Position numbers and translations under genes: made by a program. A stretch of 64,000 nt of DNA, taken from positions 1 through 64,000 of the forward strand of contig JAKJBW010000005.1 of the NCBI GenBank assembly GCA_022706785.1, given 5' to 3'. The notes beneath the pieces are model-generated. The model was not told the origin of the DNA. It ran no database searches and was given only the letters and a program-made list of their open reading frames with translations. Each line of letters starts with the position of its first letter. The stretch's first letter is position 1. This document shows, piece by piece, positions 1-64,000 of the stretch. Source of the stretch: Bacillota bacterium. GTDB taxonomy: Bacteria > Bacillota > Clostridia > UBA1381 > UMGS1253.

Positions 1-64
1 CCCGCATCAGCAGGTTCATCAGTTCCATTTCTTGCTCCGTAAGTGCGTTCCTTGTTGTTTTCAT
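1..64 (-). CDS. Partial gene, N-terminus only, runs off the left edge
   Basis: A minus-strand reading frame begins with ATG at 64 and stays open to the window edge, giving MKTTRNALTEQEMELMNLLM and one further Arg. A textbook Shine-Dalgarno AGGAGG (complement of 72-77) sits seven bases upstream, which is the main evidence that this is a real start. Twenty-one residues are too few to assign a family; the LTEQEMELMNLL stretch would suit the first helix of a small DNA-binding regulator, but that is a guess. It is divergent from the ABC permease that starts 22 bases away. Confidence 0.55.
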   Translation of the reverse strand, partial: MKTTRNALTEQEMELMNLLMR

Positions 65-86
65 CTCATAACCTCCTCATTTTTAT

Positions 87-866
87 ATGGAGATTATTGC
101 CATTTACACGCGCGAATATTCAGCCTCCATGGGCGTTATGCTTGGACGTTCCATGCGCCATATTTTCCGAAGCATGGACACCATTATCACGGTCACCATC
201 ATGCCGATTGCGTTTATGCTGCTGTTCGTCTACGTGTTTGGCGGAGCCATTCAAGCCGGCACGGATAACTATGTGGATTATCTGCTGCCCGGTATCCTGC
301 TGATTGCGATTGCAAGCGGCATATCCTATACGGCTTACCGTCTGTTTATGGATATGCAACGGGGCATCTTCGAGCGGTTCCATTCCATGCCCATTGCGCG
401 TTCGGCTGCGCTGTGGGGGCATGTGCTGACCTCGCTGGTATCCAATGCTATCTCGGTTGTCATCATCATTCTCGCAGCGCTGGTTATGGGCTTTCGCCCG
501 TCGGCAGGAGTATTGTCATGGCTTGCCGTAGCTGGCATACTCGCGCTGTTTACGATGGCCTTGACATGGGCAGCGGCGATTGCCGGACTGTCCGCAAAAT
601 CGGTGGACGGTGCAAGCGCCTTTTCCTATCCGCTTATTTTCCTGCCGTTTATCAGTTCAGCGTTTGTACCAACCGAATCGATGCCGGGGCCTGTCCGCGC
701 CTTTGCTGAAAACCAGCCGGTCACCTCCATCGTCGGGGCGATTCGCTCTTTGCTCACGGGGCAGCCTGTCGGTAATGACATTTGGATTGCGCTTGCATGG
801 TGCTTGGGTATTCTTGCCGTTGCTTATATTTTCGCAATGCTGGCTTATAAACGTAAAACGGTATGA
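87..866 (+). CDS. ABC-2 type transporter permease (DrrB-like)
   Basis: A 259-residue integral membrane protein with about six hydrophobic segments and the length of ABC-2 permeases of the drug/daunorubicin exporter type. After a short cytoplasmic start the first helix carries PIAFMLLFVYVFGG, typical of the family, and the last helix ends in AYKRKTV. It would pair with an ATPase that is not in the window. The start is uncertain: ATG 87 is the only ATG after the upstream in-frame stop that keeps the whole N-terminus, but there is no plus-strand ribosome binding site, since the AGGAGG nearby belongs to the divergent gene. Substrate cannot be told. Confidence 0.8.
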   Translation: MEIIAIYTREYSASMGVMLGRSMRHIFRSMDTIITVTIMPIAFMLLFVYVFGGAIQAGTDNYVDYLLPGILLIAIASGISYTAYRLFMDMQRGIFERFHSMPIARSAALWGHVLTSLVSNAISVVIIILAALVMGFRPSAGVLSWLAVAGILALFTMALTWAAAIAGLSAKSVDGASAFSYPLIFLPFISSAFVPTESMPGPVRAFAENQPVTSIVGAIRSLLTGQPVGNDIWIALAWCLGILAVAYIFAMLAYKRKTV

Positions 867-1236
867 GCTATAGTCATTGCAAGCGCTGCAATCACGTTTA
901 GTATTTATGCTTATCAGAATATGCGCTATGACGTAAAACCGTTAAAAAACATATCGTGAGGGTTATGGGCAGCATAGGAAACCGCCCTTTAAAGGTGAAA
1001 CAACCGGATGAGTATAATTCTATAAAAGAATGTCGACTAAAGATGCGCTTTTGAACGCAAGATTCTACTTTTACACGAAAAAGTAATTAAAGAGCGATTA
1101 CGAGGGAACAATCGTGAAAGTGTATCAAATTAGGGTTCTAAGACAAAACGATTAAACGCACAATAAAAATCCGTTTTCTTAAAAAATATTTTCTAGAGGA
1201 ACGGGCTATATTTGGAATGGCTACGCCGCCAGGGCT
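867..1236. other. 370-base intergenic stretch with possible coding debris
   Basis: No intact gene is visible between the ABC permease and the AlkD-like gene. The permease frame stays open after its stop for 30 codons (867-959), encoding a hydrophobic then basic stretch (AIVIASAAITFSIYAYQNMR) that could be the tail of another membrane protein. Further on, 1029-1085 encodes MSTKDALLNARFYFYTKK without a ribosome binding site. Both could be chance. No terminator hairpin was recognised. Confidence 0.3.
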
Positions 1237-1968
1237 TTATACACTCAAGCTTTTACAGGCGACTGACTTCATAGCACGGATTTTCAGCTTTGTTTTGCCA
1301 TCAACTCTTTTTGATTCAATGATTTTCTGTAAGGCCTTGACATAGACCGTTTTATCACATGCGCCGCTTTGAAATGCGGCCATTGTTTTGTCTTGAAATT
1401 TTACAAAGCATTCCGCCAGCCCCCATGCGGCGGCCATTTGTACATAGTAAGCATTGCTTTTGGTGTCTATGTATATCTTAAGCACACGGTCAATATAAGC
1501 TTCGCAGATAAAGTAATCCATCAGCATAACCAGTGCAAACCGGTGGGAAAATTCATGCTCAGAATCCAGATATGATGTTATAAAATCATACATCTCCTGT
1601 TGATTTTTTGCGGATGCTCTCAATCCGGTGCAAAAGCTGTCGCACACAGCCCAGTTATTAATCCTGGGAAGAAATTTTTCTGTCAGCTGCAGGATAGCTG
1701 TGATATCGCCCTTAATATAGCCGATCACCAGTCCTGCAAGCATAACCTCCTCAAATAATATATTGCCGGAACAGACGATAAACTGCTGATAATCACCGTT
1801 TGCAATTTGCTTTGCCAGCCTGCGCAGCACGGGAAGACGGATGCCTGCCAGGTTTTGGGGACTGCCCATCAGCTTTTTTTGAAAATCAGCGTATGTCCTA
1901 TCCGCTTGTGAAGCTAAATCTTCTATAAAAATTTGATAGCTTTCCTTATTCCAATGGTTTGGTATCAT
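1237..1968 (-). CDS. DNA alkylation repair protein, AlkD-like
   Basis: A 243-residue alpha-helical protein matching the AlkD HEAT-repeat DNA glycosylase family (PF08713), which removes alkylated bases. The N-terminus (ADRTYADFQKKL, then GIRLPVLRRLAKQIA) and the INNWAVCDSFC segment are characteristic. The start at 1968 was chosen because GAAGGGG lies just upstream and homologues begin here; an in-frame ATG at 2040 overlaps the stop of the upstream metallopeptidase gene and would add 24 unconvincing residues. The gene follows the YgjP-like gene on the same strand and is probably co-transcribed with it. Several proteins of this family lack proven glycosylase activity. Confidence 0.85.
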   Translation of the reverse strand: MIPNHWNKESYQIFIEDLASQADRTYADFQKKLMGSPQNLAGIRLPVLRRLAKQIANGDYQQFIVCSGNILFEEVMLAGLVIGYIKGDITAILQLTEKFLPRINNWAVCDSFCTGLRASAKNQQEMYDFITSYLDSEHEFSHRFALVMLMDYFICEAYIDRVLKIYIDTKSNAYYVQMAAAWGLAECFVKFQDKTMAAFQSGACDKTVYVKALQKIIESKRVDGKTKLKIRAMKSVACKSLSV

Positions 1969-2036
1969 AACAGCCCCTTCTTTCCAATACACGGTCTTGC
2001 AACCCGCCGCAGCCCTGAAAGAAGTGCCGTAACGCA

Positions 2037-2567
2037 TCATTTCAAAAGCCTGCGCACCTCACGATGACCGGGCATAAGCTTATCCATCACCGCATAAAAG
2101 CCCTTTTGATGATTGGGATGCAGAAAATGCACATATTCATGCAAAACAACATAATATATCGCTTGGTCGGGCTTTCCCATTAACAGCTTGTTTAGCGTAA
2201 TACAATTTTTGGCACGGTGACACACCCCCCAGCGGCTCTTCATAAGGCGCACACGAATGGCGGGCGGCTCGGGCAGCACTTCGGCAAACAAAGGGTAAAT
2301 TTTATCGCTTACAGCGTTAAAACAGGCAAGGCACGCATCATCGCTCCACTGCCCGGCGTTTGCAAGGGCAGCTTTTTTTGCGGCAAGGCGGTTTTGTGTT
2401 TTCAAAATCCAGTCTGTCTTTGATGCGACAAAGGTATCAATTTTGGCAAGGCTGACGGAGCGACCTGCCGATACCGTCACACGACCGTCACCGGCAACAC
2501 GCAGGTTGATATTCTTCACATTTTTAACGGTGAGGTGATACTCGATACCGGCTGTCTTGCGTACCAT
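2037..2567 (-). CDS. YgjP-like zinc metallopeptidase (DUF45/M48-type)
   Basis: A 176-residue protein of the YgjP/DUF45 family. The zinc-binding HExxH helix reads LHEYVHFLHPNH near residue 135, with the usual preceding KSRWGVCHRAKNCITLNKLL block. The variant HEYVH instead of the common HELAH keeps both histidines and the glutamate. Start 2567 is preferred over 2591 because AAAGGCGG lies about seven bases upstream. The AlkD-like gene follows directly. The physiological substrate of this family is not established. Confidence 0.85.
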   Translation of the reverse strand: MVRKTAGIEYHLTVKNVKNINLRVAGDGRVTVSAGRSVSLAKIDTFVASKTDWILKTQNRLAAKKAALANAGQWSDDACLACFNAVSDKIYPLFAEVLPEPPAIRVRLMKSRWGVCHRAKNCITLNKLLMGKPDQAIYYVVLHEYVHFLHPNHQKGFYAVMDKLMPGHREVRRLLK

Positions 2568-2627
2568 GCGGTTGCCGCCTTTCTCTGTCATTCTGAGCCG
2601 ATGCCGCTGCGGGATTGGAGGATATAC

Positions 2628-2661
2628 AAAAAAAGTCCTCGCAAACGCGAGGACTTTTTTT
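2628..2661 (-). terminator. Rho-independent terminator of the 6S-like RNA
   Basis: A perfect stem of AAGTCCTCGC/GCGAGGACTT with an AAAC/GTTT loop, flanked by A7 and T7, so it can act on both strands. Confidence 0.9.
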
Positions 2662-2866
2662 GAAAAATAAGAATCCCCGCCGAGCCGTCCTACAAACCTT
2701 TATTTAACCTGCCAAAGCAGGTGGGCAACCGCCTTTTTGCTTCACGCTTCCTTCTTCCATATAGGGAGGCCTGCAATCCACAAAAAGAGACGAGAATCCC
2801 ATATAAACAGTGTTGGTAAAATAAATGGCTTTATAACGTACACCGCAGGGTATCATGTTATTCTAT
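2628..2866 (-). ncRNA. ssrS: Probable 6S RNA (SsrS-like), with its own promoter and terminator
   Basis: A non-coding transcription unit on the minus strand. The promoter TTGCAA-17-TATATT (2873-2901) predicts a start near 2866, and a strong intrinsic terminator lies at 2628-2661, giving a mature RNA of about 195 nt. The 5' end carries CCCTGCGGTGTACG, which can pair (CCCUGC with GCGGGG, one G-U) with the 3' GGCTCGGCGGGGAT as the closing stem. An inner helix TATATGGGA/TCCCTATA and a small ACCTGC/GCAGGT hairpin on the 3' strand suit the 6S architecture of a long rod with a central bubble. 6S RNA sequesters vegetative RNA polymerase. The identity rests on motif memory and hand folding, without a covariance search. 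Confidence 0.62.
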
Positions 2867-2872
2867 GCTATT

Positions 2873-2901
2873 AATATAGCATACTGTAAATATGTTTGCA
2901 A
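2873..2901 (-). promoter_or_regulatory. Promoter of the 6S-like RNA
   Basis: On the minus strand, -35 TTGCAA at 2896-2901 and -10 TATATT at 2873-2878 with a 17-base spacer. Confidence 0.7.
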
Positions 2902-2934
2902 GGGGTTTTAGGCATTTAAATATGGATATTTTTC

Positions 2935-3243
2935 CTAATTTTCGTCCTCGTCACTGTCTGCATAATCAAAGTCAAACTGATCGTCTACGCGCATGGTAAA
3001 CTCCTCAAAAGCAGCCGTAAGCTCTTCGTCATCCTCTATGACAATCAGATTCTCCTCACCATCGTCGGAGCGGTCGAGGCGAAGGATGACCACTTCATCG
3101 TTTTCCTCATCATTTTCCAATATCTCCAGAAGCACAACATACATCTTCTCATTAAGCTCAAACGAATCCAAATGCTCAAATTCAATCTCGTTTCCTTCTT
3201 CGTCATACAGGGTGACGACATCGGCTCTGTCTTCGTTGCTCAT
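2935..3243 (-). CDS. DUF1292 family protein (YrzB-like)
   Basis: A 102-residue, strongly acidic protein with the DUF1292 pattern: VVTLYDEEGNEIEFEHLDSF, then MYVVLLEILENDEENDEVVILRL and an acidic tail DFDYADSDEDEN. Function is unknown. In many Firmicutes the gene neighbours ruvX and ireB; here ruvX lies on the opposite strand 2.5 kb away, behind the CsaB fusion gene. The start at ATG 3243 has AGAGGTGA seven bases upstream; the longer frame from GTG 3252 is not needed. A near-consensus promoter lies at 3322-3350. Confidence 0.85.
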   Translation of the reverse strand: MSNEDRADVVTLYDEEGNEIEFEHLDSFELNEKMYVVLLEILENDEENDEVVILRLDRSDDGEENLIVIEDDEELTAAFEEFTMRVDDQFDFDYADSDEDEN

Positions 3244-3321
3244 CACGATCACCTCTCACGGTCGGCGAGTACAGAATAAAGGCTGTACCAGCCTGAATTT
3301 ATCTTTTGTTATTCTTCCCAC

Positions 3322-3350
3322 ATTGTATTATATTAAACGCACTGTGTCAA
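3322..3350 (-). promoter_or_regulatory. Promoter of the DUF1292 gene
   Basis: Minus-strand TTGACA (3345-3350), 17-base spacer, TACAAT (3322-3327), about 80 bases before the start codon. Confidence 0.8.
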
Positions 3351-3418
3351 TAAATTTTGATGCTTTTTTTTAGGCTTTAAGCATGTTTGAATCATCCTGC
3401 CATCCGAATGCGCGGCGG

Positions 3419-3447
3419 TTGACAGCGAAAGCGTGGTATGCTATACT
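3419..3447 (+). promoter_or_regulatory. Promoter of the CsaB-fusion/ruvX operon
   Basis: TTGACA (3419-3424), 17-base spacer, TATACT (3442-3447), ending 55 bases before the chosen start codon of the fusion gene. Confidence 0.8.
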
Positions 3448-3502
3448 CCTTTAGGAAATACCTGTTAAGCGCTGTGGCATGACAGGAAAAGGGAGTAATG
3501 GC

Positions 3503-5737
3503 ATGGATACGAATTATACGATTTTGATGGCAGTGATGGGCATGGAAATCGGCGGGGCGGAAACGCATGTGTTAGAGCTTGCGCATGAGCTGAGCCGCAG
3601 AGGGTTCCGTATTATCATTGCGTCCAACGGCGGCGTCTACGAAAAAGAACTTACCGAGGCTGGCATACGTCACTACCGGCTGCCCCTTCATAACAAAAAG
3701 CCTGCCAATATGCTCCATTCATACCTGGGCCTGCGCAAGATTATAAAAGAGGAAAAGGTGGATATTGTGCACGGACATGCGCGTATCCCCTCATTTATAT
3801 GCGGCTTTTTGCACAAAGCTATGAAGTTTCCTTTTATCACAACCGCACACTGGGTGTTCAATACGGACGGCATTTTAAAGTATGTTTCCAACTGGGGGCA
3901 AAAGACCATTGCGGTCAGCGATGATATCAAGCAATACCTCATGAACAGCTACGGTGTACCGGAGCGCGACATTACAGTTACCATTAACGGGATAGACACA
4001 GACAAATTTTCGGCGCAAATCGATGCGTCGGATGTGGAAAAAGAATTCGGCCTTGAAAACAGCAAAAACCGAATCGTATACATCAGCCGCATGGATAACG
4101 ACCGAAGCCTTGTGGCCTTTCAGCTGGTGCAGATAGCGCAAGAACTTGACAGCGAGATAGAAAACCTTGAAATTGTCATAGTGGGCGGGGGCAATTCCTT
4201 AGAGCGCCTTAAGCAGGAGGCAGTTCTCGTAAACGCTGAGGCGGGCAGGCCGCTTATCAAGCTGACGGGTGCGCGCACAGACATCAATCAGTTCATTAAG
4301 ACAGCTAAAATATTTATAGGGGTTTCGCGTGCGGCGCTTGAGGCAATGTCTGCCGAAAAACCTGTCATTGTCGCCGGGAACGAAGGCTATATCGGTATTT
4401 TTGATCAGGACAAGCTTGACATATGCGTCCAGACCAATTTTACCTGCCGCTTATGCCCCGCATCCAGCGTTGAACGGTTAAAGGAGGATATCATCCGCCT
4501 TCTGAAACAGGCAGATGATAGTGAGCTTTCCCGTCTCGGCAGCTATGCGCGCAGTATTATAACCGAAAGGTATTCCGTGAGCCGCATGGCGCAGGACAGC
4601 ATAAACGCATACCGCTCGCTTCTGACGGAAAAAAAGCTTTTAAACGATGCTGTGATTTCGGGTTACTACGGCTTCAAAAATAACGGCGACGATGCGCTTT
4701 TGTCGGCTATTATCGACAATCTGCGGCTATATATGCCCGAAATTAAAGTCTGCGTACTTTCTTTCAGGCCAAAAGAAACACGAAAAAAATACGGGGTATG
4801 TTCGGTAAACCGCTTCAATATTCTCTCAGTCCTGCATCAAATGAAGGGGGCAAAGCTGCTGATTAACGGCGGCGGCTCACTCATTCAGGACGCAACAAGC
4901 ACACAGTCGCTTTTGTACTATCTTTTTGTTATGCGTCTGGCCAAGCGCAGAGGGCTTAAATCCATGCTGTACGCAAACGGGATCGGACCCATCAGCAAAA
5001 AAGCCAACAGGGTACGGGCCGCCAAGGTGCTTGACTCTATGGATCTTATCACACTTCGTGATCCCGATTCCGTTGAAGAGATAGAACGGCTTGGCGTAAA
5101 ACGCAGCGATGTGATCCTGACTGCCGACCCTGCCTTTACTATCAAAATAGCGGGTGATGAGCGGATAGCGCAGATCTTAGAGCAGGAAGGGATATCAAAA
5201 GGTGCCAGACTGGCTGGGATTTCTGTGCGCAGCTGGAAATCTCACGGGCCCGATTTTGAGCGAAACATGGCGCTTACCTGTGACTATTTAAAAAACAAGC
5301 TTGGGCTTGAGCCGGTTTTTTTGAATATGCAGTATCCTGCGGATTTGAGAATTTCTTTGAGTATTGCAAAAAAAGCTAAAGAGAGGCCGCATATCATCAT
5401 GCAGTGTCTTTCCGATTCGGAAATGCTTGGTCTTATCTCAAATATGGAAATTATCATCGGAGAAAGACTGCATACGTTAATCTACGCAGCGGTTGCGGGC
5501 GTTCCGTTTGTGGGATTGGTTTACGACCCCAAGGTGGAAGGCTTTATGGCGTATGCGGGGCAGGATAAATGCGTGCCGGTAAACGGGTTTACCGCCGATA
5601 TGCTGTGCCGTGAGATTGATGTATGTATGGGCGATAAAGCGGCGCTTTCAGAGCGGCTTGCGGCCAAGACCGAGGAAATGAGGGGCCTGTCGCTCTACAA
5701 TGCCCAGTTGGCTGTCAATTTAATAAGGGAGAAATAG
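3503..5737 (+). CDS. csaB: Glycosyltransferase family 4 fused to polysaccharide pyruvyl transferase CsaB
   Basis: A 744-residue two-domain protein. Residues about 1-370 are a GT-B fold family 4 glycosyltransferase: MGMEIGGAETHVLELAHEL at the N-terminus and SRAALEAMSAEKPVIVAG as the donor-site region. Residues about 385-740 are a CsaB-type pyruvyl transferase (PF04230): SGYYGFKNNGDDALL, INGGGSLIQD, and ERLHTLIYAAVAGVP near the C-terminus. CsaB adds pyruvyl groups to the secondary cell wall polymer that SLH-domain proteins bind. The start at 3503 has AAGGGAG seven bases upstream; the earlier ATG at 3479 has none. It shares a strong promoter with ruvX, which begins two bases after its stop. An SLH-domain serpin is encoded at 22-24 kb. 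Confidence 0.88.
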   Translation: MDTNYTILMAVMGMEIGGAETHVLELAHELSRRGFRIIIASNGGVYEKELTEAGIRHYRLPLHNKKPANMLHSYLGLRKIIKEEKVDIVHGHARIPSFICGFLHKAMKFPFITTAHWVFNTDGILKYVSNWGQKTIAVSDDIKQYLMNSYGVPERDITVTINGIDTDKFSAQIDASDVEKEFGLENSKNRIVYISRMDNDRSLVAFQLVQIAQELDSEIENLEIVIVGGGNSLERLKQEAVLVNAEAGRPLIKLTGARTDINQFIKTAKIFIGVSRAALEAMSAEKPVIVAGNEGYIGIFDQDKLDICVQTNFTCRLCPASSVERLKEDIIRLLKQADDSELSRLGSYARSIITERYSVSRMAQDSINAYRSLLTEKKLLNDAVISGYYGFKNNGDDALLSAIIDNLRLYMPEIKVCVLSFRPKETRKKYGVCSVNRFNILSVLHQMKGAKLLINGGGSLIQDATSTQSLLYYLFVMRLAKRRGLKSMLYANGIGPISKKANRVRAAKVLDSMDLITLRDPDSVEEIERLGVKRSDVILTADPAFTIKIAGDERIAQILEQEGISKGARLAGISVRSWKSHGPDFERNMALTCDYLKNKLGLEPVFLNMQYPADLRISLSIAKKAKERPHIIMQCLSDSEMLGLISNMEIIIGERLHTLIYAAVAGVPFVGLVYDPKVEGFMAYAGQDKCVPVNGFTADMLCREIDVCMGDKAALSERLAAKTEEMRGLSLYNAQLAVNLIREK

Positions 5738-5738
5738 T

Positions 5739-6164
5739 ATGCAAAGGATAATGGGTATCGACTATGGTGATGCGCGCGTGGGTATAGCGGTTTCGGATCC
5801 CCTGGGGATCACTGCCCAAGGGATTGAAACCATAAAAAACACGGGGCGAAAAGCATTGTTTTCCCGTCTTGCAGAGCTGATAGACGAATATAGCCCGGCT
5901 GTCATCGCAGTGGGCTATCCGAAAAATATGAACGGCACAACAGGTGAGCGGGCGCTGCTGACCCAGGCCTTTACAGAAAGGCTTGGGCAAATCTACGGCG
6001 GCAAAATCGTACTCGTGGACGAAAGGCTTTCCACCGCAGGCGCTGTCCGCAGTCTGAATGAAACAGACACACGCGGCGCAAAGCGCAAAAATGTTGTGGA
6101 TACGGTTGCGGCTGTGCTGATTTTGCAAACGTATATGGACATGAATAAAAACACAATGCGGTAA
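5739..6164 (+). CDS. ruvX: Holliday junction resolvase-like protein RuvX/YqgF
   Basis: A 141-residue RNase H-fold protein of the YqgF family. The first strand carries the catalytic aspartate in GIDYGDARVGIAVSDP; VGYPKNMNGTTGE and DERLSTAGAV follow, and DTVAAVLILQTYMD closes the fold. The family is linked to Holliday junction resolution and, in some bacteria, pre-16S rRNA processing. It follows the CsaB fusion by a single base, with GGGAG upstream of its ATG, so the two are co-transcribed. A bidirectional terminator lies after the stop. Confidence 0.93.
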   Translation: MQRIMGIDYGDARVGIAVSDPLGITAQGIETIKNTGRKALFSRLAELIDEYSPAVIAVGYPKNMNGTTGERALLTQAFTERLGQIYGGKIVLVDERLSTAGAVRSLNETDTRGAKRKNVVDTVAAVLILQTYMDMNKNTMR

Positions 6165-6172
6165 ACAAGCCA

Positions 6173-6224
6173 TAATAAAGCCTGCCGGATAATTTGCTTT
6201 TGAATTATTCGGCAGGCTTTATTT
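6173..6224. terminator. Bidirectional terminator between ruvX and the pseudouridine synthase gene
   Basis: A long hairpin with arms AATAAAGCCTGCCG and CGGCAGGCTTTATT around a loop that can extend the stem; A/T tracts on both sides suit the two convergent genes. Confidence 0.85.
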
Positions 6225-6240
6225 AATGATCATTATGGGG

Positions 6241-7158
6241 TTACTGCTTTCTCAAAGTCTTTAAAGCAGCTTCAAAATAATCGGGCAGAGGTGCGCTAAA
6301 CTGCATCGGCTGCCCGTTTTTCGGATGCAGGAACATGATTTTTGCCGCATGCAAAAGCTGACCGCTCAGGTGAAAGGCTTCTTTTTTCATGCCATACGTT
6401 CTGTCGCCTACAACGCTGTGGCCAATATATGCCATGTGTACGCGTATCTGATGCGTGCGCCCCGTGGTGAGCTTGCAGGCCACTAACGTATATTTGCCGA
6501 AACGCTCAAGCACCTCATAATGCGTCACCGCCTCACGGCTGTTCTTTGCGGTTACGCCCATCTTTTTGCGATCACTTGCACTGCGTCCTATGGGCGCGTT
6601 TATGCTCCCTGCGTCTGTTTTGATATTGCCGTTCACCAGAGCGGTGTATATCCTAGACAGGCTTCTGTCCTTCAGCTGCTGCGACAAAAACAGATGCGCG
6701 GCATCGTTTTTTGCCACCAAGAGAAGCCCCGACGTATCCTTGTCAATCCTGTGGACGATTCCTGGGCGCATGACGCCGCCAATACCGGAAAGGCTGCCGG
6801 CACAGTGGCCCATCAGCGCATTGACCAGTGTTCCTGAATGGTTGCCCGCAGCCGGATGCACCACCATTCCCTGGGGCTTGTTTATTACCAGAAGATATTC
6901 GTCTTCGTAAATGATATCGAGTGGAATTTCCTCAGCAACCACATCCAGCGGCATAGCGTCGGGCAGACAAACTTCAATCACGTCGCCCGCGCTTATCTTA
7001 TACTTTTTGTCCAGATTTTTACCGTCTTTTGTGACATATCCGTCCTCAATGAGCTTTACGCCGTGCGAACGCGAAATGTCCGTCACGTTTTCTGCGATAA
7101 AACGGTCAAGGCGAAGCCCTTGCCATGCGTCGGTTATCACAAAAACCGCTTTTTTCAT
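6241..7158 (-). CDS. RluD-family pseudouridine synthase
   Basis: A 305-residue RNA pseudouridine synthase of the RluA/RluD family. An N-terminal S4 domain (RLDRFIAENVTDISRSHGVK) is followed by the catalytic domain with HRIDKDTSGLLLVAKN holding the catalytic aspartate, and GRTHQIRVHMAYIGHSVVGD near the C-terminus. It converts uridines of 23S rRNA or a related RNA; the exact target is not readable. ATG 7158 overlaps the lspA stop by four bases and has AAAGGAGG upstream, so the two are translationally coupled, the usual lspA-rluD order in Firmicutes. Confidence 0.93.
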   Translation of the reverse strand: MKKAVFVITDAWQGLRLDRFIAENVTDISRSHGVKLIEDGYVTKDGKNLDKKYKISAGDVIEVCLPDAMPLDVVAEEIPLDIIYEDEYLLVINKPQGMVVHPAAGNHSGTLVNALMGHCAGSLSGIGGVMRPGIVHRIDKDTSGLLLVAKNDAAHLFLSQQLKDRSLSRIYTALVNGNIKTDAGSINAPIGRSASDRKKMGVTAKNSREAVTHYEVLERFGKYTLVACKLTTGRTHQIRVHMAYIGHSVVGDRTYGMKKEAFHLSGQLLHAAKIMFLHPKNGQPMQFSAPLPDYFEAALKTLRKQ

Positions 7159-7619
7159 TGCTTAGCCTCCTTTGGCTCCTTATGGAGGAACAAAAGGTAG
7201 ATGGCGAGCAGCACGCATCCTATCGATACACAGGTATCGGCGACGTTAAAGCAAGGGAAATCAATGAATAAGATATGGAAAAAGTCAACAACGTATCCGT
7301 TTATTGCCCGGTCTATCAGATTACCCAGCCCGCCCGCGAAAATCAGCGTGACAGACAGGGAAAGCAACTTGTGCGTATCTTTATGCCGTATCATATATGC
7401 GGCTGCTGCGCAGAGTATGGCGGATGTCAGACCGACAAGCAGCCAGCGGGTATCCTGAAAAAAGCCGAAAGCTGCGCCGCGGTTCTCAACATACACAAGG
7501 TCCAGCACGTGGTTAATGACAGGAACTATGCTGCCATCTGAAAGATATATCCTTGCCAGATGCTTTGTTATCTGATCGGCAGCAATTAAGCCGGCACATA
7601 ATACAAACCACCAAAACAT
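7155..7619 (-). CDS. lspA: Lipoprotein signal peptidase (signal peptidase II)
   Basis: A 154-residue membrane aspartic protease that cleaves prolipoproteins before the lipidated cysteine. Four hydrophobic segments are visible. Catalytic motifs are VENRGAAFGFF, GGLGNLIDRAINGYVVDF (first aspartate) and FNVADTCVSIG (second aspartate). ATG 7619 is preferred over TTG 7625 because AAGGCGG lies eight bases before it. Probable substrates in this window are the DUF4362 and GerMN lipoproteins. It sits between aroB and the RluD-type gene. Confidence 0.95.
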   Translation of the reverse strand: MFWWFVLCAGLIAADQITKHLARIYLSDGSIVPVINHVLDLVYVENRGAAFGFFQDTRWLLVGLTSAILCAAAAYMIRHKDTHKLLSLSVTLIFAGGLGNLIDRAINGYVVDFFHILFIDFPCFNVADTCVSIGCVLLAIYLLFLHKEPKEAKQ

Positions 7620-7633
7620 AAGCAAAACCGCCT

Positions 7634-16883: not shown

Positions 16884-17900
16884 ATGAGGCAGCCGGACTT
16901 TAACAATTTACTTTCGGTGTTCCGCCGTCAGGTGCCAAGCAGACCCACGCTGTTTGAGTTCTTCCTCAATGATCGGCTTCATGAAATCCTTGTGGGCGAT
17001 GAGCTTGAGGCTATAAAAAAAGAGTCGGAGAGCAAACCGCTCCAGCTTGTTATCCGCGCATTTTTGCATGCCGGCTATGATCATGTCACGCTTCGCGGAG
17101 CGGCGGATTTCTGGTTTGAAAAGCCGGAGGAAAACGGGAAGGAAACCATTTCACTCAATGCGGGACATAAGATCTATGACCGTGAGTCGTTCGACAGCTA
17201 TGATTGGCCGGATCCGGATGCGCAGGATTATTCCAGGCTTGCAGAACTGGCATCGGAGCTGCCCGGCGGTATGAAAATCATTGTTTACGGCCCCGGCGGG
17301 GTTTTAGAAAACGCGATACAGCTTGTGGGCTATGAAAACCTGTGTTATATGGTTTTTGAGGATCCTGAGCTTGTGGCGGATATTTTTGCGGCAATCGGCT
17401 CAAGGCTTGCGCGCTACTATGAGATTTGTGCCAGGTATGATACGGTGGGGGCGTTGATTTCCAACGACGACTGGGGTTTTAACACCCAGACCATGCTGTC
17501 GCCTTCAGATATGAGAAAATACGTTATCCCATGGCATAAAAAGATTGTAAACGCAATACATGCTTCCGGGAAGCCGGCAATCCTGCATTCCTGCGGCAAC
17601 CTGGATACAGTTATGGACGATATTATCGCGCTAGGCTATGACGCGAAGCATTCTTTTGAGGATAACATCATACCGGTGGAGGAAGCGTACAAAAAGTGGG
17701 GCGACCGCATTGCGATACTCGGTGGAATCGACCTGAATTTTGTTTGCCGTGCAACACCTGAAGAAATCGCAAAACGGTGCAGAAATATGCTTGAGCTGAC
17801 AAGTAAGAAAGGCGGTTATGCGCTGGGAACAGGCAATAGTATCCCGTATTATGTGCCAACCGAAAACTACTTCTCCATGATTAATACGGTCTTGAAATAA
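16884..17900 (+). CDS. Uroporphyrinogen decarboxylase/MtaA family protein
   Basis: A 338-residue TIM-barrel protein of the UroD superfamily, the branch that includes corrinoid methyltransferases. The zinc-ligand segment is AILHSCGNLDTVMDD; LGGIDLNF and GYALGTGNSIPYYVPTENY follow. It lacks the heme-pathway N-terminal signature, so it is more likely a methyl or one-carbon transferase or a catabolic enzyme than HemE. AAGGGGG lies just before ATG. It is downstream of the AraC gene and has no corrinoid protein beside it, which leaves the substrate open. Confidence 0.8.
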   Translation: MRQPDFNNLLSVFRRQVPSRPTLFEFFLNDRLHEILVGDELEAIKKESESKPLQLVIRAFLHAGYDHVTLRGAADFWFEKPEENGKETISLNAGHKIYDRESFDSYDWPDPDAQDYSRLAELASELPGGMKIIVYGPGGVLENAIQLVGYENLCYMVFEDPELVADIFAAIGSRLARYYEICARYDTVGALISNDDWGFNTQTMLSPSDMRKYVIPWHKKIVNAIHASGKPAILHSCGNLDTVMDDIIALGYDAKHSFEDNIIPVEEAYKKWGDRIAILGGIDLNFVCRATPEEIAKRCRNMLELTSKKGGYALGTGNSIPYYVPTENYFSMINTVLK

Positions 17901-17963
17901 GACTTTCGCGCTGGGGATCTGTTTGCAGATGTCCTTCAGATCTGTGGGGCGGTTCGTTTCACC

Positions 17964-18173
17964 TTATATCATAAGTGCAAGCCGCGCATCGGCCCTGCTA
18001 CACACCGATACAATAAATGCATGAAACAAAGCCGAAAGGTTTTGTACTATGGTTGCGTTTATTATATCATAATTGTAAGCCGCAGTCGGCTTACTACACA
18101 CCGATACAATAAACGCATAAAGAATAAAACCGAAAGGTTTTATATCCATGATTGCGTTTATTATATCATACAT
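17964..18173. repeat. Two tandem ~98-bp intergenic repeats with internal hairpins
   Basis: Units 17964-18061 and 18062-18160 are imperfect direct repeats, followed by a partial third start (TTATATCATA). Each contains CTACACACCGATACAATAAA, a distal TGCGTTTAT that pairs with AATAAACGCA in the second unit, and an inner stem AAAACC/GGTTTT closed by a GAAA tetraloop in the second unit (AAAGCC/GGTTTT in the first). This folds into a branched or nested hairpin. Apparent small ORFs across it are products of the repeat. Confidence 0.8.
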
Positions 18174-18210
18174 AAAAACCAAACGGCATGCATTTGCCGT
18201 TTGGTTTTTT
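18174..18210 (+). terminator. Terminator downstream of the UroD-like gene and repeats
   Basis: The stem ACCAAACGGCA/TGCCGTTTGGT is followed by TTTTTT on the plus strand. Confidence 0.85.
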
Positions 18211-18328
18211 AAATAACAAGGGTTTGGTTTGAAAAAGTGCAGACTTGTCAAGCGTATGCCGTTACGCTAATACTGGGACGATTTACCAAAAAATATTTTA
18301 ATCGAAAATAAAAAGTATGCTAAAAATC

Positions 18329-18357
18329 TTGACATATCAGCGTTTATCATTTATAAT
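18329..18357 (+). promoter_or_regulatory. Promoter of tRNA-Pro
   Basis: TTGACA (18329-18334), 17-base spacer, TATAAT (18352-18357): full consensus, 20 bases before the tRNA. Confidence 0.93.
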
Positions 18358-18377
18358 AATATCCGGCTTTAGAATAT

Positions 18378-18454
18378 CTGGGTGTGGCGCAGTTTGGTAG
18401 CGTGCTTGAATGGGGTTCAAGAGGCCGGGAGTTCGAGTCTCCCCACTCAGACCA
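18378..18454 (+). tRNA. tRNA-Pro(GGG)
   Basis: A 77-nt cloverleaf: acceptor CTGGGTG/CACTCAG, D stem GCGC/GCGT, anticodon stem CTTGA/TCAAG with loop ATGGGGT (anticodon GGG), T arm GGGAG-TTCGAGT-CTCCC, and encoded CCA. Its 3' part is the left copy of a 47-bp direct repeat, so it is the target site of the adjacent small element. Confidence 0.95.
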
Positions 18455-18456
18455 GT
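18410..18456. repeat. attL-type direct repeat (3' part of tRNA-Pro)
   Basis: The 47 bases from the anticodon loop to two bases past CCA recur identically at 20469-20515. This is the classic footprint of tyrosine-integrase insertion into a tRNA 3' end. Confidence 0.92.
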
Positions 18457-18459
18457 TAT

Positions 18460-18507
18460 ATCAAGGGTTTCAGGACTTGAAGGGTTTCTGAAACCCTTGA
18501 TTTTTTA
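18460..18507 (+). terminator. Terminator after tRNA-Pro, carried by the element
   Basis: The stem TCAAGGGTTTCAG/CTGAAACCCTTGA is followed by TTTTTT. It lies inside the inserted element, so it replaced the original tRNA terminator now found after the right repeat. Confidence 0.85.
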
Positions 18508-18513
18508 GTTTTT

Positions 18514-18888
18514 CTAATACTTTTTCTGATACGATGAACAATTTTCTAATATGACGGTTTGCGAGAGCCGTTCCGCTATGTTTTTCTTACCGCTAAAATC
18601 CATATGCGCGTAAATGTCGGCGGTGGTTCCAATCTCACTATGTCCAAGTCATTCTTTAATGTCATTCAGTCCAAAGCCTTTGGCGTATAACAGCGAGGCG
18701 CAAGTGTGTCTCAAATCGTGATAGCGTATGCTCGGCAATCCCGCCGCTTTTGTCAGCTTGCCGAATTTTCGTGAGATGTAATTCGGCTCAAACGACTTGC
18801 CGTTGTCTAACTTTAAAAATTCATCTGAAAAAGGGCAAACTACTCCCTTTAATTCATCCAATTGTTTCATTTGGGGCGCGAAGCTCAC
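18514..18888 (-). pseudogene. Tyrosine recombinase (integrase) C-terminal remnant with premature stop
   Basis: Reading on the minus strand, the frame encodes FEPNYISRKFGKL, then the catalytic block YHDLRHTCASLLYAKGFGLN, then IKE, a TGA stop, and LGHSEIGTTADIYAHMDFSG, ending at TAG 18516-18514. Related integrases have IKEW-LGHS, so TGG has become TGA. The N-terminal and most of the core domain are also missing upstream of 18888. The catalytic R-H-x-x-R part survives but the protein cannot be functional. Its place directly inside attL and its minus orientation are usual for tRNA-integrating elements. Confidence 0.9.
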
Positions 18889-19193
18889 CCAAAATCATCC
18901 CAATCGTTTCCCGCTCAGCAGTCACCCAATCCTTTCACAATCATAGTCTCATAGAGACTTCCATTTCGTAAGGATATTATACAACATATATCTGATTTTC
19001 AACATCTTGTATGTTAAATTTTGGTTACAATAATATATTGCAGTAAAAAATATGTCTGTTCGCAGTTTGAGATACTTACTTTGCTATTTGTCGAGGGCTT
19101 GACAATCAAAGGCAGGATTATCTTATAGAAATAAAAAGGCACTTGCATTATACGGTAAACCATAATATAATTATCAAGAGAGGTGCAGTAAAA
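18889..19193. other. Intergenic part of the tRNA-Pro element
   Basis: No gene is seen. A possible promoter for the DMT transporter, TTGACA (19099-19104) with TATAGA (19124-19129), has a long 19-base spacer. The part next to the integrase remnant shows no further recognisable integrase sequence. Confidence 0.5.
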
Positions 19194-20243
19194 ATGAAAT
19201 CCAATAAAATACCAGTATTCTATGCAATGCTTGCTGCGTTATGTTATGGTGTGTCTGCGCCGATTGCAAAGATAATTCAAACGGAACTTTCACCTGTATT
19301 TCTTGCGGCATTTCTGTATCTCGGTGCGGGAGTTGGAATGAGTGCGGTGCAAGTGTTCCAAAATGATAACAACAATGAGGCACAGCTATCAAAAGCGGAT
19401 TTGCCGTACACTATCGCAATGATTATCCTTGATATAGCCGCACCGCTTTTATTGATGTTTGGGCTGTCGCTCACCACCGCCGCCACCGTTTCTTTGCTTG
19501 GCAATTTTGAGATTGTTACAACAAGTATAATCGCACTTGTAATATTTAAGGAAACAATCGGGCGGCGAATGTGGCTTGCAATCACATTGATTACTGTTTC
19601 AAGTGTGTTGCTATCGGTTAACAACTTTGGTGAAATCGTACCGTCATCAGGGGCGTTGCTCGTTCTTGGGGCTTGCGTATGTTGGGGGATTGAGAACAAC
19701 TGCACAAGCAAACTATCACTTCGTAACCCTTTGCAAATCGTGATTGTCAAGGGCTTCGGCTCTGGCTTGGGTGTACTGATTATCGCACTTATTGGCGGCA
19801 ATTTTGCAATGAACTTGCCGTATATATTCGCAGCACTTGTACTTGGATTCATTGCTTACGGGTTAAGTATTTACTTTTACATTTTGGCTCAACGTCATAT
19901 CGGTGCGGCGCGGACAAGTGCGTATTACGCTTTCGCACCGTTCATCGGTGTTGTACTATCGTTAATTTTCTTTCGAGAGGTTCCGACAGTATCTTTTGTA
20001 ATTGCGCTTGCCGTGATGATAGCGGGTGCATACCTCGCCGCAAGTGAGAAACATACGCACGAGCATACCCATATAAAATTTGAACATGAACACCGTCACC
20101 GTCACGGCGACAATCACCATATGCACGAGCATAATCTACCTTTCAACGGTGAACACAGCCACGCTCATATTCATATTGCGCTATCGCACATTCACGCGCA
20201 TACACCGGATTTTCATCATTCACATACGCATCGAAAAACGTAG
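19194..20243 (+). CDS. EamA/DMT family transporter with histidine-rich C-terminal tail
   Basis: A 349-residue protein with ten predicted membrane helices in two EamA halves (residues about 1-140 and 150-290) and a C-terminal tail of about 60 residues extremely rich in His (HTHEHTHIKFEHEHRHRHG, and later HSHAHIHIALSHIHAH). DMT carriers export or import small metabolites; the His tail suggests metal binding or metal control. AGAGGTG precedes ATG 19194; the frame to 19143 lacks a site. It is the only intact gene between the two 47-bp att-like repeats, hence the apparent cargo. Confidence 0.88.
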   Translation: MKSNKIPVFYAMLAALCYGVSAPIAKIIQTELSPVFLAAFLYLGAGVGMSAVQVFQNDNNNEAQLSKADLPYTIAMIILDIAAPLLLMFGLSLTTAATVSLLGNFEIVTTSIIALVIFKETIGRRMWLAITLITVSSVLLSVNNFGEIVPSSGALLVLGACVCWGIENNCTSKLSLRNPLQIVIVKGFGSGLGVLIIALIGGNFAMNLPYIFAALVLGFIAYGLSIYFYILAQRHIGAARTSAYYAFAPFIGVVLSLIFFREVPTVSFVIALAVMIAGAYLAASEKHTHEHTHIKFEHEHRHRHGDNHHMHEHNLPFNGEHSHAHIHIALSHIHAHTPDFHHSHTHRKT

Positions 20244-20468
20244 TTTCTATAATCATACTTTGCGCCATTTCTATATTATGAAATATTAGTATTCGACCGC
20301 TTTTTCTTAAAATATTTTTCTAATAAAATCATTTTTGAAAACGCTTTTAGGCATAATCGGTATTAGAAAATTCAAAATAACAAAAGTACCTCTAACGCCC
20401 GAAATTAAAGGGGTTTAAGCACTTTTATAGAAAGTTAAAAAACATCAAATAAGCAATACACAGGCGGT

Positions 20469-20515
20469 ATGGGGTTCAAGAGGCCGGGAGTTCGAGTCTC
20501 CCCACTCAGACCAGT
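20469..20515. repeat. attR-type direct repeat
   Basis: A perfect 47-bp copy of the tRNA-Pro 3' segment (18410-18456) without a 5' tRNA half. It marks the right end of the element. Confidence 0.92.
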
Positions 20516-20553
20516 GCCGAAGGGGTCGAATTTGACCTTTTCGGCTTTTTTTT
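20516..20553 (+). terminator. Ancestral tRNA-Pro terminator, now beyond attR
   Basis: GCCGAAnnGGTC/GACCnnTTCGGC stem followed by T8, beginning one base after the repeat. Its spacing shows it ended the tRNA transcript before insertion. Confidence 0.85.
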
Positions 20554-20573
20554 TCGTTAGTATTCCTGCATTT

Positions 20574-20900
20574 TTAATTATCTATCATTTTAAGCAATAC
20601 CAACATCCGTTTTAACATGGCGATCATTTGCATCCTTTGCTTATGGGTCATCTCAGAAATATGCTCTAAAAATTCAGGGGGATTTGTTGCCGCTACAACC
20701 GAATCACATAAGAGCCAGTTGGGAGAAACCCTTAAAACTTTCGCCATTTTTATTAATGTATGCAGGCTTGGCATCTTTAAGCCACGTTCTGTTTTCGAAA
20801 TAAAAACCGTACTAACGCCTACTTTCTTAGCAAATTCTTTCTGAGTAAAACTATTAAGACGCCTAAATTCTCTGAGTCTGTTTCCAAGAGCGATATTCAT
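20574..20900 (-). CDS. XRE family helix-turn-helix regulator
   Basis: A 108-residue protein with a Cro/CI-type helix-turn-helix at residues about 8-62 (LREFRRLNSFTQKEFAKKVG, then STVFISKTERGLKMPSLHTL) and a C-terminal helix rich in Met and Leu that may dimerise. The promoter TTGAAT-17-TATAGT lies at 20933-20961. No obvious partner gene is adjacent; it sits just outside the tRNA-Pro element. Confidence 0.85.
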   Translation of the reverse strand: MNIALGNRLREFRRLNSFTQKEFAKKVGVSTVFISKTERGLKMPSLHTLIKMAKVLRVSPNWLLCDSVVAATNPPEFLEHISEMTHKQRMQMIAMLKRMLVLLKMIDN

Positions 20901-20932
20901 TTGGTATCATCCTTTCATTTAAGTTTAACTTG

Positions 20933-20961
20933 ACTATATCACAATCAATTTAATGATTCAA
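20933..20961 (-). promoter_or_regulatory. Promoter of the XRE regulator
   Basis: Minus-strand TTGAAT (20956-20961), 17-base spacer, TATAGT (20933-20938). Confidence 0.65.
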
Positions 20962-21166
20962 CCAAGTAGGGATATCAGTTTTTAAAAAAAAGTGATACTT
21001 ATAGTATCAATAGTTAATGAGCTATAAAAGATAGGCGGGTGTAATACGGACATAATTGGAAAGCTTGAAAGTGGACGTGTAATGGGAGGAAGAAACTCAA
21101 CCAATGATTATCTGTCATATCGATAGAAAACTCCGCATCCCGAACATTATATAGGGTACGAAAGAA
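20962..21166. other. Intergenic stretch with possible coding debris
   Basis: No gene is recognised. The plus strand 21050-21125 can be read as KLESGRVMGGRNSTNDYLSY before a stop, but it lacks a start and may be chance or the end of a lost gene. Confidence 0.3.
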
Positions 21167-21214
21167 CAGAAAAACACTACAAGGTTTTTTGATAAACCTT
21201 GTAGTGTTTTTCTG
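21167..21214. terminator. Long perfect inverted repeat, terminator of the DUF4362 lipoprotein gene
   Basis: Arms of 21 bases (CAGAAAAACACTACAAGGTTT and its exact complement) around a 6-base loop, seven bases after the lipoprotein stop. Outer GTACG/CGTAC bases can extend the pairing. Confidence 0.8.
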
Positions 21215-21221
21215 TCGTACG

Positions 21222-22034
21222 TTATCGAACCGACTGTAAAAAAACAAATTCTTTATTCTCAGTTCCAATCGTTTCACCGGATAAAATATATTCATTGCCG
21301 GATTTTCTAATAGACATCAGCTCTTGTTTTATTACGCTTTGCTGCCCGAATTTGTCCTGTCTGGTATCGGAGTAGTATGTAATCTTTTCACCGTCATAAA
21401 TTAACTGGAAGATAATAGGGTCGCCTTCGATTGTATAGCTCACAACTGTGACTTTATCCGTTTTGGATGCATTGAAATTATCAACAAAACGATCCAGCGC
21501 TTTAATATTTTTAACCTTGCCATGCACATCTATAACGGCGCCGATTTCTGACAGCATTTCTTCCTTTGGCGGCGTGTCATACATGTAGTCGGTATATGGC
21601 CGGTCTGTTCCCGCAAATTGCTGTCCCAGCAGCGACTGTAAATCCCTGATTATTTTTGTGTCGTCCCCGATATACTGTACCACTGTTTTACCTTTCTTGT
21701 AAAAATGAGGGGAAGCAACCCAGCTTACCGCAACGCTGGGACTTTTTCCGCTTGTTCCACTGCCGTCTCGGTCTATGTATTTTGCGTTGTTGTTCGCATC
21801 TTTCGCAGAGGAAAACTCAAAAACAACAATCCCTTCATTACCGACATTTGCAATTCGTTCGCCTTTTTTACTAAAAAGCGTTCCGTCCATCTCTTCTTTT
21901 GAGGAAACGTCATAGCCCAACCCCTGCAGTTCGGCATAAAACTGTTCTTTCCCGTATTCACTTTTTGAGTTTGTACAGGAAGCGGACACGAAGATAAACA
22001 CGATTGCCAAGAAGACGAATAAGCGCTTATGCAT
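21222..22034 (-). CDS. DUF4362-containing lipoprotein
   Basis: A 270-residue protein with a lipoprotein signal (MHKRLFVFLAIVFIFVSASC), lipidated at Cys 20. The C-terminal third matches DUF4362: VIDVHGKVKNIKALDRFVDN, then VTVVSYTIEGDPIIFQLIYD and TYYSDTRQDKFG. The central part (YGKEQFYAELQGLGYDV, IVVFEFSSAKDANN) is unassigned. GGGAAGGAG lies eight bases before ATG 22034. It is 62 bases downstream of the SLH-serpin gene on the same strand, so both are probably co-transcribed surface proteins. Function unknown. Confidence 0.83.
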   Translation of the reverse strand: MHKRLFVFLAIVFIFVSASCTNSKSEYGKEQFYAELQGLGYDVSSKEEMDGTLFSKKGERIANVGNEGIVVFEFSSAKDANNNAKYIDRDGSGTSGKSPSVAVSWVASPHFYKKGKTVVQYIGDDTKIIRDLQSLLGQQFAGTDRPYTDYMYDTPPKEEMLSEIGAVIDVHGKVKNIKALDRFVDNFNASKTDKVTVVSYTIEGDPIIFQLIYDGEKITYYSDTRQDKFGQQSVIKQELMSIRKSGNEYILSGETIGTENKEFVFLQSVR

Positions 22035-22096
22035 ATTGCACTTCTCCTTCCCAAAGCGGTCAGACATTATTGTTTTCATCTGTTTTGGCTTGTTTG

Positions 22097-24253
22097 TCAA
22101 TCAGCATAGGCGTATTCGCCCATAAACAAAATCTCTCCGTTTGCATCGTCACGGATAAAATAAGTAAAGGGCTTATCGGCGGCAAATTCAACAGGAGGTT
22201 CTTCGGGTAAAACGCTTGTGGCACGGATGGCAATTGCTGTTGCAGCGGCGGCTTCCGTTCCGTTTTCGTCCACATCAATAAATGTTTTATGGGACACCTC
22301 TGTAATGCACACATTATTCGGTGTGTCGGTAAACATAGCTGTAAAATCAGCTTTATTGTCATCAAACGCCGCGCGTATACCCATATTTGACAATATGCTG
22401 TTCAACGTAATACCAAATTCCGTTTTAAATTTTGGCAAGCTCAGTTTTACGCGTTTGGCCTCCATCTTTTCAATACTTGCGTCTAGCGCCATTGCCCGTC
22501 CTGCCGTAAGCGCCACGTACATGCTTGTCTTTCCGTCCTTGTAGGGGAGCTTTATCATCTGAACGGAGTCATCCGCGTAATAGCCAAAATAGTCCGTCAT
22601 GTTCATAAAATCAATTTCTGATTTTTTGCCGTCTCTGTCAGTGAATTCTGCTTTTTGGGTCGCGCCTTTGCTAAATTGCTTCGCCCATTCTCCTTTAAAA
22701 TAAACGGCGTTTACAATGCAAGCCAAGAAATCACTGCTTGAGATGATCTGTGATATTTTGCCGTTGGTTTTATTTTTTACCCAATCGTTTACCATTCTAA
22801 CGGCATTTGTGTTGTTTACCTTTTCGCTGTCAGCATGATAATACTTTTGGATGGTATCCGCAAATGCGCTTTTAAAGTCAACATCCTTATAGTAATCGGT
22901 GTTCAGCCAAAGGGAATTTGCGATATTCAGTTTCACCTTTTCATTCCCGCTATATTCCTCAATCAGTTGTGCGCAAGCCTGATTAAAGCTGTCTAAATCA
23001 TCAATTTGCAATGTATTTAATATTTCATCTTTTGTTTCGCCGTTTGCGCCCACAGAAGCTATCGCAAGCGCCATTTTGATGCTGAGCGGTGAGAACATAT
23101 AGTTTTTGCTCACAGGCATCAGCCTGTTCAAACCCCATGCAAAGCCTTCGCCGGTATCTGAGCACTCCGCTAAAATAAGGCTGTTTAGCCGCTGCTCGTC
23201 AACCACGCCTTTTTCAATCAATTTATCTTTTAAGCTCCTTCCGTCAGGCGTTCTGGCCAATAGAGCGCAATAGCATAAGTTTACCACATCATTGCGAAGC
23301 AGAGGGTAGTCCTCGGCTGATACGGCCAGCTTGGTATAGTTGTTTACCAGTAAGGCATATTTGATCCCCGCATCATAAGCATCTTCTATGGTGATACCCT
23401 GATACCCAAAGGCCGAAAGCAGCATCTTTACAAATTCCCGCCCGGTTACGGTACGTTCCGGATCAAAGGTTGTTTCGCTTGTGCCGTTGATGTAGCCTTT
23501 GCCTGCGGCATAACCGATATTGGCATATGCCCAATGGGAGGAAGCAACATCCGAAAAATCCCGCCCGCTGTTTGAGCCGGCAGCATCCTTTTCTTCACCG
23601 ATCATACGCAGGACCATGGTGATAGCTTCGGCTCTCGTCACGGGCTTTTCAAGCTCATATCCGTTGTCGGTGCCTTGGAATAAGCCTAATTTGTTTAAAA
23701 CATCAGCATTTTCTTCAGCCATAGGAATGGGAATATCAGAATTACCGATTGTATATGCGGAATCCTTGGTATCCTCTGTCCGGATCGCTTTTCCCTGGTC
23801 GTAATACGCATCAAGCAGCTTGGTCACGCTTTCGCTGTCCGCATTGATCTTGTATTTAAAATTCGGCAGGCTGCTGAAATAGGAGCCGTATCTGGCAATC
23901 AATCCGTTTTGGATATACACCGAACCTAAAATGCCTTTGCCCAAAAAGTTGATTTCATAAGTATCCGCACGGCTGAATCCATCAAAAATCAAAACGTTGT
24001 CCCCGGTCTCGGTAATGGAGAACTGCTGATCAAACTGTGTTAAAAACTCATCCATTTTATTTTTATCCAATGTGCGTATGCCGTTGTCGGAGCCCAGCTT
24101 CCACAGCGTCATTTCCGTGGCATCCGCAAGGGATAAGGCATCGGAGATGGCGATGTCGGCAAGGGATAGCTGCTTTGCGTGGTCCTCCGCAACAGAAGAG
24201 CCTGTAAAGAGCAATATTGTAAGAGCCAAGATAGCGCAAAGTATTCTTCTCAT
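22097..24253 (-). CDS. Secreted SLH-domain/serpin fusion protein
   Basis: A 718-residue exported protein. Residues 1-22 are a signal peptide. Residues 25-180 are unassigned. Residues about 185-355 hold S-layer homology repeats (KPVTRAEAITMVLRMIGEE; FSDVASSHWAYANIGYAAGKG; TFDPERTVTGREFVKML), of which the third is weak. Residues about 365-718 are a complete serpin: NYMFSPLSIKMALAIASVGA, NAVYFKGEWAKQF, and an inhibitory hinge GTEAAAATA from residue 665, with Thr679-Ser680 as predicted P1-P1'. The alanine-rich hinge indicates a true protease inhibitor. SLH domains bind pyruvylated wall polymer, made by CsaB encoded at 3.5 kb. AAAAGGAGG precedes ATG. Confidence 0.92.
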   Translation of the reverse strand: MRRILCAILALTILLFTGSSVAEDHAKQLSLADIAISDALSLADATEMTLWKLGSDNGIRTLDKNKMDEFLTQFDQQFSITETGDNVLIFDGFSRADTYEINFLGKGILGSVYIQNGLIARYGSYFSSLPNFKYKINADSESVTKLLDAYYDQGKAIRTEDTKDSAYTIGNSDIPIPMAEENADVLNKLGLFQGTDNGYELEKPVTRAEAITMVLRMIGEEKDAAGSNSGRDFSDVASSHWAYANIGYAAGKGYINGTSETTFDPERTVTGREFVKMLLSAFGYQGITIEDAYDAGIKYALLVNNYTKLAVSAEDYPLLRNDVVNLCYCALLARTPDGRSLKDKLIEKGVVDEQRLNSLILAECSDTGEGFAWGLNRLMPVSKNYMFSPLSIKMALAIASVGANGETKDEILNTLQIDDLDSFNQACAQLIEEYSGNEKVKLNIANSLWLNTDYYKDVDFKSAFADTIQKYYHADSEKVNNTNAVRMVNDWVKNKTNGKISQIISSSDFLACIVNAVYFKGEWAKQFSKGATQKAEFTDRDGKKSEIDFMNMTDYFGYYADDSVQMIKLPYKDGKTSMYVALTAGRAMALDASIEKMEAKRVKLSLPKFKTEFGITLNSILSNMGIRAAFDDNKADFTAMFTDTPNNVCITEVSHKTFIDVDENGTEAAAATAIAIRATSVLPEEPPVEFAADKPFTYFIRDDANGEILFMGEYAYAD

Positions 24254-24531
24254 GTCCGCCTCCTTTTTAACTATGTTTTTTGAATTTAAAACGTGCCTTC
24301 ATATGTATATAATAATTTTAGACGCAACGATCAAAGATTTTGTTCCAGTTTTTTTCAATGTAACAAGTAATTAAAGGGTATGCCTGACTGCAGTCAGACA
24401 TACTCCTTGCAATATTACTGTTTTGCTGTCGTCAAGGTCGGGCAGTATTTTTTTTAAAAAAAAACCATGTATCTAACATCTCCACACCTACCCTTGACAA
24501 GGTGGCTACAGCGATTACATATCGTAATATT
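24254..24531. other. Intergenic region with palindrome
   Basis: Contains the inverted repeat GTATGCCTGACTG/CAGTCAGACATAC (24378-24403, one mismatch) and a weaker TACTG/CAGTA hairpin ahead of T8 (24415-24459). They separate the small HTH gene from the serpin gene; a terminator role is plausible. No promoter for the serpin was recognised with confidence. Confidence 0.5.
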
Positions 24532-24750
24532 TTATATGATTTTTCCTGTATCGTTTAATATAAAATTTGTTTCAAAGGTTGCATCACAAGCTGTTGCGAT
24601 TGCTTGTAAGTCCTTTTCTGAAAAATTATCCCTTTTAATTTTTTGACTTAGATTTTGTACTGTTGTTTTCGGTATAATTTTATCTGCTAAATTCTGTAAT
24701 GTCATTTCTCGTGCCGCAAGTAACATTTTTATTTTTATAGATGAACCCAT
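24532..24750 (-). CDS. Small helix-turn-helix protein
   Basis: A 72-residue protein resembling a single-domain XRE-type regulator: MLLAAREMTLQNLADKI, then TVQNLSQKIKRDNFSEKDLQ and a last helix. AAAGGAGTGATTTT precedes the ATG, and a good promoter (24770-24798) lies upstream. It may be a phage or mobile-element repressor; its target is unknown. Confidence 0.75.
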   Translation of the reverse strand: MGSSIKIKMLLAAREMTLQNLADKIIPKTTVQNLSQKIKRDNFSEKDLQAIATACDATFETNFILNDTGKII

Positions 24751-24769
24751 AAAATCACTCCTTTTTGAT

Positions 24770-24798
24770 AGTATACATCATGAAATTTAAAGATTCAA
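24770..24798 (-). promoter_or_regulatory. Promoter of the small HTH gene
   Basis: Minus-strand TTGAAT (24793-24798), 17-base spacer, TATACT (24770-24775). Confidence 0.75.
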
Positions 24799-24839
24799 CT
24801 CGAAAATTTAACGCCTTAATAAATAGATTCAATTATATG

Positions 24840-24868
24840 TTGACAAATTAAGATATGTGATTTATTAT
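24840..24868 (+). promoter_or_regulatory. Promoter of the two-gene unknown operon
   Basis: TTGACA (24840-24845), 17-base spacer, TATTAT (24863-24868), divergent from the HTH gene's promoter. Confidence 0.65.
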
Positions 24869-24926
24869 ATTAACTGTATAATTTATATTTTAAATTATAA
24901 TAAATTAAGGCGGGTGAAAAAATTTT

Positions 24927-25283
24927 ATGAACGACAAAAAAAGTAGGGTGGCGGGGAGTGGGAACAAGAAAGGTCTGACCAAAAGGGATAAACACACTAT
25001 CCGTTTTCTAAAATGGATCAGGCGTTATTCCGGTTGGTGGTATCTCATTTGTACGCCTGGTGACGAACACATGAATATGGGCATGATGAAAATGCTGACC
25101 CAACGCCTTGCAAAAGAACAATTTTATGAAATCATCTTTGTTTTGCTCATGGTGCATAGGGATACTGATTTTATGGACAGCGTTTTCAAATATTCATTGC
25201 TTGAAATGATAATTGCAGGGTGGCAGGGCGAAGTCAAAGGTAAAGACCAGTTTATACAGGACATAACAGATTTATTAACCTAA
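24927..25283 (+). CDS. Hypothetical protein
   Basis: A 118-residue protein with a basic N-terminus (KKSRVAGSGNKKGLTKRDKH) and a helical rest (TIRFLKWIRRYSGWWYLICT; LAKEQFYEIIFVLLMVHRD). It has no signal peptide or clear transmembrane helix. GGCGGGTG lies about ten bases before ATG. It overlaps or abuts the next gene, suggesting a two-gene operon. No family was recognised. Confidence 0.6.
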   Translation: MNDKKSRVAGSGNKKGLTKRDKHTIRFLKWIRRYSGWWYLICTPGDEHMNMGMMKMLTQRLAKEQFYEIIFVLLMVHRDTDFMDSVFKYSLLEMIIAGWQGEVKGKDQFIQDITDLLT

Positions 25284-25300
25284 TGAAAGGGGCAAATAGT

Positions 25301-25600
25301 ATGATAATTCGGCAAATAAAAGAGAACCATTGGGAGCACGTTTTCAGCCATGTCACTAAATATGGCAGGGCAACGCCCATGTCCTTGCAGTATGACATTG
25401 ACATTAACTGCAATGGCGTGGATTATATTCTGACAATACAGCCGGACAGAAACCGAAAACTGGTAGCCTTGCAAGCAATGGGCGTTTATCCCGACGGTGG
25501 GGAAATAGGCGGCAAAAGGTATCGTTTGGTAGATAATAATGTGATGCTTTCCGCACTTCTTGAAATTATTATTTATCAGGGCGCTAATAAAAGAAAGTAA
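25301..25600 (+). CDS. Hypothetical protein
   Basis: A 99-residue protein (MIIRQIKENHWEHVFSHVTK, YDIDINCNGVDYILTIQ) with a mixed alpha/beta pattern; not recognised. ATG 25301 has AAAGGGG eight bases upstream; an alternative ATG at 25283 overlaps the stop of the preceding gene. It is followed by a terminator, so it closes the small operon. Confidence 0.6.
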   Translation: MIIRQIKENHWEHVFSHVTKYGRATPMSLQYDIDINCNGVDYILTIQPDRNRKLVALQAMGVYPDGGEIGGKRYRLVDNNVMLSALLEIIIYQGANKRK

Positions 25601-25622
25601 AATAAAAACCGTAGGATCAGCA

Positions 25623-25655
25623 AAAGAAGGTTGAGTGTATTCTCAACCTTCTTTT
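25623..25655 (+). terminator. Terminator of the unknown two-gene operon
   Basis: The stem AAGAAGGTTGAG/CTCAACCTTCTT is followed by TT. Confidence 0.85.
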
Positions 25656-25909
25656 CATAATATTTGGTCTTAAATTTGACTTTGTATATTGAATCATAAA
25701 TAAGGTTTTAAAGTTATGTATCTTATCATTCTACAACGGACTCTAAAATAATTTTTGCACCAAGTTTAAACCCATAAGCAAAGTTTTCATAACAAAAATA
25801 TTGATGTCAATGTTTTTCTGAATAAAAAGTTTGATAAAGCAAATAAATGTTGTATTTTATCAAATGTTATGGTAAAATAATTCTTAAATAATTAGAGGAG
25901 TTGACTAAT
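25656..25909. other. A/T-rich intergenic region
   Basis: No gene is seen. It holds a likely promoter for the next regulator at 25850-25878 (TTGTAT, 17 bases, TAAAAT). Confidence 0.5.
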
Positions 25910-26119
25910 TTGTCGTTTAGTTATAATAAACTTTGGAAGTTATTAATTGATAAGAATATGACGAAAAGTGATTTGAGAAAAGCAATAGGGATATCCTCCA
26001 GCACAATGGCGAAAATGGGCAAAGGCGAAAATGTTTCACTCGACGTTATTGATAAAATATGTAAACTGCTTGATTGTAAGGTTGAAGATATTTTGGAACA
26101 TATAGACGGGAATGAATAA
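25910..26119 (+). CDS. Small XRE family regulator
   Basis: A 69-residue single-domain regulator: SYNKLWKLLIDKNMTKSDLR, GISSSTMAKMGKGENVS, VIDKICKLLDCKVEDILEHI. This type often controls restriction-modification or mobile genes. TTG 25910 is chosen because TTAGAGGAG lies nine bases upstream; TTG 25901 abuts that site. The small ORF at 26164 follows. Confidence 0.82.
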   Translation: MSFSYNKLWKLLIDKNMTKSDLRKAIGISSSTMAKMGKGENVSLDVIDKICKLLDCKVEDILEHIDGNE

Positions 26120-26163
26120 TTAATATTTATATAAAGCTATATTTGGAGGAGAATGAAATATTT

Positions 26164-26289
26164 ATGCATACTGGCGTTTTGACGCAAGTTGAAATAGAAA
26201 AAATTGATAGTATATTAGAGATTTGTTTCGGCAAATTGGTCGATAAAATTTCTTGTGTCCAAAAGGATTTTTTATACAAACAGAATTAA
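26164..26289 (+). CDS. Small ORF, possibly a truncated gene
   Basis: A 41-residue frame (MHTGVLTQVEIEKIDSILEI, then CFGKLVDKISCVQKDF) behind GGAGGAG at a long distance of about 13 bases. The helical, charged composition looks coding, and it follows the XRE regulator at 44 bases. It ends abruptly, so it may be the N-terminus of a gene lost by deletion. Not recognised. Confidence 0.4.
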   Translation: MHTGVLTQVEIEKIDSILEICFGKLVDKISCVQKDFLYKQN

Positions 26290-26511
26290 GAAAACTGGAG
26301 AACACAGATAAAAACACTTTGTATTGTAAATTTTATTCATCTGTAATTAAGCAATTTACTTATCGTCAATACTTGCTTATTGACTATCCATAAACCTTTG
26401 ATTTTACTACGTTTTCAAAAAAGATCCTGTAAAAACACTCCGACCAAAATAAAACCGCTCGTATCAACAGATACAGCGGTTCTCATTTTTCTTATACTTT
26501 GATTTTGTGTG
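26290..26511. other. Intergenic region with minus-strand terminator
   Basis: No gene is seen. A hairpin AACCGCnnGTATC/GATACnGCGGTT at 26453-26481 is followed on the minus strand by TTTTATTTT and ends the SCIFF transcript. Confidence 0.7.
26453..26481 (-). terminator. Terminator of the SCIFF gene
   Basis: Stem-loop with GTATC/GATAC inner and AACCGC/GCGGTT outer pairs, then a T-rich tract on the minus strand. Confidence 0.75.
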
Positions 26512-26673
26512 TTACTCGTTAAGAATTGATTTAGCGGGCTTTTCGCATTTTTGATTGGCAACCGTGCAGGAAGTCTTGCATGCCGACTGGCATGATGTCT
26601 GGCATTCGCCGCAGCCGCCGTTTGCTGCGGAAGCTTTAAGCGTAGCGCCGTTTAACGTCTTTATATGTTTCAT
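26512..26673 (-). CDS. scfA: SCIFF (six cysteines in forty-five) ranthipeptide precursor
   Basis: A 53-residue peptide matching the SCIFF family almost word for word: MKHIKTLNGATLK as leader, then the core CGECQTSCQSACKTSCTVAN and QKCE. Cysteines are at residues 21, 24, 28, 32, 36 and 43. In Clostridia a radical SAM maturase installs thioether (ranthionine-type) crosslinks on this peptide, and products have been tied to quorum-sensing-like control. The start has AAGGGGAG eight bases upstream and a consensus promoter at 26709-26737. The maturase that usually lies beside it is absent: the gene is monocistronic, ended by its own terminator, and convergent with unrelated genes. Confidence 0.95.
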   Translation of the reverse strand: MKHIKTLNGATLKASAANGGCGECQTSCQSACKTSCTVANQKCEKPAKSILNE

Positions 26674-26708
26674 GGTAAAATCTCCCCTTATACGTTTATT
26701 TCTAAAAT

Positions 26709-26737
26709 ATTATACACTTGAGGGCCGCTGTTGTCAA
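26709..26737 (-). promoter_or_regulatory. Promoter of the SCIFF gene
   Basis: Minus-strand TTGACA (26732-26737), 17-base spacer, TATAAT (26709-26714): full consensus. Confidence 0.92.
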
Positions 26738-26792
26738 GCTGTTGAGGGTATATATTTTCCGGCAATGAAAAATAAAAAAACGGGAAAAACTA

Positions 26793-26821
26793 TTGACTGT
26801 AAGCAGTAATCATGCTACAAT
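26793..26821 (+). promoter_or_regulatory. Promoter of tRNA-Leu(UAA)
   Basis: TTGACT (26793-26798), 17-base spacer, TACAAT (26816-26821). Confidence 0.8.
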
Positions 26822-26872
26822 AACAAAGCTTTAGCAAATGCGGCGGTTTGGAGATTTGATATCGAGGTATTT

Positions 26873-26959
26873 GCCCAAGTGGCGGAATAGGCAGACGCAA
26901 GGGACTTAAAATCCCTCGGCAGAAATGCCGTGCCGGTTCGAGTCCGGCCTTGGGCACCA
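26873..26959 (+). tRNA. tRNA-Leu(UAA)
   Basis: An 87-nt class II tRNA: acceptor GCCCAAG/CTTGGGC, anticodon stem AGGGA/TCCCT with loop CTTAAAA (anticodon UAA), long variable arm CGGCAGAAATGCCG, T arm GCCGG-TTCGAGT-CCGGC, and encoded CCA. Confidence 0.96.
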
Positions 26960-26971
26960 GCGTTTTTCATA

Positions 26972-27007
26972 CGGGTTTGCGGACTTTTTCGCAGACCCTT
27001 TTATTTT
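26972..27007 (+). terminator. Terminator of tRNA-Leu(UAA)
   Basis: The imperfect stem GGGTTTGCG/CGCAGACCC is followed by TTTTATTTTT. Confidence 0.75.
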
Positions 27008-27063
27008 TGCAGGGGGCGCAGCATAGTGTGGCAGTAAATTACGGAAATAGCATAGCATATATC

Positions 27064-27092
27064 TTGAGTTATTGGAAATATTATGATATACT
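27064..27092 (+). promoter_or_regulatory. Promoter of the GerMN lipoprotein gene
   Basis: TTGAGT (27064-27069), 17-base spacer, TATACT (27087-27092). Confidence 0.7.
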
Positions 27093-27152
27093 ATTGCCGA
27101 TCAGGATCGAATCATTTATTGCTGAAAATATATGTGAAAAGAGGGTATCGTT

Positions 27153-28202
27153 ATGAAAAGGCAAAGCCTGTTTTGTATTGCGCTGTCCTGTTTGATTATC
27201 ATAGCCGGATGCTCACGTCAGGCCGGCACCGCGCCTGTGCCGCAGGCTACGGCGTCGGAAATGTCGCTGCAGGATTACTACCCGTTTGCGGCAAATACGA
27301 AATATGTGTATGAGGGCCACGGTAATGAATATGCCTCGTTTGGCGTGATTGCGGATTATATGGAGCAAAACCGTATCCAGCTCAGACGCGATAACGGCGG
27401 AACGCAGATGGTCACCGTGCTGGAATTGTCGGAAGGTATGCTCAAAATGCTTTTGTCAAAGGGTGAGATATACTACAGAGAAAACTTTCTAAATGCGGAG
27501 AGCACAGCGCCGGAAATATTATTAAAGGAACCCTTGGAGAAGGGCACATCATGGACATTGCCCGACGGAAGAAAGCGCTATATTTCCGGGGTGGACACCG
27601 ATATATCCACTCCGTCGGGCGATTATAAAGCAATAGAAGTTACAACTGAGACCAAAGGCGGCGGCAAAACCTTAGACTACTACGCCCCGAAGACCGGTTT
27701 GGTAAAAACAGTGTTTATAAGCGATGGCTACGAGGTTTCGTCTGTTTTGGCAGATATCCAATACAATGTCCCGTTTTCGCAGAGCGTAAAGCTTTTCTAT
27801 CCGAAGGCGGATGGAAACGGACTGTATTATATAGACAAGACGCTTTCGTTTAACACAAACGATGTCACAAAAATCGCTATTGAAAAGGCTTTGCGTGACA
27901 CCCCCGCCAAAGTCGCGGTGGGTCCGCTTTCGCCAAACGCCAAAATAAAAAGCCTGTATTTGAATAAAGACAATATGGTTTATATTGACTTTACGCAGGA
28001 ACTGATCAGTGAGATGAACGCAGGTGCAAGCACGGAAGCGCTGATCCTGCAAAGCATTGTCAACACGGTGGGGGAATATTACGGTGCAGACAAGGTATAT
28101 CTTACTGTCGAGGGCAAACCGTATTCGTCAGGGCATCTGGCGATGGGGGAGAAAGAATATTTCAGCGTAGATTTAAGCAATGCCAAAAGGCTTGACCTTT
28201 AG
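27153..28202 (+). CDS. GerMN-domain lipoprotein
   Basis: A 349-residue lipoprotein with signal sequence and lipobox (CLIIIAGC, Cys 20). Residues about 40-210 form an unassigned extracytoplasmic domain (YYPFAANTKYVYEGHGNEYA). Residues about 215-340 form a GerMN domain (VKLFYPKADGNGLYYIDKT, LYLNKDNMVYIDFTQELISE, ALILQSIVNTVGEYYGADK). GerMN occurs in GerM, needed for sporulation and germination, and in other envelope lipoproteins. AAGAGGG precedes ATG, with a promoter 60 bases upstream. RpiB follows about 100 bases later. Confidence 0.88.
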   Translation: MKRQSLFCIALSCLIIIAGCSRQAGTAPVPQATASEMSLQDYYPFAANTKYVYEGHGNEYASFGVIADYMEQNRIQLRRDNGGTQMVTVLELSEGMLKMLLSKGEIYYRENFLNAESTAPEILLKEPLEKGTSWTLPDGRKRYISGVDTDISTPSGDYKAIEVTTETKGGGKTLDYYAPKTGLVKTVFISDGYEVSSVLADIQYNVPFSQSVKLFYPKADGNGLYYIDKTLSFNTNDVTKIAIEKALRDTPAKVAVGPLSPNAKIKSLYLNKDNMVYIDFTQELISEMNAGASTEALILQSIVNTVGEYYGADKVYLTVEGKPYSSGHLAMGEKEYFSVDLSNAKRLDL

Positions 28203-28303
28203 GTCATATTTATGTATGATAATACCTGTGCAAAGGTAAAGCGGGCGCAATACCGATGGATGCAAAAAGGTTTTCAGGGTTTGCTAAGGGGAGGAGAACG
28301 GAA

Positions 28304-28765
28304 ATGAAGATTGCAATCGGGAGCGATCATGGCGGATATGAGATGAAAGAAATCATTATTGACTATTTAAAGGATAAAGGGCACGACATCTGCGATTTCG
28401 GCACGAAAGTTTGCGAGTCTGTGGACTATCCCGTATACGGCAAAAGGGTCGCTGAGGCCGTTGCGGCGGGGCAGCATGATTTGGGTATTCTGATATGCGG
28501 CACAGGCGTGGGCATCTCCATTGCAGCCAATAAGGTAGCCGGGATCCGTGCGGTGGTCTGCAGTGAGCCGTATAGCGCAAAGCTTTCAAGACAGCACAAC
28601 AATGCCAATATTCTTGCTTTGGGCGCGCGTGTTATCGCGCCTGATCTTGCCAAAATGATTATAGACGAATTTTTGGCCGCGGAGTTTGAGGGTGGCCGCC
28701 ATCAGAAGCGCATTGATATGCTCAGTGAAATAGAAAGGGAGCAGGCGGCAAGCAACACGCACTAA
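28304..28765 (+). CDS. rpiB: Ribose 5-phosphate isomerase B
   Basis: A 153-residue RpiB/LacAB family isomerase linking ribulose and ribose 5-phosphate in the pentose phosphate pathway. IAIGSDHGGYEMKEIIIDYL opens the protein; the catalytic cysteine lies in LICGTGVGISIAANKVAG, and CSEPYSAKLSRQHNNANILA follows. AAGGGGAGGAG lies eight bases before ATG 28304, deciding the start over the longer frame at 28256. A strong terminator lies 35 bases after the stop. Confidence 0.95.
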   Translation: MKIAIGSDHGGYEMKEIIIDYLKDKGHDICDFGTKVCESVDYPVYGKRVAEAVAAGQHDLGILICGTGVGISIAANKVAGIRAVVCSEPYSAKLSRQHNNANILALGARVIAPDLAKMIIDEFLAAEFEGGRHQKRIDMLSEIEREQAASNTH

Positions 28766-28800
28766 CAGCATATGAGCCATATTGGCATATTTGATAAAGC

Positions 28801-28831
28801 AAAGGGTCAGACCAAAGTCTGACCCTTTTTA
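28801..28831. terminator. Bidirectional terminator between rpiB and the SASP gene
   Basis: The perfect stem AAAGGGTCAGAC/GTCTGACCCTTT has a CAAA loop and is followed by TT. Confidence 0.92.
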
Positions 28832-28853
28832 TAAAAATAAGTTTATAGCAACG

Positions 28854-29048
28854 TTATTTTATGCTGTTTTCGTACTGCTGTATCATCTTCTTGACCATCT
28901 GGCCGCCAATAGATCCAGCCTGCTTGGTTGTCAAGTTACCATTGTAACCCTGACTCAGAGTAACGCCTACCTCGCTGGCAGCTTCCATCTTGAATTTATC
29001 AAGAGCCGCTCTTGCCTCGGGTACTAAAGCCTGATTGCTTCTTGCCAT
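28854..29048 (-). CDS. Alpha/beta-type small acid-soluble spore protein
   Basis: A 64-residue DNA-coating spore protein with both family signatures: ALDKFKMEAASEVGV around the germination protease site and GYNGNLTTKQAGSIGGQMVKKM near the C-terminus. Such proteins protect spore DNA and are made only in the forespore under sigma-G. The protease site reads MEAAS instead of the common EIA. AGGAGGTG lies eight bases before ATG. This gene is the clearest sign that the host forms spores. Confidence 0.96.
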   Translation of the reverse strand: MARSNQALVPEARAALDKFKMEAASEVGVTLSQGYNGNLTTKQAGSIGGQMVKKMIQQYENSIK

Positions 29049-29220
29049 TGTTGTATCACCTCCTGTTTTAGTTTACACTACTAATTTGCTCAGAAACAAA
29101 TATTTTATAAGATGTAATATATAGCGGTAATACAAATTAATGCAAAGAAACGCATTATTTGTTTTTATTACAAGATTGTTTAAAAAATTAATCTTAAAGG
29201 GCGGTTTTGAGGCAGGGTTC

Positions 29221-31254
29221 TTATAGCAATGCAGCCTCCATCAGCTCTGCGATCTTGGCTTTTAATAGCATATGCTCCCGCAACTCAAGCGTGGGGTCAC
29301 GGTTAATGACCTCACTTGCCGCCTGCCTTGCTTCTTCAAGCATAGGCATATCGGTGAAGAGATTGGCGATTTTCAGGTTTGGAAGTCCATGCTGGCGGGT
29401 GCCAAAAAAATCGCCCGGGCCTCTCAGCTCTAAGTCCTGCTGGGAAATGACAAACCCGTCGTCAGAGGAACATATGGCCTTCATACGCTTTTCGGCCAAA
29501 GACGAGTCGGACTGATTAAACAAAATGCAGTAGCTTTGCGCACCTCCGCGGCCCACCCGGCCGCGCAGCTGATGCAGCTGGCCCAGACCAAAACGCTCCG
29601 CGTTTTCAATAACCATAATATTGGCGTTTGCAACGTCCACGCCCACCTCGATCACGGTTGTGGAGACAAGGATGTCGATTTGGCCTGCGGAAAACTGAGC
29701 CATAGTCTCCTCTTTTTCCTTTTGCTTTTGTTTTCCATGCAGCAAAGCGATCCGGAATTCGGGAAATACAGTTTTTTTCAGTTTTTCGGCAAAATCGGAT
29801 GCGTTTTTCAAATCCATGCTTTCGGATTCTTCCACAAGCGGACAGACGATATAAACCTGTCTGCCTTCATTGATATTTTTTCTCATAAAATTAAAAACAC
29901 GTCTACGCATATTTTCGCCCACCGCAAAGGTTTCCACTTTTTTTCTGCCGGGCGGCAGCTCGTCTATTATAGATATGTCCAGATCGCCATAAAGTATGAG
30001 CGCCAGTGTGCGCGGAATGGGCGTTGCGCTCATCACAAGCACATGCGCGTTGTTGCCTTTGGCGGCAATTGCTCCGCGCTGGTTTACGCCGAATCTGTGC
30101 TGCTCGTCGGTCACGACAAGCGCGAGATTGTGATAGTCTATATTTTGTGAAATGATCGCGTGCGTGCCGATGATCATTTGCACATTGCCGCTTTTTATCT
30201 CATCTGCCGCCCGCGCTTTTTCGGATGCGCGCATAGCGCCCGTGAGCAGGCAAATATTGCAGTCACTGCCAAACATTTTTACAAAATTTTTATAATGCTG
30301 TGCCGCCAGAATTTCGGTCGGCGCCATCAGCGCCGCCTGAAAACCGTTTTTTATCGTAATATACATAGCGCCGGCGGCGATTACCGTTTTGCCCGAGCCG
30401 ACATCGCCCTGCACAAGCCGGTTCATGGGTGTGGCGCAGCCAAGATCGCGGCAGATTTCATCCAAAACGCGTATTTGCGCGCCGGTAAGCTGGTACGGCA
30501 GTTTTTTTTCAAACGAACTGCGGTATGAAAAATCTTTTATGGCTTGTCCGGCCTGCGCCTTGCGCTGAGCTTTCATATAGAGCAGCGAAAGCTGGAGTGT
30601 GCACAGCTCTTCAAACACAAGCCTGCGCCGTGCCAGCGCATAGCTTTCAAAATCCCTGGGGAAATGAATATTTTCTATGGCAAACTTTATTTCGGAAAGC
30701 TTGTATTTTTCTATAATATCAGGAGGTATAGGCTCCGCAAGTTCGCCGATAAACGGTATAGCCGTTTGGATAGCTGTCTGCAGGGCTTTTTGCGTCAGGT
30801 TCGCGGTAAGCGGATATATGGGCACTATTCTTCCGGTAAACTGCCTATTATCGCTCATCGGCTCAAAAACGGGGTTTTCCATCATTTTTCTGCCGCCTAT
30901 ACGCGTGATCTTGCCGTAGAATATGTAGACCTCGCCCTTTTTGAACCGATTCATGACAAACCGGTTGTTGAACCACGAAGCTGTCAGGCTTCCGGTATCG
31001 TCGGTCACGATCAGTTGATAGATGGACAGCCCCTTATGAATACGGCGCTCGGTGACAGACGAAAAAACGGTGCCTTTGATGCACACCGTTTCACCCTCGA
31101 TCGCTTCAAATATGGTTTTGGTATGGCTTCTGTCCTCGTAGCTTCGGGGGAAATAGTACAACAGATCCTGAGCGGTGTGGACTCCCAGCCGCGCTAAAAG
31201 CTTTGCCCTCGCCGCGCCTATACCCTTTAATGCAGAAACCGGACTGTTTAGCAT
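29221..31254 (-). CDS. recG: ATP-dependent DNA helicase RecG
   Basis: A 677-residue superfamily 2 helicase that remodels stalled forks and Holliday junctions. An N-terminal helix-hairpin-helix-like segment (SALKGIGAARAKLLARLGV) and OB wedge domain are followed by helicase motifs: GDVGSGKTVIAAGAM (Walker A), VVTDEQHRFGVNQR (DEQH), MSATPIPRTLAL and QLRGRVGRGGAQSYC. ATG 31254 is preferred over GTG 31263 because GGTGGAG lies eight bases upstream. It follows the DAK2-domain gene with five bases between. Confidence 0.96.
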   Translation of the reverse strand: MLNSPVSALKGIGAARAKLLARLGVHTAQDLLYYFPRSYEDRSHTKTIFEAIEGETVCIKGTVFSSVTERRIHKGLSIYQLIVTDDTGSLTASWFNNRFVMNRFKKGEVYIFYGKITRIGGRKMMENPVFEPMSDNRQFTGRIVPIYPLTANLTQKALQTAIQTAIPFIGELAEPIPPDIIEKYKLSEIKFAIENIHFPRDFESYALARRRLVFEELCTLQLSLLYMKAQRKAQAGQAIKDFSYRSSFEKKLPYQLTGAQIRVLDEICRDLGCATPMNRLVQGDVGSGKTVIAAGAMYITIKNGFQAALMAPTEILAAQHYKNFVKMFGSDCNICLLTGAMRASEKARAADEIKSGNVQMIIGTHAIISQNIDYHNLALVVTDEQHRFGVNQRGAIAAKGNNAHVLVMSATPIPRTLALILYGDLDISIIDELPPGRKKVETFAVGENMRRRVFNFMRKNINEGRQVYIVCPLVEESESMDLKNASDFAEKLKKTVFPEFRIALLHGKQKQKEKEETMAQFSAGQIDILVSTTVIEVGVDVANANIMVIENAERFGLGQLHQLRGRVGRGGAQSYCILFNQSDSSLAEKRMKAICSSDDGFVISQQDLELRGPGDFFGTRQHGLPNLKIANLFTDMPMLEEARQAASEVINRDPTLELREHMLLKAKIAELMEAALL

Positions 31255-31259
31255 ACGCT

Positions 31260-32909
31260 TCACTCCACCGAGATGATATAGTGATACAAAGGCTGCCCGC
31301 CGTTTTGAAGCATGATGTCCAGAGCGGGGTAAGCCGCCTCCAGGTCTGTCTTAAGGGTTTGTGCCTCCTGCTCTGTCACATCGCCGCCATAAAATACCGA
31401 TACCACGGAAGAGGAATCATCCACAAGGGAGGAAACAAGCTGTTTGCAGACGTCGCCGGCACTGCTGCCGACGATTTTAATATCGCCGTCTGAAATGCCT
31501 ATGATATCTCCCGTCTTGATCTCCTTATCCGAAACGCTTGTGTCGCGCACCGCGCAGGTGACCTGGCCTGTACGCACCAGCTCGATTGCCTGCGTCATCT
31601 TCTGTGTGTTTTCGTCCTTGCCCACATGCGGCAGAAAAGCTAAAAGTGCAGTGATCCCCTGCGGTATAGACTTGGTCGGCAGTACAACGACATCCCTTTC
31701 CGAAAGCTCCTGTGCCTGCGTGGCCGCCAGGATAATGTTTTTATTGTTTGGCAAAACATAGATGCACTCGGCGTTTATTTTTTCGATAGCGGACAAAATT
31801 TCATCGGTGCTGGGGTTGCTGCTCTGGCCGCCCATGATGATCTCATCCACGCCAAAATCCTTAAAAATACCGACCAGGCCGTCGCCTGACGCAACGGCCG
31901 CAAAGCCGTAGGGCTTACGGGACTGCGGCGGGGCAGGGGAGGCTTGCGCCGGCGCATCCTGTGTATTTTGACCGTCGGTTATAATAGTTTCGTGCTGTAG
32001 CCGCATATTATCAATCTTTATTTTGCTTATCTCACCAAGCTTGATCGCCTCTTCAATGACAAAGCCCGGATTGTTGGTGTGAATGTGCACCTTGACGATC
32101 TCGTCGTCGTCGATCACAAGCTTGCAGTCGCCTTTGGCGTCAATCAACCCGCTGAAACGCTTCACATTGACATCAGCGGATTTTTTATCGATAATAAATT
32201 CGGTGCAGTAAGCAAACCTGATGTTATCGGAAGGGATAGAGGTTGCCATAACAGGGGCGTCAGCCGCGGAAGACTGTTGGGTTTGGATCGGCTCGCTTGT
32301 GGTCAGGGCGTGGTATGCGCCCTCCAGAATAAGCACAAGCCCGGCGCCGCCTGAATCGACTACGCCCGACTCCTTTAAAACGGGCAGAAGTTCGGGAGTC
32401 CGCTCAAGCGATTTTCTGGCTTCTTCAATCATGTCGTGCATAACTGTTTCAATATCGTTGTTTTCCTGTGCGCTTTGCATTGCCGCCGCCGCACTTTCCC
32501 GGGCGACGGTAAGTATGGTGCCTTCTGTGGGGCGCATGACCGCCTTATATGCCGTTTGCACGCCGCGCTCCAGAGCGGCCGTCAGCTCTTTTGCATCTGC
32601 GGTATTCTTATCCTTTAAATGCTGGGCTATCCCGCGGCAGAACTGAGATAAAATAACGCCAGAATTGCCTCTGGCGCCGCGCAGCGACGCATTTGACAAG
32701 GTATGCGCCACATCGCCGATGGAGGCGGTGACGTATTTTTTAATTTCATCGGCCGCCGCGCAAAGGGTAAGCGACATGTTGGTTCCCGTATCGCCGTCGG
32801 GCACGGGAAATACGTTTAATTTATCCACAGCCGTTTTGTTGTTATATAAATGGTTTGACGCAGAAATGATCATGCCGGCAAACTGCTTACCGTCCAATTC
32901 AAAGATAAT
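31260..32909 (-). CDS. DAK2 domain protein YloV (fatty acid kinase-like), possible AUU start
   Basis: A 549-residue protein of the YloV/DAK2-DegV-like family: DKLNVFPVPDGDTGTNMSLT (dihydroxyacetone-kinase-like nucleotide site), SLRGARGNSGVILSQFCRG, VVDSGGAGLVLILEGAYHA, and a C-terminal DegV-like half. Related FakA proteins phosphorylate fatty acids. The start is odd: after GAGGGGGAG the first codons at the right distance are ATT 32909 and ATC 32906; the frame has TTG only at 32960, without a usable site, and at 32897, 18 bases from it. Alignment in memory with B. subtilis YloV favours the ATT/ATC region. It follows the YloU gene. Confidence 0.85.
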   Translation of the reverse strand: MIFELDGKQFAGMIISASNHLYNNKTAVDKLNVFPVPDGDTGTNMSLTLCAAADEIKKYVTASIGDVAHTLSNASLRGARGNSGVILSQFCRGIAQHLKDKNTADAKELTAALERGVQTAYKAVMRPTEGTILTVARESAAAAMQSAQENNDIETVMHDMIEEARKSLERTPELLPVLKESGVVDSGGAGLVLILEGAYHALTTSEPIQTQQSSAADAPVMATSIPSDNIRFAYCTEFIIDKKSADVNVKRFSGLIDAKGDCKLVIDDDEIVKVHIHTNNPGFVIEEAIKLGEISKIKIDNMRLQHETIITDGQNTQDAPAQASPAPPQSRKPYGFAAVASGDGLVGIFKDFGVDEIIMGGQSSNPSTDEILSAIEKINAECIYVLPNNKNIILAATQAQELSERDVVVLPTKSIPQGITALLAFLPHVGKDENTQKMTQAIELVRTGQVTCAVRDTSVSDKEIKTGDIIGISDGDIKIVGSSAGDVCKQLVSSLVDDSSSVVSVFYGGDVTEQEAQTLKTDLEAAYPALDIMLQNGGQPLYHYIISVE

Positions 32910-32970
32910 TTTAATCTCCCCCTCAAACCGGCGTCCAGCGCCGCATTTACAGCACCGCAACCTCGATGCA

Positions 32971-33324
32971 TCAATCTACTCTTGCGGCTTCCACGTGCAC
33001 TCTGATCTTTCCGACCTTAAAGCCGGACATGCTTTCAATACTGTATTTGACATTATTAATGATACTGTTGCAAATAACCGAGATATTCACGCCGTACTCT
33101 ACCATAAGATGAAGATCTATAGTAATGCGCTCATTTTCTGTTGATATTTCCACACCTTTTGTAATGGAATCACCCATTAAAAGGCTGGCAAGACCGCTCT
33201 TGCCCTTTCTGGTGGTCATGCCTACCACACCATAGCACCTTGTGGCGGCCATACCTGCGATTTTAGCAAGCACCTCGTCCTGAATAATGACGGCGCCATA
33301 TTCGTTTTCTATCTGCAATGCCAT
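32971..33324 (-). CDS. Asp23/Gls24 family envelope stress protein (YloU)
   Basis: A 117-residue Asp23/Gls24 (DUF322) protein: ALQIENEYGAVIIQDEVLAK, then AGMAATRCYGVVGM and VEYGVNISVICNSIINNVKY. The role is uncertain, with links to envelope homeostasis. GGAGGA lies six bases before ATG 33324, making this the start. The pair YloU-YloV followed by recG is conserved in Firmicutes. Confidence 0.92.
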   Translation of the reverse strand: MALQIENEYGAVIIQDEVLAKIAGMAATRCYGVVGMTTRKGKSGLASLLMGDSITKGVEISTENERITIDLHLMVEYGVNISVICNSIINNVKYSIESMSGFKVGKIRVHVEAARVD

Positions 33325-33330
33325 GCCCAT

Positions 33331-33575
33331 TCCTCCGTTTCCGCATTTTTTTCTTCTATTTCTGCTATCAGGCAGTCAGCGTCAGCTGTTTTCACCGTAT
33401 AGGAAATTACCGCTAAAACAGGCTATCGGGCACAACACCGGATTTGACAGGTGACTGCCCGCGCAGGCCCCGCGGGCGCGGCCCGCTTTTAATACTGTAC
33501 CCATTTTTATGCATATTCTATCATAACGCAAAAAAATAGTCTATTGTAAAATTTTTTTGATTTTCAGCTTGTTAA
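33331..33575. other. Intergenic region upstream of the Asp23-YloV-recG operon
   Basis: It contains a GC-rich terminator-like hairpin (33472-33490) pointing plus and a weak minus-strand promoter (TAGACT-17-TAGAAT). The stretch GAAATTAC...TAAAA...CGGGCA ahead of the hairpin resembles one at 58.8 kb. Usually rpmB lies nearby in Firmicutes; it is not here. Confidence 0.4.
33472..33490 (+). terminator. GC-rich terminator-like hairpin, identical to one at 58889
   Basis: GCGGGC-GCG-GCCCGC followed by TTTT. The same 19 bases occur at 58889-58907. There is no plus-strand gene before it here. Confidence 0.6.
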
Positions 33576-34922
33576 TCACGCTTCTGTTGGCTCGGTTTCC
33601 GACTCTTCGTCCAAAAGCAATCCGCTTGTTTCAGTTTCTGATAAGCCGGTAACACCACGCAGCTTGGAGCGGATTTGGCGTGTGCGCACGCCCACCAGCT
33701 TGTCAAGCTCCTTGTTGGCCTGCTCAAGCCGGTTTTGGGTTGCCTGCAGTACAGTCTCAAATTTATCAAACTCTGTCTTGACGGCGCCAAGAACACGCCA
33801 CACCTCGCCGGAATGCTTTTGGATCGCAAGCGTCCTAAAGCCCATTTGAAGGCTGTTTAGCAGGGCCGCCATAGTTGTGGGTCCCGCGATGTTGATTTTA
33901 TAGTCGCGCTGCAGCGTCTCCACCATACTGTGGCGCACCACCTCGGCGTACAGGCCCTCAAACGGCAGGAACATAATACCGAAGTCTGTGGTATGGGGAG
34001 GGTCAACGTATTTGTCGCGTATGGTTTTGGCCGAAAGCCTGATGCTCCTTTCAAGACCAGCCAGCGCAAGGGCAATCGCCTCCTGGCTGCCGGACTCGTA
34101 AGCATCCTGCAATTGGGCGTATACGTCGGCGGGGAATTTGGCGTCTATGGGCAGATAGACGGTTTGCTCGCCATCGCCGGGAAGGCATACCGCATATTCC
34201 ACAGGGTCGCGGCTGCCTTTTTTAGTGACCACGTTTGTTTCATACTGCTCGGGGGAAAGAATCTGCTCCAAAATAGCGCCCAGCTGGATCTCGCCAAGAA
34301 TGCCGCGTGTTTTCACGCCGGAGAGCACCTTTTTCAAATCGCCTACGCCTGAGGCAAGCGTCTGCATCTCGCCCAGACCCTTGTAGACCTGCTCCAAGCG
34401 CTCGCTGACAAGCTGAAACGAATGGCTGATGCGTTCTTCCAAGGTTTTTTGGAGCTTTTCGTCAACCACGCCGCGCATCTGCTCAAGCTGCTTGGCGTTG
34501 TCCTCCTGCAGCGCGCGCAGGCGGGTTTCCACCGCAACGCGCATGTTTTCGGATTTTTGCTCATTTTGCACACTGAAAGCCTTAAACCGCTCGTCGAGCT
34601 GCATGGTCATGTCCGCCACTGTTTTTCTCAAAGCATCGTTTCGGGCGGTGAGCTGTTCGTTGAGCTCAGAAAGCCGTTTGTCCTGAGCGTCGGTCGTCTG
34701 CCTTTGGGCGGAGCTTAAAACCTCCGACAGAAGCTTGATGTTTTCCTGTATGGCCGACGCGGTTTCAAGACGCGAGCTGCGCACTTCATCCGCGATCTCG
34801 CGCCGAAGCTGATCAAATTTACCGGCATCGGCGCCGGCGGCATTCCTTTTGGCAACAAGCATGATTGACAATATTAATATAACCACGCAAATGATCCCGA
34901 TACCATAAATTAAGTATGCCAT
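33576..34922 (-). CDS. rmuC: RmuC family DNA recombination protein
   Basis: A 448-residue protein: an N-terminal membrane helix (YLIYGIGIICVVILILSIML), a coiled coil to about residue 180, then the conserved nuclease-like RmuC domain with KTRGILGEIQLGAILEQIL, LPIDAKFPADVY and GIMFLPFEGLYAEVV. RmuC limits inversions at short repeats. ATG 34922 has GGAG seven bases upstream; the 67 residues before it in the open frame are dispensable. Confidence 0.93.
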   Translation of the reverse strand: MAYLIYGIGIICVVILILSIMLVAKRNAAGADAGKFDQLRREIADEVRSSRLETASAIQENIKLLSEVLSSAQRQTTDAQDKRLSELNEQLTARNDALRKTVADMTMQLDERFKAFSVQNEQKSENMRVAVETRLRALQEDNAKQLEQMRGVVDEKLQKTLEERISHSFQLVSERLEQVYKGLGEMQTLASGVGDLKKVLSGVKTRGILGEIQLGAILEQILSPEQYETNVVTKKGSRDPVEYAVCLPGDGEQTVYLPIDAKFPADVYAQLQDAYESGSQEAIALALAGLERSIRLSAKTIRDKYVDPPHTTDFGIMFLPFEGLYAEVVRHSMVETLQRDYKINIAGPTTMAALLNSLQMGFRTLAIQKHSGEVWRVLGAVKTEFDKFETVLQATQNRLEQANKELDKLVGVRTRQIRSKLRGVTGLSETETSGLLLDEESETEPTEA

Positions 34923-35160
34923 AAAAACGCTCCATTCCGCCGCCCTGCGCCGGCGCAAAACAGTGTTTGAAATGCTCTTGTCCGCAGGGCAAGGAATGAT
35001 AAGAGCATTTTTTGCGCATCGCCGTTTCACTGTTTGGGCCAAAATACCGGCGGCGCAATCCATTCCGCCGAGGGTTAGTCTGAAAGGCGCTTTCAAACTA
35101 ACCTCCTGCCGGCACGGTAGCAACCTGGTTTGTTCTTACATTATAAAGTATTATATAATA

Positions 35161-35185
35161 AAAAATAAAGCGCGTCCAGCTTTAT
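35161..35185 (-). terminator. Terminator of the ABC exporter operon
   Basis: The stem ATAAAGC/GCTTTAT has a 7-base loop and is followed on the minus strand by TTTTT, 13 bases after the second transporter's stop. Confidence 0.75.
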
Positions 35186-35197
35186 AGCATCTAAAAT

Positions 35198-36925
35198 TCA
35201 GGCTTCGTGCATAGCCCACAACTGGGTGTACAGGCCGTTTTTCAGCATTAGCTCGCTGTGTGTGCCTTCCTCCGCTACCTTGCCTTGCGAAAAAACCAAA
35301 ATACGGTCCGCCATAGCGGCCGCCGACAGCCTGTGGGTGATCATGATCATAGTGCGCCCGGCAGCACAGTCGGCAATCCCCCGGTAGATATCCGCTTCGG
35401 TCTGACCGTCCAATGCGGCGGTTATCTCATCCAGCACGAGTACGCGGGCTGACTTTACCAATGCGCGGGCAATGCCGATGCGCTGGCGCTGCCCGCCTGA
35501 AAGCGTATTTTCTGTGACATAGGTGTCGTACCCGTCGCCGAGGGAATCGGTGAATTCATCTACACAAGCCGCCTTAGCCATATTAATGATATGCTCATGC
35601 GGCGCATCCGCCACAACGGAGATGTTTTCAATCAGCGGAGCGCTTAAAATGTGGGGCGATTGCGGAACATAGCCAAACTGGCTGCGCAGGACGTCCATAC
35701 GGTAATCGCCGACGCTTACGCCGCAAAAGCGGACTTCGCCTTTATCGGCCGCATATAAATTCATCATCAGCTTAACAACTGTGGACTTTCCGCTGCCGCT
35801 TTCACCCACCAGCGCAACCTTTTCGCCTTCATAAATACAGAAGCTGCAATCGTTTAAGGCAAATATATCGTCCTGATAAGAAAAATTCACCTGCGCAAAC
35901 GAAATAAGCGGTGTTTTGTCGGGAATATCGCTGCGGTTTCCGCTTTGTTCCGGAGGCGTTTCAAATAATTCCCTTACGCGGTCTGTGGCGGCCATCACCG
36001 GCTGGAGCTCAGATACAAAAAAACCAAGCTGCGTAATGGCAAAAGCAACGCCCATGGCAACAGGCCAAAGTGCGAGCATGTTTGATAGGTCTATATTACC
36101 GGCATACACAAGCAAAAGCCCTACAAAAAAAGTACCTGAGTAGGAAAGGGTGTAGCCAAGCTGCCAAAGCCCTCTGTTCTGCGTGCTGATCCTGGCGATC
36201 TGCCGCCCTGCGGCAAAACTTTGCTCCACCTCATCGCGATGCTTGCCCAAAAGCTTGCCGCGGATGGACTCATACATGCGAATAACAGGAAAACCGCTTA
36301 ATAAATCCGTGAAGGTGGAGGCCGAATCCGCCGCGAACTGTCGCTGTTTGGCGGAGTGAGTACGCCAGCGGGTCCGGCTAAACATACCTATCCATAAGTA
36401 GCAAACGCCCCAAACAAACGCATAGCAGGCATAAAGAGGCGAGGCGATTACCAAAACAATCAGCCCGCCGGCGGCTTGCAGAATAAGGCTTATCAATACC
36501 GGGATATGCACCTTGTAGATTTCCGAGGCGGTATCCGAGTCCTTGCCGAATATGGTCATACATTCCCCGCTATGTTTCTGATACCAATGCTTCAGTGGGA
36601 TTCGGGCCATCCGCCGCCCAAGCTCATCTCTCAGGTGGAAATCAACCTGTGCCGCCGCCTTGGTGAACAGAATTTCGCCTGTGCCTGTCAGCAGAATAAT
36701 AAAAAGCAAAAGGCAGAGCACAAAAACGGTATGCTGCCATATACCGGCTGTCTGGTTGGCAAGCTTTGCGACCAGCGCGAAAAGCTGCCCTGAAAAAACG
36801 CTTTCCAAAAATCCGTACGCCGCTACCATGGCGGTTCCGGTCCAGTACCAAAGCGCATCCGCGCGCACAAAGTGCATCATAAAGCCTGCGCCCGAAAGCC
36901 CCAAAAAATTATTTTTTGTTTTCAT
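35198..36925 (-). CDS. ABC exporter, fused permease/ATPase (second subunit)
   Basis: A 575-residue half-transporter: six membrane helices over residues about 20-310, then an ATPase domain with Walker A GESGSGKST, signature LSGGQRQRIGIARAL and Walker B VLVLDEITAALD. In the Walker B segment Glu is followed by Ile-Thr instead of Pro-Thr. AAGGGGGAA precedes ATG. It overlaps the partner gene by four bases, so the two should form a heterodimeric exporter. Substrate unknown. Confidence 0.9.
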   Translation of the reverse strand: MKTKNNFLGLSGAGFMMHFVRADALWYWTGTAMVAAYGFLESVFSGQLFALVAKLANQTAGIWQHTVFVLCLLLFIILLTGTGEILFTKAAAQVDFHLRDELGRRMARIPLKHWYQKHSGECMTIFGKDSDTASEIYKVHIPVLISLILQAAGGLIVLVIASPLYACYAFVWGVCYLWIGMFSRTRWRTHSAKQRQFAADSASTFTDLLSGFPVIRMYESIRGKLLGKHRDEVEQSFAAGRQIARISTQNRGLWQLGYTLSYSGTFFVGLLLVYAGNIDLSNMLALWPVAMGVAFAITQLGFFVSELQPVMAATDRVRELFETPPEQSGNRSDIPDKTPLISFAQVNFSYQDDIFALNDCSFCIYEGEKVALVGESGSGKSTVVKLMMNLYAADKGEVRFCGVSVGDYRMDVLRSQFGYVPQSPHILSAPLIENISVVADAPHEHIINMAKAACVDEFTDSLGDGYDTYVTENTLSGGQRQRIGIARALVKSARVLVLDEITAALDGQTEADIYRGIADCAAGRTMIMITHRLSAAAMADRILVFSQGKVAEEGTHSELMLKNGLYTQLWAMHEA

Positions 36926-38664
36926 GCCAGACTTCCCCCTTCATGCTGCTCAATATAGAGCGAACGGTAGACGCCATCCTGATCTATCAGTTCATTATGC
37001 GTTCCCGTCTGGACAATACGCCCTTGCTCCAGCACATAAATAATGTCGGCATTACGTATGGTTGCGAGCCTGTGCGCAATGGTTACAGCGGTTTTGCCAT
37101 GGCGGACACGCTCAAAAACTTGTGCAAGACGGCTTTCGGTGACCGAATCAAGCGCTGAGGTGGGTTCGTCAAACAATAAAACAGGCGCGTCCTTAAGCAG
37201 CATTCTGGCAATGCCCATACGCTGGCGCTGTCCGCCCGAAAGGTTTACACCCTTTTCGCTCAGCGGAGTATGCAAGCCCCGGGGAAGAGAGGAGATAAAC
37301 TCTGACAGCTCCGCTTCGGTCACGGCCTGCATGATCTGCTCATCGGAAGCATCATCTGCCGCCCAGCCGATATTTTCACGTATTTCTGCGGCGAACAGTG
37401 CGGGTTCCTGAAACACAGGGGCCATAAGAGCGCGCAGGGAGCCCAGATCCCAGTCTCTAACATCCCGTCCGAATACCAGCACTTCACCGGAAGCTGCCGG
37501 GTAAAACCCCATGATAAGCTTAAAAAGCGTCGATTTTCCGCTCCCGCTCCTACCCGCTAGAGCTGCTATCTGACCGGTCCCGATCTTCAATGACACATCC
37601 GACAGCACCTGCGTTCCGTCCGGATATGAAAAACTGACATGCTTCAGCTCTATCGCAGTTTGGCTGTCAACCGGCGCGGTGTGTCCCGTTGTGCGTTCGG
37701 CAGGCTGGCTTATCAGCTCATATATGCGCGTTGCCGATGCCGACACACGATTGGTTGCGGAGAAAAAACCGCTGATGGATACTAAAAGAGAACCGAAGGT
37801 CTGTATGGAAAGCTGTGCAAAGGCAATCAAAAATCCTGCGGTGATGAGACCGCGCCTTAAAAATAAAATTCCTGCCGCAACCGCAATAAAACCGGGTAAA
37901 AAGCTGGATACCACAGTAACCGCCTTAACTAAACCCGCGTAAATTCCGCTTTTCCGTTCGGCTCGCCTTTTCGCGTCCAGCGCGTCTGCCACGCGTTGTG
38001 TGAACTTATTTTCCAGACAATAGGTTTTGACAAACTCAGGATCGCGCAAAAGCTCCTGCGCTTTGTCCAACGCTTGGCCGGCAGCTGCGCGCGCCTGCCG
38101 GGAAAGCTTTTTCATCGGCTCGGCCGCACGCAGGATAAGCGGGGGCAGTCCAACCAGAGCGGGAAAAACAATAAGTGTAAGCCATATGTTTTGGGTGAGG
38201 GAATAAAAGAACACCAGAATAAACTGAAAGATTGTAAAAAGCGCGTTGGGCACCTGCCGCCCCATCCACCTGCCCAAAAGCTCTACGTCGGCAGTGTATG
38301 TGGACAGGGCATCTCCCTGCTTTGCAGACTCATACCAAGCCAGCGGCAGCTTTGCAATATGAGCCGTAAGCCCAAGCTGCAGTTTTTTTTGCAGTATCAG
38401 TTCATAGGACTGGTTAAAATATTCACGCATGGAAGCGATTGGGACCGCGATCAGCATGGCGGCCAGCATAAGCGCCATTGCCCCCCATACAGAGCCGCCC
38501 GAAAGCAGGCGGTTGGTCGCGTTTTGGACCGCGATCATCAAAAGCGTGCCGCGCACGGTCTGGAGGAAGGTGGAAAGCACAATTCCCGCTGCCAGCCGGC
38601 GCTCGCCCACATATCGGAGCAGATAGCGCAAAGCGCCTGTATTTTGTTGGGGATGTGTTTTCAA
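36922..38664 (-). CDS. ABC exporter, fused permease/ATPase (first subunit)
   Basis: A 580-residue half-transporter with six helices and an ATPase domain: Walker A AGRSGSGKST, signature LSGGQRQRMGIARML, Walker B VLLFDEPTSALD. TTG 38664 is taken as start because AAGAAGGTGATACGC stands directly before it; the open frame continues upstream to 38772 but crosses the promoter region. It forms an operon with the partner at 35198. The Gly-to-Arg change in the Walker A (GRSGSGKST) is common and harmless. Confidence 0.9.
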   Translation of the reverse strand: MKTHPQQNTGALRYLLRYVGERRLAAGIVLSTFLQTVRGTLLMIAVQNATNRLLSGGSVWGAMALMLAAMLIAVPIASMREYFNQSYELILQKKLQLGLTAHIAKLPLAWYESAKQGDALSTYTADVELLGRWMGRQVPNALFTIFQFILVFFYSLTQNIWLTLIVFPALVGLPPLILRAAEPMKKLSRQARAAAGQALDKAQELLRDPEFVKTYCLENKFTQRVADALDAKRRAERKSGIYAGLVKAVTVVSSFLPGFIAVAAGILFLRRGLITAGFLIAFAQLSIQTFGSLLVSISGFFSATNRVSASATRIYELISQPAERTTGHTAPVDSQTAIELKHVSFSYPDGTQVLSDVSLKIGTGQIAALAGRSGSGKSTLFKLIMGFYPAASGEVLVFGRDVRDWDLGSLRALMAPVFQEPALFAAEIRENIGWAADDASDEQIMQAVTEAELSEFISSLPRGLHTPLSEKGVNLSGGQRQRMGIARMLLKDAPVLLFDEPTSALDSVTESRLAQVFERVRHGKTAVTIAHRLATIRNADIIYVLEQGRIVQTGTHNELIDQDGVYRSLYIEQHEGGSLA

Positions 38665-38718
38665 GCGTATCACCTTCTTTATGTGAAAACCAAAATGGAT
38701 TTTAGAAACATATGAAAA

Positions 38719-38748
38719 ATTATAGCATAAGCCCCGTACTGAATGCAA
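38719..38748 (-). promoter_or_regulatory. Promoter of the ABC exporter operon
   Basis: Minus-strand TTGCAT (38743-38748), 18-base spacer, TATAAT (38719-38724). It lies inside the longer open frame, which supports the internal TTG start. Confidence 0.75.
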
Positions 38749-38787
38749 GGAAGCAGAATTAGTTTTGTCCACATTCGGCGCAAAAAA

Positions 38788-38822
38788 ATCCCAACCTCAT
38801 CGTCAGACTGCAGGTTGGGATA
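38788..38822 (-). terminator. Terminator of the second UroD-like gene
   Basis: The stem ATCCCAACCT/AGGTTGGGAT is followed on the minus strand by T7. Confidence 0.85.
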
Positions 38823-38867
38823 GGTTATATAAGAATGAAGAAAAATTTTTGATGCACTATGTCAAAA

Positions 38868-39881
38868 TTATTTTGCGTCCGTATAAAAATCTTTTACAGC
38901 CTTAAAGAAGGCGTCGATATTTTCCCAGGGCGAAAGCGGGGGTATGTCGCAGCCGGAGGAGATGACAAAGTTTTTGTATGAGCAGCATTTTTTCATGATT
39001 TCTGTGGTGTTGTCATAAATTGACTGCGGCGTGCCGTTTCTGAATTGGCCGGCAGGCTCCACATTGCCCATCACGACTTTGTCGGCAGGAACAAGCGCCA
39101 GTATCTCTTCCATTTTAACGGCGTTGCCGAAGTGATACGCCTTTGCGCCGTTGGACATCAGCGATTCTATAAGCGGCACGGTATTGCCGCAGTTATGATA
39201 TACTATAATGAAATTTTCGTCCTGGGTTTCCGCTATGATGCGTTTGACATATTTGGTTGAAAATTCGTGGTTAAACTCGGGGGAGAGCAGACCTGCGGCA
39301 GGCTCCGCCATTACGCACCCGTTAGCGCCGACTTCTTTGTAGGCTTTGATGTAGGCGATGGAAAACTCGGTGACCTTTTCCAAAACTTTATGTACCAGGT
39401 CCGGATCGGTATAACACGTCACCATGATTTCAGTCATGTCCATGAGTCTCCCTGCCAAGGAGAACGGCCCTATGACGCCTGCCAGGATAGGGCGGTCTAT
39501 AATCAGTTCCAGAGCCTTTTTGATTGCGCCAATATAAATTCCGGTGCGCTTTGCTCCGACCTGCGGAATGTTTAGATTATCGGCGTCCTCTTCGGTTTGG
39601 ATAATGCTTCCGATAACGGTTGGAACCTCGTCGTCGGATGTTTTTATGACAGAACCGAATGCTTCGGCTTCAACGGAAAGGTCCATCAGGCTCAGCGCCG
39701 CGCCGGTATCACATCTGTCGGCAACCGCTTTCATGCACTTTGCCTGTGTTTCACTGTCGCCTATGAGGGTGGGAACGGTAATGTCAAGCAATTTGATGCC
39801 GGGAAACGACAGTACGGGTATCGTTTTTTTTGTTTCGCAAGCTTTTATATCTTCAAGCCATTGGTACATATTTCTTTTCAA
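38868..39881 (-). CDS. MtaA/CmuA-type uroporphyrinogen decarboxylase family protein
   Basis: A 337-residue UroD-superfamily protein close to methylcobamide methyltransferases. It has IGPFSLAGRLMDMTEIMVTC, AEPAAGLLSPEFNHEF, the zinc-site YHNCGNTVPLIESL and SSGCDIPPLSPWENI. Such enzymes move methyl groups between a corrinoid protein and a thiol. The likely start is TTG 39881 with AAAGGAG about ten bases upstream; ATG 39869 is too far. No corrinoid protein gene lies beside it. It is not closely similar to the first UroD-like protein at 16.9 kb. Confidence 0.82.
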   Translation of the reverse strand: MKRNMYQWLEDIKACETKKTIPVLSFPGIKLLDITVPTLIGDSETQAKCMKAVADRCDTGAALSLMDLSVEAEAFGSVIKTSDDEVPTVIGSIIQTEEDADNLNIPQVGAKRTGIYIGAIKKALELIIDRPILAGVIGPFSLAGRLMDMTEIMVTCYTDPDLVHKVLEKVTEFSIAYIKAYKEVGANGCVMAEPAAGLLSPEFNHEFSTKYVKRIIAETQDENFIIVYHNCGNTVPLIESLMSNGAKAYHFGNAVKMEEILALVPADKVVMGNVEPAGQFRNGTPQSIYDNTTEIMKKCCSYKNFVISSGCDIPPLSPWENIDAFFKAVKDFYTDAK

Positions 39882-40056
39882 AACGGGTCAGCTCCTTTTG
39901 ATTTAGTTGTTCTACTTTACATTATAAATAGCGGTTGCAGTCCGGTATAGAAAAAAATTTCTTTTTTTAAAACAAATTTATGATAATTCCTGTTATGTAC
40001 CATCACAGTAACCAAAATGAACATGGCATTAAAGTACAAAAAATACACAAAGCGGC

Positions 40057-40085
40057 TTTACATTTTTTGCGATTTATTGTATGAT
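40057..40085 (+). promoter_or_regulatory. Promoter of the paaK-iorAB transcript
   Basis: TTTACA (40057-40062), 17-base spacer, TATGAT (40080-40085). It implies a leader of about 310 bases before paaK. Confidence 0.65.
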
Positions 40086-40097
40086 AAGTCTTGTAGC

Positions 40098-40193
40098 ATG
40101 GTAGGAGTATTTAAAAATTTGCTTGAAGGGCTGCACAAAAGCATAGGCTTTGGCGGTCGGGAAACGAAAGTTCGTAAAACGGAAGGAAGGTAG
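40098..40193 (+). other. Upstream small ORF in the paaK leader (31 codons)
   Basis: ATG 40098 opens MVGVFKNLLEGLHKSIGFGG and 11 more residues, ending in a TAG that overlaps the ribosome binding site of the next small ORF. There is no Shine-Dalgarno site; the ATG is only about seven bases after the predicted transcription start. It may be untranslated sequence. Confidence 0.3.
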
Positions 40194-40198
40194 TTTGG

Positions 40199-40312
40199 AT
40201 GACGCGGATGATTGCGGCCATTTCTTCAATTATGGTTGCCACGGCTGGCCGCCCGGTTGTGCAGGAACTGCCTGCCAAAACGGGCGTATCATACGGCTCC
40301 TGTCCGGGATAA
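40199..40312 (+). CDS. Small ORF with strong ribosome binding site in the paaK leader
   Basis: A 37-residue peptide (MTRMIAAISSIMVATAGRPV, then VQELPAKTGVSYGSCPG) behind GGAAGGAAGG eight bases upstream. The first 16 residues are hydrophobic and the end is Gly/Pro-rich with one Cys. It lies in the long leader of paaK-iorAB. Leader bases CTGCACAA (40131-40138) are exactly complementary to TTGTGCAG (40257-40264) within this ORF, so translation could compete with folding. It could be a leader peptide, a small membrane protein, or chance. Not recognised. Confidence 0.45.
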   Translation: MTRMIAAISSIMVATAGRPVVQELPAKTGVSYGSCPG

Positions 40313-40400
40313 GCCTTTGAGCATAAATGGGACGGACAGGCCTTATGTATGATAGTACCGGACTGTGGCATCATTTATTTTTGAGGAGATGTGGTTTGAG

Positions 40401-41702
40401 ATGATTTGGAATGAGAAAATGGAATGCGCAGACAGAAGCTTTTATGAGCAAAACACCATCAAATGGCTTCAAAAAAGTGTCAGGCATGCATACGATAACG
40501 TAGCTTTCTACAAAGATAAACTGGACAGTATCGGAATGCTGCCCGAAGATATCAAAACGCTTGCGGACTTTGCCAAAATTGATTTTACCGTGAAAACCGA
40601 TTTGCGGGATAATTATCCTTACGGCTTGTTTGCGGTTCCGCAAAAAGAGGTCGTCAGGATCCATGGTTCGTCCGGCACCACCGGCAAGCCTATCATTGTA
40701 GGCTACACCAAGCAGGACATGGACCACTGGAGCGAGTGTATCGCCCGCCTGGTTGGTATGGCGGGCGGCAGTGCGGACGACGTTGCGCAGATTGCGTTCG
40801 GGTTCGGGCTTTTTACAGGTGCGTTCGGTCTTCAGCAGGGGCTTGAAAAGATGGGCGCTATGGTGATACCTATGTCCTCAGGCAACACCGAAAAGCAGCT
40901 GATGATGATGAAGGACCTGGGTACGACCATACTGGTCAGCACACCGTCTTATGCTTTATATATTGCGGAAGTCATGGCAGAGCAGGGCTATAAGCCCGCC
41001 GACTTCAAGCTGCGTCTGGGCATGTTCGGTGGGGAAGGGCACACCGAAAAAATGCGCACCCAGCTTGAGGAAAGGCTTGGCATAAAGGCTACCGAAAACT
41101 ATGGGCTCAGCGAAGTGATGGGTCCGGGCGTGTGCGGTGAGTGCATAGAGCAGGACGGTATGCATATCAATGAGGATCACTTCTATATTGAAATTATTGA
41201 TTCCGACACAGGAGAAGTGCTGCCCGACGGCGAAAAGGGCGAAGTGGTCATCACAACCCTGACAAAAGAGGCTATTCCCATGATCCGCTACCGCACCAGG
41301 GATATCTCCTACATAATTGCCGACAAATGCGCCTGCGGCAGGACGACAAAACGCCTTGCCAAAATACAGGGCCGCAGTGACGACATGTTGATTATCAAGG
41401 GCGTTAACGTGTTCCCGTCCCAGGTTGAAAGCGTATTGATTGGGACTGAGCATATCAGCCCGTTTTATCTGCTGGTTGTAACGCGAAAGGGCTACTCCGA
41501 TTCGCTTGAGGTGCGCGTGGAGCTTGCCGACGAGTCGTTGCTTGAGAAATTTTCCGAGCTTGAAAACCTTGAAAAAAGCATCAGCAATAAGCTGCACAGC
41601 GTGCTTGGCCTGGATGCAAAAGTACGGCTTGTGGAGCCAAAGAGTATTGAGCGCACTACGGGCAAGGCAAAGAAGGTGCTTGATCTGCGCGGCGAAGCGT
41701 AA
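40401..41702 (+). CDS. paaK: Phenylacetate-CoA ligase family protein (first copy)
   Basis: A 433-residue adenylate-forming ligase of the PaaK family. The ATP loop is [29 protein letters not shown] and MIRYRTRDIS follow, and the C-terminal lid has [23 protein letters not shown]. It would join arylacetates such as phenylacetate or indoleacetate to CoA, or release ATP in the reverse direction. ATG 40401 matches the family N-terminus; GAGGAG is 12 bases upstream. iorA and iorB follow, so it acts in aromatic amino acid metabolism. Confidence 0.92.
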   Translation: MIWNEKMECADRSFYEQNTIKWLQKSVRHAYDNVAFYKDKLDSIGMLPEDIKTLADFAKIDFTVKTDLRDNYPYGLFAVPQKEVVRIHGSSGTTGKPIIVGYTKQDMDHWSECIARLVGMAGGSADDVAQIAFGFGLFTGAFGLQQGLEKMGAMVIPMSSGNTEKQLMMMKDLGTTILVSTPSYALYIAEVMAEQGYKPADFKLRLGMFGGEGHTEKMRTQLEERLGIKATENYGLSEVMGPGVCGECIEQDGMHINEDHFYIEIIDSDTGEVLPDGEKGEVVITTLTKEAIPMIRYRTRDISYIIADKCACGRTTKRLAKIQGRSDDMLIIKGVNVFPSQVESVLIGTEHISPFYLLVVTRKGYSDSLEVRVELADESLLEKFSELENLEKSISNKLHSVLGLDAKVRLVEPKSIERTTGKAKKVLDLRGEA

Positions 41703-41750
41703 GCAGGTTTGAAAGATACGCAGTTATATAATCTTAGGGGTGAAAGACGC

Positions 41751-43487
41751 ATGAAAAGGCTTATGCTTGGCAACGAAGCTGTGGCGCGCGGCGCGTATGA
41801 GGCGGGCGTGAAGGTGGTATCGTCGTATCCCGGTACGCCGAGTACAGAGATTACAGAGGAGATTGCAAAATTTGGGGAGGTTTATGCCGAATGGGCGCCT
41901 AACGAGAAGGTGGCAATGGAGGTGGCTATAGGCGCATCCATCGCCGGCGCGCGGGCTATGACGTGCATGAAGCATGTGGGGCTCAACGTAGCGGCCGACC
42001 CCCTGTTTACCGTAAGCTACACCGGCGTGAACGGCGGTATGGTGGTCTGCGTGGCGGACGATCCTGGGATGCATTCGTCGCAGAACGAGCAGGATTCGCG
42101 CCATTTTGCAAGGGCGGCTAAGGTTGCGATGCTGGAGCCGTCCGATTCGCAGGAGTGCAGGGATTTTGTCAGCAAAGCTTTTGAAATCAGCGAAGAGTTT
42201 GACACGCCTGTTTTTGTCCGCTTGTCCACGCGCGTTTCGCATTCGCAGAGCCTTGTTGAAATAAGTAAGCGCAATGATGTAGGGGTAAAAACCTATACAA
42301 AGGATCCGGGCAAATATGTTATGATGCCCGCTATGGCAAGGCAGCGCCATGTTGTGGTGGAGCAGCGCATGAAAAGCTTGGAAGAGCTGTCCTGCCGGAT
42401 GGCGCATGAAGAAATCAATGCCGCCGAAATAGGCGTCATTACAAGCGGCATATCTTATCAATATGCCAAGGAAGCGCTTGGGGACAGAGCTTCTTTTTTG
42501 AAGCTTGATATGGTGTATCCGCTTCCGTCACAGGCAATTGCGCAGTTTGCGCAAAAATGCGCCAGGCTTTATGTGATAGAAGAACTCGACCCGATAATCG
42601 AAGAACACTGCAAAGCGATGGGCATTGCGGTGATTGGCAAGGCAGCGCTGTCCGTTTTGGGCGAGTATTCGGCTGATATGGTGGCAAAAGCGGTTTTGGG
42701 AAGCGATGATGCAAAGCTGCTAAAGCCGCAGGAAAGCGTGCCTGTGCGCCCGCCTGTGATGTGCCCCGGCTGTCCGCACCGCGGCATGTATTATGTGCTC
42801 AAAAAGCTTGGCCTCAACGTCAGCGGCGATATCGGCTGCTATACGCTCGGCGCGCTTGCGCCGCTCCAGAGTATGGACGCATGCGTGTGCATGGGCGCAA
42901 GCGTGGGTATGGCGCACGGCATGGAAAAAGCGGTGGGCGATGATTTTCGAAAAAAGACGGTTGCCGTGATAGGCGATTCTACTTTTATCCATTCCGGCAT
43001 TACAGGGCTTATCGATATCGTGTACAATAAAGGTAACAGCACCGTTATCATACTGGATAATTCCATCACAGGCATGACAGGGCATCAGCACAATCCCACC
43101 ACAGGCTTTACGCTTAAAAATGAGCGGGCAAAGCAGGTGGATCTTGTCAAGCTGGCCGAGGCGGTCGGCGTTTCGCCCGACCGTATCAGAATTGCGGACC
43201 CGTTCGACCTTGACGCGTTTGAAAAGGTGGTGCGTGAGGAAACGCAGGCGGACGCGCCCTCCGTCATTATAGCGCAGCGCCCCTGCGCACTGTTGAAGTC
43301 AGTGAAGTATGAGGGCACCTACATCATAAACGATAGCTGCAAAAAATGCCGCTTGTGCCTCAAGCTGGGCTGCCCCGCCATATCGTTGTCGGACGGCAGA
43401 ATTTCTATCAATCAGGCGTTGTGCAACGGCTGCGGCTTGTGCGTCAATGTGTGTAAATTCGGCGCGATTGTAAAGGCGGGTGAATAA
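41751..43487 (+). CDS. iorA: Indolepyruvate:ferredoxin oxidoreductase, alpha subunit
   Basis: A 578-residue thiamine-diphosphate enzyme subunit that oxidatively decarboxylates aryl pyruvates to aryl-acetyl-CoA, reducing ferredoxin. N-terminal MLGNEAVARGAYEAGVKVVS and SYPGTPSTEITEEIA, the ThDP-binding region GDIGCYTLGALAP to AVIGDSTFIHSGITG, and two C-terminal 4Fe-4S ferredoxin motifs (CKKCRLCLKLGCP and CNGCGLCVNVCK) are present. ATG 41751 has GGGGTGAAA upstream. The beta subunit gene starts two bases after its stop. Confidence 0.96.
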   Translation: MKRLMLGNEAVARGAYEAGVKVVSSYPGTPSTEITEEIAKFGEVYAEWAPNEKVAMEVAIGASIAGARAMTCMKHVGLNVAADPLFTVSYTGVNGGMVVCVADDPGMHSSQNEQDSRHFARAAKVAMLEPSDSQECRDFVSKAFEISEEFDTPVFVRLSTRVSHSQSLVEISKRNDVGVKTYTKDPGKYVMMPAMARQRHVVVEQRMKSLEELSCRMAHEEINAAEIGVITSGISYQYAKEALGDRASFLKLDMVYPLPSQAIAQFAQKCARLYVIEELDPIIEEHCKAMGIAVIGKAALSVLGEYSADMVAKAVLGSDDAKLLKPQESVPVRPPVMCPGCPHRGMYYVLKKLGLNVSGDIGCYTLGALAPLQSMDACVCMGASVGMAHGMEKAVGDDFRKKTVAVIGDSTFIHSGITGLIDIVYNKGNSTVIILDNSITGMTGHQHNPTTGFTLKNERAKQVDLVKLAEAVGVSPDRIRIADPFDLDAFEKVVREETQADAPSVIIAQRPCALLKSVKYEGTYIINDSCKKCRLCLKLGCPAISLSDGRISINQALCNGCGLCVNVCKFGAIVKAGE

Positions 43488-43488
43488 T

Positions 43489-44082
43489 ATGGAAAATCAG
43501 ACGACAAATATTATGATTGTTGGCGTTGGCGGCCAGGGAACCCTGCTTGCCAGCCGCATTCTGGGAAACGCGCTGCTCGCCAAAGGGTATGATGTAAAAA
43601 TGTCGGAGGTCCATGGCATGGCCCAGCGCGGCGGAAGCGTCGTTACCTATGTGAGGTATGGGCAAAAGGTGTATTCGCCCATCGTCTCAGAGGGGCAGGC
43701 TGATGTGATACTCGCTTTTGAGGAGCTTGAGGCATACCGTTACCTGCCGCACTTGAAAAAGGGCGGAACACTGATTGTCAATACACAGCAGATTGACCCG
43801 ATGCCTGTGATTACGGGCGCGGCAAAATATCCTGAGGCTATTATCCAAAAGCTGGCGGCTATGGCCCAAAATGTCATTGCTGTGGACGCGCTTTCGCTGG
43901 CGGAGCAGGCGGGAAATTTGAAGGCGGTCAATGTAGTGCTTCTGGGCGTTATGGCAAGGTATATGAACATTGAAGAGCAGGAGTGGCAAAATGCGTTGCG
44001 GGAAACGGTGCCATATAAGTTTTTGGATGTTAATTTAAAGGCATTTGAATTGGGCTTGGGAGCCGATACGGTTTCAAAATAG
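43489..44082 (+). CDS. iorB: Indolepyruvate:ferredoxin oxidoreductase, beta subunit
   Basis: A 197-residue gamma-type domain subunit: NIMIVGVGGQGTLLASRILG, the MSEVHGMAQRGGSVVTYVRYG motif, and EELEAYRYLPHLKKGGTLIV. It completes the IorAB enzyme that handles indole-, phenyl- and hydroxyphenylpyruvate. ATG 43489 has GGCGGGTG about six bases upstream, inside the end of iorA. Confidence 0.96.
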   Translation: MENQTTNIMIVGVGGQGTLLASRILGNALLAKGYDVKMSEVHGMAQRGGSVVTYVRYGQKVYSPIVSEGQADVILAFEELEAYRYLPHLKKGGTLIVNTQQIDPMPVITGAAKYPEAIIQKLAAMAQNVIAVDALSLAEQAGNLKAVNVVLLGVMARYMNIEEQEWQNALRETVPYKFLDVNLKAFELGLGADTVSK

Positions 44083-44148
44083 AATTCGTTTGGAAATGCT
44101 TTGGCATATTATCGGCGGCAGTACAAATAAAAGGGAGTGCTTATATTG

Positions 44149-45180
44149 ATGAAGCGGGCTGTCATATATACTACCGATCTTTATCACCCGCACAATGACC
44201 CGGACGACCATTGGGATTTGGCGTGTCAGTATGCGCTGGCGTATAACAATGACACCGACTTGCGGGGGGTTGTCTGTGATGCGAAGCATTCGCTATACTA
44301 CGGCGATCCGTCAATAGACGCAATCGCGCAGCTTAACTATATCATAGGGGACGGCATACCGTGCGCAATAGGTTGTTCCGATAAAATCGCGACAAAACAG
44401 GATATGGACAGGGTTATTGCGAATAAACAGCCTGCCTCCGTTAGAATGATGCTGAGGATTCTGCAAGAGGCTGATGCTCCTGTTGATATCCACATTTGCG
44501 GCTCGTCCAGAGATGTGGCAATTGCCGCAACGCTTCGCCCTGACCTGTTCGAGAAAAAATGCGGCGGGATTTATCTTAACGCAGGCTCGTATGATGAACA
44601 GAAAAATTTAGAGTGGAACGTGAAACTGGAGCCTTATGCTTATTCGCAGATTTTTAAGTTGCCTTGCAATATATATTGGCTTCCATGCTTTAAAACCGCG
44701 CCTGATTTCGGAAGCGATCCTGATTTGTGGTTTTCTGAAGCGGACCGCGCGTCATATTTTTGTATGCCGCAAAAGGAGGTGCTGCCATATCTCTCACAAA
44801 ATGTACAAAAATACTTTCTTTATATGTTTGATAAGGTTATGGATACGACATGGCTGGATTATTTGCAAAGGGCCGTGAATCAAAGCAGCCTTGAATATTT
44901 TTCAGATCAAAGCCGTCGTATGTGGTGTAGCGCGGGCTTTGTTCATTCGGCGGGTAAAACCGTAACGAAGGACGGAAGCCTTGTGGATATAAACGATAAA
45001 ACCAGGCAGCCCGTTTTTGAATTCGAACCGGTTAGCGTGACGTGTGGCGAGGACGGAAAGGTTTACGCCTGGAACAGGGCGGAACGGTCAAATATTTATA
45101 TGTTTAAAAAATTAGACAGTGAAAATTATTGTCATGCGATGACGGGTGCTATAAGAAACATGCTGTCTGTTTTGCCGTAG
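44149..45180 (+). CDS. Nucleoside-hydrolase-like protein
   Basis: A 343-residue protein resembling the inosine-uridine nucleoside hydrolase fold. The N-terminal calcium-site-like motif reads TTDLYHPHNDPDDHWDLACQ, longer than the usual DTDPGxDD, and DIHICGSSRDVAIAATLRPD matches the second strand-loop of the fold. The C-terminal half is less familiar. AAGGGAG stands 11 bases before ATG 44149 (TTG 44146 is possible). It lies between iorB and a second paaK, 66 bases after iorB, though its link to aromatic metabolism is unclear. Confidence 0.6.
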   Translation: MKRAVIYTTDLYHPHNDPDDHWDLACQYALAYNNDTDLRGVVCDAKHSLYYGDPSIDAIAQLNYIIGDGIPCAIGCSDKIATKQDMDRVIANKQPASVRMMLRILQEADAPVDIHICGSSRDVAIAATLRPDLFEKKCGGIYLNAGSYDEQKNLEWNVKLEPYAYSQIFKLPCNIYWLPCFKTAPDFGSDPDLWFSEADRASYFCMPQKEVLPYLSQNVQKYFLYMFDKVMDTTWLDYLQRAVNQSSLEYFSDQSRRMWCSAGFVHSAGKTVTKDGSLVDINDKTRQPVFEFEPVSVTCGEDGKVYAWNRAERSNIYMFKKLDSENYCHAMTGAIRNMLSVLP

Positions 45181-45272
45181 GACAAATTATTTTTCACAGG
45201 CTTTTTGAAAATACAGCAGAAAAGCGGAATAGTCCGCTTAACAAATGATTTAGGAGAAGAGGTGCGACGGTT

Positions 45273-46580
45273 ATGAAACATTTTTGGGATGAAACACTCG
45301 AATGCATGGACCGCGCCAGGCGGCGCGAGCTTCAAAATGAGCGGCTTTTAAAGCTGGTGGACCGCGTGTATAAGCGCGTGCCCTATTACCGCGCTAAGAT
45401 GGGGGAGACGGGGCTGCTTCCTTCAGATATCAAGTCACTTGATGATCTGCAAAAGCTTCCTTTTCTGACCAAGATAGACTTGCGCGATACCTATCCGTTT
45501 TCCATGTTTGCGGTGCCTATGGACGAAATCGTTCGTATTCACGCTTCAAGCGGAACCACAGGAAAGCCAACGGTTGTGGGCTATACAGCAGCTGATATAG
45601 CCTTGTGGAGCGAGGTGATGGCAAGGACTTTGTCGTCGGCAGGCGTGACAAAAAAGTCTTTTATGCAGGTGTCCTACGGCTACGGCCTGTTTACGGGGGG
45701 GCTTGGTGCGCACTATGGCGCGGAGAGGGTCGGAGCCTCGGTTATCCCTACGTCGGTTGGTAATACGCAACGTCAGATCCAGCTCATGCATGATTTTGGG
45801 AGCACGCATATCGCGTGCACGCCGTCGTATGCCCTTTTCATTGCAGAGATGATCGAAGAAATGGGCTTTAACCTTGGTGAGTTCAAGCTGCAGGCAGGTA
45901 CCTTCGGCGCAGAGCCCTGGACAGAGAACATGAGAAAAGAAATCGAGTCGCGTTTGCGCATTAAGGCATACGATATCTATGGCCTCAGCGAGATCATAGG
46001 CCCCGGCGTTTCGTTTGAATGCGAGCACCAAAAAGGCCTGCACATCAATGAGGATTATTTCTATCCCGAAATCATTGACCCCGACACAGGCAAGGTGCTG
46101 CCGGAGGGCAGCATGGGCGAGCTTGTGTTTACAACGCTCACAAAGGAAGGCATGCCGCTGATCCGATACCGCACTAAGGATATCACGTCATTGACGTATG
46201 GAACATGCGCCTGCGGAAGAACGCTTGTGCGCATGAACAAGCCGCAAGGCAGAAGCGATGATATGCTCATTATCCGCGGCGTCAACGTATTTCCGTCGCA
46301 GGTGGAGGAAGTACTGCTCAAAACAGGAGGCATTTCTCCGCATTATCTGATTGTTGTGGATCGCGTGAACAATCTGGATACTATGGAAGTCAAGGTTGAG
46401 TTGACCGATGCCATGTTTTCCGACTCAGTTAAGGGCATAGAGGCCCTGGAGCGCCGCATTGCTTCCAGCCTGGACAGTGTGCTTGGCATTGCGGCAAAGG
46501 TGACGCTGGTAGAGCCTAAGAGCATTACCCGCAGCGAGGGCAAGGCTGTGCGCGTCATTGACAACAGAAAGCTGCTGTAG
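45273..46580 (+). CDS. paaK: Phenylacetate-CoA ligase family protein (second copy)
   Basis: A 435-residue paralogue of the ligase at 40.4 kb. It has [52 protein letters not shown] and [20 protein letters not shown]. The two copies share layout but differ throughout, so they probably have different acyl substrates or directions. GGAGAAGAGGTG precedes ATG. Confidence 0.92.
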
Positions 46581-46669
46581 TTTTTTAACTGAATTATATG
46601 GGAACCACTATCACATTGCCTATTAGGAGGCAAGCCTTCTAAAATATAGACAGAAAGAGGGACGTAAAA

Positions 46670-47161
46670 ATGAGCAAAATGATGAATTGTAAAGCATGTA
46701 ACGCCCGGAACGCAAAACCGCCCAAGGCCTGCCCGCAGTGCGGCGCAAAGCACAAAAAGCCAATTTATGTGAGATGGTTGTTGCGGACGCTGACCGTTAT
46801 TGTTGTGATTAGTATCTCACTGGCAAACGTCGGTTGTTCGACAAATGCTCCGGCAAACGGCACTACACCGGGTGCGAGCAGCGCAGCGCCGGAATCCGTT
46901 AAGCAGCCAAAGGAAGAAAAAAGGTTAACACTCGAAAAATACAATAAAACCCAAAACGGCATGACCTACAAAGAGGTCATTGATATCATAGGCTTTGAGA
47001 TCAGCCCCGAAACCGAAGTGGGAGAAAAGGGTTCCCAGTTCTATACTGTTTCGTATAGATATATGGGAGGCGAGCAGGTAAAGGGAAGTCTTGGGGCAAA
47101 TGCAAGCTTTATGTTCCAAGGCGGCAAGCTTAGCATGAAGGCACAAGTGGGTTTAGACTAA
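46670..47161 (+). CDS. Zinc-ribbon membrane protein with DUF3862 domain
   Basis: A 163-residue protein. An N-terminal zinc ribbon (Cys 7, 10, 21, 24 in CKACNARNAKPPKACPQC) is followed by a membrane helix (VRWLLRTLTVIVVISISLAN), a Ser/Pro-rich linker, and a BamE/SmpA-like DUF3862 domain (LTLEKYNKTQNGMTYKEVID; GANASFMFQGGKLSMKAQVG). The domain would face outside. GAGGG precedes ATG. Function unknown. Confidence 0.85.
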   Translation: MSKMMNCKACNARNAKPPKACPQCGAKHKKPIYVRWLLRTLTVIVVISISLANVGCSTNAPANGTTPGASSAAPESVKQPKEEKRLTLEKYNKTQNGMTYKEVIDIIGFEISPETEVGEKGSQFYTVSYRYMGGEQVKGSLGANASFMFQGGKLSMKAQVGLD

Positions 47162-47224
47162 TCCATTGTCCCTACGCTCATTATTGAGGTGGGGATAATA
47201 TTCCTCAACAGGCAGTTGATGCTT

Positions 47225-47356
47225 ATGAAAAATCGCGCAGATGGACGGTATTGTAAACAGGTGTTCATCGGGTATTCCACGGACGGCAGGCCACGGTATA
47301 AAGGCTTCTATGGCTACAATGCGAAAGAGGTGGAGCAGGATGGGAAGAAGGTTTGA
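47225..47356 (+). pseudogene. Integrase Arm-type DNA-binding domain remnant
   Basis: A 43-codon frame encodes KNRADGRYCKQVFIGYSTDG and RPRYKGFYGYNAKEVEQ, which is the N-terminal Arm (AP2-like) DNA-binding domain of phage/conjugative-element tyrosine integrases. The frame stops after the first strand-strand-strand-helix unit; no core or catalytic domain follows because the SGNH hydrolase gene begins three bases later. It is a truncated relic of a second mobile element, unrelated in position to the tRNA-Pro element. Confidence 0.75.
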
Positions 47357-47358
47357 GA

Positions 47359-48432
47359 ATGGACATTTATAATCACAGAAGCGGTCTGCACCGGCTGAAA
47401 GAGGCTGCCATGTCCGCAGACAGCTTGCGTATTGGCTATATCGGCGGTTCTATCACGCAGGAAGCGCCTAAAACGAACTGGCCGGAGTATGTGTCTGCGT
47501 GGCTGAAAGCCAGGTATCCGCAAAAGTGGATCTATGCGGAAAACGTTGGTATTGGCGCCACGGGCAGCAACTTTGCCTCACTTCGGTTTGACAGTGAAAT
47601 GGCGCAGCGGGGTTGTGACATCATCTTTGTAGAGTTTGCGGTAAACGATTCTGTCAAGAGCTCTGAGTTTCGCATGAGGACCCGCGAAGGATTGGTCCGC
47701 AAGATTTTGGCAAAAACCGATGCGGATATTGTATTTGTCTACACCTCTATGGATAATATGTATGATGACATGCGCGACGGGCGACTGCCGCAGTCTATTG
47801 CCGATTTTGAGGCAATTGCCGAGCATTACGGCATCGGAAGCGTGTGGATGGGTAAAAAGGCATTTGATATGGTGGGACAGGGATTGCTCAGACTGGAGGA
47901 ATGGCTTCCGGACGCGCTGCATCCGCAGTGGGCGGGCAGTCGGATTTATGCTCAGGCGGTTATCGAATTTTTGTCTGACGAGCTGGACGGCACGGCACAG
48001 GGAGAGAAGATAAAGCGCGACACACCGGCGCTTAACGCATTCAACTGGGAAAACGGACGGCTTATCCCGTTTGAACAGATACAGACGCAAGGGCCGTGGA
48101 TTATCAAGAGCGTTTACGAGCGTGATTTGGGCCATGTGTTGTTTACTTCATCTTTCGAGGCAAAGGCGTCGTTTCATTGCAGATGCCGTGCGCTGGCAGT
48201 TTGTATGTTGTATGGTAACATCTGCGCAGGGCTTCGCTACCGCCTAAACGGAGGCGAGTGGCAGGTTATGAAACAAGATATCCTGCCTTGGATGGGCTTG
48301 TGCAATTATTTGTATCACGATATGCTCATTGATTCAGACGAGGAAGCGGATTATTTTGTGGAGCTTGAGCCGGAAAAGATCCCCGGGTCTACGGGGCTTA
48401 ATGTTTCTATTGTGCACATTGGTATTGTGTAA
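47359..48432 (+). CDS. SGNH/GDSL hydrolase family protein
   Basis: A 357-residue protein. Residues about 20-200 form an SGNH esterase fold: RIGYIGGSITQEAPKTNWPE supplies the nucleophile serine, ENVGIGATGSN the glycine block, EFAVNDS the asparagine block, and LPDALHPQWAGSRIYAQ the catalytic Asp and His. The C-terminal third is beta-rich and may bind carbohydrate. There is no signal peptide. AAGAAGG lies seven bases before ATG 47359. Likely a deacetylase or esterase of a sugar; substrate unknown. Confidence 0.85.
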   Translation: MDIYNHRSGLHRLKEAAMSADSLRIGYIGGSITQEAPKTNWPEYVSAWLKARYPQKWIYAENVGIGATGSNFASLRFDSEMAQRGCDIIFVEFAVNDSVKSSEFRMRTREGLVRKILAKTDADIVFVYTSMDNMYDDMRDGRLPQSIADFEAIAEHYGIGSVWMGKKAFDMVGQGLLRLEEWLPDALHPQWAGSRIYAQAVIEFLSDELDGTAQGEKIKRDTPALNAFNWENGRLIPFEQIQTQGPWIIKSVYERDLGHVLFTSSFEAKASFHCRCRALAVCMLYGNICAGLRYRLNGGEWQVMKQDILPWMGLCNYLYHDMLIDSDEEADYFVELEPEKIPGSTGLNVSIVHIGIV

Positions 48433-48501
48433 TCAAAACAGGGTATATCTAGTTATGTCGTCAGTAAAATAACTAAAAAAACAATAAGGAGGCAGGAGAA
48501 T

Positions 48502-48933
48502 ATGTATGTAAAGCAGATTTCTGTGTTTGTGGAAAATAAAAAGGGCAGACTGGCTGAAATTACTAAGCTGCTGGCTGAAAATGATATTGATATCAGCGCG
48601 CTGTCCATTGCGGATACCACTGATTTTGGTATTCTCAGGCTCATTGTAAACAAGCCGGAAGAGGCGCAGAAGGCGCTGAAGGAAAACGGCTTTGCCGTTA
48701 AGGAAACCAAAGTCATTGCCATCGGCGTTGAAGATAAGCCGGGCGGACTTGCCGTTGCGTTAAAGGCGCTGGATGATGCGCAGATCGGGATAGAGTATAT
48801 GTATGCGTTTGTCGGTAAAAACGATAATGAAGCGCTTGTAATTCTGCGTGTGGAGGAGCAGCAAAAGGCTGTGGAAGTGCTTGGCGGATGCGGTGTGCGT
48901 GTCCTTTCAAGCGATCAGGTGTATAGTTTGTAA
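48502..48933 (+). CDS. Tandem ACT domain protein
   Basis: A 143-residue protein of two ACT domains (YVKQISVFVENKKGRLAEIT; VIAIGVEDKPGGLAVALKAL), with no catalytic domain. ACT domains bind amino acids, and stand-alone tandem ACT genes are frequent beside paaK and iorAB, which suggests sensing of aromatic or branched amino acids. AAGGAGG precedes ATG. Confidence 0.92.
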   Translation: MYVKQISVFVENKKGRLAEITKLLAENDIDISALSIADTTDFGILRLIVNKPEEAQKALKENGFAVKETKVIAIGVEDKPGGLAVALKALDDAQIGIEYMYAFVGKNDNEALVILRVEEQQKAVEVLGGCGVRVLSSDQVYSL

Positions 48934-49008
48934 GGCTATGTAATGGCAAAGGGCTTTATAGAAGAATTTTGAGATTGGAAAGCGCTTTAGATAGGCTGGG
49001 ATAGGGTA

Positions 49009-50286
49009 ATGGATTTCAACGAATATTTGGCGGATAAATTCGGCATTTCGCAAAGCGTGATGCGCCTGACGGAGGAGGCAGAGAAATCTGCCTCTTTGCA
49101 GTTTGAGCAAATTGACCGGAATGCCGGGTACACCCAGGCAAAGGTGCTGGCCGCTTTTGCGGATAACCGCATTGGCGAGGCGCACTTTGCTGTCACATCG
49201 GGGTATGGCTATAATGACTTGGGAAGGGATGCGCTGGATGCCGTGTATGCGCAGGTTTTTGGCTGCGAGAGCGCTTTGGTGAGGCCGCATATGATTTCGG
49301 GCACCCACGCGATTTCCACGGCGCTGTTTGCCGTGCTGCGCCCGGGCGATACGATGGTTGCCGCCACAGGCAAGCCATACGATACGCTTGAACAGGTGAT
49401 TGGCATTGGCGGTGCGCAAGGGAGCGGATCGCTGGCCGACTTCGGCGTGGCATACCGTCAGGTCGATTTGGGCACAGACGGCGGTATGAATTATGATGCT
49501 TTGGGAACAGCGATAGATGCCACCACAAAGGCTGTCCTGATCCAGCGTTCAAAAGGGTATGACTGGCGGCACACGCCTAGCGTAGCGCAATTGAATCATG
49601 CTGTACGGTTTGTGAAAAGCATAAAACAAGATATTGTCTGTATTGTGGACAACTGTTATGGCGAGTTTGTGGAGGAAAATGAGCCGGAGGCGGATCTGCT
49701 TGTGGGGTCGCTTATCAAAAACCCGGGCGGGGGCCTTTCGCAGACGGGCGGCTATATTGCAGGAAAGAGCGGGTATGTGGAGCTTGCGGCAAACAGGCTG
49801 ACCACAGTGGGCATCGGCAAAGAGGCAGGCGCGTCGCTGGGACAGAACAAAAGCATGTTTCAAGGCTTTTTCATGGCGCCGCACACGGTTGCGCAGGCGC
49901 TTAAGGCGGCATGCCTCTGCGGCGAGCTGTTTTCAAAGCTGGGATTTGATGTCTATCCGGCGCCCGGTGAGGCGCGCGGCGATATCATACAGGCGATCAG
50001 GTTCGGCAAAAAAGAGCTTATCATCGCTTTTTGCCAGGGCATACAAAAGGGCGCGCCGGTGGATTCGTTTGCCACGCCTGAGCCTTGGGATATGCCGGGG
50101 TATGCCGATCCGGTGATTATGGCGGCGGGGGCGTTCGTGCAGGGGGCATCTATTGAATTAAGCGCAGACGCGCCTATCCGTGAGCCGTATATCGCGTATA
50201 TGCAGGGCGGTCTGACTTATGAGTCAGCTAAGCTGGGCATTATGACGGCGGCGCAGAAGGTTTTGGAAAAGATGAATGGGATGTGA
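49009..50286 (+). CDS. Methionine gamma-lyase family PLP protein (YnbB, aluminium resistance type)
   Basis: A 425-residue PLP enzyme of PF06838. It has VTSGYGYNDLGRDALDAVYA, RPHMISGTHAISTALFAVLR, IVDNCYGEFVEENEPEADL, and the PLP lysine in GSLIKNPGGGLSQTGGY. The family is annotated as methionine gamma-lyase or aluminium resistance; the true reaction is unproven. GATAGGG lies close to ATG. It follows the ACT gene. Confidence 0.92.
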   Translation: MDFNEYLADKFGISQSVMRLTEEAEKSASLQFEQIDRNAGYTQAKVLAAFADNRIGEAHFAVTSGYGYNDLGRDALDAVYAQVFGCESALVRPHMISGTHAISTALFAVLRPGDTMVAATGKPYDTLEQVIGIGGAQGSGSLADFGVAYRQVDLGTDGGMNYDALGTAIDATTKAVLIQRSKGYDWRHTPSVAQLNHAVRFVKSIKQDIVCIVDNCYGEFVEENEPEADLLVGSLIKNPGGGLSQTGGYIAGKSGYVELAANRLTTVGIGKEAGASLGQNKSMFQGFFMAPHTVAQALKAACLCGELFSKLGFDVYPAPGEARGDIIQAIRFGKKELIIAFCQGIQKGAPVDSFATPEPWDMPGYADPVIMAAGAFVQGASIELSADAPIREPYIAYMQGGLTYESAKLGIMTAAQKVLEKMNGM

Positions 50287-50300
50287 GCGGGGAAACTTTT

Positions 50301-50480
50301 GGATGCATAAAACTTTTTGCGGAGCAAAAAGCAAAGTTTTACTCGATTTTTTTCGAAAATCGCAGGATTCAAAAGGGCAGAGCCCTTTTGTCGTCGTCCA
50401 CAGACGGCGAAATCTTAATCGCTTGGGAGCTTTTTTCTTTGCTTCTTTCTTTTTGCGATAGAAAAAGAAAGAAGGTTTTA
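50301..50480. repeat. Cluster of four inverted repeats
   Basis: In 180 bases lie AAAACTTT/AAAGTTTT (50309-50340), CGATTTT/AAAATCG (50344-50362), AAAAGGGC-AGA-GCCCTTTT (50372-50390) and CTTCTTTCTTTTT/AAAAAGAAAGAAG (50442-50474). Such consecutive hairpins look like a dispersed intergenic repeat element. No gene is seen. Confidence 0.7.
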
Positions 50481-50519
50481 TCTTTCATATGTCGGCCGCA
50501 TAGTGCGGAAACGTTGTTG

Positions 50520-50549
50520 TTGACAGGGTTTGGGCGGATATGGTAAACT
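50520..50549 (+). promoter_or_regulatory. Promoter of the acyl-CoA synthetase gene
   Basis: TTGACA (50520-50525), 18-base spacer, TAAACT (50544-50549). Confidence 0.7.
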
Positions 50550-50602
50550 ATTGAATAATTTATTGTAATATATTTTATTCTTTAAGCTAAGGAGAAATTT
50601 TC

Positions 50603-52288
50603 ATGAGTGATTTTATAGCCAATCCTGAGTATATTAATTCTACATTGGGCGATTTTTTAGACGAGTGTGCGCGCAAGAATCCGCACGGCGATGCATTGGT
50701 CTATGTAGACAGGCATATACGCTACAGCTACAAGCAATTTAACGAGGTTTGCCGGCGTGCCGCGAAAGGTTTTCTGAAAATGGGCATCAAAAAAGGCGAC
50801 CATGTCGCCATTTGGGCGACCAACTATCCGCAGTGGGTCATCACCATGTTTGCCACGGCAAAAATCGGTGCGGTGCTTGTGACGGTTAATACGTCTTATA
50901 AAATATTTGAGGCGGAGTACCTGCTTAAGCAGTCGGACGCGAATACCTTGCTGCTGATTGACGGATTCAAGGACAGCGATTACATAGCTATTATCAATAA
51001 GCTTTGCCCTGATTTAAAGGATACCAAGCCGGGTGAGCTGGTATGCGAAAAGCTTCCCTATTTAAAAAATATCATTTACATAGACGACGGCAAAACGCCG
51101 GACGGCATGTTTGGGTGGGACGACGTTTTAAAAATGGGCGACGAAGTACCCGATGAGCAGCTTACCGCCGCGCAGCGTGCCTGTGATGTGCACGATATTG
51201 TGAATATGCAGTATACGTCGGGCACAACGGGCTTTCCCAAGGGCGTTATGCTGACGCACTATAATATTATCAACAATGGCTACTATATCGGCGAGCATAT
51301 GCGGTTTACCAAGGACGACCGGCTTTGCATCCCTGTTCCGTTCTTCCACTGCTTTGGCTGTGTTCTGGCGATCTTGGCTTGTGTTACGCACTGCTCCGCT
51401 ATGGTGCCTGTGGAGGCCTACAACGCTGTGAGGGTGATGGAAACCATACAGGCGGAAAAATGCACCGCGGTTCATGGCGTGCCGACCATGTTTATTTTTA
51501 TGCTGGAGCATCCGGATTTTGGCAAATACGATTTTTCATCGCTTCGCACAGGCATTATGGCAGGCTCGCCATGCCCGATTGAAACCATGAAGGCAACCAT
51601 GTCAAAAATGAATATGAGCCAGATCACCATTTCCTACGGTCTGACGGAGGCATCCCCGGTGTGTACCATGACCTCTGTTGAAGACAGCATAGAGCGTCGC
51701 GTATCTACTGTCGGAACGAATATGCATGGGATTGAATGCAAGATCGTAGACCCTGAAACAGGCGCACAGCTGCCGCCGGGCACAAAGGGCGAGTTTTGCG
51801 CCAGGGGCTATAATATTATGAGAGGTTATTACAAAATGGAGGAGGCCACCAAGGCAGTGATCGACGAGGACGGCTGGCTGCACTCCGGCGACCTTGCCAC
51901 CATGGACGAGCAGGGGTATTTCAAAATTGAAGGCCGTGTGAAGGATATGATTATCCGCGGCGGAGAAAACATCTATCCCCGCGAAATTGAAGAGCTGCTC
52001 TACATTCACCCGGCGGTGAGCGATGTGCAGGTGGTGGGTGTTCCCTCCAAGCAGCTGGGCGAGGAGGTCATGGCGTATATTATATTAAAGGAAGGCGCTG
52101 CGGCTACCGAGGAGGAAATCAAGCAGTTTGTGACGGAGAACATGGCGCGTCACAAGGTGCCCAAATATGTGGCGTTTGTGAAGGAGTTCCCCATGACTGC
52201 CAGCGGAAAGATCCAGAAATTCAAGCTGCGCGATATGGCTGTGGAGATGTATGGCCTTCAGGAGGACGCGGCGATTGAAACAGCATAA
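50603..52288 (+). CDS. AMP-binding acyl-CoA synthetase
   Basis: A 561-residue adenylate-forming enzyme of the FadD/medium-to-long-chain acyl-CoA synthetase group. Motifs are MQYTSGTTGFPKGVMLTHYN (ATP loop), ISYGLTEASPVCTMT, DGWLHSGDLATMDEQGYFKI and GRVKDMIIRGGENIYPREIE; the catalytic lysine lies in MTASGKIQKFKLR. It activates a carboxylic acid to its CoA thioester. TAAGGAG precedes ATG. A terminator follows. Confidence 0.93.
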   Translation: MSDFIANPEYINSTLGDFLDECARKNPHGDALVYVDRHIRYSYKQFNEVCRRAAKGFLKMGIKKGDHVAIWATNYPQWVITMFATAKIGAVLVTVNTSYKIFEAEYLLKQSDANTLLLIDGFKDSDYIAIINKLCPDLKDTKPGELVCEKLPYLKNIIYIDDGKTPDGMFGWDDVLKMGDEVPDEQLTAAQRACDVHDIVNMQYTSGTTGFPKGVMLTHYNIINNGYYIGEHMRFTKDDRLCIPVPFFHCFGCVLAILACVTHCSAMVPVEAYNAVRVMETIQAEKCTAVHGVPTMFIFMLEHPDFGKYDFSSLRTGIMAGSPCPIETMKATMSKMNMSQITISYGLTEASPVCTMTSVEDSIERRVSTVGTNMHGIECKIVDPETGAQLPPGTKGEFCARGYNIMRGYYKMEEATKAVIDEDGWLHSGDLATMDEQGYFKIEGRVKDMIIRGGENIYPREIEELLYIHPAVSDVQVVGVPSKQLGEEVMAYIILKEGAAATEEEIKQFVTENMARHKVPKYVAFVKEFPMTASGKIQKFKLRDMAVEMYGLQEDAAIETA

Positions 52289-52334
52289 CAAGCAGGAAAT
52301 ATTTTTTGACTGAAAGAGGATAGATAAAATGCAG

Positions 52335-52374
52335 AGAAGCGATAATTTTCCAAACGGAAATTATCGCTTCTTTT
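52335..52374 (+). terminator. Terminator after the acyl-CoA synthetase gene
   Basis: The stem GAAGCGATAATTTTCC/GGAAATTATCGCTTC has an AAAC loop and is followed by TTTT. Confidence 0.88.
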
Positions 52375-52400
52375 GTCCCGCACTGACGAAATAGATGCAG

Positions 52401-52586
52401 TCAGTTTTTCTGTTTGTTCTGTGAAAGTTCTACGGTATGTTTTTTCAGCAAGTCCTCAATCGCTTCATCCAGCAAGTTGGTTTTGGGTATTCTGGTTTGC
52501 CCAGCCAGCTGATTAAAAAGAGGAACTAACTCATTTTTCAACGAGGATGTAAACCGTGTTCTATTTTTCAAAAATGGCTCAGTCAT
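52401..52586 (-). CDS. Ribbon-helix-helix domain protein
   Basis: A 61-residue small regulator of RHH type: LKNRTRFTSSLKNELVPLFN supplies the DNA-contacting strand and first helix, and IPKTNLLDEAIEDLLKKHTV the second helix. G6 lies seven bases before ATG 52586. No toxin gene is next to it on the same strand. Such proteins are often antitoxins or plasmid-type regulators. Confidence 0.82.
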   Translation of the reverse strand: MTEPFLKNRTRFTSSLKNELVPLFNQLAGQTRIPKTNLLDEAIEDLLKKHTVELSQNKQKN

Positions 52587-52714
52587 TTTATTACCCCCCA
52601 TATTTTTATTTACTATTATAGCATATAAAATTATGGTCTATTAACTTTCAGACGAACATCGTCTGTAATAGATAAAGGCAATGCTTATGATTATTATTTT
52701 AGGAGGGATTAAAG

Positions 52715-52867
52715 TTAAAACGCAATCTATCCAAGGATAATAAAAAACGATTGCTCAGAATAATTGACGAGAAAAATCTGATGATTGAAGACGCGGCATT
52801 CCATAACTTTGATAAGGGATTCTACACTGATATGCAGTTTGCCTTCGAGGTGCTGTCCAAGCACTGA
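52715..52867 (+). pseudogene. Small gene lacking a start codon (TTA in start position)
   Basis: A 50-codon frame (LKRNLSKDNKKRLLRIIDEK, then ALIKE helix NLMIEDAAFHNFDKGF and TDMQFAFEVLSKH) reads like a real helical protein. AGGAGGG (52701-52707) lies exactly seven bases upstream of TTA, where TTG or ATG would be expected; an in-frame stop lies just before the ribosome site. A TTG-to-TTA change would explain it. Function unknown; it sits between the RHH and S23-type genes. Confidence 0.5.
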
Positions 52868-52957
52868 CTAGAGATTAGATAATAGATATTAGACAATAAT
52901 ACAGAATGCCGCAAATCGCCGCATATCTATTATCTATTCTTTCTTATCTCTTATCTT
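52868..52957. repeat. Left palindromic repeat flanking the four-helix-bundle gene
   Basis: GATTAGATAATAGATAT (52873-52889) is matched by an inverted ATATCTATTATCTATTC (52923-52939). The right arm runs into the 3' end of the gene. It resembles the repeat on the other side at 53325-53425. Confidence 0.7.
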
Positions 52958-53311
52958 ATTATTTTCTTTTGAGGTATTGAGGGTTGACACAAGAATTTTC
53001 TTGATCTCAAGACAGTCGTTAAGAAAAGATTCACCTATTTCCTGCGTTATGTATTCAGATAGCGTTAACAGCCGGATCCAGTATTCGGTTTCGGCGGTTT
53101 CTTTAAGAGAGATTTGCAGTTTAGCAATAAAGTCGGCTTTACTTATTCCATAAATCGCTTCATTGGCATTTGCCCCGATACTTGTTCCGCTTCGTATAAT
53201 TTGCTTTGAAATAATCGTTTCCTTTTTCTCTTTTATGAGATATTGGTTGAGTTTTACAACGCGCACGGCAAAACGAAGGGATTTGTCAAGCAAAATACTA
53301 TTCTGTGCCAT
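52934..53311 (-). CDS. Four-helix-bundle protein (23S rRNA-intervening-sequence/Avd-like family)
   Basis: A 125-residue member of the four-helix-bundle family TIGR02436: LDKSLRFAVRVVKLNQYLIK, then IIRSGTSIGANANEAIYG, KLQISLKETAETEYWIRLL and ECL-type end DCLEIKKILVSTLN. Relatives occur in rRNA intervening sequences and, as Avd, in diversity-generating retroelements; their role outside those is unknown. No reverse transcriptase or variable repeat is present here. The gene is bracketed by related palindromes, suggesting mobility or a repeat-borne cassette. Confidence 0.88.
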   Translation of the reverse strand: MAQNSILLDKSLRFAVRVVKLNQYLIKEKKETIISKQIIRSGTSIGANANEAIYGISKADFIAKLQISLKETAETEYWIRLLTLSEYITQEIGESFLNDCLEIKKILVSTLNTSKENNKIRDKKE

Positions 53312-53324
53312 AGTAAAACTCCTT

Positions 53325-53425
53325 CTTAAGATAATAGATAAGAGATAATAGATGATAGAGAATAGTACAGAAACGCCGGAACGGCCGCTTATCTTTTCTC
53401 TTTTATCTATTATCTCTTATCTTAG
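53325..53425. repeat. Right palindromic repeat flanking the four-helix-bundle gene
   Basis: The arms GATAAGAGATAATAGAT (53337-53353) and ATCTATTATCTCTTATC (53405-53421) are exact complements; additional copies of ATAATAGAT occur around them. A GC-rich centre (GCCGGAACGGCCGC) lies between. Confidence 0.75.
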
Positions 53426-53445
53426 CCGCTGCAAAGCGGCGCTTC

Positions 53446-53529
53446 TGGTGCGAGCAGTGGGACTTGAACCCACACGCCATAAGCACACGCCCCTCAAACG
53501 TGCCTGTCTGCCAGTTCCAGCATGCTCGC
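53446..53529 (-). tRNA. tRNA-Leu(GAG)
   Basis: An 84-nt class II tRNA on the minus strand: acceptor GCGAGCA/TGCTCGC, anticodon stem CACGT/GCGTG with loop TTGAGGG (anticodon GAG), long variable arm, T arm GTGGG-TTCAAGT-CCCAC, encoded CCA. A strong promoter lies 30 bases upstream. Confidence 0.95.
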
Positions 53530-53555
53530 ATTTTGCTGTTTGGTCAACGAAAAAA

Positions 53556-53584
53556 AGTATAACAGCTTTGCAGTTGTTTGTCAA
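53556..53584 (-). promoter_or_regulatory. Promoter of tRNA-Leu(GAG)
   Basis: Minus-strand TTGACA (53579-53584), 17-base spacer, TATACT (53556-53561). Confidence 0.88.
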
Positions 53585-53647
53585 CCCTTGTATTTATATT
53601 TTTTGTATGGTACAATCAAATTTAATAAGGTGCGTACGGAGGATAAA

Positions 53648-54196
53648 ATGGATATTTTTCTTGAGCATATGGTGAAAAAAAAGAAGGATACGGGCGATTA
53701 TTTCTTTATCATCTGCATCATTTTAGCAGGGATATTATTAACCGTCCTTTTGCTTCTGGTGGCGGCGCATTTCGTTTCATACGCAATGGGGCTGGAGTTC
53801 ATGGCGATAGCCCTTGTATGGTACGGGGTCTATATACTGCTTAGACGCCGCCACGTGGAGTATGAGTATGTATTTACTAACGGTGTGCTTGATATTGATG
53901 CGATCTACGCCAAGCGCAGACGCGGGCATGTACTCAGCGTTAAGGCAAGGGATATGCTGATTTGCGCGCCTGTATATGTTAGGCGGTTTGAAGAGGCGTA
54001 TTTGAATATGTCGGGTGTAAAGAGAACCTATGCTTTAGCTTCAAGCCTCAGCGCACAGAACATATATTTTGCGGACTTTATGATGAACGCTGAGCGCGTC
54101 AGGCTGCTTTTCGAGCCTACGGTCAAGATGATAACCGGCATGAAGAAATATAACCCTAACAACATTCATTTGCCCGATGCCCAAGAGATGCCCTGA
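53648..54196 (+). CDS. Conserved membrane protein of unknown function (DUF6106-like)
   Basis: A 182-residue protein with two adjacent membrane helices at about residues 20-60 (FFIICIILAGILLTVLLLLV; FMAIALVWYGVYILL), then a cytoplasmic half with VEYEYVFTNGVLDIDAIYAK that resembles a PH-like fold. It recalls clostridial DUF6106 proteins, from memory. GGAGG lies five bases before ATG 53648. It precedes acpS by 37 bases. Confidence 0.78.
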   Translation: MDIFLEHMVKKKKDTGDYFFIICIILAGILLTVLLLLVAAHFVSYAMGLEFMAIALVWYGVYILLRRRHVEYEYVFTNGVLDIDAIYAKRRRGHVLSVKARDMLICAPVYVRRFEEAYLNMSGVKRTYALASSLSAQNIYFADFMMNAERVRLLFEPTVKMITGMKKYNPNNIHLPDAQEMP

Positions 54197-54233
54197 TCCG
54201 GCGGCGGGCTTTTGCACACAAGGAGATGGGTCT

Positions 54234-54602
54234 ATGGTGGTGGGGATAGGCGTTGATATTATAGAAATTGAAAGGGTTAAAAACGCGGTGAAGCGGCCGG
54301 GTTTCCTGACCAAATACTTTTCAGCCGGAGAACGGGAATTTCTCCTGGGAAAGAAGAATTATGCCCGCAGCGCCGCTATGAACTTTGCCGCCAAGGAGGC
54401 CTTTGCAAAGGCGATGGGGACAGGGGTACGGGGTTTTAGCCTGTGTGAGGTAGAAATTCTCAGAGATGACGCCGGCAAGCCTTATATCAATTTATACGGT
54501 CAGGCCAAACAGATAGCTGACAGTATCGGCGCTGAGAGGCTTTCGGTTTCTTTATCGGACGCTAAGGAAATGGCAATTGCTTTTGTGATAGCGGAAGGGT
54601 GA
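54234..54602 (+). CDS. acpS: Holo-[acyl-carrier-protein] synthase
   Basis: A 122-residue phosphopantetheinyl transferase that activates acyl carrier protein. GIGVDIIEIERVKNAV carries the magnesium-binding Asp; NFAAKEAFAKAMGTGVRG carries the Glu and Lys of the second motif. AAGGAG lies seven to eight bases before ATG 54234, settling the start over the upstream frame. The nnr gene starts a few bases after. Confidence 0.95.
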   Translation: MVVGIGVDIIEIERVKNAVKRPGFLTKYFSAGEREFLLGKKNYARSAAMNFAAKEAFAKAMGTGVRGFSLCEVEILRDDAGKPYINLYGQAKQIADSIGAERLSVSLSDAKEMAIAFVIAEG

Positions 54603-54607
54603 GCGGC

Positions 54608-56146
54608 ATGAAAATTGCAACGGCGGCGCAGATAAAGGCTATCGACACGGCCGCAATAAATCAGTATCTGATACCGGGCATTGTGCTGATGGAAAACGCG
54701 GCGGTGGCGGCGGTGAATGTCATTTGCGCATCGTTTCCACCGTCTGCCGGAACAGGGTGTGTGGTTATTTGCGGCCGTGGCAACAATGGCGGCGACGGGT
54801 TTGCGATCGCCCGCCATTTATACTGCCGGGGGTTTTGCGTGAAGGTGGTCTGCCTGCATGATCCGGCCGGTATGACTGCCGATACAAATACTAATTTTCA
54901 GATTGTCAGGCAGTTGAACATACCTGTTGTTTCAAATATCATTGACCTTGAATCAGCCCTGTCCGATTGTGATTTTATCGTAGACGCGCTTTATGGGATC
55001 GGCTTTCGGGGCAGTCTGCGTGAAAAGGATCAGCAGATTGCCGATTTAGTCAACCAATCTGGAAAGGCCATGTTTGCCATTGATATCCCAAGCGGTATTA
55101 ACGCGGACACAGGGCAGGTTGCCGGAGCAGCTGTAAAGGCTGACAAGACTATTACCTTTACAGCATATAAGCCCGCGCAGTTCCTATTCCCGGCGGCTGA
55201 TTACTGCGGGGAGGTTGTGCTTTGCGGTATCGGTATACCCAGGCAGGCGCTTGAGCGTGAGGCAATTATGCTTGAAACGATTGAAAGCGGATGGGTTGGC
55301 AAAATGCTGCCGCGCCGTCGCAAGAATACCCACAAGGGAGATTACGGCAAGGTGCTTATTGTGGCAGGAAGCGTTGGCATGAGCGGTGCGGCGTATCTGT
55401 CGGGCGTATCGGCCGCCAGAAGCGGCGCCGGTTTGGTCACGGTTTGCGTGCCGGCATCCATTAATGGCATCATGGAGGTGAAAACCACCGAGGTCATGAG
55501 CCGGCCTCTGCCCGATGAAAACGGCGTGATTACGCCGCTTGCTGCCGATACCGTGGTGCAAGGCGCAAATTCGGCGGATGTGATGCTGTTCGGGCCGGGA
55601 CTTACCGGTTTGGAGAAAATAGAAAAATTACTGAAAGCAGTGCTGCCGAAATGCCGCGTACCTGTTATCATTGACGCCGACGGGCTGAATGTGCTGGCCA
55701 AGGACATGACGCTGCTTTCAAACCGCAGCTGCCCTGTCATTCTCACGCCGCATACGGCTGAAATGGCAAGGCTGACAGGCAGCACGCCGCAGCAGGTGGA
55801 GGCCGACAGGATCGGTATGGCGCTCAGGCTTGCCCGGCAGTATGCCGTTACGGTTGTTCTGAAAGGCGCCTATACTGTCGTTGCCTGCGAAGACGGCAGG
55901 GCCTATATCAACCATGCTACAGGCAACGCCGGCATGGCCACGGGCGGAAGCGGAGATGTGCTGGCAGGAACGCTTTGCGCTATGGCAGCGGCAGGGCTTA
56001 CCCCTTCGGACGCCGCCGTGTGTGCGGTGTATCTTCACGGTCTGGCGGGAGATATTGCTTCAAAAGGAACCGGTCTGGCGGGTATGCTGGCCGGCGATAT
56101 TTCAACGGCGCTGCCACAGGCTTTGCGGCAATGGGAGAAATCCTGA
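54608..56146 (+). CDS. nnrD: Bifunctional NAD(P)HX epimerase/dehydratase
   Basis: A 512-residue fusion that repairs hydrated NAD(P)H. Residues about 1-215 are the NnrE (YjeF_N) epimerase: PGIVLMENAAVAAVN, CGRGNNGGDGFAIARHLYCR, DALYGIGFRG. Residues about 235-510 are the ADP-dependent NnrD dehydratase: GDYGKVLIVAGSVGMSGAA, VIIDADGLNVLA, LTPHTAEMARL and ATGGSGDVLAGTLCAMAA. ATG 54608 has GGAAGG nine bases upstream. acpS-nnr-alr is a common clostridial order. Confidence 0.95.
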   Translation: MKIATAAQIKAIDTAAINQYLIPGIVLMENAAVAAVNVICASFPPSAGTGCVVICGRGNNGGDGFAIARHLYCRGFCVKVVCLHDPAGMTADTNTNFQIVRQLNIPVVSNIIDLESALSDCDFIVDALYGIGFRGSLREKDQQIADLVNQSGKAMFAIDIPSGINADTGQVAGAAVKADKTITFTAYKPAQFLFPAADYCGEVVLCGIGIPRQALEREAIMLETIESGWVGKMLPRRRKNTHKGDYGKVLIVAGSVGMSGAAYLSGVSAARSGAGLVTVCVPASINGIMEVKTTEVMSRPLPDENGVITPLAADTVVQGANSADVMLFGPGLTGLEKIEKLLKAVLPKCRVPVIIDADGLNVLAKDMTLLSNRSCPVILTPHTAEMARLTGSTPQQVEADRIGMALRLARQYAVTVVLKGAYTVVACEDGRAYINHATGNAGMATGGSGDVLAGTLCAMAAAGLTPSDAAVCAVYLHGLAGDIASKGTGLAGMLAGDISTALPQALRQWEKS

Positions 56147-56270
56147 GCGTATAAAAAAGCATTGCAGGAATAATTTTTTTATAGCAAATGGAGCGGCAGC
56201 GTAATATAATTTTAATAGGGTAAAGTTATTATGGTTACCGATTATACAGTTTACGGAGGATAAAAAGCAT

Positions 56271-57446
56271 ATGGACAGCTATATGCAGCGCGCATGGGCT
56301 GAGGTGAACTTAGACGCCATTGAGTCCAACCTAAAAAATATCCGGGCGCTGACAAGGCCTGAGGCGAAAATCATGGCGGTGGTGAAGGCGGACGCCTACG
56401 GGCATGGGTTTTTGCAGGTTGTCAAGACGCTTTTGAAAAATGGCGCCGACGCCTTAGGGGTTGCCGTGATAGACGAAGCCAAGCAGCTTAGAAGCCGCGG
56501 CATTGATGTGCCCATTCTGATACTTGGCAATACCCATCCGGGCCTGGCGGAGGATCTTATCGATTTTGACGTCATGCCCACAGTGTTTACCTATGAGCTC
56601 GCGCGGGCGGTTTCGGATGCCGCTGTGAAAAAGAACAAGGACGCCAAAATTCATATTAAGATCGATACAGGTATGTCGCGGATAGGGTATGTGTACAATG
56701 GCGGCGATATGAGCGCAATTGCCGGGGAGATAGCGCGTATCGCAAAGCTGCCCAATCTGGAAATTGACGGTATATTCACGCATTTCCCTTGTGCGGATGA
56801 GGAAAGCTGCACCGAAACGCAAACGCAGTTTGAGCGGTTTATGGCGCTGTGCGACTGCCTGGAAGCGCAGGGAATCCATATCCCGGTAAAGCATGCGTGC
56901 AACAGTGCGGCGCTGGTCTGTTATCCCCATATGCATCTGGATATGGTAAGACCGGGCGTGATATTATACGGTATGCACCCCGCGGACGTTACGAAGGATA
57001 AAATAACGCTTGAGCCGGCCATGAGCTTAAAGGCACGTGTGACTATGGTGAAAGAGGTAGACGCAGACGTTGGCGTGAGCTACGGCAAAAAATTTGTGAC
57101 GAGCGCGCCGACAAAAGTTGCGACTATTCCGATTGGCTATGCTGACGGTTATTCAAGGACGCTGACCGGAAAGGCAGGCGTTTTATATGAAGGAAAAATT
57201 TTGCCTGTAATCGGAAGAATTTGTATGGACCAGTGTATGATTGACGCAACAAGTGTCAATAATATATCTGTCGACGATATTGTGACTGTTATGGGCCGCA
57301 ATTTAAATCATGCGCTGAGTGCGGATGATTTGGCAAAGTATATGGGTACCATCAATTATGAGGTGGTATGCATTATAGGCAAGCGGATTCCCAGGGTATA
57401 TGTGTCCGGCGGCAGTGTGGTCCGGGCGCTTAACAATTTGGTATAA
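56271..57446 (+). CDS. alr: Alanine racemase
   Basis: A 391-residue PLP enzyme making D-alanine for peptidoglycan. The PLP lysine lies in MAVVKADAYGHGFLQV; the second-base tyrosine in GVSYGKKFVTS; DTGMSRIGY and IGRICMDQCMIDAT are the other family blocks. GGAGG precedes ATG by ten bases. As in Bacillus, the MazEF-type pair follows directly. Confidence 0.95.
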   Translation: MDSYMQRAWAEVNLDAIESNLKNIRALTRPEAKIMAVVKADAYGHGFLQVVKTLLKNGADALGVAVIDEAKQLRSRGIDVPILILGNTHPGLAEDLIDFDVMPTVFTYELARAVSDAAVKKNKDAKIHIKIDTGMSRIGYVYNGGDMSAIAGEIARIAKLPNLEIDGIFTHFPCADEESCTETQTQFERFMALCDCLEAQGIHIPVKHACNSAALVCYPHMHLDMVRPGVILYGMHPADVTKDKITLEPAMSLKARVTMVKEVDADVGVSYGKKFVTSAPTKVATIPIGYADGYSRTLTGKAGVLYEGKILPVIGRICMDQCMIDATSVNNISVDDIVTVMGRNLNHALSADDLAKYMGTINYEVVCIIGKRIPRVYVSGGSVVRALNNLV

Positions 57447-57453
57447 AGTGTTA

Positions 57454-57482
57454 TTGACAAAGTTTTCGCCGCAGTATATAAT
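57454..57482 (+). promoter_or_regulatory. Promoter of the toxin-antitoxin operon
   Basis: TTGACA (57454-57459), 17-base spacer, TATAAT (57477-57482): full consensus. Confidence 0.9.
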
Positions 57483-57494
57483 TAGTAATATACC

Positions 57495-57517
57495 AAGGGT
57501 ATATATAAGGGTATATA
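57495..57517 (+). promoter_or_regulatory. Likely antitoxin operator: two direct repeats
   Basis: AAGGGTATATA occurs twice with a 12-base period just downstream of the -10 box, near the transcription start. Ribbon-helix-helix antitoxins commonly bind such short spaced repeats to shut off their own operon; the binding is inferred. Confidence 0.6.
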
Positions 57518-57625
57518 CTGCTGCGCGGATAATGCGGTAACGGTGCGCATGCCAGTTGTATCCCTGTTGCCTGTGTTTGCATAAAATACAGGCGTAAAAT
57601 CCAATGAAATGGGGGCCTGGTCACT

Positions 57626-57904
57626 TTGCCACAATACAAAAAGATTTTGGTCAGCCTGCCCGAAACACTCCTTGACGAAATAGATGACTATGTTTTGTCG
57701 GAGCATATTAACAGGAGTGAGTTTGTAAGGCGGGCTATGAAGGGGTTTTTAAGGGAAAGACAGCGAAACGCAATCAGGGAAAGGCTTAAGACGGGGTATC
57801 AGGAAATGGCAGATATCAATCTGCGTATTGCGGAAATGTGTTTTGAAGCGGATCAGACATTGCAGCTTAGTTATGAGGAAAAATTATCGGAGAGTGAAGA
57901 TTAG
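57626..57904 (+). CDS. Ribbon-helix-helix antitoxin (NdoAI/MazE-like)
   Basis: A 92-residue antitoxin with an N-terminal RHH domain ([34 protein letters not shown]) and a C-terminal toxin-binding tail. The start is TTG 57626, with G5 about ten bases upstream; no in-frame ATG is better placed. Its stop overlaps the toxin start by one base. Confidence 0.88.
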
Positions 57905-58254
57905 TGGTTGTTAGAAGAGGCGACATCTATTATGCGGATTTAAGTCCGGTGATTGGGTCAGAACAGGGCGGGGTAAGACCTGTGCTTGTTGTGCAGAATG
58001 ACATAGGCAACAAATACAGCCCCACCATTATCGCGGCGGCCATCACATCGCAGATTAATAAAGCTAAAATGCCGACTCACATTGAGATCAGCGCTGCGGA
58101 ATACGGGTTAAACAAGGATTCTGTGATTTTGCTGGAACAGATCAGAACTATAGATAAAAAGAGATTAAAAGAAAAGATAGGCCATCTCGATGAAGAACTG
58201 ATGCGCAAGGTTGACGAAGCCTTGACCATTAGCTTCGGTTTGACTGAGCTTTGA
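57904..58254 (+). CDS. MazF/NdoA-type mRNA endoribonuclease toxin
   Basis: A 116-residue PemK/MazF toxin close to B. subtilis NdoA, which cuts mRNA at specific sites. The fold markers are [30 protein letters not shown] and [20 protein letters not shown]. The start is GTG 57904, overlapping the antitoxin TAG. Gene order alr-antitoxin-toxin matches Bacillus. Confidence 0.94.
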
Positions 58255-58287
58255 TTGCAGGCCTATAATTCAGGGGGATTGTTACAG

Positions 58288-58761
58288 ATGAAAAAGAGAG
58301 TGGGAATCATATTGTTTGCCGCGGCGATGCTGTGCGCTGTGACTATGGTATTTGCTGCCGATCCGGGGAGCGATACAGACCCGTTGATCAGTAAAAGCTA
58401 CATTGACAATGTGCTGCTGCCTAAAATTTATTCGTACATAGACAAAGCCGTAGGCGGCGCAGGTACGGGTCAGCCGTCCGGCGGCAGCCCGGTTTTTGAA
58501 GTGGTCAATGTGCGGGCGGGACAGAAGATAACCTGCGCAAAGGGCACAGAGCTGATCCTTCGCATGGGGTCTGGCAAAATCATCGGCTCTATGCGCGGCG
58601 GGCTTGCCGACATCACAGCGGGAGTGGATTTGGCAGACGGTACGGCGATTCCGTCCAACCATATGCTGATCGTGCCGCTTGCCGACGGCAGAGGTTTGCA
58701 GATGGACAAAAGCGGCGATGCGATTGTTATGATAAAGGGCGGCTACGAAATAGAGGATTAA
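58288..58761 (+). CDS. Exported conserved protein of unknown function
   Basis: A 157-residue protein with a Sec signal peptide (KKRVGIILFAAAMLCAVTMV, cleavage after FAA), then a short linker and a domain with VFEVVNVRAGQKITCAKGTE and ADITAGVDLADGTAIPSNH. Proteins with this pattern are widespread in spore formers; the role is not known. AGGGGG is about 11 bases before ATG 58288. Two tandem terminators lie downstream. Confidence 0.75.
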   Translation: MKKRVGIILFAAAMLCAVTMVFAADPGSDTDPLISKSYIDNVLLPKIYSYIDKAVGGAGTGQPSGGSPVFEVVNVRAGQKITCAKGTELILRMGSGKIIGSMRGGLADITAGVDLADGTAIPSNHMLIVPLADGRGLQMDKSGDAIVMIKGGYEIED

Positions 58762-59052
58762 GACAAATAAGGATAACGGGGTCGCGGGCAAACAGCCGCT
58801 GCCCAATTTGTTTGTTATGAGAAATTACGTTAAAATAACGTACCGGGCAGCGGTTGTCAAGTGAGAGCGGACTGTCTGCGTAATGCCAGCGGGCGCGGCC
58901 CGCTTTTTAGTTTTGCCGGCCTGATGCCGGCTTTTTTAGCGTGTACATGAAAACATAAATACTGCGTTTACACCCTTTGCGGCACTGTCCTGCTTCCTGT
59001 GGCATATTTTGTCCACTTTTTTCATATCTTTGGATTAGAGGAGGGATAAAAT
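58762..59052. other. Intergenic region with tandem terminators
   Basis: It contains a long hairpin CCGCTGCCC/GGGCAGCGG (58794-58854), the hairpin GCGGGC-GCG-GCCCGC with T5 (58889-58909), and GCCGGC/GCCGGC with T7 (58915-58938). The 58889 hairpin is identical over 19 bases to the one at 33472. Confidence 0.75.
58889..58938 (+). terminator. Two tandem rho-independent terminators
   Basis: GCGGGCGCGGCCCGCTTTTT followed by GCCGGC-CTGAT-GCCGGC and a T run. Confidence 0.88.
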
Positions 59053-59499
59053 ATGGAACGGACTTATGAGCGTTCATATCAAAGGCCAAGGACAAGAAAG
59101 CGTGCGGGTTCCCGACCGAGATACAGGCAGGATGCGGCTGATACCGGTATGAGATTTGAAAAGAAGCTGGCCTTTCAGGCCGTTGCGTGCGCCATACTGT
59201 TTGCGCTTATCTGGGGGGGGAGCAGCATAAGCAGTGCGTTCTCCGGCTGGATACGAAACGAAATAACCTATGCGGTCAATCATCAGACGGATTTTGAGAC
59301 CGCGTATAGATCGGCCGCGCAAATTACGAAATATTTTGCATCTCTGCTTGTAAAGCCGGAGGCACAAGAACAGACGCAGCCGGCTGACGGGGAAGGCGCC
59401 ATGCCTGCGGTGGACGGGCAAGGTGAGACAAATATTTCGGTAACGGCAGGGCCGTCTGAAGCGCCCGATACGGCGGTGGATGCACCATCTCAGGAGTAA
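59053..59499 (+). CDS. Single-pass membrane protein, likely SpoIVFA-like partner of the M50 protease
   Basis: A 148-residue protein: a basic cytoplasmic N-terminus of about 35 residues, one membrane helix (LAFQAVACAILFALIWGGSS), and an extracytoplasmic part of about 85 residues ending in a low-complexity acidic tail. It stands directly before a SpoIVFB-like protease, the place of spoIVFA in Bacillus. It lacks the M23 peptidase-like C-terminal domain of SpoIVFA. Assignment is from context. GGAGGG precedes ATG. Confidence 0.65.
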   Translation: MERTYERSYQRPRTRKRAGSRPRYRQDAADTGMRFEKKLAFQAVACAILFALIWGGSSISSAFSGWIRNEITYAVNHQTDFETAYRSAAQITKYFASLLVKPEAQEQTQPADGEGAMPAVDGQGETNISVTAGPSEAPDTAVDAPSQE

Positions 59500-59570
59500 A
59501 TACAAAAGCATGTCCGGCTAAAATATACTGCCCTGAGATACAAATGACAAAAGCGGAGGCGATAGGATAT

Positions 59571-60497
59571 ATGATCAAAATAGGCAGGGTACATATAAAC
59601 CTACTGATGATCCCTTTTCTTGCTGTGGCATATTTTACAGGGAGCATGGTCAGCACATTAATCGCTTATGCGGTTATTTGCCTGCATGAGTCTGCCCATT
59701 TTTTGGCTGCGAAAAGATTTGCGGTGAAAATGGACGGACTCATTGTTATGCCATTTGGTGTCAGCCTTCAGCTGAAGGACAACGTTATCAAGAATCCGAT
59801 GCACGAAATTGGCGTGTGCCTGGCAGGCCCCGCTATGAATTTTGTTTTGCTGCTGCTAGGGTTTGTCGCAAAATACAACTGGTTTAAGTCATCTTTTTAT
59901 TTGGATTTTTTTCTGCTTTCCAACTTTTCGATTATGCTCGTAAACCTTCTTCCCATACTGCCGCTTGATGGCGGGAGGACCTTAAAAGCATTGCTCACAC
60001 AGCATATGGGATTTGTAAAGGCGTTTAGGTTTACAGATATTATCAGTAAGATCAACATTGCTATGCTTGGCATCGTGGGGCTGCTTATTTTATGGGTCAC
60101 GCAGTTTAATGTTTCGGTTGCCATGCTCAGCGCTTTTCTGGTATTTAATATCGGAAGCGAAAGACAAAGCAATCATCTTCTTGTCATGCGGGAATTGCTG
60201 AATTACCCCAAAAAGCTCAAGGAGGAAGGGGTCATGCCGGTTAGGGAGCTGGCTGTTATGGGAGACGTTACATCAACGAGCCTTCTGAAAAATTTTTCCT
60301 ACAACCATTTTTATATTGTCCGTGTGATGAAGGATGATATAGCCATAGCGGGAACGCTTAGCGAAACCGAGATTCTGGATGCTATGATGAAATTGGGGAG
60401 CCATGTTACGCTGGATCAGATATTGCAGAGCCAGGGAAAGGACAAAACGCTTGCAGTGAAAAGCCCGCTTCAGGCAAAGGTGCGCCGCATTGTCTGA
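59571..60497 (+). CDS. M50 family site-2 protease, SpoIVFB-like
   Basis: A 308-residue membrane metalloprotease. The zinc motif HESAHFLAAKRF lies near residue 40; the third ligand lies in LPILPLDGGRTLKALL; a C-terminal CBS-like part (TSLLKNFSYNHFYIVRVMKD) follows, as in SpoIVFB, which frees sigma-K during sporulation. ATG 59571 (MIKIGRVHINLLMI) matches SpoIVFB N-termini and has GGAGG 11 bases upstream; ATG 59544 lacks a site. Confidence 0.87.
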   Translation: MIKIGRVHINLLMIPFLAVAYFTGSMVSTLIAYAVICLHESAHFLAAKRFAVKMDGLIVMPFGVSLQLKDNVIKNPMHEIGVCLAGPAMNFVLLLLGFVAKYNWFKSSFYLDFFLLSNFSIMLVNLLPILPLDGGRTLKALLTQHMGFVKAFRFTDIISKINIAMLGIVGLLILWVTQFNVSVAMLSAFLVFNIGSERQSNHLLVMRELLNYPKKLKEEGVMPVRELAVMGDVTSTSLLKNFSYNHFYIVRVMKDDIAIAGTLSETEILDAMMKLGSHVTLDQILQSQGKDKTLAVKSPLQAKVRRIV

Positions 60498-60589
60498 AAA
60501 TTGGTCCTAAAGCTTGTAATGTGCATCGGGGTATGATAAAATAATCGAAAAGCGCAGCAATGCAAAAATATCTTGATGAGGTGAAGCAG

Positions 60590-61909
60590 ATGGCAGTTGT
60601 GATACCGTTTAAAGGGCTGCGATACAACGCGGACAAGCTTAAAAATCTTGCCGAGGTTGTGACCCCGCCTTATGATGTAATAACGCTCGAAGAACAGCAG
60701 GCTTATTACAATAAGCATGAGAATAACGTGATACGCCTGGAATACGGCATGGAATATGACACGGATACCGATGCCGACAACAGATACACCCGCGCGGCAC
60801 AAGCCCTGAATGCGTGGCTTTCGGACGGCATTTTGAAATTTGAGGATACCGATTGCATGTACCTGTATGAACAGAAATTCCTGCTTGAAGGGCAGGAAAT
60901 GACCTACAGGGGATTTATTTCACTGGTTCAGTTGGAGGAATTCTCGAAGGGCGTTGTGCTGCCGCATGAGGAAACGCTCTCCAAAGCCAAAACCGACCGC
61001 TTCAACCTGATGAGCACGACCTATTCAAATTTCAGTCAGATATATAGCCTCTATATTGATCGGCAGCACCAGATCAAGGATATAATGGCAAGGATAACCG
61101 CTTTGCCGCCCGATATCAGCTTTAAGGCGGACGATGATATCATCCAGAACCTGTGGATCATTAAAGATGCGCTGCTGATAAGTGAGATCCAAAAGCAGTT
61201 TGCAGACAAGCAGCTTTTTATCGCAGACGGTCATCACCGCTATGAAACCGCCCTTAATTTCAGAAACAAGATGCGCGACGAAAATCCCGGCTGGACAGAT
61301 ATGGATTTATTCAACTATGTTATGATGATGCTGGTGGATATGGACGACCCGGGGCTTGTGGTGTTCCCTACGCACCGTCTGGTAGCGGGGCTTGAAGCGT
61401 TTGACGAGGTAAGGGTCGTTTCAGCGCTCAAGGACGATTTTGACATTAACAAAATCATTGTGGACAAAAACCCTAAAGAGATATGCGATGCCATGGTGTG
61501 GGATCTGCTCACCTACAAGGAGGAGAATGTATTTGCGCTTTACTGCTGCGAGGATTATTATTACAGACTCCGACTGCGTGACAAAAGTATTATGGTGCAG
61601 TATTTGCCCGATAAATCCGAAGCCTACCGCAATTTGGACGTGAGCGTGCTTCATACCTTGGTATTGGACAAAATATTGGGGATTGATACCGAAAATATGA
61701 AGGACCAGAAAAATCTTGCCTACACGCGAAACGTCAGGGAGGCGGTTGAAGGCGTGCAGTCCGGCGGGTATCAGTGCGCATTTATCCTTAACGCCACAAA
61801 GGTGCATGAAATCAAGGATGTGTCGCTAGCCGGGGAGAAAATGCCGCAAAAGTCCACTTATTTTTATCCTAAGCTAGTTACGGGGCTTGTTATGAATAAA
61901 TTCAAATAA
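60590..61909 (+). CDS. DUF1015 family protein
   Basis: A 439-residue DUF1015 protein: VIPFKGLRYNADKLKNLAEV, VTPPYDVI, VVLPHEETLSKAKTDRFNLM and FIADGHHRYETALNFRNKM are the family blocks. Its biochemical function is unknown; in some bacteria it neighbours serine biosynthesis genes. GAGGTG lies six bases before ATG 60590, so the earlier ATG 60560 is not used. No partner gene is adjacent. Confidence 0.92.
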   Translation: MAVVIPFKGLRYNADKLKNLAEVVTPPYDVITLEEQQAYYNKHENNVIRLEYGMEYDTDTDADNRYTRAAQALNAWLSDGILKFEDTDCMYLYEQKFLLEGQEMTYRGFISLVQLEEFSKGVVLPHEETLSKAKTDRFNLMSTTYSNFSQIYSLYIDRQHQIKDIMARITALPPDISFKADDDIIQNLWIIKDALLISEIQKQFADKQLFIADGHHRYETALNFRNKMRDENPGWTDMDLFNYVMMMLVDMDDPGLVVFPTHRLVAGLEAFDEVRVVSALKDDFDINKIIVDKNPKEICDAMVWDLLTYKEENVFALYCCEDYYYRLRLRDKSIMVQYLPDKSEAYRNLDVSVLHTLVLDKILGIDTENMKDQKNLAYTRNVREAVEGVQSGGYQCAFILNATKVHEIKDVSLAGEKMPQKSTYFYPKLVTGLVMNKFK

Positions 61910-61991
61910 TGGTGTGCCAGTATGAAAATGAATGAATTCTGCTGTGCATTGTAAACTGTTTTTGCGTTTTCGTTAATGCTTTGGCGATTAC

Positions 61992-62020
61992 TTGACAAGG
62001 AATTGGCTTGTTGATAGAAT
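61992..62020 (+). promoter_or_regulatory. Promoter of cimA
   Basis: TTGACA (61992-61997), 17-base spacer, TAGAAT (62015-62020). Confidence 0.8.
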
Positions 62021-62074
62021 ATACCATAAAATAGCCTGTTGATTGGATTTTAGGGGCATGGGAGACGTGATAAC

Positions 62075-63643
62075 ATGAAGAGAGTCTATCTTTACGATTC
62101 TACGCTGCGGGATGGTATGCAGGCGGAAGGGATTTCGTTTTCGGTTGAGGATAAAATCAAGATCGCAAAAAAACTGGACGCTCTTGGTATCGATTACATA
62201 GAAGCCGGCAATCCCGGCTCCAACCCAAAGGATCTGGAGTTCTTTTCACGCATAGGCGATATAAAATTGGAGAACGCTAAAATATGTGCCTTCGGAAGCA
62301 CGCACAGAGTTGGACTCAGCCCCCAGGAGGATGCCAATGTGGTTTCCCTTCTGCGCGCCAACACGCCTGTTGTGGCAATTTTCGGCAAGGCCTGGGATTT
62401 GCATGTGGCGGACATTTTAAAAACCGACCTTGACACCAACCTGACGCTGATTTATAATACGGTTGCCTTTTTCAAGCAAAAAGGCAAAGAGGTTGTGTTC
62501 GACGCCGAGCATTTTTTCGACGGCTACAAGGCCAATGCTGCATATTCCCGGAAATGTGTGCAGACGGCTGTCAAGGCGGGTGCCGATTGGGTTGTTTTAT
62601 GTGATACCAACGGCGGAACGTTTCCTGGCGATATCGGCCGTATTACAGCCGAAATGGTCAGCGGGTTTGATGTCAAGATAGGCATCCACTGCCATAACGA
62701 TACCGGAATGGCGGTTGCCAATTCGGTTTTTGCGGTGAAATCAGGGGCCGTGCAGGTGCAGGGCACCATAAACGGTATAGGGGAGCGTTGCGGCAACGCG
62801 AATTTGTGCACCATCATTCCCAATCTGCAGCTAAAGCTTGGGTATGAATGCCTGGATAGGGAGAAGATGACGTCTTTGACCGCCGTGGCGCGCTATATCA
62901 GCGAGATTGCCAATATTTCGCACAATGAGCGCCAGCCCTATGTGGGCGCCAGTGCATTTGCCCATAAGGGCGGCATGCATGTCGACGGCGTTTTGAAAAA
63001 CCCAAAAACCTTTGAACATATCAGTCCCGAGATGGTGGGGAATGTGCGGCGTATGCTGGTCAGCGAGATGTCGGGGCGTTCCAATCTGATTGCCGCGATT
63101 AAAAATGTTGATCCGTCTTTGGATAAGACGTCCGCCGAGACGCAGCGGATTATTGATAAGCTGAAGAACCTTGAATATATCGGGTATCAGTTTGAAGGTG
63201 CGGAAAGCTCTATGGAGCTGCTCATCAGAAAAGAGCTTGGGAAATACGCCCCATTCTTTGCGTTGAATCACTTTAAGGTTATTGTCAGTGAGCCGAGCGG
63301 GGAGGAATACAGCTCATCCGCCCTGATAAAAATCCACGTTAACGACGAGGAGGATATTGCGGCGGCGGAGGGTGACGGCCCTGTGAATGCACTGGACAGA
63401 GCGCTCAGAAAGGCGCTGGAACGCTTTTATCCGCAGCTTTCCGAGGTGCGCCTGACAGACTATAAGGTGCGTGTGTTAAACGGGCAGAAGGCGACGGCGT
63501 CCACCGTACGCGTTTTAATTGAATCTACCGACGGCACCAACAGCTGGAGCACGGTGGGTGTTTCTTCGGATATTATTGAAGCCAGCTGGCGCGCGCTGGT
63601 GGACTCGGTCGAGTATAAGCTTTTAATGGACGGCATAAGGTGA
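62075..63643 (+). CDS. cimA: Citramalate synthase
   Basis: A 522-residue HMGL-like enzyme that condenses pyruvate and acetyl-CoA to citramalate, the first step of threonine-independent isoleucine synthesis. YDSTLRDGMQAEGISFSVED, HCHNDTGMAVANSVFAVK and GIGERCGNANLCTIIPN are the metal and substrate sites; AFAHKGGMHVDGVLKNPKTF and a C-terminal LeuA dimerisation/allosteric domain follow. The length and sequence pattern fit the CimA branch better than LeuA or homocitrate synthase. GGGAG precedes ATG. Confidence 0.92.
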   Translation: MKRVYLYDSTLRDGMQAEGISFSVEDKIKIAKKLDALGIDYIEAGNPGSNPKDLEFFSRIGDIKLENAKICAFGSTHRVGLSPQEDANVVSLLRANTPVVAIFGKAWDLHVADILKTDLDTNLTLIYNTVAFFKQKGKEVVFDAEHFFDGYKANAAYSRKCVQTAVKAGADWVVLCDTNGGTFPGDIGRITAEMVSGFDVKIGIHCHNDTGMAVANSVFAVKSGAVQVQGTINGIGERCGNANLCTIIPNLQLKLGYECLDREKMTSLTAVARYISEIANISHNERQPYVGASAFAHKGGMHVDGVLKNPKTFEHISPEMVGNVRRMLVSEMSGRSNLIAAIKNVDPSLDKTSAETQRIIDKLKNLEYIGYQFEGAESSMELLIRKELGKYAPFFALNHFKVIVSEPSGEEYSSSALIKIHVNDEEDIAAAEGDGPVNALDRALRKALERFYPQLSEVRLTDYKVRVLNGQKATASTVRVLIESTDGTNSWSTVGVSSDIIEASWRALVDSVEYKLLMDGIR

Positions 63644-63659
63644 AGGGACTGAAAGCGGT

Positions 63660-64000
63660 ATGAGCCATTTGCATTTGACAGACGGTATGATCACGCCGGT
63701 ATGGTGTGCTCTGGGTTATGTTATCGCAGCTGCGGTTTTGGCGCTTTGCGTTTACAAAATACGGGGCACAGACAGCGTGAAACGCGCCCCGCTTATCGGG
63801 CTTATATCGGCGCTTATGCTGCTTACCATGTCAGTTCCGCTGGGTTTTTTGCCGTTTCATTTAAACCTTACGGTACTGCTGGCTGTTATTGCAGGGCCGT
63901 ATGTCGGTTTTATCGCGGTATTGGTCGTTAATTTTATTCTTTCGTTGATAGGGCATGGCGGGATCACGGTTGTGGGCATTAATTCCCTGATCATAGGAAT
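63660..64000 (+). CDS. CbiM-like energy-coupling-factor transporter, partial
   Basis: The first 113 residues of a membrane protein cut by the right edge. MSHLHLTDGMITPVW resembles the metal-binding N-terminus of CbiM/NikM (MHIPDGF), and LIGHGGITVVGINSLIIG is the family block following several helices. CbiM captures cobalt for cobalamin synthesis, or nickel in NikM. The substitution of the usual MHIP start by MSHLHLTDG leaves the histidine but shifts it, so metal choice is open. AAGGGA lies 11 bases before ATG. Confidence 0.78.
   Translation, partial: MSHLHLTDGMITPVWCALGYVIAAAVLALCVYKIRGTDSVKRAPLIGLISALMLLTMSVPLGFLPFHLNLTVLLAVIAGPYVGFIAVLVVNFILSLIGHGGITVVGINSLIIG

Follow-up and report, generated by a model that had tools for sequence, protein, structure and literature searches.

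A SCIFF ranthipeptide precursor gene and its maturase gene at separate loci in a genome of the Clostridia

Introduction

The maturase of SCIFF systems installs a non-alpha-carbon thioether in the precursor peptide (PMC8326336), and such maturases have been collected on the basis of the usual distance of no more than about 500 bp between the two genes (PMC5300114). In the window, i.e., the whole 64-kb stretch of DNA analyzed here, a sequence-only reading had described a SCIFF gene with no radical SAM maturase on either side, and had proposed either that the maturase is encoded elsewhere and acts in trans or that the peptide has been retained alone for another role. To decide between these possibilities, the window, the remainder of the genome (assembled in 52 contigs, with 90.7% completeness and 1.7% contamination), and related genomes were analyzed. 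The peptide family is known and the gene arrangement is uncommon, while the biological role of the SCIFF peptide system is still debated.

Identity and surroundings of the precursor gene

The features of the precursor locus are as follows.

26512..26673, minus strand: SCIFF ranthipeptide precursor gene scfA (TIGR03973, PF13165, alignment with the CteA leader)
26682..26689, minus strand: ribosome-binding site AAGGGGAG upstream of the scfA ATG, read from the sequence
26709..26737, minus strand: sigma-70/A-type promoter TTGACA-N17-TATAAT, 12/12 by consensus scan, 35 nt upstream of the scfA ATG
26440..26483, minus strand: intrinsic terminator of scfA, a singly bulged 14-pair hairpin followed by a T-rich tail, found by folding
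26873..26959, plus strand: tRNA-Leu(taa), the divergent upstream neighbor of scfA (context only)
24500..26500, no strand: AT-rich stretch directly downstream of scfA, with 28 to 42% G+C against 48% for the window

The 53-amino-acid product (MKHIKTLNGATLKASAANGGCGECQTSCQSACKTSCTVANQKCEKPAKSILNE) scored 82.7 bits against TIGR03973 (cutoff, 50) and 84.6 bits against PF13165 (cutoff, 27), with its six cysteines at residues 21, 24, 28, 32, 36, and 43, i.e., within about 45 residues, in full agreement with the near-perfect family match claimed earlier. Residues 1 to 21 align, by sequence comparison, with the CteA peptide cocrystallized with CteB (5wgg chain B), and Cys32, Thr34, and Thr37 occupy positions identical to those of the crosslink residues of CteA and Tte1186a, in whose reported crosslinks Cys32 is named as the donor and Thr34/Thr37 as the acceptors (PMC8326336). 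The leader and all six cysteines are conserved, and scfA is a genuine, ordinary, and well-conserved SCIFF precursor. A search of the genome's contigs revealed a single SCIFF copy: a weak match on C30 was rejected as a frame unrelated to SCIFF, and a still weaker SCIFF-like match on C44 (E = 0.195) contained a stop. Since there is no second copy, the refuting case of a maturase next to another SCIFF gene does not apply. Elsewhere, in genus g19 (G064 to G067, G068, G069, G071, and G072), the SCIFF gene is doubled, with two leader-plus-core units head to tail in one frame, giving two TIGR03973 matches 6 to 9 nt apart that are followed by the maturase; in the doubled gene of G068 (C18:315514-315762; L025 7515-7763), Gly replaces Thr37 in both units.

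The consensus promoter and the separate terminator that had been read from the sequence are both borne out. The terminator hairpin has a folding energy of −18.6 kcal/mol (z = −5.7; none of 200 shuffles folded as well), although a scan limited to loops of 3 to 9 nt overlooked it owing to its bulge. Immediately downstream of scfA, G+C falls from ∼45% to 28 to 30%, and the resulting 2-kb AT-rich stretch, which encodes a small HTH_26 regulator and open reading frames without a Pfam match, occupies the place where relatives carry the maturase. This stretch may mark a rearrangement and is possibly acquired DNA. Neither a maturase homologue in the 64-kb window (tblastn), nor a maturase on C22, the contig carrying scfA (profile search), nor a maturase remnant downstream of scfA was detected, confirming the absence of a neighboring maturase; as the locus lies well inside a 106-kb contig, loss of a local maturase through the assembly alone does not come into question. 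Two other genes in the window are of separate interest: one at 22097-24253 (minus strand), for a 718-amino-acid protein in which an S-layer homology domain is joined to a serpin, probably a surface-anchored protease inhibitor, and one at 19143-20243 (plus strand), for a putative EamA-like transporter whose long His-rich C-terminal tail is suggestive of metal binding.

The maturase ScfB elsewhere in the genome

The whole-genome search that had been recommended as a check located the SCIFF-type maturase on other contigs, as two complementary partial TIGR03974 matches that each reach a contig end.

C11:3-776, minus strand: N-terminal half of ScfB, TIGR03974 positions 1-259
C10:11006-11581, minus strand: C-terminal half of ScfB, TIGR03974 positions 259-450 of 451

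TIGR03974 was the best family for both halves (362.9 and 321.9 bits, respectively, where the cutoff is 425 bits and full-length matches of relatives reach 671 to 785 bits), and the halves align with CteB (5wgg/5why) at 7-259 and 259-450. The ends of C10 and C11 overlap by TTCAC (5 nt), and joining them in frame yields an uninterrupted, CteB-like protein of 455 amino acids. Such a split at contig ends would also be expected if the gene were truly interrupted, for instance by an insertion element for which the shared TTCAC could be the target-site duplication, and the SCIFF peptide would then be made and left uncrosslinked in a decaying system. We consider this unlikely: a break caused by a repeat normally leaves repeat bases, but maturase sequence runs to the last base of both contigs with no element sequence there; moreover, the reading frame runs unbroken through the junction and there matches the relative G001 exactly (YYVRGTFTAYNLDFAKDVLHLADLGF), and both halves are well conserved and without stops. 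With foreign bases absent from both contig ends, the split most probably reflects a simple break in the assembly.

A promoter (GTGACA-18-TATAAT, 11/12, with an extended −10) lies 105 nt before the ScfB ATG; like that of scfA, it was identified by consensus scan only. Also upstream of ScfB is a divergent gene whose sequence reads by eye as that of a KDPG aldolase, and the intergenic stretch, which contains the promoter, carries no SCIFF gene. No SCIFF gene lies beside ScfB, though ∼10 kb of upstream sequence is present; scfA and ScfB are on different contigs rather than within ∼500 bp of each other. As for other radical SAM genes, the one at C8:2617-3726 was rejected as a distant match (71.9 bits) of the sulfatase-maturase type beside a sulfatase, and the one on C3 was likewise distant (23.8 bits). 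The former gene and the apparent sulfatase that follows it, both assigned by eye (L026, G000 C8, 2617-5228, plus strand), overlap by ∼30 nt.

The assignment of C10 and C11 to this genome rests on G+C content (0.475 for C10 and 0.497 for C11, compared with 0.477 for the window) and on a shared closest relative, in that G001 is closest for both scfA and ScfB among the compared genomes of the order. The figures for G001 are 90% for the SCIFF peptide, which is so conserved that this affinity says little for the peptide alone, and 71/78% for the maturase. Contig numbering was rejected as evidence of order, as the contigs are apparently not numbered by position. The separation could be an assembly artifact if C22 were chimeric just downstream of scfA, where the drop in G+C occurs, or if C10/C11 came from another organism in the bin, and the genus is represented here by a single genome. 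This is very unlikely, however, considering that errors would be needed at two independent loci (scfA without a maturase downstream and ScfB without a SCIFF gene upstream, despite the sequence recovered there) and that C10 and C11 match in G+C and closest relative.

In G001, the pair adjoins transketolase genes, which in the present genome are on C8 without SCIFF or maturase. No conserved flanks around the pair were found in other relatives, and an attempt to place the ancestral position by synteny was abandoned, gene order being too little conserved to tell which gene moved.

Frequency of separation and co-occurrence of the two genes

Among 95 genomes of the order, 83 encoded SCIFF, all 83 of which also encoded the maturase. 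The gap was 64 to 345 nt in 80 of the 83 pairs, and the remaining three pairs were on different contigs. Two of these were rejected as cases of separation: in G044, the start of the maturase lies directly downstream of SCIFF and is cut by the contig end, and in G047, both genes are at contig ends. Adjacency therefore holds for 81 of 82 resolvable pairs, so that the earlier statement about the maturase following directly in most cases is right for this order, and the genome studied here is its sole demonstrated separation (1/82). Of the 80 named loci taken from genomes in public databases, 76 were adjacent, one was at a contig end, and three were apart; in two of these three, including Peptostreptococcus faecalis, the maturase was 57 to 63 kb away on the same contig. 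In the Peptostreptococcaceae, 18 of 40 pairs were separated, either by more than 1 kb or by their location on different contigs (the latter being four pairs counted without a contig-end check), and in some the distance along a single contig was 60 to 96 kb or more. Adjacency is consequently a usual but not a required feature of SCIFF systems. Separation is rare in this order, common in the Peptostreptococcaceae, and not unique within the Clostridia; because it is common there and single here, the present case is probably an event independent of the Peptostreptococcaceae. Our search found no paper describing the separation of scfA from its maturase, but most subscription journals were outside that search, and novelty is not claimed.

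Across both clades (136 genomes), 123 genomes had both genes, none had SCIFF only, two had the maturase only (with the match beginning at contig base 1 in one genome and at 320 nt into the contig in the other), and 11 lacked both (Fisher P = 1.6 × 10^−14, phylogeny ignored). Retention and loss thus go hand in hand for the two genes, irrespective of adjacency, and this pattern speaks for maturation in trans. Retention of SCIFF without a maturase for another role, e.g., as an unmodified Cys-rich metal-binding peptide, would suit the lack of a maturase beside scfA; yet the genome does encode one, all 123 SCIFF-bearing genomes do so as well, and the leader and cysteines are preserved, making this explanation extremely unlikely. 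Of the two proposals in the sequence-only reading, a maturase elsewhere that acts in trans is thus supported by ScfB on other contigs without a SCIFF neighbor, and retention of the peptide alone is not.

Transcription signals at adjacent and separated loci

Terminator-like hairpins were found in the gap of 55 of 82 adjacent pairs, against 2.8 expected from dinucleotide shuffles, and in 18 of 20 adjacent Peptostreptococcaceae pairs (0.0 expected). Promoters matching at least 10/12 positions were present upstream of SCIFF at 41 of 86 loci (3.3 expected) and in none of 81 SCIFF-maturase gaps (1.1 expected). With promoterless gaps, expression of the maturase presumably depends on transcription reading through the hairpin, so that the precursor would stay in excess over the enzyme. 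Separated SCIFF genes retain both the promoter (14/18 versus 1.3 expected) and the terminator (12/18 versus 0.1), and separated maturases often have a promoter of their own (13/19 versus 2.65). The notion that separation itself brings the maturase promoter was rejected: adjacent Peptostreptococcaceae maturases also have one (10/20 versus 2.45 expected; Fisher P = 0.33 for separated versus adjacent), and the promoter is therefore not a mark of separation itself. Rather, it goes with the lineage and may precede separation, making uncoupling first and separation later a plausible order of events. The present genome matches this pattern, with a strong promoter and a terminator on scfA and a promoter on ScfB.

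Proposed maturation in trans

We conclude, with a probability of roughly 0.86, that scfA is an ordinary precursor gene in a strong single-gene transcript whose product is modified in trans by the distant ScfB, expressed from its own promoter. On this model, scfA would be transcribed strongly as a single-gene unit; the N-terminal leader-binding domain of ScfB, supplied from the other locus, would recognize the MKHIKTLNGATLK-type leader, and its radical SAM/SPASM domains would install a thioether on Cys32. By analogy with known SCIFF systems, the same kind of product is expected. A signaling role like that of SCIFF ranthipeptides in solventogenic clostridia may be envisaged; in C. beijerinckii, sporulation genes decreased and agr increased when precursor and maturase were disrupted (Chen et al. 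2020, reviewed in PMC8102284). The pair would be separable at little cost once the maturase has a promoter, because the terminator already uncouples precursor and enzyme.

That a terminator is conserved between the two genes suggests control of dosage. As a tentative and rather doubtful generalization, SCIFF and its maturase may be independently regulated throughout the Clostridia, the terminator setting a large precursor excess and the maturase promoter freeing the genes to part and to respond to different signals, with an independent case here; if so, separated precursors and maturases could answer to different signals. In practical terms, searching the neighborhood of SCIFF for a maturase, or that of a maturase for SCIFF, would overlook this organism along with almost half of the sampled Peptostreptococcaceae, while lineages with separated genes allow either gene to be deleted or regulated singly without polar effects.

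Comparison with known systems

The system resembles CteA/CteB of Clostridium thermocellum (5wgg, 5why) in its leader (MKHIK-LNG-TLK), in Cys32 with Thr34 and Thr37, and in a full-length maturase with the radical SAM motif CNLRCEYC and the SPASM cysteines, but differs in that precursor and maturase occupy different loci and each have a promoter. Its precursor and maturase families are those of the SCIFF ranthipeptides known from C. beijerinckii and C. ljungdahlii, where knockout affected sporulation and agr genes (Chen et al. 2020, cited in PMC8102284 and PMC8326336). The closest parallel in arrangement is with the Peptostreptococcaceae, e.g., Peptostreptococcus faecalis Marseille-P4308 (L080), where a single SCIFF gene and a single maturase gene are often far apart, with a terminator after SCIFF and a promoter before the maturase; unlike in that family, where separation is common, it is a single occurrence in the order to which the window belongs.
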